Assembly (NCBI GenBank): GCA_020072565.1
Contig: JAIQGI010000068.1
Coordinates: 1 to 37,445, forward strand
Length of the DNA: 37,445 nucleotides
From: Terriglobia bacterium
Lineage (GTDB): Bacteria > Acidobacteriota > UBA6911
Direction: 5' to 3'
Shown here: positions 1 through 37,445 of the stretch, piece by piece
Numbering within the stretch: position 1 is the first letter of the stretch
Layout: each line of letters begins with the position of its first letter
Program-made: the position numbers and the translations under genes
Notes under the pieces: model-generated
Database searches by the model: none
The model's input: only the letters and a program-made list of their open reading frames with translations
Told to the model about the DNA's origin: nothing

Positions 1-60
1 GAGCAGGTCATCGCCCCATCCGATCCGCCGCTCGACGCAGTCGATCTCTTGTCCGAATAG
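1..60 (+). other. Possible 3' tail of an upstream reading frame
   Basis: Frame 1 is open from the window edge to a TAG at 58-60 and gives 19 residues ending in DLLSE. There is too little to name a family. It lies against a decayed IS91 transposase tail on the other strand, so it may be chance. Confidence 0.15.
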
Positions 61-130
61 GGGGTGAAAGGGGTGCGTAATCCGGATAGGCGAAGTCATC
101 TCTCCGGCGCGACATGCAGTTGGTCGATTG

Positions 131-319
131 GTCGAACACCCGTTTCATAAGAGTAGCCCAGGAGTAGTTTCTCGGTTGACCGCCTCGCTTCTTCCCGGTC
201 TTTTCTGGATCGGTTGCCGGAACCTCGACTCCGGATTGACAGCCCGGATGCCGCGGCAGGCTTGATCCTTCTGCTTCCGGAATCACTCGGGGCCTCAGGC
301 TCGCAGCCGGCGCAAAAAT
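131..319 (-). pseudogene. IS91-family transposase C-terminal remnant
   Basis: The minus-strand translation contains IFAPAASLRPRVIP, then a variable linker, then RNYSWATLMKRVFD. This matches the usual end of IS91-type Y2 transposases: a 'GV-AP-A-LR--VVP' block, a linker, and 'WAELL-RVF' before a CxxC zinc-binding tail. The Cys-rich tail is absent here; similarity stops after VFD near 131 and the frame runs on into unrelated sequence. The upstream side ends exactly at repeat A (base 320). No catalytic Tyr region is present, so this is a dead fragment. The family call rests on recognised motifs, not on a search. Confidence 0.6.
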
Positions 320-457
320 GCCGCATACCAGAGGTGTCCCAAAAATGTGCTCATACCAGAGGTGTCCCAAAAATGTGCCGTCCTGAATCTCTGCTTTGAG
401 TTATGATGGCACCCAGCTAGCAAAAAGGGCCGAATTGGGCCTGGTTTACATATTGCA
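320..457 (+). repeat. Repeat A, copy 1 (138 bp)
   Basis: This copy is nearly identical to 3228-3365 and 27086-27223, all in the same orientation. It opens with two tandem 28-bp units (324-351 and 352-379), each containing GAGGTGTCCCAAAAATGTGC, and ends in TACATATTGCA. Tandem short repeats at an end and a terminal CA are typical of IS21-type ends, so A may be a solo insertion-sequence end. No IstA or IstB gene is present to confirm it. Here A abuts an IS91 remnant on its left. Confidence 0.8.
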
Positions 458-510
458 AAATCCCTAGTTTTGCGTTAGGCTAGATTGCAAACACGTTAGG
501 GGAAGATGAC

Positions 511-714
511 ATGGATCTCCTTAACCTTTTGCTTATGCTTGTCGTTGAAATGGCGATGTTGGTCCCAACGGCTATTATCGCTTCCGCTAAAAACAGAAAT
601 GTGCGGACGTGGCTGATTTTGGGAATATTTTTCAATCCTATACCTTTAATCATAATTGCTCTCTTGCCAAAGTTGCCGCATTCTCACAAAATGGAACTGC
701 GATCCTCCCTATAA
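511..714 (+). CDS. Small two-helix membrane protein
   Basis: The 67-residue frame has a good Shine-Dalgarno (AGGGGA about 8 bases before ATG). Residues 3-24 and about 34-53 are strongly hydrophobic, separated by a short basic loop (KNRNVR). The second segment, followed by LLPK, resembles small bacterial membrane proteins that end 'LGPIGLIIALLLPK'. No catalytic motif is visible. It stands alone between repeat A and the convergent HNH operon. The coding call rests on the ribosome site and hydrophobic pattern; the function is unknown. Confidence 0.55.
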   Translation: MDLLNLLLMLVVEMAMLVPTAIIASAKNRNVRTWLILGIFFNPIPLIIIALLPKLPHSHKMELRSSL

Positions 715-1077
715 CTAAGTATGTTTTTCAACGCGCGCCCGGTCTTTAGGCGTCAGCTCTGGCAAATTTTTTTTGTTCCACCAGTGCATTGGATCGACAG
801 GTAATCCTGTCTTTGGATCCACTCCCTTGACTGGTACGCGATCCCGCCCCAAGCGCTCAACGTAGTATGTCTTTCTGCTATGGCACTCGTGGCAGGCCGA
901 ACGCAGGTTCTCCCATGCATAGGCATCCCCGCCTGCATTGATTGCAACCTCGTGGTCAACCTCAGTCGCTGGCTGTCGATGGTTGGTTGGACAGTATTCA
1001 CACAAAGGATCACGAGCCAGCTTCGTCTTGCGCAGGCGCTTCCATGATGCCGTGTTATAGAACGGATCCCTGGGCAT
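715..1077 (-). CDS. HNH endonuclease, phage type
   Basis: This 120-residue protein has the compact HNH layout of phage-encoded nicking endonucleases. An N-terminal W-x-LR segment is followed by CEYC (Cys26, Cys29), then VDH (catalytic His42), N58 in ENLRSAC, and CHECH (Cys62, Cys65, His66) followed by SRKT. The four cysteines would bind a structural zinc, and His42, Asn58 and His66 form the beta-beta-alpha metal site. Homologues usually sit beside terminase genes and nick DNA during packaging. It is the last gene of a three-gene minus-strand set; its ATG overlaps the TAA of the gene before it (TAATG), which indicates translational coupling. No other phage structural gene is nearby, so it is a stranded cassette. 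Confidence 0.85.
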   Translation of the reverse strand: MPRDPFYNTASWKRLRKTKLARDPLCEYCPTNHRQPATEVDHEVAINAGGDAYAWENLRSACHECHSRKTYYVERLGRDRVPVKGVDPKTGLPVDPMHWWNKKNLPELTPKDRARVEKHT

Positions 1078-1463
1078 TAGTTTCTCCCAGGACGACGAAC
1101 GCCCAGCTTGACCATGGCGTGGAAAGCCTCCCGGAATCCCTCAGCGTCCTTCGGTCGAACCAGGTAGAGAATGTCCCCGCCTTGCTCAAGCGTATACGCG
1201 ACCGCGCCTATCATCGCAGACAGGCCCTCCCGCAGCACATCGGCGGACACTCGGGATTTGGGAAAAGCCGCAATCATGATCGGTACAGCACCGAAAGTGC
1301 TGCTTGCGCACCTGAAATGCTTGCTCTCGCACCAGGTCTCTATGATGTCAGCAATAAACTTGGCCGTTGCCGGGGACTGTTCGGCAACTACAATCCAATG
1401 TTGTCCGCCGTTCACGTAACCGGCTATTTCCTCGGCAATGTCATTCAAGTCCGCATGATCCAT
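1077..1463 (-). CDS. Hypothetical protein in the HNH operon
   Basis: A 128-residue soluble protein I cannot assign. It starts with an acidic stretch (MDHADLNDIAEEIAG), has alternating hydrophobic segments and ends in a basic tail (VRRPGRN). There is no signal peptide, membrane helix or recognised motif. The stop codon overlaps the HNH start, and the preceding small gene begins about 200 bases upstream and ends 12 bases before it, so the three are probably one transcript. The context suggests a phage or mobile-element protein. Confidence 0.65.
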   Translation of the reverse strand: MDHADLNDIAEEIAGYVNGGQHWIVVAEQSPATAKFIADIIETWCESKHFRCASSTFGAVPIMIAAFPKSRVSADVLREGLSAMIGAVAYTLEQGGDILYLVRPKDAEGFREAFHAMVKLGVRRPGRN

Positions 1464-1475
1464 GTCCCGCTCCTT

Positions 1476-1670
1476 TCAGTTGTATTTCATCCCCTCGATA
1501 ATGACCGGCCACGCCTTCCCGTAGCTGGCCAGATACCTCCAGAATCGCCCTTCCGCATCCTCGAAGACAATAGCCTTATCCGTTTCCCAGATGACGCGGT
1601 CCACCTTGTGACCGTCCAGAATCCGGCCCTTATCCTTTAGTGCTTCGCGTGCCAGGTCCAGGTATCCCAT
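1476..1670 (-). CDS. Small hypothetical protein, first gene of the HNH operon
   Basis: This 64-residue frame begins MGYLDLAREALKDKG. It has an AAGG Shine-Dalgarno about nine bases before the ATG. Its second half (FEDAEGRFWRYLASYG) is rich in aromatic residues. It is 12 bases from the next gene in the same direction. I see no known family. Its upstream edge runs into an IS91 transposase remnant on the plus strand, so the original promoter may be lost. Confidence 0.5.
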   Translation of the reverse strand: MGYLDLAREALKDKGRILDGHKVDRVIWETDKAIVFEDAEGRFWRYLASYGKAWPVIIEGMKYN

Positions 1671-1681
1671 GATAGTTAGCC

Positions 1682-1912
1682 TTGCGAGATAAGAGAGAAA
1701 AGCGAGAAAAGCCCCCCTTATCCTGGGCTCAGCTTTTAAAAAGAGTTTTTGAGATTGACGTTTTAAAATGTCCCCGTTGCGGCGGCCGCATGCGCATCCT
1801 TGCAGCGATCAATCCGCCCGAAGCCATCCATAGGATTCTTGATTGCCTGGGCCTGCCGACGAGACCCCCGCCAATTGCAGCAGCATCGACCGCCGCCCCC
1901 TACTTCTCCTGA
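1682..1912 (+). pseudogene. IS91-family transposase C-terminal tail
   Basis: The translation reads PPLSWAQLLKRVFEID, then CPRCGGRMRILAAI and a downstream ILDCLGLPTRPPP. This is the standard zinc-binding tail of IS91-type transposases, including the CxxC pair and the Pro-rich end. Only about the last 75 codons survive and the Y2 catalytic domain is missing. The part from 1789 on is repeated almost exactly at the window end (37307-37445). Repeat B follows 16 bases after the stop, as an end of the element might. Confidence 0.75.
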
Positions 1913-1927
1913 TCCGGAGGCTGCTAA
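1789..1927 (+). repeat. IS91 tail repeat, copy 1 (139 bp)
   Basis: Nearly identical to 37307-37445. It covers the last part of the transposase frame (RMRILAAINPP...APYFS) plus about 15 bases after the stop. The other copy runs to the very end of the window, so the true repeat may be longer. Confidence 0.85.
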
Positions 1928-1928
1928 C

Positions 1929-1982
1929 GGGAACGGCCGAAGGAGGGCGAGAAGATCAGGCAGCTTATCCTTCCTATGTGCC
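1929..1982 (+). repeat. Repeat B, copy 1 (54 bp)
   Basis: The sequence starting GGGAACGGCCGAAGGAGGGC and ending CCTATGTGCC is repeated at 3367-3420. Here it lies directly after an IS91 transposase tail; there it lies directly after repeat A. The last 11 bases also follow repeat A copy 3 at 27224-27234. It may be the right end (ori side) of the IS91-like element. On its far side it cuts a kinase gene at 1983. Confidence 0.75.
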
Positions 1983-2232
1983 GAACAACATTTGGGTGCT
2001 GTATCTGGTGCAGTAGCTTAATTTCGCGGACAAAATTGGAGAAAAGCTGTTGTCTGTTACTCTCCGAAAAGGGCAGGTACTTCTTGCATACGAAGTTCTC
2101 GTCTATTTGATCGTCGTGAAGCAACACGGTCTTGCCACAAGCGCCCCGACCAAGTTCGCGTACGAGGCGGTAATCCCGTTTTCTGAGAAATTCGATTATT
2201 GTGTCTTTGGGAATAGCATTTTGCTGCGACAT
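1983..2232 (-). pseudogene. Ser/Thr kinase, N-terminal fragment cut by repeat B
   Basis: The minus-strand frame from ATG 2232 encodes a kinase N-lobe start: DYRLVRELGRGACGKTVLL (glycine loop), then VCKKYLPF (ATP-binding Lys) and an alphaC region with REIKLLHQIQHPNVV. At that point the reading passes into repeat B and the remaining lobes (HRD, DFG) are absent, so it cannot be an active kinase. Its sequence is unlike the MPEI-type receptor kinases elsewhere in this window; it has no GGMGEV loop. It is a separate kinase family member broken by an insertion or deletion at base 1982/1983. Confidence 0.7.
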
Positions 2233-2353
2233 TTCTCGATCCTGAGATCTTGGTTGAGCTTCTGAGATTTCCGGTTTTGCGTAAGAAAGTCAAATTGCAG
2301 CAACATTCTAGCACGAACTAAGCAAGTCGAACGTTCTGATGAACCATCTTTGT

Positions 2354-2405
2354 AAAAAAGTGTTCCCTGATCAGGGCAGGCCTGTCGAGGGCTCAAGCCC
2401 TGCCC
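2354..2405 (-). terminator. Candidate rho-independent terminator
   Basis: Read on the minus strand, GC-rich inverted repeats (GCAGGGCTTGAGCCCT, then CCCTGATCAGGG) are followed by a run of six T at 2354-2359. It lies about 35 bases downstream of the stop of the 2438-3160 gene and would end its transcript. Confidence 0.45.
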
Positions 2406-2437
2406 CGAGGCTCCAGGAGCATGCAACGGTCCGTGCA

Positions 2438-3160
2438 TTATTTAGATTGTACCAAACAGCGTCCGGAGCGGTCAATGAACGGGACTTTATTGTCCTCTCC
2501 AAGAAAGGTCTCCGAGAATCGGCCCGTCGATCTTTGTATGGTCAGGTTGTAATGGATGGTCTTGCTTTCGCTGTTGGTGTACTGGAAGTCTTGGATACTG
2601 ATTTGAGATGCGTCGATAACAAGTACCCGCTGTTTGGATTCGTTAGCTCGCTTGAAGTTGGTGCGGTCGGATTCGAAAGTATCTCCTCCCCAAGATTCAG
2701 AAAAGTGGTGCCAGGTCCCGGCAAAGACAAAGTTCGGTACGGTCCTTCCATCTGGAATCCCTTTGTTGAATGCAGACGTATAGCCATTTCCCTGCGCCGT
2801 TGCATCGTCACCAATTACGAGCTGTTTCAGATTCTTGTCCCAACGAGTATTGAGGTAGGACGGCTTGTTAAAGCTAACCAAGAAAAACTCGTCCACACCT
2901 GGCCTGAAGCAGACATATGTTGCGTTTGTTGCGTTAGAGAGCGAGCTTTCGAGGTTTTTGTCGTGCACTCTCTTTAGTTCCAAATAGGATTCACACGCCA
3001 CCTTCGCCTTTGGGTCTGGGCAGACGAAAGGGTTCACATCTGCAGTAATCGGCGTTGGCTTGGGTTGTGCCTGGGATGCGGGGGGCTGTTGGCCATGCGC
3101 TACTCGGCACGGGAGGGTTGAAAGCAGCAATAGTACGACAGCTATCGAGGTCGCCTTCAT
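2438..3160 (-). CDS. Secreted hypothetical protein
   Basis: From ATG 3160 the product is 240 residues and starts with a clear signal peptide (MKATSIAVVLLLLSTLPCRVAHGQ), followed by a Pro/Gln-rich linker. The mature part has Cys residues at VCPDP, VACESY, VCFRPG and GRCLV, which suggests disulfides. A start 13 codons upstream is in frame, but the signal peptide fits the inner start better; no strong Shine-Dalgarno is visible for either. I recognise no family. It sits between the cut kinase and repeat A copy 2, followed by a likely terminator. Confidence 0.65.
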   Translation of the reverse strand: MKATSIAVVLLLLSTLPCRVAHGQQPPASQAQPKPTPITADVNPFVCPDPKAKVACESYLELKRVHDKNLESSLSNATNATYVCFRPGVDEFFLVSFNKPSYLNTRWDKNLKQLVIGDDATAQGNGYTSAFNKGIPDGRTVPNFVFAGTWHHFSESWGGDTFESDRTNFKRANESKQRVLVIDASQISIQDFQYTNSESKTIHYNLTIQRSTGRFSETFLGEDNKVPFIDRSGRCLVQSK

Positions 3161-3227
3161 CTTAATAGATACCGAGTTAGTGATGTTACTCCAGAACAAG
3201 ATGAAAAGACACTAATTTATGGTGAAG

Positions 3228-3365
3228 GCCGCATACCAGAGGTGTCCCAAAAATGTGCTCATACCAGAGGTGTCCCAAAAATGTGCCGTCCTGAATCTCT
3301 GCTTTGAGTTATGATGGCACCCAGCTAGCAAAAAGGGCCGAATTGGGCCTGGTTTACATATTGCA
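3228..3365 (+). repeat. Repeat A, copy 2 (138 bp)
   Basis: Same sequence as 320-457, with the two 28-bp tandem units at its left end. It is joined one base later to repeat B copy 2. The junction TTGCATGGGAACGG creates an ATG at 3365 that opens a frame into the truncated gene at 3421-3886. Confidence 0.85.
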
Positions 3366-3366
3366 T

Positions 3367-3420
3367 GGGAACGGCCGAAGGAGGGCGAGAAGATCAGGCA
3401 GCTTATCCTTCCTATGTGCC
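3367..3420 (+). repeat. Repeat B, copy 2 (54 bp)
   Basis: Matches 1929-1982. It separates repeat A from a 5'-truncated coding sequence, so B marks a recombination boundary at both of its full copies. Confidence 0.75.
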
Positions 3421-3886
3421 CATACGTTCTGACTTGTCGAATTTTGTCACCAGCTATGACGAGATCATCAAGGATGGCCTGATAGGCGGGACCCTGACAA
3501 CCGCTTGGGCCTTGCTTGATTTCGCGGGAAGGCGACCCAGGTTGGAGTACAACGGACTCAAAAAGCGTGGCGCCAAGGAGTACCACGAGTTGCGATACCT
3601 GGCGCGGAAACGGGGCGGCGACGGCCGGATGCGTGTGCTCATGTATTTCGAACCGCAGACATTCCGCCATGTCCAGACGGAATACTACCGGGCAGTTTTC
3701 CCCACTCAGAGCAACACACTTACGGAGGAGTTCTCCGATTTCGTCGTTGTCGATGGCCTGACCTTGCCACGCACCTACAAGTGGCGTTTCACCCTCGGGA
3801 ACAGTGTCATGTGCGATCGGAGCGTGACGTTTGAGCGGACCCAGCACAACCAGCAGTTGGATCCGAAAACGTTCGTTACAAAGTAG
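3421..3886 (+). pseudogene. 5'-truncated LolA-like exported protein (duplicate of next gene)
   Basis: From about DEIIKDGLIGGTLTT onward the translation matches the C-terminal half of the next gene, which has ELISEGLLGGTLTT. Shared blocks include RRPRLEY-GLKK, EYHEL-YL-RK, LMYF-PQTFRH, TLTEEF-DF, VDGLTLPR-YK and HNQQLD. The signal peptide and about the first 170 residues are missing. An ATG at 3365, made by the A/B junction, is in frame and would give a 173-residue chimeric product with no signal peptide. It may be transcribed but is probably non-functional. Confidence 0.75.
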
Positions 3887-3949
3887 ATGTTTGTTCGACA
3901 ATTTCACTGGCTGGGAGAATCGTGGACGCCTCAGACTTTAGGGGGAGGT

Positions 3950-4855
3950 ATGACAGCCCAATACATCTTGTCCAGAGGAACCGCCGGGTTGGGCGCACTC
4001 ATTCTTGTTATGTCAGTTGTTCCTGGGAACACGGACGCCACACAGAAGATGAAGCCCTCAGAATTGGTGGGAAGGCACCTGGCATCGATCGGCACTCCTG
4101 AAGCACGCGCCGCAGTTCGCAACCGCGCCGCAAGTGGAGCGGCGACCGTGCTTCTGACGCCGGCCCCGAAAATCCAGAACACGATTTTGGTGCCGCCTAA
4201 GCAGGACAATCGCACTGAAGCTGGAGCCTCGGCTGATCAAAAGCGCAGCGGGAACGCGGTCTTTATTTCTGCAGGAGAATCGGTCCGACTTAGCTTGAAC
4301 TTCTCCGCATCAGATTATGGGGGAGAGGACCTTGCGTACGACGGCAAAAAGTTGCGGCCTCATGTTTATGGTCGGCTGTCGGTTCCAGTTGAACTTATCA
4401 GCGAAGGACTATTGGGTGGAACGCTGACGACGACGTGGGCGCTGCTCGATCATACGAAAAGGCGGCCCCGGCTGGAGTACAGAGGGCTCAAGAAGCTGGC
4501 AGGCCGGGAGTACCACGAACTGCAATACTTGTTCCGGAAGGATTACGGCAACAGGCACGTGGTCGATATTCGCGCGCTCATGTATTTCGATCCGCAGACC
4601 TTCCGTCATATAAAAACAGAATGCAGGATTCTTGATGTAGCTGGGAGCGGTAAGGGTACGAGCATGCGAACACACACACTCACGGAGGAGTTCGCCGATT
4701 TCTCCGTGGCCGACGGGCTGACCTTGCCGCGTATCTACAAATTGCGCTATTCCAGCGAGAGCAATCGTCACACAACCACGACCGAATGGAATGTGACGTT
4801 CTCAGAAATCCGGCATAACCAGCAGCTGGATAGGAATGCTTTCGTCTTGAAGTAA
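3950..4855 (+). CDS. LolA-like exported protein
   Basis: The start at 3950 is chosen because GGGGGAGG precedes it and a signal peptide follows (SRGTAGLGALILVMSVVPGN). The mature region starts with KMKPSELVGRHLASIGTPEA, a pattern common in Acidobacteriota exported proteins related to outer-membrane lipoprotein-sorting factors ('ELV-KHL-SIG'). The C-terminal half carries strands with RRPRLEYRGLKK, LMYFDPQTFRH and TLTEEFADF, consistent with a LolA/LppX-type half-barrel. The product is 301 residues. The ligand is unknown. The truncated paralogue lies directly upstream, so this is the intact member of a tandem duplication. Confidence 0.8.
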   Translation: MTAQYILSRGTAGLGALILVMSVVPGNTDATQKMKPSELVGRHLASIGTPEARAAVRNRAASGAATVLLTPAPKIQNTILVPPKQDNRTEAGASADQKRSGNAVFISAGESVRLSLNFSASDYGGEDLAYDGKKLRPHVYGRLSVPVELISEGLLGGTLTTTWALLDHTKRRPRLEYRGLKKLAGREYHELQYLFRKDYGNRHVVDIRALMYFDPQTFRHIKTECRILDVAGSGKGTSMRTHTLTEEFADFSVADGLTLPRIYKLRYSSESNRHTTTTEWNVTFSEIRHNQQLDRNAFVLK

Positions 4856-4942
4856 GTGATAACGGACAGAGAATTCAGACACCACCGTTGTGCTGACTTC
4901 GTTTGCTCAAGAAGCGGACGACAAACAAGAGAGGTATGGAAA

Positions 4943-5524
4943 ATGAATAAGCATCCATTCGTTCTATTTTGCGCGATATTGGTCTTGCTGAGCCCAACGT
5001 TTGCTCAGACCGGTTGCGGCAGCACCGAGAAGAAGTCCCTGGCGACAACAGCCACGACCGCTAGCAGCCTGGGCACGGCCCCGAGCGAGCGTCCCACCCA
5101 TAGGGTCGTTTACACGAAGGCAAGTTTTGGTGCCACGATCACCAGCAGCGTCCTGACAATCGACGATATGCCCGATCACAAGCTCGTGCAGTCTTTTCGG
5201 ATTGACGCCGGACGCACCACCGATCCTGACTTCGTCATCACGCAAGAGCATGCTTACATACAGGGCGATGAGCGGCCCGGTCAAACACGGTACAGCGGCT
5301 ATGCCACCTACCTGATGCAGGGGGGCGACAAGGTGTTCATCCGCTGGGAATCCGACAAGGCTCCGCAGGCACCGAGCACCGGCGAACAATCTCCTATCGA
5401 GTCTGGAACCATTGTGATCATCGGCGGTACCGGGCGCTATCAGAAGATTCAGGGTCGCGGTGTGTATCGCGTATACGCCAAGGGTCCAGTGGTTGAAGAG
5501 AACGTCCTTGATATAAATTGGTAA
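4943..5524 (+). CDS. Exported hypothetical protein, possible beta-barrel (AOC-like) fold
   Basis: The ATG at 4943 follows GAGAGGT by about eight bases. The 193-residue product begins with a signal peptide (MNKHPFVLFCAILVLLSPTFAQ) and a Ser/Thr/Ala-rich linker. Near the C-terminus GGTGRYQKIQGRGVY resembles the 'GGTG-Y-G--G-G-Y' strand signature of allene-oxide-cyclase and dirigent-like barrels, but the match is short and I would not assign the enzyme. It lies 87 bases after the LolA-like gene and may share its transcript. Confidence 0.65.
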   Translation: MNKHPFVLFCAILVLLSPTFAQTGCGSTEKKSLATTATTASSLGTAPSERPTHRVVYTKASFGATITSSVLTIDDMPDHKLVQSFRIDAGRTTDPDFVITQEHAYIQGDERPGQTRYSGYATYLMQGGDKVFIRWESDKAPQAPSTGEQSPIESGTIVIIGGTGRYQKIQGRGVYRVYAKGPVVEENVLDINW

Positions 5525-5610
5525 GGAGCGTTTGGAGCTTTGCCCACTGACCGCATTTCATTCTAGCCGTCTTCACAAGCCTTTGGATGGCAGATTTTGT
5601 GGCCTGTCCA

Positions 5611-6303
5611 TCAAATCTCCAATCCACCCTTGACCCTCATTTCCTTTAGATTGAAAATGAATCGGTGATCATCCCAATCAATTTTTATGAAGAGGGTCAC
5701 TTCCTTGTCATTTTCATTCACGATGGCTATGCCATTGATTTGCCGTGCAAATTGCATGATGAGAGCATCACCCCAACCCTGGTTCATTACAATATTTGAA
5801 AGAGGAATCTTTCCAGCGCTTTTTGTCGACAGATAGGCGCTTTTCCTGAAGCTGGCAAATTCCTCCGCGCCGCCCTTTGCCCAATTCCCCCTGGCCTGAG
5901 GCAGATCGGTCACGAGCACTTCCACGAACCGAGGATCGCGATTGAGGATCTCATCGATCCGGGCTTTGAGCGCATTTGGATTTCTCAGCACCAGCTGACG
6001 CGCCGTGGCTTCACGAATGGGCTTGGCAAACCAGTTGATGATTATCCGAGCCTCCGGTACCCAATACCCACCCTCATAACGAGCGTTGCCTTTCACGCCG
6101 ACAAGGCGACCCGTATGGTACCCCTCGTGCCTATGAGTTCGGGTCCAAGGAGAATCCTTGAGGAGAAGCTTTTCCGCCTCTTTGACAGTCCACTGCGTAT
6201 AAGGTTTTGTCTCCCAAAAATCCTTCGGTCCCGCGCCGGTTGGACCGACCAGCAGCAGACAGGAGGTGGCCAAAATGCAACATCCAAGCAAGCATGTTTT
6301 CAT
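5611..6303 (-). CDS. Exported protein with KPYTQWT motif (paralogue of 24109-24801)
   Basis: This 230-residue protein has a signal peptide at its N-terminus, then DFWETKPYTQWTVKEAEKLLLKDSPW, a pattern frequent in Acidobacteriota exported proteins associated with the GWxTD group, though the GWxTD motif itself is not seen. Downstream are INWFAKPIREA, DPRFVEVLVTDLPQARG and a C-terminal FIFNLKEM. It is closely similar along its full length to the plus-strand gene at 24109-24801. GGAGG lies five bases before the ATG. It is the last gene of a minus-strand stretch behind the VWFA genes, separated from them by 78 bases. Confidence 0.75.
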   Translation of the reverse strand: MKTCLLGCCILATSCLLLVGPTGAGPKDFWETKPYTQWTVKEAEKLLLKDSPWTRTHRHEGYHTGRLVGVKGNARYEGGYWVPEARIIINWFAKPIREATARQLVLRNPNALKARIDEILNRDPRFVEVLVTDLPQARGNWAKGGAEEFASFRKSAYLSTKSAGKIPLSNIVMNQGWGDALIMQFARQINGIAIVNENDKEVTLFIKIDWDDHRFIFNLKEMRVKGGLEI

Positions 6304-6381
6304 TTAAGCCTCCGCAATGGCTCGCAAGTATTGGAATTTCAGGACCTGACAGCGAGGTTTATTGTCCCCTGCTTTACGTTA

Positions 6382-8166
6382 CTACCGAACGGCGATCCTG
6401 CGATAACCCGAACGTGCACGAATCGTGACATCCTCCCTGTCAACGGCGACACGTATCTGATGGTACGCACCATCGTTCTTCGGATCCGCCGGATAATAAT
6501 AAAGCGTGTATTGCCGGCGCAGCTCCTGGGCGATTTCCCTGAAAGCCTCATTGAGGCTGGGAATGGTTTCCGCATGAAAGAGCCGGCCGCCACTGCCGCT
6601 GCTGAGACTCTGTAAAAAGCGATTCGCCTCGTCGTATGCAGTTGCATCTTCTTCGGTTTTTCCTAACACCCGGCGATACTCGCGGGGCACAGGCTTGGTT
6701 TGTACCTGCGTGTCATATCGGATAACGTGGACCGCAACATTGGATTGTTCGATCCGGGAAAGGGCTGCAGCCGCATTCATGAACCGGCTTTCGGTATCGA
6801 CCCCGTCAGTGAAAAGCAAGATCGCCTTGCGCCCCGGAAGCCGGTCCAACGATTCTCCCATGACCATGTGCAGGGCATCGAATAATCTTGTGCCGCCGCT
6901 GGTTCGGGTCTGCAGAATCGCCCGCTGCAGCTGCATACGGTCCGAGGCCAATTCGGAATCGAGATAAATCCGGCGGTTAAAAGAAACCACCATGAGCCGA
7001 TCTTCAGGAGCCAGCGCGCAAAGAAAGGTCAAGGCTGCATTCTGAATTTCCTCGATCTTGAATCGCGTGCTCCCCGAGGTATCCATCATCAGGGTCACGT
7101 TAATTGGCTCCGATCCGGCAATTACCCTGTCAATCGTCTGTTCCACATCATCTTCAAATAAATGAAAATCGCCCGGCTTCAGGTCGGCAAGGGTTTTTCC
7201 GCTGCGGTCGGTTGCGACCACCGGGACGGTGACAAGAGCAACATCCACCCGGATTGCCTTATCTCCGGTGGTAGTGGCGGATACTCCATCGCGGGCTTTT
7301 GCGGCGACCGCTGAGCCCTCCGGTGGGACGGCAACGGATCGTGAAGGCGGGAACCAGGAGGCACAAACAAAGGGCAGCCAGTCATCCATACTCTTGCCCT
7401 TGAGGAATTGCTTGACCAGGGCCTCAGGCGTAGCAGGGACGAACTGCTGCGTCGACTTGAGCTGCTGCCAAGCCACCCATCCACTCCAAAGCGGCTCCTT
7501 TAGAAGCGCAGCCGCATCACCCGGATTCTTCCGATATACCTCTCCAGGCACAGCTAAAGCCAGAATGGCTTCAAGGAAATTTGCGTCCTTTCCCCCTGAA
7601 TCCCCCCAGAAGGAATAATAGTTGTTCGTATTATTGCCTTGATAACGTCGATAAACCGTTAACGGGGCATAAATGCCCTCAGCCAGGAAGATAATGTCCG
7701 CCTGCTCCGGTGCCTCGACGATTTGTATCTTCTTCTCCTTGCGTAACTCCTTCACGATCTGCGCTTTGAGAGTCTCGTCGATCCAGCCTGATTGGCCCAG
7801 CTCCGGTGTCGAACCCGCGAATTGGCGCCAGTCATATTCCAGCATCCTGCGATCGGGGGAGAATGACATCGATGCCGGTATAAAATGAAGTTCGATATAA
7901 TTGGGCGCGAATGGAGGTGGAATAAATATGGTGTATAGACCCTCCGGGCTACGCGTGATCATTCTCTCTCGCTCAGGCCTCACCGTCAGCCGTTTGGCCA
8001 CGGTGGGCTCGACGCCCGGCGGGGGACACAAGGTAAACAGGCTTCCATCGCGAACGGCGACGACGCACACCGATTGTTTGCCCTGCGCCACGCCTGGCTG
8101 ATCCCCCTGAACCAGAAGGACGACAAAACTGATAAGAGCCAGAGAACCAATCGCTCGTCGTGGCAT
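6382..8166 (-). CDS. VWFA-related-domain exported protein with intact MIDAS
   Basis: From ATG 8166 (AAAGGAG about ten bases upstream) the 594-residue product starts with a signal peptide (RRAIGSLALISFVVLLVQGD). An upstream GTG at 8211 overlaps the previous stop as GTGA but would bury the signal peptide. The first about 270 residues are unassigned. Residues about 305-340 hold the VWFA-related lead-in (VPVVATDRSGKTLADLKPGDF, LFEDD). The domain follows with DTSGS at 362-366, a Thr in SGGTRLFDAL (about 426) and FTDGVD, which together make a complete metal-ion-dependent adhesion site. The ending (LRRQYTLYYYP, GYRRI) is typical of the Acidobacteriota family TIGR03436. It probably binds partner proteins outside the cytoplasmic membrane. 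Confidence 0.88.
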   Translation of the reverse strand: MPRRAIGSLALISFVVLLVQGDQPGVAQGKQSVCVVAVRDGSLFTLCPPPGVEPTVAKRLTVRPERERMITRSPEGLYTIFIPPPFAPNYIELHFIPASMSFSPDRRMLEYDWRQFAGSTPELGQSGWIDETLKAQIVKELRKEKKIQIVEAPEQADIIFLAEGIYAPLTVYRRYQGNNTNNYYSFWGDSGGKDANFLEAILALAVPGEVYRKNPGDAAALLKEPLWSGWVAWQQLKSTQQFVPATPEALVKQFLKGKSMDDWLPFVCASWFPPSRSVAVPPEGSAVAAKARDGVSATTTGDKAIRVDVALVTVPVVATDRSGKTLADLKPGDFHLFEDDVEQTIDRVIAGSEPINVTLMMDTSGSTRFKIEEIQNAALTFLCALAPEDRLMVVSFNRRIYLDSELASDRMQLQRAILQTRTSGGTRLFDALHMVMGESLDRLPGRKAILLFTDGVDTESRFMNAAAALSRIEQSNVAVHVIRYDTQVQTKPVPREYRRVLGKTEEDATAYDEANRFLQSLSSGSGGRLFHAETIPSLNEAFREIAQELRRQYTLYYYPADPKNDGAYHQIRVAVDREDVTIRARSGYRRIAVR

Positions 8167-8207
8167 GCTGAGTTGGCTCCTTTCGATCCCAGCAGATTGG
8201 CTATGCC

Positions 8208-10148
8208 TCACCGTACCTGAAGCACTGTGGTTCCGATCCGATCGCCATTCATGTCAAATACCACCACTTTGAGCATCATCTGCGGTGCAATCGATGGAAT
8301 CAATGTAGAGAAAGGAATGGCCGATGCCATCATGCGCTCATAGGTATCTTCCTGAAGATTCAAGTCCAGGGTTTTGACGTCTTCTCCCTGATTTCTTTCA
8401 TCCTTGTCTGCATAAAAAACCGCGATCCGCAACTTCGCACTGTGGCGACCGTCGATCTTTATGAACTTGACGCTTGGAGGATCGATTTCGAGATCAACCT
8501 TGATCTGCAAAATACCCGATGTATCGGTGATCCTGGTGGCGGAGGCTTCGAAGACCACCGCGTCCAATGCCAAATCGGATGTCCCGGCATCCCGAATTCG
8601 CTTCTTCGCCAGCTGCTCACGACGGTCGAAGGGCTCCGTGATTTCGCGGGCATAATAGCCGTTGCGATAATATGCCTTGATTCCCGGCCGATTCACCTTG
8701 ACCTCTATCTGCCGATATTTCCCATCCCATCGGTCATTTTTCGGGTAATAGCCAAGCAGGTATTCAAACCTCGTGGTTTCGTTCGTGCGGTCCAGGGCCG
8801 TCTTCAAATCCTCGTAAACCGCGGCGCGGCCGCCGGTCTGTTCAGAAATATCCCTCACGGCTGCGATCATGCCTGCCTCGGCCTGCTTCCCAACCTGGAA
8901 TTTCGGCTGCCCTGCATTCAGGTTCTTGGCGATTTCGGCTTTCGATCCCCGGAGAACGCCATCGAGCCCTCCGGTCTGGAAAAAGTTGATTGCCACCCGA
9001 GCATCCGCGGCAAAGCGGGCGATCTGCGCGTTGTACTTCCTGTCGCCATATGGAAACAGGAGCCCGAATTCGGTCAGGAAAAGCAGGTGCTTCTCCCCTT
9101 CCTCATTGCGGATGTGCTCCACGCAGGTAAAAATGTTCGCCATGTCTTCGACGGACCCGGTGGCTTCGCGCACGAATACATCGTTCGGCAGCCCCAGCCT
9201 GACAGCCGTAGCCTCAAATCCTTCCAATGCACTCGCCACGACCGCGGAGCTGATTCCAGCGATGGCTTCCGGCAATCCGGCTGAACTTGCGAGGTCCGCT
9301 GAAATGTCGGCCTGCACATTGGGGGTAAATCTCGCGCGATCGAGAGAACTGGCGACAGATTCCGGCATTTGAATAGGCGGGATCTCCCTTGAAGGCAAGG
9401 ATCCAAAAGCTTCGAAGAGTTTCCCGATTTCGGCTTTCAGGAATGGCGACGAATGAACCGTCCGATAGAAAACCTGCGGCGCCTTGCCGATGAGAGCCCC
9501 GTAATAGATCGCGGCAAATGTGCGAATTTGCTCCTCGCGCCAGATTTGAATGGCTTCGCTATGGTCCCGGTAGCGCTCGAGAATCCGCGCCACCTGCTCA
9601 CGATCCGTGGTGAAATCAGTGACCCGATTATAGGCGAACAGCGCGACCCGATCCTGAGGCAGCAGCCTGGTGCGCACGAACGGGATCAGGGCATCCAATG
9701 CCTTGAACGGAGTCTGATGAATCCCATGTCCCATCAGGATCAGGAAGGTACGTGACGTGTGCTGTGCGAGTCTCGGGGCGGGGGATGGTGATTGTGGAGG
9801 CCGTTGCGCTTGAGGGTCCGCGGTTGACCGGCCTGACTGATAAATGTCTCCGGTCAGGTTTTGAATGGCAAAATGCTGAACATCCTGCTCGCGCCCGTCT
9901 TCAAAAATCCGAAAGTCCTCGCGTTTCAAACCCGTCACCGGTTTCCCCAGCGCATCGGTAACGATAACATCCACAGGCACCATCCGGACCTGAACCCGAA
10001 TGCTCTGTCCTGCAACTGCCGGCCGATCCTGTGCCTGATACCAAGGCGGCGAGGCACGATCAGGGAATGATTGCACAGATAGGCTGAAACCCAAACCAGC
10101 GCAGAGGGCAGCCAGAAAGCTATAAGGCAAGATCCGCGGCAATCCCAT
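8208..10148 (-). CDS. VWFA-related-domain exported protein with degenerate MIDAS
   Basis: ATG 10148 is preferred over the longer frame because a G-rich Shine-Dalgarno precedes it and a signal peptide follows (LPYSFLAALCAGLGFSLSV). The 646-residue product carries the VWFA-related lead-in at residues 51-85 (VPVDVIVTDALGKPVTGLKREDF, RIFEDG). Where DxSxS is expected the sequence is FLILMGHGIHQT, so the metal site looks lost. The segment LLPQDRVALFAYN follows as in other members. The C-terminal third has YLLGYYPKNDRWDGKYRQIEV and GYYARE, the usual family ending, then an extra beta-rich domain. Its stop is 42 bases from the next gene, so the two are an operon and may work as a pair. Confidence 0.85.
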   Translation of the reverse strand: MGLPRILPYSFLAALCAGLGFSLSVQSFPDRASPPWYQAQDRPAVAGQSIRVQVRMVPVDVIVTDALGKPVTGLKREDFRIFEDGREQDVQHFAIQNLTGDIYQSGRSTADPQAQRPPQSPSPAPRLAQHTSRTFLILMGHGIHQTPFKALDALIPFVRTRLLPQDRVALFAYNRVTDFTTDREQVARILERYRDHSEAIQIWREEQIRTFAAIYYGALIGKAPQVFYRTVHSSPFLKAEIGKLFEAFGSLPSREIPPIQMPESVASSLDRARFTPNVQADISADLASSAGLPEAIAGISSAVVASALEGFEATAVRLGLPNDVFVREATGSVEDMANIFTCVEHIRNEEGEKHLLFLTEFGLLFPYGDRKYNAQIARFAADARVAINFFQTGGLDGVLRGSKAEIAKNLNAGQPKFQVGKQAEAGMIAAVRDISEQTGGRAAVYEDLKTALDRTNETTRFEYLLGYYPKNDRWDGKYRQIEVKVNRPGIKAYYRNGYYAREITEPFDRREQLAKKRIRDAGTSDLALDAVVFEASATRITDTSGILQIKVDLEIDPPSVKFIKIDGRHSAKLRIAVFYADKDERNQGEDVKTLDLNLQEDTYERMMASAIPFSTLIPSIAPQMMLKVVVFDMNGDRIGTTVLQVR

Positions 10149-10628
10149 TTTGCATCCCCCTTGTTTCCCTGGGGACTTTCGAAACAGGCAGCCTGACTCG
10201 CAACCACGGAGAAGCGTCGGAACCCATCCTTCAAAACCAGGTTTGAACACCGGATGTGTCGCCAGTTCGGCTACAACGCGAACTGCACTCGGGATTCAAT
10301 CCATTATATTGCGTCAAATATTTTTTTTGCTTAACTTTTTGCTTTTGAATGACTTGTTCCTGGATTTGCGCGAGGGGCTTGGGAAGGAGACGGACCACGC
10401 TAATTGTCCAATTCTGGAAAAGTTCACCCTTGTGAAATCCGTGCTAAATGGGGTTGGCTGCATTTCTGCGCCTTTTTTTTACGATGTAAGGAGAGTTTTC
10501 TGGATCCGCGACAGTCTGTTCTGGACGTTATTGAAACGATAGCAGCCGACCTCCCACTCGAACCTGTGCTATATTCGCCCAATCAGCGTAAGCGAATTCC
10601 AGTTTTCCCCTGCCTGAATGGAGGTTCT
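10149..10628. other. Intergenic region between divergent genes
   Basis: The 480 bases separate the minus-strand VWFA operon from the plus-strand SnoaL-like gene. An AT-rich patch at 10300-10350 contains ATTATA at 10303-10308, a possible -10 box for the VWFA operon on the minus strand; no matching -35 box is evident. T-runs occur at 10320-10328 and near 10470. Long frames here have no start signal that I trust. Confidence 0.35.
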
Positions 10629-11183
10629 ATGAACCGACGCCTGATCGCCCTCGCCGTCCTCATCACAGCGATCCCAATGCTGGGATGCGGGCGGAATGAT
10701 GCGGCCCGCACCGATGCCCGGCAATCCGCCGTCAGTCAAGATGCGGCACAGGCCAAGGCTGCGCTGACTGCTTATATCGTGGACTTCTGGACTCGCGGCG
10801 ACACGACCGCGCTCGCCCGGGCGCTGTCGCCGAAAATGGTCTACAACTACAACGGTGGGACTTTGCCCGGCGCACCCGCAGATCACCTCAAGTACCTGAA
10901 CGATTTCAGACGAGCTTTCCCCGACCTCGTCGGCACGATCGACCAATTCACCTTTGCCGATGGAATCGGCGGGGCTGTAACCACGTGGAGCGGCACGCAC
11001 GCCGGCGAACTCGCCGGCATCCCTGCCACCGGCAACAAGCCGATTCCGCCTACCGGCCGGAAACTGTCGTGGCCGGTTAACTACGTTTTCCGCATCGAGG
11101 GTGGGAAGATCGTCGAACTCTGGGAGGCATGGGACGAAGCCAATACCTACCTCAAGCTAACTACCTCGCCACGAGGGAAATAG
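10629..11183 (+). CDS. SnoaL-like lipoprotein
   Basis: ATG 10629 follows TGGAGG. The 184-residue product has a lipoprotein signal with lipobox ending MLGC (Cys20). The mature domain has the SnoaL/ester-cyclase pattern: AYIVDFWTRGDTTAL near the start, HLKYLNDFRRAFPDL, FADGIGGAVTTWSGTHAGEL, PPTGRKLSWPVNYVFRIEGGKIVELWEAWDE. Such alpha+beta barrels bind small polyketide-like molecules; which one is not visible. It would be anchored in a membrane facing the periplasm. A minus-strand kinase gene converges on it, 38 bases away. Confidence 0.82.
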   Translation: MNRRLIALAVLITAIPMLGCGRNDAARTDARQSAVSQDAAQAKAALTAYIVDFWTRGDTTALARALSPKMVYNYNGGTLPGAPADHLKYLNDFRRAFPDLVGTIDQFTFADGIGGAVTTWSGTHAGELAGIPATGNKPIPPTGRKLSWPVNYVFRIEGGKIVELWEAWDEANTYLKLTTSPRGK

Positions 11184-11221
11184 AAGCACGCCCGCGTCAA
11201 GTGCCGGCAGCGGGACGGGAC

Positions 11222-13822
11222 TTACTTCAGACCTTCAACCAAATATAGGTCAGTCAGGTACCGTCCCACCGAATAGACGACTGCCTTCCCATCGGGCGTC
11301 ATGACACAAATAGGGCGGTACCACATACCCGCTGCATCCGGGGGCTCAATTTGCTTGATGGTCGTCATGACTCCCGTCGCGAGATCGTACCGGAGAATTA
11401 GAGCGCCCTTTCGATCGGGTGAATCGCGGACAACGAAAAGTGCGCGACCATCGCTGCTCCAGCCGATTGGACAATCCGTTTCGCCCAAGTTTTGCAGCGA
11501 AGCGGGAGCGCCATCCTCAAGCGGAGTTATATTGGGTAACCCTTCGGCCTGTACTGCGGTGAATCGCTTTTGGTCCGGCGACACGCGAAGACCGTGCTCA
11601 GCGATGAAAGAGGGGACGAGCGCTTTGATGCGTCGCGGAGCGCCCCCCGCCACATCCTGAACATAACAAGCCGGCGCTTGCCCGCCCTCCTCAGCGACAA
11701 GAAGCAACTTTTTGTTATCCGGGAACCAGCCGCCCGTGAGATATCGGAATCCTGCGCTTGTCAGATTTCGGGCCTCTCCCACGCCGGTCGGGAGCAGGAT
11801 GAGCTGGGTTGGCTCTGATTTGACAATCGATAACACCCATTTGGTGTCGGGCGAGAGTTGAACTCCAGCCCCCTGACCGAGAGACACGCATGTTGGATCG
11901 TCGACGTGCCTGACACCAACTTCATAGTTCGGCCCTGAGCCCTCATCATAACGTGTAAACAGTACGGTTTTTCCGTCTGCGGATACGTCCTGAAGTCCCC
12001 CGTTTGAAAGCCACGAGATGTTGCGTTGGCGGGATTCACCGGGCCCGAGTAAGTAGACATCGACTCGATTCGTGGTGGCGGTGACCAATACCCTTCCATC
12101 CGGGAATGTATCGAGAATACTCAAGTCAGCAGGAACGGACCAGATTTGCCTCAGAATGCGTTCACGTGTGACTCCCATTAGCTCGTTCCGTCCGCCGGTG
12201 CTGGCGGCAAACCAGATCTCCTTGCCATCGGGTGACCAGGCCAGCCCTTCTTCTGCAGCCCATTCTGCGGTCAGGCGCTGCTTCCTACCGTCAATCGTCA
12301 CGATCGCGACGAAACCGCGATTGTCGCCGAGTACTGGATGATCGAGATACGCAACCACATCCCCTGCCGGCGAAACACGGGCGTGGCTGATATATCCGGT
12401 TGTCACAGTCTCTTTCAGGACCGTTCCTATCGGAAACTCGATTTGATCTCTCCCGTCCACGCGCCTCACAATGGCAGGTCCGCTGCCATCGGGAAACCAG
12501 TCGGCCGATCTAACATGCTCGAGAATCGGGCGGGACGATCCACCTACGATCGGTGCATATGCAAGCGTTCCTTCAAACATCCACGCCACATTCCGTCGGT
12601 CGAGGGAAATCGCCATTTGGCCATTAGCGGAAATGGCGAGAACATCGGCATTGGGAAACGGGAGATCGTTCGACTGCGGATCGCCGAGGCGGGTCTGAAA
12701 AACACGATACGGCAAACCATTCCAAGATGCGCCATAAATTACCGTCTTGCCGTCAGGAGTAAACCGCGCGTTTCTCACTGTGCCGCGATCAAACGTCAAC
12801 CGCGTCAAGCGCGGCGACGATAAAGGAGCGGAGCGCGGGATCATGAACCAACCGATGCCGATGCCTGCCGAAATGAAGACCAATGCTCCAATTGCGGCAA
12901 GCACGAGATTTTTGCTTTTTCGTGGCACCTTGACCGGGCCAGCAATCGGAGCCATGGGGCCGCCGCCTCCGCCCGAGATCGCCTCGAGCGCGAAGGCCAG
13001 GTCGCGGGCGGACTGGAAGCGTTCGTCCGGGCTCTTCTCCAGGCAACGCCGCACGATCCGGTCCAGGGCAGGCGGCAGCGAGGCGTTCGCGCGCATCAGC
13101 TCCGGCGGGTCCTCCTTGAGAATCGCGTTCAGCGTCTCGACGGCCGACGGTCCCGAGAATGCCCGCTGCCCGGAGAGCAGTTCATAGAGAATGGCGCCCA
13201 GCGCGAAGATGTCGGCGCGCGCATCCACTGTCTGGCCGCGCACCTGCTCCGGCGCCATGTACCCAACGGTGCCGAGCACTGCCCCCGGCGCCGTCACGCT
13301 CTTCGTCGGCGCAAACGATTGTCCGGCCCCGGCCATTTCGGGGTCATGTACCTTTGCCAGTCCAAAGTCGAGGATCTTCACCCGGCCGTCTTTGGTAACG
13401 AAGGCGTTTTCCGGCTTCAGGTCGCGGTGAGTGATCCCCCGCGCGTGGGCAGCGGCAAGACCCGCGGCAATCTGCAATGCGAAGTCGAGCGCCTTGCGCA
13501 CCGGCAGCGCACCCTCGGCGAGCGCCCCGCGCAGCGACTGGCCCTCGAGCAGTTCCATCACGGCGTATGGCGTCTTCCCCTCAACGCCGAAATCAAAGAT
13601 GGCGAGGATGTTCGGATGCGACAACGACGCGACCGCCTGCGCCTCTCGCTGGAAGCGGCTGAGCGCCGCCGGATCGGCCGCAAGCGTCTCGGGGACGACC
13701 TTGATAGCGACCTCGCGATTGAGTTTCGAGTCGTGTGCGCGGTAAACTTCACCCATGCCTCCCGCGCCGAGCGTGCCGGTGATCTCGTAAGGTCCCAGCT
13801 TCGTTCCCGAGGGTAAACTCAT
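11222..13822 (-). CDS. Receptor-type Ser/Thr kinase with C-terminal propeller
   Basis: From ATG 13822 (GGGAGG upstream) the product is 866 residues. The kinase domain fills about 1-275: glycine loop GAGGMGEV (19-26), Lys41, alphaC Glu60, HRDLKPEN with catalytic Asp134, DFG at 152-154, and APEQ. A Gly/Pro-rich linker is followed by one membrane helix (LVLAAIGALVFISAGIGIGWF, about 318-338). The outer half repeats 'SPDGK--WF' style blades, as in TolB/WD40-like propellers, and probably senses an extracytoplasmic ligand. It is a single-gene unit on the minus strand; a longer frame upstream lacks a ribosome site. Confidence 0.92.
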   Translation of the reverse strand: MSLPSGTKLGPYEITGTLGAGGMGEVYRAHDSKLNREVAIKVVPETLAADPAALSRFQREAQAVASLSHPNILAIFDFGVEGKTPYAVMELLEGQSLRGALAEGALPVRKALDFALQIAAGLAAAHARGITHRDLKPENAFVTKDGRVKILDFGLAKVHDPEMAGAGQSFAPTKSVTAPGAVLGTVGYMAPEQVRGQTVDARADIFALGAILYELLSGQRAFSGPSAVETLNAILKEDPPELMRANASLPPALDRIVRRCLEKSPDERFQSARDLAFALEAISGGGGGPMAPIAGPVKVPRKSKNLVLAAIGALVFISAGIGIGWFMIPRSAPLSSPRLTRLTFDRGTVRNARFTPDGKTVIYGASWNGLPYRVFQTRLGDPQSNDLPFPNADVLAISANGQMAISLDRRNVAWMFEGTLAYAPIVGGSSRPILEHVRSADWFPDGSGPAIVRRVDGRDQIEFPIGTVLKETVTTGYISHARVSPAGDVVAYLDHPVLGDNRGFVAIVTIDGRKQRLTAEWAAEEGLAWSPDGKEIWFAASTGGRNELMGVTRERILRQIWSVPADLSILDTFPDGRVLVTATTNRVDVYLLGPGESRQRNISWLSNGGLQDVSADGKTVLFTRYDEGSGPNYEVGVRHVDDPTCVSLGQGAGVQLSPDTKWVLSIVKSEPTQLILLPTGVGEARNLTSAGFRYLTGGWFPDNKKLLLVAEEGGQAPACYVQDVAGGAPRRIKALVPSFIAEHGLRVSPDQKRFTAVQAEGLPNITPLEDGAPASLQNLGETDCPIGWSSDGRALFVVRDSPDRKGALILRYDLATGVMTTIKQIEPPDAAGMWYRPICVMTPDGKAVVYSVGRYLTDLYLVEGLK

Positions 13823-14368
13823 TCCGCCTCCCGATTGCTGCAGGCACAAATGCCGAAACCGATTCGCGGTGGAGCTCGCGTTCCTGTGATGCCGAGCAGG
13901 TGTATTTGCGATTCTATTGAAATTCCAATGATTCTTCAATCATCGCATATTTTGGAGTCTGAATCTTTTGAACTTGAATACGAGCTCCATATCTGAGACC
14001 GAGGGCAGAATCAATGAAGTACAGTTAGCAGGCATATGCCCACAGAAGCGCGGAAATATTCCTTATTGAGTGCATGCATCCTGTTTTACAATCCGGTTCG
14101 TGATCGACCTCAGTTCCGGCGGCGTTGCAGACGGGATGAAGTTGAAATGAAGCCTCAGACTGCTGCGGCAGGCCATCTCTCGGAACTGACCTCCGATCCC
14201 AGGAATCGCAGCCGGTTCAAATTGTTGGCTAAAGGCCTATTTTCCGATGGCGGCACAATGCGGCAATGCCTGTCCATGTCTCAAAAATCCGCTGGAGCCG
14301 CGGATGATTATTCCGACGCACTCAAGCTAAAACAGCCGAAGCTCGGGCTGGATATAAAAGGAGGTTGT
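13823..14368. other. Intergenic region
   Basis: This is the gap between the divergent kinase and hydrolase genes. An in-frame extension of the hydrolase reaches back to 14036 but has no Shine-Dalgarno and would bury the lipoprotein signal, so I do not count it. It presumably holds two divergent promoters; I cannot place them with confidence. Confidence 0.35.
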
Positions 14369-15400
14369 ATGAAGCAGCATCCTTGGTACGCTCTCATCGT
14401 GTGTGGAACTCTCTGTGCCATGACGGCATGTTCCTCGCCAACGGCAAAGGCTCCAAATGCGGCGTCGTCGGGAGGCCAGACTGCCGGCATTTATGAGATG
14501 CAGGAGGGATTTGTCGATGCCCGCGGCGTGCTGATTTACTACAAGTCGATCGGCAGCGGGACGCCACTGATGATTCTGCACGGCGGACCGGGAGCTGCGC
14601 ATGATTACTTCCTGCCTTACCTTTTGCCGCTGGCGAGAGAGAATCGATTGATCTTCCTCGATGAGCGTGGCTCCGGGCGGTCCGAGAAGCTCGAAGATGC
14701 CTCGGCCTACACGGTGGAGAATATGGTCGAAGATACAGAGGCTGTGCGCCAGGCTCTGCAACTGGGCAGCATCGCTTTGCTCGGTCATTCGTGCGGAGGT
14801 GTCCTCGCGCAGGCCTATGCGCTCAAGTACTCTCAGAATCTGACTCATCTGGTCCTGTGCAGCACGTTCCACAGTACTCGCAAGGTGAATGATATGTTTC
14901 GTCGCATGATCGCGAACATGGCTCCTGAGCTGCGCCAGCGGATTGAAAAGATGGAAAAGGCCGGCCTCTTCGGCCACGGGAAGGAGTACGAAAAGCGCCG
15001 CTACACCTCCGATTATATGATGGCCGCATGGGGAGAGGGCTATTTCCCTTATCTCTACCAGAATCGGCCCGATCCGAACTACGACCCAGCCGCCTCAGGC
15101 GGCATGGACTGGGACGTGTATCGGGAAATGTGGGGTGTTCACGGCGAGTTTGTGATTGACGGCAACATGAAGTCGGTGGAGTATGCCGACCGGCTTTCCT
15201 CCATCAAAGTGCCAACGCTGATCACTGTTGGCGACCACGACGAATTCCCATCCTCGTTCTCGGAGGAGATAAACAAGGCGATCGCGGGGTCCAAGTTATT
15301 GATTCTGCCCAAGAGCGGGCACATGACATTCGTCGACCAACCCAACATGTTCAATCGCGCCATCAATGAATTTCTGCACCCCACGACCGAAAAGAAGTAG
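14369..15400 (+). CDS. Alpha/beta-hydrolase lipoprotein, proline iminopeptidase-like
   Basis: ATG 14369 follows AAAGGAGG. The 343-residue product has a lipobox ending MTAC (Cys21). The hydrolase domain shows HGGPG (71-75, oxyanion hole), LDERGSGRS (98-105), the nucleophile elbow GHSCGG with Ser141, an acid in GDHDEF (Asp289 or Asp291), and His318 in SGHMTF. HGGPG with LDERGSGRS is the signature of family S33 prolyl aminopeptidases, which remove N-terminal proline from peptides. A lipid anchor is unusual for cytoplasmic PIP enzymes and suggests a periplasmic substrate; related esterases share the fold. Confidence 0.88.
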   Translation: MKQHPWYALIVCGTLCAMTACSSPTAKAPNAASSGGQTAGIYEMQEGFVDARGVLIYYKSIGSGTPLMILHGGPGAAHDYFLPYLLPLARENRLIFLDERGSGRSEKLEDASAYTVENMVEDTEAVRQALQLGSIALLGHSCGGVLAQAYALKYSQNLTHLVLCSTFHSTRKVNDMFRRMIANMAPELRQRIEKMEKAGLFGHGKEYEKRRYTSDYMMAAWGEGYFPYLYQNRPDPNYDPAASGGMDWDVYREMWGVHGEFVIDGNMKSVEYADRLSSIKVPTLITVGDHDEFPSSFSEEINKAIAGSKLLILPKSGHMTFVDQPNMFNRAINEFLHPTTEKK

Positions 15401-15442
15401 AAGTTGCCCGCGCGGGCTAAGGGGAGTAACGACGATAATGAT

Positions 15443-15781
15443 TTAATGAGGCGATATTGGGTCAATTGGATCACCCGCGAAACTGTGCCCGCATCGCTTA
15501 GTGCCCACAGCATGAACATCTGAAACGTCATAGCACAGGGTGACCGTCGATGTAAGCTCTTCACCCTGTCGCTGTTTCAGTTCGCCACGACAATCGCAAA
15601 CCGATGAACGACCTGGTTCCGGCCAGCCTGCCTTGAATGCCCCCATGAAAATCTCCTTCGGATGTCCGTCATGATCCCGCTCGCCTTGCCATTTGAATGC
15701 AATCTCGTGGTTCTTGATCAGCTCACGTAATGTTACGGATTCATCTTCCTCGGGCCTCCCATCCGACTTATAATGGCGCAA
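15443..15781 (-). CDS. Doubtful small ORF overlapping a kinase promoter
   Basis: A 112-residue frame with a TTG start and no clear Shine-Dalgarno. The composition is protein-like (ESVTLRELIKNHEIAFKWQG; Cys pairs at CDCRG), but the 5' end overlaps the TATAAT box of the divergent kinase gene. I know no family. It could be a real divergent gene or chance. Confidence 0.25.
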   Translation of the reverse strand: MRHYKSDGRPEEDESVTLRELIKNHEIAFKWQGERDHDGHPKEIFMGAFKAGWPEPGRSSVCDCRGELKQRQGEELTSTVTLCYDVSDVHAVGTKRCGHSFAGDPIDPISPH

Positions 15782-15830
15782 TTCCAGTTGTTGTCATTGC
15801 AGTGGGCGTATCCCCTTCGCGGAGGCTCCC
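15769..15830 (+). promoter_or_regulatory. Kinase promoter and leader (P1)
   Basis: TATAAT at 15769-15774 is followed by a leader ending in CGCGGAGGCTCCC just before the ATG at 15831. The same arrangement, with GCAATTCCAGTT and TTGCAGTGGGCGTAT in common, recurs at 24867-24927. Conservation of the whole 55-base leader at two loci supports a functional promoter. The three P3-P5 leaders share its TATAAT-to-ATG layout. Confidence 0.6.
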
Positions 15831-18494
15831 ATGCCCGAGATCAGCCAGACCATTTCGCACTATACGATTGTTGAGAAGCTCGGCGCCGGGGGAATGGGGG
15901 AAGTCTACAAGGCGCGCGACACGCGGCTGGACCGCACGGTGGCGCTCAAGGTCCTCAAGTCCGCGGCTGCTCCCTCAGCGGATCTGCGGTCGCGTTTCGA
16001 GCGTGAGGCGAAGGCGATCGCCGCGCTCAACCATCCTCACATCTGCACACTCTTCGATGTCGGCCGGGAGGGTGATACTGATTTCCTCGTCATGGAGTAT
16101 TGCGAAGGCGAAACGCTAGCCCAGCGCCTCGCGAAAGGACCGCTGCCGTTGGAACAGGTTTTGCGATACGGCACGGAAATCGCCGGCGCGCTCGACAAGG
16201 CGCACCGGGCGGGCATCGTGCACCGGGATCTGAAGCCGGGTAACATCATGATCACCAAAAGCGGCGTGAAGCTCCTGGATTTCGGCCTGGCCAAGCTGCG
16301 GCAGCCGGCCCCCGCCACAAATGGGCTATTGACCCAGGCGACCGCGCCGGAGCCATTGACGGCAGCGGGAACGATCCTGGGCACGCTCCACTACATGTCG
16401 CCGGAACAGCTGGAAGGCAAAGATACCGACGCACGCGCGGATATCTTCGCTCTCGGCACCGTGCTCTACGAGATGGTGACCGGCAGGAAAGCGTTTGAAG
16501 GCTCGAGTGCGGCGAGCGTGGTCTCAGCAGTGATGAGCGCCGCTCCTAAAGCAATCGCGAGCCTGCAGCCGTTGACTCCGCCCGCGCTCGAGCACATCGT
16601 GACAACCTGCTTGGCCAAAGATCCGGAAGATCGCCGGCAGAGCGCGGCAGATGTTGCACGCGATCTGCGCTGGATTTCAGAGCGGCCGGCAGAGCCGGCG
16701 CCCCAGACCATTCCGATAGCGCCACGCCGCGCCTTCGGCACCATGATCTGGGCAGCTGCTTTTGTGATTGTTGCGTTTTTGGCCGGAGGACTTATTTCCC
16801 GCTTCATATTGAAACCCCCGCTGCCACCGATGGAGCCGCAACATTTCACGATGAAACTTCCAGCTGATGCCCCCCTGGCCCGGCCCGAGGATCTTCCCGG
16901 CGGATTGGATATACCCTCGCTGGCGATTTCTTCCGATGGCAGGCGCTTTGCCTATGTGGCGGTCAATGACGGAGATCGACGGCTCTATGTCAGGCAAATC
17001 GACGAGGCCCATTTCCGGCAATTGAAGGGAACTGAGGGTGCAACCAATCCATTCTTCAAGCCTGATGGGGAATGGCTGGGATTTCACAGCTCAGGCAAAC
17101 TCAAAAAAGTGGCATTCAGCGGGAGCTCCTTGTCGGATATATGCGATACCACGGCTGGTTTCCTTGGAGCAAGCTGGAATCGTGATGGATCGATTATCTT
17201 CTGCACTGAAAACGGCCGTCTCTTCCAGGTGCGTGAGGGGGAAGACCCGATACGCCTTTTCGACCCCAAATTGCCGAATGATGCGATCAGCTTTCCCCGC
17301 ACGCAGACGGACGCCAAAACAGTACTTGCAGCGGGTCGTTATTCTTTCGGCTCCAAACTTCTCGACACGGCCTCCGGGGTTGTGCAGACCATCTTTGGCG
17401 CCGGGAGCAGTCCATCAATAACACCAAGCGGCCACTTGCTGGCTGCCGGACAAGGAGTTCTTCTCGCCGCACCGTTTGATGCCAAAAACAGCCGATCCGG
17501 TGACCATAGGACAGTGCTGGATGATTTAAGAACCACGTCTCTCTGGGGAGCGCAATATGCACTCTCTGACACCGGGACGCTGCTCTATGCGCCCGGAGGC
17601 GCGGCGGACGAAGGCAAACTGGTGAAAGTGGATCGAGATGGAAACGTGCAGGACCTTGGCGTGCGGCCCGGAGTTTTTCAACATGTCTCAATGGATCGAG
17701 ACGGAAATCGTGTCGCGGTCTCAATGCAAGAGGGTGGGAAAATGCATGTGTTCGTTATCCACCTGCAGCGGCCTGATCTGTTGAATCCGCTCACCTCGGA
17801 TGGAACGATCAATGCCGGCCCTATTTGGAGCCCACAAGGCGACAAAATTGTTTTTTATTCCGATCGTGAGTCAGCGTCGAGCCTGTGGGTTCAGGCGGCA
17901 GACGGCGGCGCTGGGGCAGATCGGATTCTGGAAGTGGGTCGGTGGTGTTTGCCATCGTACTGGTCTCGCGATGGGTCCCTTATCTTCGGTGGATACGGTA
18001 TCAAGTCCAATTGGATTCTTAATAGCCTGGCAATGGGCAGCAAATCACAATCCCATGTCCTGTGGGATGACGGAAGCTTTGTGTTTTGGGGCTTTTTATC
18101 CCCCAATATGCGGTGGTTGCTGTACACAGTCGACAAATCGGGAATCAGTCAAATATTCATCAGGCCCTGGCCAAACATGTCATCGCCGGGGATTCAGATT
18201 TCGACGCAGGGGGGATCGGATCCTCTGTGGAGCATTGATGGGAGGGAGGTTTTTTATCGCAACAGAGACCAGCATATGAGGGTGACATTGCCCGATTCAT
18301 TGGATTCCTGGTTTCCCCAACCCGTACCGATGTTCAAGAAGAACTATCTGAATGTTATTGGCAAGCCATGGGACGTCATGGACAAGCAGCACTTCATCAT
18401 GATCCAGCCGACCCATCCTGATCCGCCGAAAACCGAACTGTATCTCATCCAGAATTGGTTCGAGGAACTCAAGCGCCTGGTGCCAATCAAGTAG
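15831..18494 (+). CDS. Receptor-type Ser/Thr kinase with TolB-like propeller (first of three)
   Basis: 887 residues; GGAGG lies shortly before the ATG. The kinase domain has the glycine loop GAGGMGEV (18-25), Lys40, alphaC Glu59, HRDLKPGN with Asp133, DFG at 150-152, and SPEQ. One membrane helix follows (IWAAAFVIVAFLAGGLISRF, about 303-322). The outer region has repeated blades (ISSDGRRFAYVA, SPQGDKIVFYSD, SRDGSLIFGG) like TolB or DPP-type propellers. The opening MPEISQTISHY is the sequence found as isolated fragments elsewhere in the window. It begins a same-strand run of three kinase genes. Confidence 0.92.
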   Translation: MPEISQTISHYTIVEKLGAGGMGEVYKARDTRLDRTVALKVLKSAAAPSADLRSRFEREAKAIAALNHPHICTLFDVGREGDTDFLVMEYCEGETLAQRLAKGPLPLEQVLRYGTEIAGALDKAHRAGIVHRDLKPGNIMITKSGVKLLDFGLAKLRQPAPATNGLLTQATAPEPLTAAGTILGTLHYMSPEQLEGKDTDARADIFALGTVLYEMVTGRKAFEGSSAASVVSAVMSAAPKAIASLQPLTPPALEHIVTTCLAKDPEDRRQSAADVARDLRWISERPAEPAPQTIPIAPRRAFGTMIWAAAFVIVAFLAGGLISRFILKPPLPPMEPQHFTMKLPADAPLARPEDLPGGLDIPSLAISSDGRRFAYVAVNDGDRRLYVRQIDEAHFRQLKGTEGATNPFFKPDGEWLGFHSSGKLKKVAFSGSSLSDICDTTAGFLGASWNRDGSIIFCTENGRLFQVREGEDPIRLFDPKLPNDAISFPRTQTDAKTVLAAGRYSFGSKLLDTASGVVQTIFGAGSSPSITPSGHLLAAGQGVLLAAPFDAKNSRSGDHRTVLDDLRTTSLWGAQYALSDTGTLLYAPGGAADEGKLVKVDRDGNVQDLGVRPGVFQHVSMDRDGNRVAVSMQEGGKMHVFVIHLQRPDLLNPLTSDGTINAGPIWSPQGDKIVFYSDRESASSLWVQAADGGAGADRILEVGRWCLPSYWSRDGSLIFGGYGIKSNWILNSLAMGSKSQSHVLWDDGSFVFWGFLSPNMRWLLYTVDKSGISQIFIRPWPNMSSPGIQISTQGGSDPLWSIDGREVFYRNRDQHMRVTLPDSLDSWFPQPVPMFKKNYLNVIGKPWDVMDKQHFIMIQPTHPDPPKTELYLIQNWFEELKRLVPIK

Positions 18495-18520
18495 CCTGAC
18501 AGAGCACGCCGGAGGGTAAC

Positions 18521-21232
18521 ATGCCCGAGATCGGCCACACTATTTCGCATTACCGGATCATCGAAAAGCTGGGGCAAGGAGGTATGGGCGAGGTCTTCCT
18601 GGCTCACGACACCGACCTTGATCGAAAGGTCGCGCTCAAGTTCTTACCCGATATTTTCTCCGGCGATCCCGAGAGGCTGGCGCGCTTCGAGCGCGAGGCC
18701 AAGCTGCTGGCATCGCTGAATCATCCGAATATCGCCACGATCTACGGCCTGGAGCTGGCGGACGGAAAGCGCTTCCTTGCCATGGAGCTTGTGGAAGGAG
18801 AAACGCTGGCGGAACGCATCGGCAAGGGCCCGCTGCCGGTGGAGGAAACTATTGCAGTCTGCCGGCAGATTGCCGAGGGCTTGGAAGCCGCCCATGAAAG
18901 AGGCGTCATCCACCGCGACCTGAAGCCGGCCAATGTCAAGATCACTCCGGAAGGAAAAGCAAAGATCCTGGACTTCGGCCTGGCCAAGGCGTTTCAGGGC
19001 GAGCCGTCCGCAGCGGACGCATCCAAATCGCCCACGCTCACGGATCAGATGACGCGCCCAGGTGTGATTCTGGGAACCGCAGCCTATATGGCGCCAGAGC
19101 AGGCCAAGGGAAAAGCAGTGGACAAGCGCGCGGACATCTGGGCCTTTGGCTGTGTGCTGTATGAGTGCCTGACCGGAAAGAAGGCGTTTCAGGGTGACAC
19201 AATCACCGAGACGGTGGCTGCGATTCTGAAGAGCGAACCGGACTGGACACTGATCCTTGCCGAGACTTCTTTTTCGGTTCGGGCTGTCCTGAGGCGATGT
19301 CTGCAGAAAGATCCGAGCCTGCGTCTCAGAGACATTGGTGATGCGCGAATGGAGATGCAGGATGTCGCACCCGGAGGTTCCGAAATCCACTCAGTGGTTG
19401 CCTCTACTCCTGGACGCTGGCGGTTGTTCCCCTGGATTGTCACTTTTTTGGCGTTGTTCGTTGCGTTCGCATTCGCGATTAGGAGCGTAAGACAGCCTGA
19501 GAGAATAGCATTCCCGGTCAGACGCTTTGTCATTTCCCTGCCGGAACCGCTTACTGACCACTGGAGACCCAATTTGGCTCTGTCTCCGGATGGCACACAG
19601 CTCGCCTATGGCGCCGGCTTCGGCCGTGTAAACGCACATCTCTATCATCGGAGTCTCAATGAGTTGGAGTTCAAGCCCATTTCGGGTACCGAGGGAGGGC
19701 ATAGCCCTTTCTTTTCTCTCGATGGAAAATGGATAGGATTTTTCACCGAAGGCCGGTTGAAGAAAGTGCCGGTTGCTGGCGGACCGGTGGTGAATCTCGC
19801 GGAGATTGGCGACTCATATCCCTCGGGCGGAATCTATGAAAAAGATGAATCCATCCTATTTCAGCTCGGGTGGAGTGCCGGTATCGCACGAATAAGTGCA
19901 TTGGCCACAGGGACAATGCCGCAGACTCTGTTTACGCCCGACCGTAAACAGAACGAGCGCGGTCTGCTCTGGCCGCAACGTCTGCCCGGAGATGACCTGG
20001 TCTTATTCACTTCCTACGCAGGCAACAGTGCTTCGAAGAATGACGCGCGAGTGGTTATCGGCCATCTCGACGATCAGTCCAAAAGGACGGTGCTTGCGGG
20101 CGGCACCTATGCTCGCTACCTACCCACTGGACACCTCCTCTATGGCTATGACGGCAAATTGATGGCGGCGCCGTTGGACTTGGCAAATCCGAAGAGAGCA
20201 GAAAATGCTGTACCCGTCTTAGAGGGGATCTTGATGAACACAGCCTCGGGTACTCCACAATTCACCGTCTCCGACACGGGAGACCTTGTTTATATCCCGG
20301 GAAGCACAAATATTGAGCGGGACAGTTTTGTGTTGGTCGATCGAAATGCGACGCGAGAGGCAATCGACCCTCCCGGTAACAAGAATGAAAGCCGATTCAT
20401 GTCATGCCCCAACATCTCGCCAGACGGATTGCGCATTGCCGTTCATATGCCTAAATCGAATGACGACATTCATATCTATGACTTTTCCCGTGGATCCCTG
20501 ACCCGTGCCACTTTTGAGGACGGAGATGAGATGGCCCCCGTCTGGACTCCTGACAGCACCAAGATAGCCTATACATCGGATTCCGGACCCATTCCCCAGA
20601 TGTTCCTCAAAAGCATCAACGGCAGCAGCCCACCGGAGCCAATTTTTGAAGGAAAATATCCTCGCTATCCCTGCTCATTTTCTCCCGACGGGAAGATGCT
20701 TGCCTTTGAGGAGAATCATCCGAAGACGGGGTGGGATATCTGGGCCGGCATCACCGGCGGCAAAGAGGATCCAAGGCCGTTTCTGCGGACGGAGCATTCA
20801 GAATCATCTCCGGCATTCTCTCCTGACGGTCAGTGGATGGCCTATCAATCTGACAAATCCGGACAGATGCAGGTTTACGTGACGAGCTTTCCGGACCGAA
20901 GAGACGAAAAACAAATCTCGCTGGATGGTGGAACAGAGCCAAGGTGGAACCCAATCGGCAACGAACTCTTCTATCTCAACGATAATCGGTTTATGGCTGT
21001 GGCGATTTCCTTCAAGCCCATTTTCCGGGCCGCTAAGCCCACGGTCCTGTTTACGACCGACGAGAACTTTTGGCGCAGGGATGTACTCTTGCTGACCAGC
21101 TATTCGGTCATGCCCGATGGGCAGAAGTTCGTGTTCATCAAACAGACCCAGGTGAATCCTGCCAACCAATGCATCTTCATCCAAAATTGGTTCGAGGAAC
21201 TTAAGAGCAAAGTCCCCGCCGGAAGGAAATAG
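18521..21232 (+). CDS. Receptor-type Ser/Thr kinase with TolB-like propeller (second of three)
   Basis: 903 residues, 26 bases after the previous stop, with GGAGGG before the ATG. Motifs: GQGGMGEV (18-25), Lys40, Glu59, HRDLKPAN with Asp133, DFG about 151-153, APEQ. The membrane helix is near residues 306-325 (WIVTFLALFVAFAFAIRSV). Propeller repeats include LSPDGTQLAYG, WTPDSTKIAYTSD, FSPDGKMLAFEE and FSPDGQWMAYQSD. The ending IFIQNWFEELK is shared with the first kinase, so the two are recent paralogues. Its first 50 codons match the kinase fragment at 24928. Confidence 0.92.
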   Translation: MPEIGHTISHYRIIEKLGQGGMGEVFLAHDTDLDRKVALKFLPDIFSGDPERLARFEREAKLLASLNHPNIATIYGLELADGKRFLAMELVEGETLAERIGKGPLPVEETIAVCRQIAEGLEAAHERGVIHRDLKPANVKITPEGKAKILDFGLAKAFQGEPSAADASKSPTLTDQMTRPGVILGTAAYMAPEQAKGKAVDKRADIWAFGCVLYECLTGKKAFQGDTITETVAAILKSEPDWTLILAETSFSVRAVLRRCLQKDPSLRLRDIGDARMEMQDVAPGGSEIHSVVASTPGRWRLFPWIVTFLALFVAFAFAIRSVRQPERIAFPVRRFVISLPEPLTDHWRPNLALSPDGTQLAYGAGFGRVNAHLYHRSLNELEFKPISGTEGGHSPFFSLDGKWIGFFTEGRLKKVPVAGGPVVNLAEIGDSYPSGGIYEKDESILFQLGWSAGIARISALATGTMPQTLFTPDRKQNERGLLWPQRLPGDDLVLFTSYAGNSASKNDARVVIGHLDDQSKRTVLAGGTYARYLPTGHLLYGYDGKLMAAPLDLANPKRAENAVPVLEGILMNTASGTPQFTVSDTGDLVYIPGSTNIERDSFVLVDRNATREAIDPPGNKNESRFMSCPNISPDGLRIAVHMPKSNDDIHIYDFSRGSLTRATFEDGDEMAPVWTPDSTKIAYTSDSGPIPQMFLKSINGSSPPEPIFEGKYPRYPCSFSPDGKMLAFEENHPKTGWDIWAGITGGKEDPRPFLRTEHSESSPAFSPDGQWMAYQSDKSGQMQVYVTSFPDRRDEKQISLDGGTEPRWNPIGNELFYLNDNRFMAVAISFKPIFRAAKPTVLFTTDENFWRRDVLLLTSYSVMPDGQKFVFIKQTQVNPANQCIFIQNWFEELKSKVPAGRK

Positions 21233-21264
21233 ATGCGCTCGAATCGCCAAAGAGGTGGATTCTC

Positions 21265-23883
21265 ATGATCGGAAAAACGCTCGGCCATTATCGGATCGTC
21301 GAGAAGATCGGCGCGGGAGGCATGGGAGAAGTGTACCGAGCCAGCGACGCACGACTCGATCGGGACGTCGCCATCAAGGTGCTGCCTTCTCATCTGGCCG
21401 AGGATGCGGCGGCACTGGCGCGCTTCGAGCGCGAGGGCAAAGCAATCGCCGCGCTATCGCACCCCAACATCCTGGGCATTTTCGATGTCGGCAGCGAAGG
21501 CGGGATTGCATACGCAGTCACGGAGCTGCTCGAAGGGGAGACGCTAAGGGCGCGTTTGGCGGACGGGGCGCTGCCGGTGCGCAAGGCCGTCGATTATGCG
21601 GCGCAGATTGCCCAAGGACTGGCGGCTGCGCACGACAAAGGGATCACTCACCGCGACCTGAAGCCCGAGAACGTGTTTGTGACTGCCGATGAGCGGGTCA
21701 AGATCCTCGACTTCGGGCTCGCAAAGCAGGCGCTGCCCGCGGCTGCCGACAATGCCGCGGATTCCCCCACCATGGGAACGCTGACGAATCCAGGGATTGT
21801 AATGGGCACGGTTGCCTATATGGCTCCGGAGCAGGCGCGCGGCCAGGCGGTGGATCACCGGGCCGACCTTTTCTCTTTCGGTGCGGTGCTCTATGAGATG
21901 CTGACCGGCCGGCCGGCGTTCCGGCGCGACACCGCGACCGATACCATGGTGGCCATTCTGAAGGAGGATCCGTCGGAACTGGCGACTCTCGACCCGAAGA
22001 TCCCCCCGGCACTCGCGCGCCTGGTCCAGCACTGCCTGGAAAAGAATCCGGCAACGCGCTATCAGTCGGCGCGCGACATCGCGTTTGCGCTGGAATCGTT
22101 GTCAGGCTCGGGCGCGGCAACGGCGACTGCGACCGCTCAGAGACAAGCGCGGCCGTGGGCCGTGCGGTGGGGGCTGGCGGCGGCTGCCGGTCTTTTGCTC
22201 GTATGGCTAGGTTTCGCCGCACGGGGCTACTGGACATCACGTCCGTCCGGCCTGCCGGTCGCATGGGAGGGCGAGCTGCTCAGCGGCCCGACAGCCGGGT
22301 TGAACCTCCGCGTGTCGCCAAATGGTCAGGAGGTAGCGTTTGCGGCACTCAGCGGCAAACAGACTCAGGTTGCTCTAATGAAGCTCGCGTCGGGCGACTG
22401 GAGATTTCTCACGAGTGACACTGCGCGCGGCAATGTCCAGGAATTCGCATGGTCGCCGGACAGCGCGCGATTGTACTTCGATCGCTACAATGCCGGTCAG
22501 GCGAGCATCTTCTCGATGTCCCCGCTGGGCGGACAGGAAACGCTGTATGTTCAGGATGCGTTCTCTCCACGTTCCCTTCCCGACGGAAGCCTACTGGTGG
22601 GGGGCTGGAACGACAGTGGGCAACAGCAAATCTATCAGTCTTGGCCTGAAGGAGATCGAAGCAAACCGCTCGATGCGTTCGGAGCGGCGGGCGGCGGGGG
22701 GATCGCGTTCCGCACAATTCCTAATCGCAAGGCAGCCGTGTTTTTCGGAAAGCCGAAGGGTGATTCGTCGGCACCGAACCAGCTGCACGTCATCGATCTT
22801 GAATCTGGCGCCAGCCGCGCGCTCGCACCAGGCGTCGCGATCCCACCGCGGCCATGGTTGTTTCCGCTCGCGGTTTCGCCCGACGGTGCCTGGGTCCTCT
22901 TCGACCTGCCCGCCGGCGATCTGCACCAAATCGTGGCTGTGCGCTCCGATGGTTCCCCAGGAGTACACTCCCTCCTCACGCTCACGGGTGAACCGCTCGG
23001 GCTCGACGTCGGATCTGACTGGAGCTTGTTCGTCGAGCAAATCCACCAGCCGACGGAGATCCGGTGGTACTCACAAGCAGGCGCACCGGCGGCGAGCCAG
23101 CGGATTCCCGACTCGGCCCATTACTATCCTGTGCTGCCCATCGATCGTGAGCGGGTCCTCGTAACGGTGCGGTCGGCCGGAAAGACACGCGTCATGGTAG
23201 TAGCGCAGGGCAAGGCCCCGGCCCCGTTTGTCGACACTGAGGATGACGCGAAATTCGTCGCCACACTCGGTCCGGACCGGATCATCCTGATCCTTGAATC
23301 CGGCGCCAGGAGTCGCGTTGCCATCGCTGCGATGGCGACCGGCCGGATTATCATACCGGACATCGGCATCGACGCCGCTAAAGTGGAGTCGCTGGCAGGA
23401 TCGCCGGACGGCACGACGGTGTTTTATGCGGCTGACAATGTTGTATGGAAGAAAAACACCAACGGTGGTCAGGCTCAACAAGTCCGGCCTGGTAACAGCG
23501 TTGCCGTGGATCCTGGTGGTGAATACCTGATCGTAAAGCTGCGAGAACGGAGGAGTACCCTCCTGTTCCGCGTGCCGCTGCCTGTGGGAGCTGGCAAGGA
23601 CCAGGAGATTCGCATTGATGGAAGCGACTTACGACTCGTCGAGGATTGGCAATCGCCGAAGGCCATCGGCGCCCTCGGCCGTTTGCTGGTGCGCGTCGCT
23701 TCGCCGGCCAGCTGGTACTACCCGGCCGCTGTCCTCGATCCGCAAACCGGACGCCTGGAACCGGTCGACCGGGCGTTTGATCGCGACATGGTCGGCGCGG
23801 CCTGGAGCGACGATGGCCGGATCGTAACGCAGGCCACGAGCTTCGAGTCGACCCTGTGGCGATTCCGGCCGCGGTGGAAATAG
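21265..23883 (+). CDS. Receptor-type Ser/Thr kinase with propeller (third of three)
   Basis: 872 residues, 32 bases after the second kinase. Motifs: GAGGMGEV (16-23), Lys38, HRDLKPEN with catalytic Asp near 131, DFG, and APEQ. A membrane helix (WGLAAAAGLLLVWLGFAARGY) follows near residue 305. The outer part has weaker blades (SPNGQEVAFAA, SPDSARLYFDR, SPDGAWVLFDL). Its N-terminus (MIGKTLGHYRIVEKIG) and kinase domain are nearer to the minus-strand kinase at 11222 than to its two neighbours, so the run was assembled from different lineages rather than by simple tandem duplication. Confidence 0.92.
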   Translation: MIGKTLGHYRIVEKIGAGGMGEVYRASDARLDRDVAIKVLPSHLAEDAAALARFEREGKAIAALSHPNILGIFDVGSEGGIAYAVTELLEGETLRARLADGALPVRKAVDYAAQIAQGLAAAHDKGITHRDLKPENVFVTADERVKILDFGLAKQALPAAADNAADSPTMGTLTNPGIVMGTVAYMAPEQARGQAVDHRADLFSFGAVLYEMLTGRPAFRRDTATDTMVAILKEDPSELATLDPKIPPALARLVQHCLEKNPATRYQSARDIAFALESLSGSGAATATATAQRQARPWAVRWGLAAAAGLLLVWLGFAARGYWTSRPSGLPVAWEGELLSGPTAGLNLRVSPNGQEVAFAALSGKQTQVALMKLASGDWRFLTSDTARGNVQEFAWSPDSARLYFDRYNAGQASIFSMSPLGGQETLYVQDAFSPRSLPDGSLLVGGWNDSGQQQIYQSWPEGDRSKPLDAFGAAGGGGIAFRTIPNRKAAVFFGKPKGDSSAPNQLHVIDLESGASRALAPGVAIPPRPWLFPLAVSPDGAWVLFDLPAGDLHQIVAVRSDGSPGVHSLLTLTGEPLGLDVGSDWSLFVEQIHQPTEIRWYSQAGAPAASQRIPDSAHYYPVLPIDRERVLVTVRSAGKTRVMVVAQGKAPAPFVDTEDDAKFVATLGPDRIILILESGARSRVAIAAMATGRIIIPDIGIDAAKVESLAGSPDGTTVFYAADNVVWKKNTNGGQAQQVRPGNSVAVDPGGEYLIVKLRERRSTLLFRVPLPVGAGKDQEIRIDGSDLRLVEDWQSPKAIGALGRLLVRVASPASWYYPAAVLDPQTGRLEPVDRAFDRDMVGAAWSDDGRIVTQATSFESTLWRFRPRWK

Positions 23884-24108
23884 GAATCAACGAAGTTCAG
23901 GGGTGTCCGATGACGCAAAGGTGCTATTTGGCTTTTTGTTTGCGAATTTCACAAGGTGGAATTTCCCTAGAATTGGGCAACAAGCATGGCTCGTCCACAT
24001 TCCGAGTCGCCCAAGGTTTGCGCCGGCAACGTGCACTTCGTTATTCTTTGACGACTCCCTGATCCCGGGATTTGAGATTCAATTTATTATGAAAAAGCGG
24101 AGGCCGTG

Positions 24109-24801
24109 ATGAAGACACGCTTTCTTGAATTTTGCATTCTGGCGGCTTTCTTTTTGTCATTGGTAAATCTGACTGCCGCAGGACTACAGGATTTTTGGGA
24201 GCTAAAACCTTACACGCAATGGACTGCCCAAGAAGTGGAAAAGCTCCTTCTCCGTGATTCTCCTTGGACCCGAACGCATAGGCACGAGGCTTACTACACG
24301 GGTGGTAAAATAACTGGAAAGGGTACAGTTCGCTATGTGGGAGGGGATTGGGAACCGGCAGCTCAGATAATCATAAACTGGTTTGCCAAACCTATTCGGG
24401 AAGCCGCGGCGCGTCAGATGGTATTGCGGAATCTCGATGTACTCGGAGCTCAGCTCGACGAGATTATCAATCGCGATCCTCGCTTCATTGAAATTCTGGT
24501 TACCGACTTGCCCCAGGCCAGGGGAAACTGGGCAAAGGGAGGCAATGCTGAAATCATCAAGTTTAAAGAGAGTACCTACCTGTCGACAAAAAGCGCGGGG
24601 AAGATTCCCCTTTCCAATATGGTAATGCCAAAGGGCTGGGGTGATGCTCTGATCCTGCAGTTTGTGCGGGAAATGAATGGAAAAACCATCGTGAATGAAA
24701 AGGACCAGGAAGTGACCCTCTTCATTAAAATTGACACCGAGGTTGATCGGTTCATCTTCAATCTCAAGGAGATGATGATCAAAGGCAGATTGGAGATTTA
24801 A
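24109..24801 (+). CDS. Exported protein with KPYTQWT motif (paralogue of 5611-6303)
   Basis: The 230-residue product starts at ATG 24109 (a GTG one codon earlier is possible), preceded by GCGGAGG. It has a signal peptide (FCILAAFFLSLVNLTAAG) and matches the minus-strand gene at 5611-6303 nearly from end to end: DFWELKPYTQWT, LLLRDSPWTRTHRHE, INWFAKPIREA, DLPQARGNWAKGG, LSTKSAGKIPLSN, FIFNLKEM. Role unknown. Confidence 0.78.
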   Translation: MKTRFLEFCILAAFFLSLVNLTAAGLQDFWELKPYTQWTAQEVEKLLLRDSPWTRTHRHEAYYTGGKITGKGTVRYVGGDWEPAAQIIINWFAKPIREAAARQMVLRNLDVLGAQLDEIINRDPRFIEILVTDLPQARGNWAKGGNAEIIKFKESTYLSTKSAGKIPLSNMVMPKGWGDALILQFVREMNGKTIVNEKDQEVTLFIKIDTEVDRFIFNLKEMMIKGRLEI

Positions 24802-24866
24802 GGAACAGGGTAAGATTGGCCGCGATTAGTGATTGCCGTGAATTGTCTCGAACGGAGCCGTCAGGA

Positions 24867-24927
24867 TATAATGAGGCAATTCCAGTTAAATTGTTGCAGT
24901 GGGCGTATCGCCTTTGCGGAGGCTCGC
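24867..24927 (+). promoter_or_regulatory. Kinase-type promoter and leader (P2)
   Basis: TATAAT at 24867-24872 and a 55-base leader with GCGGAGG before an ATG at 24928, closely similar to the leader of the kinase at 15831. It now drives a truncated kinase frame and then the SnoaL-like gene at 25140. Confidence 0.6.
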
Positions 24928-25143
24928 ATGCCCGAGATCGGCCAGGCCATTTCGCACCACCGGATCATCGAAAAGCTGGGGCAAGGAGGAATGGGCGAGG
25001 TCTTCCTGGCTCACGACACCTCCCTTGATCGCAAGGTCGCCCTCAAGTTCCTGCCCGATATTTTCTCCGGCGATCCCGGTCGTGTGATCTCACCAGCAGG
25101 AAAAAGCATTTGCCTATTATTAAACCACAGGAGAATCCTATGA
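24928..25143 (+). pseudogene. Kinase 5' fragment, translationally coupled to the next gene
   Basis: The frame encodes [11 protein letters not shown], the glycine loop GQGGMGEV and [15 protein letters not shown], matching the first 50 codons of the kinase at 18521. Similarity ends near 25079, just after the ATP-binding Lys. The frame then continues for about 20 unrelated codons and stops in ATGA, where the ATG is the start of the lipoprotein gene at 25140. With no catalytic residues it cannot be a kinase; it may serve as a leader peptide that couples translation into the next gene. Confidence 0.75.
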
Positions 25144-25979
25144 AACGGTACGTCCAGATTGCTGTTGTCGCGTCGTTGGTGGGCCTGATCGGTTGCCAGC
25201 AGACCGCCCCGAAGTTGTCCGAGGCAGATATCGCGGCGGTCAAGGCAAACCTCATCGATTGGGGCGCGGCGATTTCGTCGAAACACTACGACGCCCTCCC
25301 TGGACTCCTAGCCGCCGATTACTGGACGTTCCGGGACGATCAGCCGGACATAACCTCACGGGAGGCTGTGGTCGCATGGGCGAAGACGTGGGGGCCGGAC
25401 ATGCACCAGAGCTGGGTCGTCGACGAGGTCAACGGCTACGCCGACTTGGCCTTCTCCCGCGCGACGGTGTCGGAATCCGTCGCGCGACCAGACGGTACCC
25501 GGGAGTCCTCGCAGGCCGTGTGCTTCTGCACCCACCGCCGACAGCCGGACGGGACGTGGCGGATCAGCCGCGCCATCTGCCGCGATCGGAAGCCGCAGCC
25601 GGTTCAGGCGACGCATGTGTTCGACAACTGGGTGAAGTTGCTCGAGGCCGGCGATGTGAAGGGTGCGATGGATCTGTTCGCGGAGGACGTGGTCTAGTCG
25701 AGCCCGGAGAAGGACGACGCACTTGTCAATGGGAATGAGGCACTCAAACGCCGCATTGCGAGGACCTTCGCGTGGGCCAAGGCTTCCAACGCCGTGCTCA
25801 CGGTCGACCGAGAAGAAGTCGTGGGCAACTGGGCCTACGTGACCGCCTCCTTCTCGGCCACGTGGACCGAGCCGAATGGCAAGCAGTCCGAGGAGCGCAG
25901 CCGGTATGTCTGCGTCCTCAAGCGCGCCGCCGGCGGCCCGTGGAAGATCTGGCGCTTCACCTTCTTCCCGGAAGCGTGA
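25140..25979 (+). pseudogene. Two-domain SnoaL/DUF4440-like lipoprotein with an in-frame amber codon
   Basis: ATG 25140 follows CAGGAGAAT. The product has a lipobox ending LIGC (Cys19), then a SnoaL-like domain to about residue 155. A linker leads to a second similar domain, but a TAG at 25695-25697 (codon 186, in LFAEDVV-stop-SSPEKDD) cuts it. The same frame continues open for 93 codons to a TGA at 25977 with clear coding character (KQSEERSRYVCVLKR, WKIWRFTFFPEA). Read through, it gives about 279 residues, matching the 282-residue lipoprotein at 32035. TGG to TAG is the simplest explanation; a shorter functional protein or amber readthrough are alternatives. Confidence 0.8.
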
Positions 25980-26484
25980 GCAGCCGGTCGGCCGGCCCGA
26001 AAGGATGACCACGCGACCTGATTCGTGCTCGGCTTCGTCTGCATGACTGAAGGATAGGGAGTTTAAGCTGCCGTCTTGATCCACAGTGATTCGATCCGGT
26101 CGTGACAGTCCCTTCGTCCAGTTACTGATAAAGAGCGATATGTCAACTTTGGGGCCTGTACCCCACTAAAACAGCATTATACAGCTGAACTCTTTTGATG
26201 GATTCCGGCCTAAAACGCTTTTACAACTAATTGCAGGGGCGATTAGCCACTCTAAAATACCGCGTACCTATGCCGCCAAGATTCCCTATCCCGTGATATG
26301 GTGCGACGCGAGCGCATCACAGCTGTATCATACAAATGAATTTTCCTCAAAAAATATCTGATTGCTGACGAATCTGCTTGACACTGTTTCCGAAGCGCAA
26401 TTACGCTTTTTTTGCAGCGCATGGTTGATCATGACCGCTGCAAGATCCTGAATCAAAATCCGACGTGAGCGGGCTGGAGCTCCG
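25980..26484. other. Gene-poor AT-richer stretch
   Basis: No frame with a convincing start was found. The sequence is lower in GC than the flanking genes (for example around 26330-26410) and marks the entry to the second accessory zone. I see no hairpin or repeat that I can support. Confidence 0.35.
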
Positions 26485-26943
26485 AAAACAACCAGCTGGA
26501 TGGCGAAGCTTTGTCAGACGATTTCGACGGGAAGGTCCTCAATCCGGACGGCGTCGAGATCGATCTCCCATAATGGGTTTTCAAGCGGCTCAAGCAGCTC
26601 CGGCTCCTGGATCGCGACGCCGCGACCGGGATGCGCCGGATTCAGCATCGCATTTTCGGATTGATGGATCTCTGGGACGGCCCCGATTTCAGGCCTGACC
26701 GCAACTTCCGGGCGTTTGACCCGACCTACCAGCAGGCATGCTCCAAGGACAGCGGGTATGCGAACTCCTTCCTGAGGGCCATCGGGAGGGACTGCAGCGG
26801 TCTCGTGAACCCGGCAAGCGACATCACCGACAACCTTGAATCCGACCTCGACCACTCGCGGCTCTCCGACGAATACCGGCGCATGAAAGTGGATGAAGTG
26901 CTGCGGGCCGTGAAAGCGAAGCGACGGGTCAAAGCAGCATGAC
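26485..26943 (+). pseudogene. Decayed gene of unknown family
   Basis: One plus frame reads QLDGEALSDDFDGKVLNPDG, then an in-frame TAA at about 26571, then VFKRLKQLRLLDRDAATG and on to YRRMKVDEVLRAVKAKRR before the stop at 26940-26942. The composition is coding-like on both sides of the TAA, so I read it as one broken gene. The last codons overlap the ATG of the next frame (GCATGA). I do not recognise the family. Confidence 0.35.
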
Positions 26944-27085
26944 CACCGACTGGCGAGCAGCATACCGGCAGGAAAAGCGGCGCCCCGGATACGTTATCGA
27001 AAACGGAAAATCCATCATCAAAGTCCGGCCAGATACCTTGCGCCGCCGATGGCGAATCTCGCTCCCTCAGGAAAAGAGAAAAACT
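26940..27085 (+). pseudogene. Short coding remnant cut by repeat A
   Basis: An ATG at 26939/26940 overlapping the previous stop opens a frame reading MTTDWRAAYRQEKRRPGYVI and on to a basic stretch (DTLRRRWRISLPQEKRK). It then runs into repeat A copy 3 at 27086 and the rest is lost. The overlap suggests a former two-gene operon. Confidence 0.35.
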
Positions 27086-27223
27086 GCCGCATACCAGAGG
27101 TGTCCCAAAAATGTGCTCATACCAGAGGTGTCCCAAAAATGTGCCGTCCTGAATCTCTGCTTTGAGTTATGATGGCACCCAGCTAGCAAAAAGGGCCGAA
27201 TTGGGCCTGGTTTACATATTGCA
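27086..27223 (+). repeat. Repeat A, copy 3 (138 bp)
   Basis: Matches copies 1 and 2 over its full length and has the same orientation. It is followed directly by TTCCTATGTGC (27224-27234), the last 11 bases of repeat B, as if the rest of B had been deleted. Confidence 0.85.
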
Positions 27224-27423
27224 TTCCTATGTGCAGGACTTAGACCACGTTCCAGATTTCACACCCAATCCTGCCTTACTGGCAGTTTTCGTGCCAAGAA
27301 CCTCAAACTGACCCACTACCGACTTGGCGGTCGCGCTGGGCGACTTTCCCGGCCATATCGCATTCTGATAATGCCTCCCCAGGCTGGCGATTGGCGGGGC
27401 CGTTATGGCGAAATTCTGCTTGA

Positions 27424-27840
27424 TCTTTTACAACTATATTCCATGGTCCTTCCGCCACCTTCCAGCACTGGCTGCGGCGAGTTAAGAAGGAATCGGTCGA
27501 GTTTTGCCGGGGCCATAATGCTTGCGGAAGGGGGGATGATGATGGTGGTGGCGAACTTGATGGCGACAGCGCCACCGAGCATATTTATGATGCCGGGAAT
27601 GGTCCCCTTCAAGACGCCGCTCATGGGCGCGATCGCTTCGGATGGCCGGGTTGGTCCCCTGCAAAGGTGCCTCCGGTCAATCCCCTCCTTGGCTTCTGGC
27701 GTCCAAATCCTCCGCCGTTCCCTGTTCCAGACAGAGCGGTTGCCGCCAAACGGGTACGCCGATTTGCAGCATCGAATTCAAAGGACTATCCAACGTTGGA
27801 CAGGGACTTCCAGCAACAGCAATTTCGCGCAACCGAATGA
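27424..27840 (+). pseudogene. Open coding-like frame without a start codon
   Basis: A frame open for 138 codons from just after a TGA to a TGA at 27838 has no usable ATG. It encodes a Gly/Asp-rich stretch (GRGDDDGGGELDGDSATEHI), then GWPGWSPAKVPPVNPLLGFW and RPNPPPFPVPDRAVAAKR. A diverged form of the last part occurs at about 29330-29440 (PNPPPF). It may be the 3' remnant of a larger repetitive surface protein. No family is assigned. Confidence 0.3.
27642..27810 (+). repeat. Diverged repeat R, copy 1
   Basis: It aligns by eye with 29275-29445: shared GTCC-AATCCTCC-CCGTTCC and TGTTCCAG, then a palindromic TCCAACGTTGGA at 27789-27800. Identity is moderate with small gaps. Confidence 0.4.
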
Positions 27841-28062
27841 TCCACCCTCATCATTGTGTTAGAATCCGGTTTTAACAGAACGATTCTTGCCGGTATATTC
27901 CATAGAGATGGTGCTAGGAGCATACGACCGAGCCCATGCCAACCTGTTGAGCGGCAATAACGGCGCTTCGTAAAGGGAGGCTCTCGAAGTTACAGGATAC
28001 AGGAGCCAGGATAAGCGCCTCAGCACGACCTCGACATCAAAGGCGGCGAAGAGCAGCTAGAA

Positions 28063-28959
28063 ATGGATCCCATCCGAGGCCCAGGGAAACTCATGAAAAA
28101 AACCCTCAATGATCACGTCAACACGGCTATGATATTACTCAAACAGGGGCTTCGGCCTTATGTCGAGCAGACCTTCACGAAACGCTTTGGAAATAGCTGG
28201 CTGCAAGAGGCTGCGGAGGGCGTCCGCAACCGGGACACGGCTGATAGGATCAATCGCGGCCAGCTTGATGCCGCCGCGCTACTTGAGATCATGTGGAACC
28301 ATTGGCATGACCTTTTCAGCAACACGCTCACTCAGAACGAACGTACATTGGTGAGCGAGCTGTGGGGTAAGCGCCATAGCTTGGCGCACCAGGAGGAGTT
28401 CAGTTGGGATAATGCATACCGCACGCTGGACAGTATTGAACTCCTTCTCAGGGCGGTTGCCGCCGAGGAGGCGGATAGCGTAAAGATGCAGAAGGATGAA
28501 CTCCGCCGCATGATGGTTGAGGACGAAAGCCACCAACTGCCGTCCGAGGTTGCCATTTCAGTAGCCCCCCAGGGAGAACCCTATGAGCTGAAGCAGGGCA
28601 AGAAATGGGAAGCATGGACCCTCTCCAAGGGATATAAATTTACATGCGAAGGAGAGGTCTCAGAGGGTGTAAGCGTTGAGATGGGAAAGGGAACGAAAGC
28701 CACTTTCAGTGCAAGCCTTTTTGAGGCAATGCTGAATGAGTTTTCTGGCAAGACAATCGTAGGTGGATTTTCGATGACGGATCCGCCGACAGGAGGTCTG
28801 GGCTGGTGGGTTCAAAACAATTCCGGTAAGTATGGGAACAAGCTAACGCCGAGACATGCATCTTTTATCGCGGCGATACTCGTTGCCAAGGGTTATTGCA
28901 CCTCACGACAAAGTCATGGCATTCTCTTGACATTCCCGAAAATTGACAAACACCCCTAA
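28063..28959 (+). CDS. Swt1-type HEPN domain protein
   Basis: 298 residues from ATG 28063; an inner ATG at 28093 after CAGGGAAA is equally possible. Residues about 15-140 fit the Swt1-family HEPN domain: LRPYVEQTF at the start, LQEAAEGVRN, MWNHWHDLF, ERTLVSELWGKRHSLAHQEEF, then AYRTLDSIELLLRAV. The catalytic HEPN RNase motif R-H-x3-H is present as RHSLAH (Arg104, His109). HEPN proteins of this kind are metal-independent RNases in toxin, restriction and abortive-infection settings. Residues 170-298 are a separate domain I do not know (WEAWTLSKGYKF, GGLGWWVQNNSG). There is no partner gene on the same strand, so it may act alone. Confidence 0.7.
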   Translation: MDPIRGPGKLMKKTLNDHVNTAMILLKQGLRPYVEQTFTKRFGNSWLQEAAEGVRNRDTADRINRGQLDAAALLEIMWNHWHDLFSNTLTQNERTLVSELWGKRHSLAHQEEFSWDNAYRTLDSIELLLRAVAAEEADSVKMQKDELRRMMVEDESHQLPSEVAISVAPQGEPYELKQGKKWEAWTLSKGYKFTCEGEVSEGVSVEMGKGTKATFSASLFEAMLNEFSGKTIVGGFSMTDPPTGGLGWWVQNNSGKYGNKLTPRHASFIAAILVAKGYCTSRQSHGILLTFPKIDKHP

Positions 28960-29798
28960 ACCAAAAGTCTCCTGCTTTCCTGGGGCCGTCGACTCTGGTG
29001 CCTTTCCAGCGTGAAGTCCATTGATTCGGCTTCCAGGATTGGGCTGGCACCCTCAGTTTCGTGGGAATCCCGGCAGTTTCGGCTGTATTCCCGTCCAGGC
29101 TTTATCCCGACGTGCCCCAGGCACCGCCAGAGTCCAACACTTTGAAATCTATGGGACCCTCGATGGCGTTGGCGGTGCCGGTAGTGCTGGAGATAGCGGC
29201 GAGGCCACAGGCGATGCCCATAATATCAGGGTTTGCAGCTTCAACCCTGCGCTCATCGTCACGATCGCACTTAAGGGCGTAGTTGGGGACATGCAAGGGT
29301 GCTCCTGGCCAACCTGCCTCCTGGGTGTCTAGGGTCCGAATCCTCCTCCGTTCCTGTTCCAGCAGGCCGGTTGCGCTAAAGCTGGAAGGGCGGGCTGCAC
29401 AATCGAATCCACAAGACCGTCCAACGGTTGGACAACCTCTCTCGGTCAACGCCCGTCAGATGGACCCGTGGAAGCCGCAGCGTCCATCAGGACCGACCTG
29501 CCAGAACAGGGAATCACGTCATCGTCGCATAGGTGGCGGAGGCGCGATCGATAGGGAACAAGGATCAGAAAAACAGAACGGCAAGTAACGAAAGGGTGAT
29601 GACAGTCAGGCGCATGGTAATTTCTTTCATCGATACCCGCACCACAAGTTACTGATTCTGGAGCAATAATCGAACCATCCTCCTGAATCTCGGATTTGGG
29701 ACGCGGATAGAGGGCAATCGAAGGGAGGTCGATTGATTAGAAGCAGTTACGACTTGCCGTTCAGATTGTCGCCAATGGGGACGGTAGACGTTTACCCG
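28960..29798. other. Long non-coding stretch with repeat R material
   Basis: No frame with a good start was found. 29030-29100 shares GGAATCCC-GC--TTTCGGC and CCGTCCAGG with 34275-34335 and, more weakly, 33070-33120. 29275-29445 is the second R copy, ending in the palindrome GTCCAACGGTTGGAC. From about 29480 to 29798 I see nothing recognisable. Confidence 0.4.
29275..29445 (+). repeat. Diverged repeat R, copy 2
   Basis: Aligns with 27642-27810 and ends with the perfect inverted repeat GTCCAAC-G-GTTGGAC at 29419-29433. Confidence 0.4.
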
Positions 29799-30473
29799 TC
29801 ATCCCACCCTGGGCTGCTCGTCGTTATTCGGATCCTGCCGAGCGTGCTCATCTGGCCAGTATCGTTCGCGCAGAGCCTCGTGAACCTTGCAAAGACTCCA
29901 CGGTTGGATTGCTTCAGAGTCGCTCGCCTTGCCCCCGTGCCGAACGGCGACGGTCATTACGCCCACGTAGAACGAGTCGTCAATAAACGTAAGTGGTGGC
30001 AAGATGCTCGCAAGGCGTTCCGCATCATTGTCACGCTTATTTTCTGTTGACCACGCGAAATGGGCAGCAACCTTGTTCCGGAATGCGAAAACCTCTGGGA
30101 TGACCTTCGTGAGGTAGTAGTCTGGAAGCGGACGCCTATGGTCAAGTTTGTATGCGATGGCACCCACAGTCTGTACGTATTGGCATGCGGAAATTGAGTA
30201 CCAGTGGAACGCGCATGTAAGAAGGGTCTTTGAAATCCCATAGAATGATGGGTCATTCCCGCCGCCGAAATACCGCATCTTACCATCCGGATTCACTCGT
30301 TGCTTGACGGCCTGATCGCAGTGCACAGCCCGATGATAAAGGAAATCCATTCCATGACGCAGGCAAATGAGGGCCCAGTATTCGTTGGTGGGTTCGTGGA
30401 ACACGTTCCCCGGTGCCATGATGTTGTCGATGTGGTCCAGAATGGTGACACTCGTGTCAGTTGAACCCGCCAT
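29799..30473 (-). CDS. Hypothetical protein with HEPN-like R-x5-H motif
   Basis: 224 residues with GGAGGCATCACC before ATG 30473. No signal peptide. It looks helical, with His-, Tyr- and Cys-rich segments (WALICLRHGMDFLYHRAVHC, CAFHWYSISACQYVQ). Near the middle VFAFRNKVAAHFA (Arg132, Asn133, His138) resembles the R-N-x-H catalytic helix of HEPN-type RNases, though such motifs also occur in non-catalytic helical bundles. It stands alone on the minus strand, near the Swt1-HEPN gene on the other strand. The coding call is solid, the family tentative. Confidence 0.55.
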   Translation of the reverse strand: MAGSTDTSVTILDHIDNIMAPGNVFHEPTNEYWALICLRHGMDFLYHRAVHCDQAVKQRVNPDGKMRYFGGGNDPSFYGISKTLLTCAFHWYSISACQYVQTVGAIAYKLDHRRPLPDYYLTKVIPEVFAFRNKVAAHFAWSTENKRDNDAERLASILPPLTFIDDSFYVGVMTVAVRHGGKASDSEAIQPWSLCKVHEALRERYWPDEHARQDPNNDEQPRVG

Positions 30474-30666
30474 TGGTGATGCCTCCTCAAGCTTCCATTA
30501 TGGAAAAACGCGGATCCTTTTCGCAGGTCACCCTCCCACTGCCCTGAGGGAGGATTTCTATCGCAAGGGGGAACAAGCAAAATCCGGGAAATGGGTCCCC
30601 AGGTTTGCTCTTGAGATATCACGTTGACTTCCCGGCCTCTCCGCTCTAAGAGAGTTCTAGACCCCG

Positions 30667-30966
30667 CTACCTGTTGATTGAAGCGTTCACTCTGTCTTGT
30701 GCCTCCTTGCGAGCCAGGCGGGTCTCCTTCCACGCGATGATCGCAACCAACAGGACCCCGACGACCAGGCCCCAGCCCAGGCCATTGGTCAACCCGAGGC
30801 CGATTCCCAGTTCCTGCGGGTTAAAATTAGCCGGGTCGCGGAGGGGCAACATCTGGCGGAAGAAGCCCGGTGCGACCTTCCCGAGCAACACTCCGATTAC
30901 AGTTCCAGCGGCCCCGAAGCCTAAAGCCGGCCCCACGACAGTTGCGATTGCCTTCGTTACGTTCAT
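30667..30966 (-). CDS. Small two-helix membrane protein
   Basis: ATG 30966 is chosen for its GGAGGAG five bases upstream; the longer frame from 30996 lies in the kinase leader. The 99-residue product has two hydrophobic segments (ATVVGPALGFGAAGTVIGVLL and GLGWGLVVGVLLVAIIAW), a Pro/Asn-rich loop between them and a charged C-terminal tail (KETRLARKEAQDR). Function unknown. It is the first gene downstream of the kinase promoter block P3, about 145 bases from its TATAAT box. Confidence 0.68.
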   Translation of the reverse strand: MNVTKAIATVVGPALGFGAAGTVIGVLLGKVAPGFFRQMLPLRDPANFNPQELGIGLGLTNGLGWGLVVGVLLVAIIAWKETRLARKEAQDRVNASINR

Positions 30967-31063
30967 CTTCTCCTCCGAGTCTCGGACAGAAGACACCTAT
31001 CCGGGTGCCACCCAGTTTCTCAACAATTCGGTAGTGTGAAATGGTCTGGCCGATCTCGGGCAT
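30967..31063 (-). pseudogene. Kinase start fragment
   Basis: From ATG 31063 the frame reads MPEIGQTISHYRIVEKLGG and then leaves the kinase pattern near 31009. This is the first strand of a receptor kinase, matching those at 15831 and 18521. The frame continues in a different phase through the start of the small membrane protein gene and ends at 30827. It can only be a leader peptide. Confidence 0.65.
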
Positions 31064-31160
31064 GCGGGCCTCCGGTTCGGCAAGTCAGGTGAGATGCTTT
31101 GTGGTGGCGACATTATACGGGGAAGCGGCTTTTTCAGGAAAGGAAAAGGGTTGCCGCCCC
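31043..31160 (-). repeat. Kinase promoter/leader block P3
   Basis: Minus-strand block with GAAAAAGCCGCTTCC, TATAAT (ATTATA at 31112-31117 on plus), a 50-base leader with CCGGAGGCCCGC, and ATGCCCGAGATCGGCCAGAC. It is nearly superimposable on 32930-33045 and 34121-34240. It lies just upstream of the small membrane protein gene. Confidence 0.8.
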
Positions 31161-31354
31161 ATTGCGAAGGCAGCGGAAGGAACGGATCAGGGCACGCAAC
31201 ACGACAGCTCATTGGTCCGTGTCTTCCGCTGAGGCTGGGATCGGGAATAAACAGCAAGAGCCGCCCCGAGGAGTGGCCCTTGGATGCCTCGATGCTGCGG
31301 GATGATCTTAGACAAGGTCGACCCTCCGCCTTTATCTCACCCGTCAGTTATGAG

Positions 31355-31906
31355 CTACTTCTTCGGAGCGGGCTTGGCCTTGGTGGCTTTGACTGTGAAG
31401 GCCGTCCACCAAGTGCCGTCCTGTTCTTTTTCTGATTTTCCCGAGACAGACACTCGATCAGGGCTAACACTCCACGTATTCCGCCATCTGGTCGTTTTCC
31501 CGTCCCGGCTCGTGTCAATGCCGTTTTCAATGGAGACTCCATCCTTGAAGGTCGCTGTCATGATCCAAGTCGTGCCATCATCGCTGAAACCGTAGGAGGT
31601 GTGGACTTTCTTAGCAGGATCGTAGGAGAGAATTTCCAGACTACGCGATTCCGCGCCCTTGCCTTTCCATGTATGAAGAATCTCAACGAAAAAGCCGTTC
31701 AAGATCCAACGGCCCTGCATCCTCCAGTCGAGTTGGTACTCGGGTTCCTCCCGAGTGTCCTTCGCTGTCCCCACCAGCGTCCAATCTCCTACCCAGAGAT
31801 CCCACTCCTTAAGTTCCGGTCTTGGCTTGGGGGCTGGGGTTTGTGCCTGGGCGGCAACCGCAAAAAGCAATAGTATCAAGCCGACTGCAACAACAGTTCG
31901 TTTCAT
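31355..31906 (-). CDS. DUF1579-like exported protein
   Basis: From ATG 31906 (GGAG eight bases upstream) the 183-residue product has a signal peptide (RTVVAVGLILLLFAVAAQAQ). The mature part, with WDLWVGDWTLVGTAKDT, YQLDWRMQGRWILNGFF and ILSYDPAKKVHTSYGFSDDG, is the pattern of the DUF1579 family of small beta-barrel proteins, common in Acidobacteriota and Planctomycetes. Biochemical role unknown; the fold suggests lipid or small-molecule binding. It ends with Lys/Ala/Pro residues. It lies 128 bases after the lipoprotein gene on the same strand and may be cotranscribed with it. Confidence 0.8.
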   Translation of the reverse strand: MKRTVVAVGLILLLFAVAAQAQTPAPKPRPELKEWDLWVGDWTLVGTAKDTREEPEYQLDWRMQGRWILNGFFVEILHTWKGKGAESRSLEILSYDPAKKVHTSYGFSDDGTTWIMTATFKDGVSIENGIDTSRDGKTTRWRNTWSVSPDRVSVSGKSEKEQDGTWWTAFTVKATKAKPAPKK

Positions 31907-32034
31907 GGATTTCTCCTTCAAGGGTGCGAGAATGTAATGGAAGCCTGCGGAACATTCATGCACCACAGGTGGCTTGGAATGGCCTTCTCATCGACAGCCG
32001 ACCCCACCGATAATCCCCAGGCCCCAACATGAAG

Positions 32035-32883
32035 CTACTGCACCTTGGTCGAGTAGCCGGTCACGCACTGCCACCGGCCTTCGCGTTTCACGAACACATC
32101 GGTGAAACGATATTGACCGCTTGTGTCCTTGCCTGCTATCGAACTCTTCTCGGTCGACAGGCCAAGCACAATAGCCGTGTCACCAAAAACGAGAGCCTTC
32201 ATATCGCTAACCACCATCGACTCGGTCTTGGACGTATCGCTCTTCAGAGCGGAGAGCAACTGTTTCTTGTTGCCGACGAAGGTGGCGTAGTTTGCCTGGA
32301 ACTCGTTAGCCAGCATCCTTTCGAGCGCCGCCGTATCCTTCTTGAGACTGGCAGCGGCCCAATCCCTTTCGAGTTGAAAGAGGGCTTTCTCATCCTCGCC
32401 GCTCGCGGTGCTGCCTGGCAGAGGCTTATTGCTGTTGGCAACCAGCCAGTCCCATTTCCAGGATGCGTCACCCTGACGAGCGAAAACCACCATCCAACTC
32501 CCTCCGTCACTAAAGCCCGTCTCGCCTTGCGCCTTTGGTGTGGCCTTCATCGTCCAAGTCCCTCTTGCTACAGCAACCTCACCTGTAACACGCACATCCT
32601 CAACCGGCCCGCTGAACTCAATGCTGAACTGGCCGAAAAAAGGTTGCCATTGTGACCGGATTGCTTCCGCACCGACCATGACAGGGACATTCGCGTCCGC
32701 CCACACGGTCTTGTCCGTCATCAACGCGGCAACAGCACCAGCATCCCCGGCATTGAGAGCCTTCTCGAAATCACCCATTGACTTCTTGATCGCCTGCACA
32801 TCAGCAGGGTCATTGACTTTCTGGGCACAGGCGGAAAACAGCAAGAGCAAAACACACAGTATTACAGCGAATGTGGTCTTCAT
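32035..32883 (-). CDS. Two-domain SnoaL/DUF4440-like lipoprotein
   Basis: 282 residues with a lipobox ending FSAC (Cys19). Residues about 25-145 form one DUF4440-like domain (AIKKSMGDFEKALNAGDAGAVAALM, VGAEAIRSQWQPFF, GTWTMKATPK, GSWMVVFARQGDASWKWDW) and about 160-282 a second (LFQLERDWAAASLKKDTAALERML, YRFTDVFVKREGRWQCV). Tandem NTF2-like domains anchored to a membrane suggest binding of a small ligand. It is the intact counterpart of the broken gene at 25140. GGAG lies eight bases before ATG. Its start is nested within the frame opened by kinase leader P4. Confidence 0.85.
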   Translation of the reverse strand: MKTTFAVILCVLLLLFSACAQKVNDPADVQAIKKSMGDFEKALNAGDAGAVAALMTDKTVWADANVPVMVGAEAIRSQWQPFFGQFSIEFSGPVEDVRVTGEVAVARGTWTMKATPKAQGETGFSDGGSWMVVFARQGDASWKWDWLVANSNKPLPGSTASGEDEKALFQLERDWAAASLKKDTAALERMLANEFQANYATFVGNKKQLLSALKSDTSKTESMVVSDMKALVFGDTAIVLGLSTEKSSIAGKDTSGQYRFTDVFVKREGRWQCVTGYSTKVQ

Positions 32884-32929
32884 GGCTGCGACTCCAATTG
32901 AAATATTGGTTGGGATTGCTCAGCTGCGC

Positions 32930-33045
32930 GGTCTGGCCGATCTCGGGCATACAGCCCTCTGATACCGCACGTCAGGGTGTAAAGCTTTGTGGTGAGGCCA
33001 TTATACGTGGAAACAGTCTTTACAAGTAAGGAAAAGCGTCGTCCC
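32930..33045 (-). repeat. Kinase promoter/leader block P4
   Basis: Same block as P3 and P5. TATAAT lies at 33000-33005 (as ATTATA on plus) and the kinase ATG at 32950. The frame reads MPEIGQT and then diverges to AQLSNPNQYF, continues across the lipoprotein ATG in another phase and stops at 32810. So a leader peptide of 46 codons overlaps the start of the lipoprotein gene. Confidence 0.8.
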
Positions 33046-33437
33046 AAATGCCGCTGAGCGGGTTGTGAACCCAGCCCAATTCTGTCGGAATCCTCTGTAA
33101 TTGCTGCGGCATGCCAGTCTAGGGCCTATGAAGAGAAAGCTCCACCGATAATCTCAGTGGCCCGAAATTGAGAATGCCGGGGCGGTCGCCCTATCCCCCG
33201 ACGCTCACAGAACGATCTGGCCCCGGACCACTAAGTCGGCCCTCGGCGAATGTTTTACTCCCGATGAAATTCATGTTTGTTTCCTGTTATCACGGAGATG
33301 GTATCTGCTCTGAGCTAACGGTCCAACGGTTAGACAGGCTTCCTTGATTTTGTGCCTCGGAAGCAAGCCGAAAGGGCCAAGGCTCCGAGAGCAAGGGCAG
33401 TCGCCTTTTTTGGCGGGCACCCATAGGAGATGCCTCC
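33046..33437. other. Non-coding stretch between P4 and a membrane-protein gene
   Basis: 33070-33120 shares CGGAATCC, GCGGCATGCC and GTC-AGG with 34275-34335, so it belongs to the R material. GTCCAACGGTTAGAC occurs at 33321-33335, close to the palindrome at 29419. No gene is supported here. Confidence 0.4.
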
Positions 33438-33881
33438 CTAGCGAATGGCCCTTTTTCGCAGTACCTCTTCAATCTTAGGAGGTAGGTTCAACGGTTCTTG
33501 GCTAAGGAGCCTTGGTTGCTTCAGTTGCAATTGACTCAGGGTTTGCCCGGGAATACTCTTAATCAGCGATTGGTTGACTTCTCGCTGTCGGTTAAGAGCA
33601 GAATAAAGGCCAGCGGCAGCGTCAGTCATTTCACTTTTTTCGGCTTCCGTCTTGGCCACGGTCTGCGTCAATTGACCTACTTGGCCGATACTTTGGCTCC
33701 ACCCCCTTCCCGAAAAAATGAGCACCAGACCAACGATGAGGAAGATAGCAGGAGCACCAACTCCAGACATTTCGAAAAACGGGAGCTTAATTGTGAATTG
33801 ACCGCTCGAAAATTTCTTGAATAAGGCGATTATCGAGACGATCACGAGTGCGAACCCAAGGCAAAACATTGCTATTTGCAT
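33438..33881 (-). CDS. Small membrane protein with coiled C-terminal tail
   Basis: ATG 33881 follows GGGAGGATCT; a longer frame upstream is not needed. The 147-residue product has two membrane segments (IAMFCLGFALVIVSIIALF and GAPAIFLIVGLVLIFSG), then a helical, Gln/Glu-rich stretch (VGQLTQTVAKTEAEKSEM) and a Pro/Leu-rich basic tail ending in KRAIR. No known family. It is downstream of kinase leader P5 on the same strand, 260 bases from its ATG. Confidence 0.65.
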   Translation of the reverse strand: MQIAMFCLGFALVIVSIIALFKKFSSGQFTIKLPFFEMSGVGAPAIFLIVGLVLIFSGRGWSQSIGQVGQLTQTVAKTEAEKSEMTDAAAGLYSALNRQREVNQSLIKSIPGQTLSQLQLKQPRLLSQEPLNLPPKIEEVLRKRAIR

Positions 33882-34120
33882 AGATCCTCCCTCTTCTCTT
33901 GATGGTTCTAGTGAGAAAAGACACTGTCCCAGTACCACAATGGTAAACGGCTGATAAAGCGAGAGCCCCTACCGCCTGTATGACGAAAGCTATGAGAACA
34001 TTTCAGGAGAGCACAAACGACGATCGGCAAGTGAGCCTGAGCGTGACAAGAAGCAGATCTGCGGCACGGCCTATAATTTCGATTCAGGGTTGAAAGAGGA
34101 GGATAATCAAGCGGATGGAA

Positions 34121-34240
34121 ACCCTGGCCGATCTTGGGCATGCGGGCCTCCGGTTCGGCACATAAGGGTGAGATGCTATGTGGTGGGGCCATTATAAGCG
34201 GAAGCAGCTTTTTCAAGCAAAGGAAAGCGTTGCCGCAAGG
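34121..34240 (-). repeat. Kinase promoter/leader block P5
   Basis: Third close copy of the P3/P4 block. TATAAT lies at 34191-34196 (ATTATA on plus), CCGGAGG before the kinase-type ATG at 34141, and the frame reads MPKIGQG before diverging. That frame, longest from 34216, stops at 33908, just before the membrane-protein gene at 33881. Confidence 0.8.
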
Positions 34241-34443
34241 ATGGGCGTGACGCTCATGGGCTCCGCAGCACTATCAGGTTGCCCGCCACTGGGTCTTCGG
34301 AATCCCTGCGATTTCGGCGCATGCCGGTCCAGGCCGCGCCAACCTATAACCGTTGGATGCGGCTGGCAGGTACGATCCAATGGAAGCTGGTTGGAAATCT
34401 CGGGTGAGCACGACATGGCTCACCATGCGAAACCGAAAAAATC

Positions 34444-35643
34444 TTGGTTTTGACCTTTCAAGGGGCAGCCTACCTGTATGACGCCAACGGGCGCCGGTTC
34501 CGCACAAATGATGGATCTGTGCTAAACTACGTTTATTCCTATACGGGCCAATTGCTGATGGAAGACAGGATAACGGAGTCGACCTGGAACAATTACATCT
34601 ATTTCAATGGCCAGATGGTGGCGATTCATCAGCAGGACGACCACTTCCGGCTGCTGTTCAAGGATCACCTGGGGAACACGAGGTCGGTTTTGAAGGTGCA
34701 TCTGCCTGAATCGAACTGGCAGTACAACTGGACGCTGGTTGAGACGGCGGACTTTTTGCCCTATGGTATGCAATATCGGGGCTATACATTCGATACGCCA
34801 CCGACGGGCTATATGTATGAAGGCAAGAGCAGAGATGGCGGCCTGGACTACTTTGGTGCCAGGTACTACGACGGCAGCTCGCTTGACACTTCCTCTACGC
34901 GCTGGATCTCCCCGGACCAGCTCACGGCGCGCATCTACGATCCGCCATCGCTGAACAAGTATACTTACGTCACAAACGACCCGGTGAATATGGTAGATCC
35001 GGATGGAAGGAGCTGGCTTAGCGCCATTGTGAGTTTCCTCGGAAAGATCGTCGATGCCATCGTATCGGCCGTTGATTTTTATATAGATTCATGGCGCGAG
35101 CTTGCCACAGCACCTCCACTTATGGGGGGAGATATTTGGGATCGCGGGAGAGGCGGTCCAAGTGATGAGGATTATGGTCATGGCGGTGCCAACCAGGGCT
35201 TCGTTGCCATCTTTGAACTTCCAGCTGAAAATATCAAATACATGGACGACATCGACGCCTCCTGTGGACCAGTACTAACAGCAGGTGGCTGTGAAAGAGT
35301 CGATTATAGGCCGGACTTCGTTTGCGTGCAAAATAGCGCTTCAATGTGGACAGCCAACTATACTATCAGTCTTACTGGAAATATTTATGTGGCTAAGGGC
35401 CCATTCCCGTACAAAGGAAGAGATCCCCAAGACCATAGCATAACGGACACGGCGAGTGCCTTACGGCATGAGCAGAGACACGTCGATGATCTTGTCAATG
35501 CACTCCGCAACCTGTTCCAAGGATTCGCAAAATTTGTTTCTGGTTCAGAAGAGGATTGTAAAGAAACAGCTGGGGAAGCGGAGAAACGTGCTATCACGGT
35601 AGCGGACCAGGCGAGAAGAGATAGCGCACAGCGGCGAGGGTGA
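34444..35643 (+). CDS. Orphan Rhs C-terminal tip with HExxH domain (candidate toxin)
   Basis: The 399-residue frame (TTG start, no clear Shine-Dalgarno) contains the end of an Rhs/YD shell: YDANGRRFR, YVYSYTGQLLMED, LFKDHLGNTRSVL, then the core signature GLDYFGARYYDGSS, RWISPDQL, SLNKYTYVTNDPVNMVDPDG (ending at residue 188). The long N-terminal repeat region is missing. Residues 190-399 are the variable tip. It has Cys274, 283, 294 and 372 and a zinc-protease-like motif HEQRH at 342-346 (RHEQRHVDDLVNAL), with Glu369/370/374/378 as possible third ligands. Such tips are usually toxins delivered to rival cells. An LRR protein gene overlaps its stop. Confidence 0.75.
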   Translation: MVLTFQGAAYLYDANGRRFRTNDGSVLNYVYSYTGQLLMEDRITESTWNNYIYFNGQMVAIHQQDDHFRLLFKDHLGNTRSVLKVHLPESNWQYNWTLVETADFLPYGMQYRGYTFDTPPTGYMYEGKSRDGGLDYFGARYYDGSSLDTSSTRWISPDQLTARIYDPPSLNKYTYVTNDPVNMVDPDGRSWLSAIVSFLGKIVDAIVSAVDFYIDSWRELATAPPLMGGDIWDRGRGGPSDEDYGHGGANQGFVAIFELPAENIKYMDDIDASCGPVLTAGGCERVDYRPDFVCVQNSASMWTANYTISLTGNIYVAKGPFPYKGRDPQDHSITDTASALRHEQRHVDDLVNALRNLFQGFAKFVSGSEEDCKETAGEAEKRAITVADQARRDSAQRRG

Positions 35644-35654
35644 GGCGAACATCT

Positions 35655-36497
35655 ATGATTGTTCCTATCCAATGGGTCATTGCGTTACTGCTTATCTCTA
35701 CAATGCAGAGAGAGCCGGCTGCTCAGATTCGAATGATAAGTGGCGATGAGCGAAAGGCATTGGAGACACTGTACGAGAAAACTGGAGGAAATACTTGGGT
35801 GCGGCGAGATGGATGGCTTGGCCCTATAGGCACGGAGTGCGGCTGGTATGGGGTTGTCTGCGCAAGAGAAAGCAGCCGACAAATACCGACCACGTATACT
35901 GTGACAGATTTGCAGCTGAGTGACAACGGTCTCAAAGGACAAATACCTCCAGAGGTAACCGCCCTAAAGAATTTGAAGAGTTTAGTGATCTTAGGCAATG
36001 CTGTCAAGGGGCCTTTTCCGGATGATCTACTTCAAAAATATGATCGAGGGCAGCTGTATATCGTACCTTCTTCACTCATTCACGATGTCGAAGAAATAGT
36101 GGTGGATGTAAACAACCCTTCTGTTCTCTGTGGTGCCTTCCGTGTATGGATGTCTGCCGATGGGAATGTTCGACGCGAACGTAAACTGTGCCGTGAAAAA
36201 GATGGGAGGCAGACCAGAGAAGTGTATTACGAGTACCAACGAGGTAAGACCCATGATTTCGACCGCCTCGCGCGCTTCCTTATCAGTAGCGGTTTTTTTG
36301 AAACTAAATCGACGGTTCCGAACGGGTATTGGTTTGATGTTACGGAGACGTCCGTTACGGCAAAACGTAGCGGAGGGATTACCATGACTCATTCGTGGAG
36401 TCCCGCCGAAGCCAAGTTAGATTGGGAATTGGAGATGATATCGTACGGTCTTATTGCAAGGGTCCAATGGTCGGGGCCACCTACGACAAAAAAATAG
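35655..36497 (+). CDS. Secreted leucine-rich-repeat protein (candidate immunity protein)
   Basis: ATG 35655 is preferred for its signal peptide (MIVPIQWVIALLLISTMQ); a GTG at 35640 overlaps the Rhs stop (GTGA). The 280-residue product has a plant-type LRR N-cap (ERKALETLYEKTGGNTWVRR, GWYGVVC), then about two repeats (VTDLQLSDNGLKGQIPPEV and LKSLVILGNAVKGPFPDDL). The C-terminal half (about 125-280) is a beta-rich region I do not recognise, with Cys pairs. Overlap with an Rhs tip gene is the usual place for a cognate immunity protein, but LRR immunity proteins are not a standard type, so this is an inference from position. Confidence 0.7.
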   Translation: MIVPIQWVIALLLISTMQREPAAQIRMISGDERKALETLYEKTGGNTWVRRDGWLGPIGTECGWYGVVCARESSRQIPTTYTVTDLQLSDNGLKGQIPPEVTALKNLKSLVILGNAVKGPFPDDLLQKYDRGQLYIVPSSLIHDVEEIVVDVNNPSVLCGAFRVWMSADGNVRRERKLCREKDGRQTREVYYEYQRGKTHDFDRLARFLISSGFFETKSTVPNGYWFDVTETSVTAKRSGGITMTHSWSPAEAKLDWELEMISYGLIARVQWSGPPTTKK

Positions 36498-36625
36498 ATA
36501 ACTGATGACGGAAGGTGGAGCGCAACGCGCAGTTCTGCGATCGCAGAGTCACGCTGGATTGCGTTGCCGCGAAGAGCGCCAAGGTGGGGGAAATTGGGGA
36601 CGTCACCCGTTTATGAGAATTAAAA

Positions 36626-36931
36626 GGATATAAGGCAGAGTCGTTCATGAAAACGCTGAAACAGGAAGAGATCAACGGCAGCAGTTATCGAGATCTCGAT
36701 CAGCTGTGCCAATCGATCGCCGAGTTTCTCGAAAACGCGTACAATCGCCGGCGTTTGCATTCGGCGCTCGGCTACCAATCACCTGTAGAACACGAGGAAG
36801 CCTTGATGAAATCAGAAGCGGGGAACTCTACACTGCTGGTGGGAAAGGGTGCTGGCTGCCTTCTTCCCCCACGCCCCCTGCCCCCGGTAAAATCCAATTT
36901 TCCTGTCCCTGATTTCCTTGTCTCACTATAG
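36626..36931 (+). pseudogene. IS3-family transposase C-terminal remnant
   Basis: The frame reads KAESFMKTLKQEEINGSSYR, then IAEFLENAYNRRRLHSALGY and QSPVE. This is the end of the IS3-type OrfB integrase domain ('AESF--LK-E----YNR-R-HSALGY-SP---E'), including its last Glu region. The rest of OrfB, OrfA and the left end are missing. The C-terminal extension runs to a TAG at 36929. It lies between the LRR gene and a broken TPR gene. Confidence 0.8.
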
Positions 36932-36974
36932 GGGTGCAGTGCAAACCCTTCTCAGGAACGAAAGCGGGATTGGG

Positions 36975-37306
36975 CGATAAGGAGCAGCGCATCTGGGCTT
37001 CACGATAATAGCCCTCGGCATTGAGACAGTACATGCAGTTGTTGTTGAGGAAATGCCAAGCAGGGCCCGGTTCCTGCGAGATCTCGAACGCCCTGGAATA
37101 GCCTTTCAGTGCAGCTTTTCGGTCTCCCGGACGCTCTCGCGCCTGACCCACGGCCAACAGGCACTCGGCTTATGCGCCAGGCAAATCCACGAGGGCAAGG
37201 ATTTTTTTACAATAGCCAGAGGCGGCGCCGAAATGGCCCTCTTCGGAGCATTCCCCGGCGAACCCCCAGAGCGCTTGCACGATCTCGTCGATGTTCGCTG
37301 TGCGCC
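36975..37306 (-). pseudogene. TPR-type protein fragment with internal stop
   Basis: On the minus strand a continuous frame reads DEIVQALWGFAGECSEEGHF, GAASGYCKKILALVDLPGA, then TAA (37169-37171), then AECLLAVGQARERPGDRKAA, KGYSRAFEISQEPGPAWHFL and NNNCMYCLNAEGYYREAQ. Alternating small and aromatic residues fit TPR helices (GDRKAALKGYSRAFE). The upstream part is cut by the IS91 tail at 37307 and the downstream part by the IS3 end near 36950. A nonsense codon plus two truncations make it a clear pseudogene. Confidence 0.6.
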
Positions 37307-37445
37307 CATGCGCATCCTTGCAGCGATCAATCCGCCCGAAGCCATCCATAGGATTCTTGATTGCCTGGGCCTGCCGACGAGACCCCCGCCAATTGCAGCA
37401 GCATCGACCGCCGCCCCCTACTTCTCCTGATCCGGAGGCTGCTAA
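37307..37445 (+). repeat. IS91 tail repeat, copy 2 (139 bp, runs to window end)
   Basis: Matches 1789-1927 and encodes the same transposase C-terminus (MRILAAINPPEAIHRILDCL and the Pro-rich end APYFS). The CPRCGG part present in copy 1 is missing here. The window stops inside or at the edge of the repeat, which may reflect an assembly break at a repeated element. Confidence 0.85.

Follow-up and report, generated by a model that had tools for sequence, protein, structure and literature searches.

Control regions of lost receptor kinase genes appear to be used by other genes in a Terriglobia bacterium

The window analysed here, 37,445 nucleotides in length, is the whole of contig C68 of the 7.46-Mb draft genome of a Terriglobia bacterium (C-numbers denote contigs of this same genome). 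It carries a tandem array of three intact receptor kinase genes on the forward strand (15831-23883; Pfam Pkinase), at 15831-18494, 18521-21232 and 21265-23883. The first of these matches Pkinase at 1.4e-50, and beta-propeller repeats are present in two of the three. A kinase 5' module of the type termed class B below precedes an intact kinase at 15750-15848 (+; profile R3, 92.9 bits) and serves as the reference for the donor state. A further match, at 1972-2172, represents a different type of kinase and was left out of the analysis. Elsewhere in the window, in a variable region, a gene at 28063-28959 (+) encodes a protein with a Swt1-like HEPN domain (Pfam 1.2e-29) that may act in defence or RNA processing. 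Non-coding copies of a 144-nt sequence lie at 314-457, 3222-3365 and 27080-27223; they are 97-99% alike, have an internal ATACCAGAGGTGTCCCAAAAATGTGC repeat and different flanks, and look like a small dispersed repeat. An identical stretch of 139 nt occurs at 1789-1927 and at 37307-37445, where it ends the contig. Its encoded tail (CPRCGGRMRILAAI..) resembles an IS91-type transposase by eye, no family model matched this tail, and the contig end probably falls within a repeat.

Three repeat blocks on the reverse strand had been reported in a preliminary description of the window and were confirmed at 31046-31148 (block 1, ATG at 31063), 32933-33036 (block 2, ATG at 32950) and 34124-34227 (block 3, ATG at 34141). 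They score 97.9, 85.9 and 96.9 bits respectively against a profile of the class A kinase 5' module, although these scores are not independent since the profile was built partly from blocks 1-3. In ungapped comparison with the class A consensus block 3 matches at 69/73 positions and block 2 at 62/73; a 1-nt gap lowers block 1 to 48/73, yet this block has the top profile score. The matches are far above those of shuffled windows, the best of 20 shuffles of the whole window reaching 39/73. Each block consists of a TATAAT box, a leader of about 48 nt, a ribosome-binding site and the start ATGCCCGAGATCGGCCAG, which in block 3 reads ATGCCCAAGATC (MPKIGQ). The motifs given in the preliminary description as common to all three stand for blocks 1 and 3, to which GAAAAAG..GCTTCC and CCGGAGG are confined, but not for block 2, which has GTAAAGACTGTTTCC and TCAGAGG. 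Divergence from the kinases after 7-19 codons, as described previously, applies to block 2 with its 7 codons, but block 3 has 6 and the similarity of block 1 continues for about 24 codons, to near position 30992 (tblastn 71-82% identity, best E 2.6e-10; matches over 24-38 codons). Neither a kinase nor a kinase 3' remnant was detected by tblastn downstream of blocks 1-3. Coding pieces that are Rhs-like by motifs seen by eye (33960-35643, +) flank block 3 on both sides, so that block 3 may sit within a broken Rhs-type gene; 34444-35643 (+) matched no Pfam family.

From the block ATG to the start of the next gene there are 97 nt (block 1), 67 nt (block 2) and 260 nt (block 3), and the genes reached are unrelated to one another, as had been noted before. 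Behind block 1 lies an orphan 99-aa putative membrane protein (30667-30966, -; an open frame with GGAGGAG before its ATG) that matched no Pfam family and no homologue among 40 relatives. Block 2 is followed by a two-domain SnoaL/DUF4440 lipoprotein (32035-32883, -; Pfam DUF4440 3.4e-28, SnoaL_2 6.8e-14) and, as the second gene of the operon, a DUF1579-like secreted protein (31355-31906, -; Pfam DUF1579 1.1e-6). Both have paralogues on C6 in the same gene order, with 52% identity for the lipoprotein (C6:80497-81342) and 41% for the DUF1579 protein. The gene behind block 3 encodes a second orphan, a 147-aa putative membrane protein (33438-33881, -) for which no Pfam or NCBIfam family and no homologue in the 40 relatives or in viral contigs was found. 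With no homologue of either orphan gene among the 40 relatives, no pre-deletion orthologous locus was recovered for block 1 or block 3. For the SnoaL gene, the matching contig of a genome of the same family (G002) begins within the gene and does not include the upstream region, and a 42%-identical homologue in a Vicinamibacterales genome is without the module.

Module classes were read from the 5' regions of 51 long matches to Pkinase. Class A, to which blocks 1-3 belong, has a CACCACA leader and encodes MPEIGQ; class B has a CAATTCCAGTTG..TTGCAGTG leader and again MPEIGQ; and class D has a CAAATTCAGGT..TTGCAGTG leader followed by MIGK. All three have a TATAAT box, a GGAG-like motif and a distance of roughly 50-60 nt between the box and the start codon, and in classes B and D conservation extends upstream to a GATTCAGCT element. 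Full-length receptor kinases follow a class A block twice on C25 and once on C45, and two more do so in the sister species G001, which bears out the earlier view that the blocks are receptor-kinase 5' regions. The genome search that had been suggested, listing the gene behind every copy, was carried out with profiles and inspection and gave about 30 kinase 5' modules in three related classes, of which approximately one third have no intact kinase behind them. In a sister-genus genome (G007) the kinases have a leader class of their own, TATAATAAGCCC..TGTAAC.GACCTCT, and conserved kinase 5' modules therefore reach beyond one genus. Large paralogue families that include Ser/Thr kinases, generally below 50% amino-acid identity, are described for Solibacter usitatus and other Acidobacteria in the portion of the source drawn on here (PMC3174227). 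The many kinase paralogues of the present genome resemble those families; unlike that portion of the account, the present one describes conserved 5' modules and their reuse.

Non-kinase carriers number about 10 genes, nearly all on the same strand as the module and starting no more than 260 nt from it. One of these is in the window, where a fourth module, of class B, had been overlooked (24864-24945, +; profile R3, 63.5 bits; ATG at 24928). It leads into a truncated kinase stub of 50-70 codons, to 25143 (tblastn 73% to kinase residues 1-71), and then a SnoaL-like lipoprotein at 25140-25694 (+; Pfam SnoaL_2 1.2e-6). Within 25140-25949 a TGA at 25695 splits two SnoaL-like domains, the second being in frame to about 25949 (Pfam SnoaL_3 0.0036, under its cut-off); either a nonsense mutation of recent date or a mistake in the assembly would account for it. 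On other contigs a class A module precedes the SnoaL and DUF1579 operon of C6 and a class B module precedes a MotA/ExbB-like gene on C28, with the kinase start fused to it in frame (MLEIGQ). Class D modules are found before a protein without a Pfam family on C95, an amidohydrolase on C124 and, as a leader lacking the kinase start, a DUF3795 protein on C5; a weak one before a SnoaL gene on C31 (17.6 bits, E 0.02) is a probable case only. Four other matches (C56:4750, C64:1072, C77:18137 and C93:487) were excluded as too weak or incomplete. Intermediates of decay are also present: a kinase with an internal deletion and early stop (C25:68913), a stub of 74 codons after which no gene begins nearby (C39), a class D module whose stub, some 80 codons long, is frameshifted and gives way to an unrelated gene (C86), and, in the sister species, another frameshifted stub, of about 40 codons, ahead of a SnoaL gene (G001 C615). 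Altogether the stubs span roughly 6 to 84 codons, some with frameshifts or stops. On C6 a kinase fragment adjoins the DUF1579 gene downstream and is followed by an IS91 transposase fragment (NCBIfam 1e-12), and so kinase remnants lie on both sides of the non-kinase genes at this locus.

Block 2 and its counterpart on C6 have the same junction and SnoaL 5' region as well as a CAGAGGG variant private to the two of them, and they most likely descend from a single fusion. Between the two loci the module is identical at 71/96 ungapped positions (74%), against 42/107 pooled fourfold sites (39%). This difference (p = 7e-7) is not what unconstrained evolution of a kinase remnant would give, and it supports the view that the block at the SnoaL pair has long been under constraint at the nucleotide level. 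Among intact class A kinases, taking all pairs, the leader is identical at 428/587 positions and fourfold sites at 338/831, a contrast for which the p-value is only indicative as the pairs are not independent. The excess over fourfold sites suggests that the entire leader, and not the boxes alone, is constrained. When modules were compared at the conserved columns, non-kinase and stub modules matched at 0.86-0.97 and intact kinases at 0.85-0.94. The values of 0.97 for block 1 and 0.95 for block 3 fit with function, although these are single cases with genes lacking known homologues, and their conservation could instead reflect a recent origin. There was no Rfam match in the window, and the leader showed no covariation and no pair with double-sided change that would indicate a structured RNA.

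It had also been proposed that the kinase start codons were kept as leader peptides. In favour of this the start-codon region is conserved at 17/18 positions between the block 2 and C6 SnoaL loci, and on C6 the stop codon of the stub and the SnoaL start codon overlap (ATGA). Translational coupling is nevertheless unsupported, as 7/9 stub frames reach a point 30 nt or less from the next start, or run past it, before any stop, against 8/18 control frames (p = 0.11).

Overall, other genes appear to be using control regions that remained when kinase genes were lost. We think it probable, with reservations, that the blocks are the 5' ends of receptor Ser/Thr kinase genes whose bodies have been lost and whose module now serves another gene. 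Kinase copies would be lost through internal deletion and rearrangement, a surviving promoter-proximal part upstream of a gene on the same strand could drive that gene, and the module might then be retained by selection. On this reading the TATAAT box would mark the transcription start site and the module would set the expression of the new gene. If the blocks were instead role-free leftovers of deleted kinases, with the genes behind them using other promoters, common kinase decay of the kind seen in this genome, stubs with frameshifts or stops, and a stub such as that on C39 with no nearby gene start would all be expected. Against such scars stand the conservation of the module far above fourfold sites at the anciently diverged SnoaL loci, the observation that non-kinase modules are no more decayed than kinase modules, and the intact same-strand gene close behind most modules, and we regard this alternative as unlikely. 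It is the conservation far past neutral expectation, found in one case, that argues for reuse of abandoned kinase control regions.

The preliminary description held that the block had been copied as a unit, and one-ended transposition of IS91-like elements could be imagined to duplicate such a 5' cassette. The modules are indeed many and dispersed, an IS91 transposase fragment lies beside the C6 kinase fragment, and inspection shows IS91-like tail sequences both at 1789-1927 and where the contig ends. However, the right boundary varies from zero to more than 80 kinase codons, no terminal repeats were seen, no IS end was found at the window blocks and C6 retains its downstream kinase fragment, so that copying seems rather improbable. 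Decay by internal deletion and the C6 kinase fragment fit deletion or rearrangement at least as well, and the varied right boundaries together with the lack of visible terminal repeats favour it. The similarity of the modules might otherwise be ascribed to gene conversion among kinase copies, for which one genome with many homologous copies would provide the opportunity. Such concerted evolution is very improbable, given uniform identities (about 0.61-0.87) with near-identical tracts absent, a leader identity of 0.72 in a kinase pair that is 84% identical, which is no higher than in pairs of about 50%, and the private variants common to block 2 and C6. By analogy with the kinase decay visible here, the likeliest origin of the junctions of reused kinase modules is thus deletion or rearrangement, rather than copying, that would have placed a gene under a kinase promoter.

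For a single gene, the MotA-like gene of C28, the state before fusion can be seen. Its orthologues in the relatives G012 and G013 (53-54% identity) have a native ribosome-binding region and no module, and the module of the present genome joins precisely at that region. At least one module was therefore gained in this lineage by a pre-existing gene that was formerly without it.

SnoaL-like genes recur among the fusions, being present in three independent fusions here (one of them, C31, weak) and in one in G001. As habitual neighbours of intact kinases they find no support, none being detected directly behind 39 of these (0/39) with a home-made profile, for which most of the positive controls were also among the training sequences. 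The contrast of 3/10 independent fusions with 0/39 kinase neighbours gives a hand-calculated p of about 0.007, in which the genomic SnoaL background is not included, and enrichment of SnoaL among the fusions is best taken as a lead. A speculative extension, of which we are doubtful, is that the kinase 5' module is a portable control unit behind a kinase-linked regulon into which SnoaL-like proteins have been recruited repeatedly.

Putative mobile promoters and promoter reuse in prokaryotes have reportedly been described by Matus-Garcia in 2012, Nijveen in 2012 and van Passel in 2014, all three cited in the reference list of PMC9208149. The present modules are like mobile promoters in that homologous promoter sequence stands before unrelated, non-homologous genes of one genome. 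They differ in that the donor family is known, the module continues past the leader into the coding region and one of the fusions is both old and under constraint. Fusions in which a deletion links the beginning of one gene with a second gene have also been described (PMC12803068); the same joining is seen here, but it is mostly the control region that is reused, with in-frame extension of the protein only at C28. Homologous promoters before unrelated genes and deletion-made fusions (PMC12803068) are thus already known, and what this genome adds is a donor family that can be named, a series of decaying copies and a fusion that is both ancient and constrained. In practice, gene-finding programs may be led to annotate false kinase starts or overextended gene starts, of which C28 is an example. 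The genome offers a traceable case of bacterial regulatory rewiring, with donor, junctions, decay intermediates, a lineage-specific gain and an ancient fusion all in one place, and it suggests that dead kinase genes are not necessarily silent debris.
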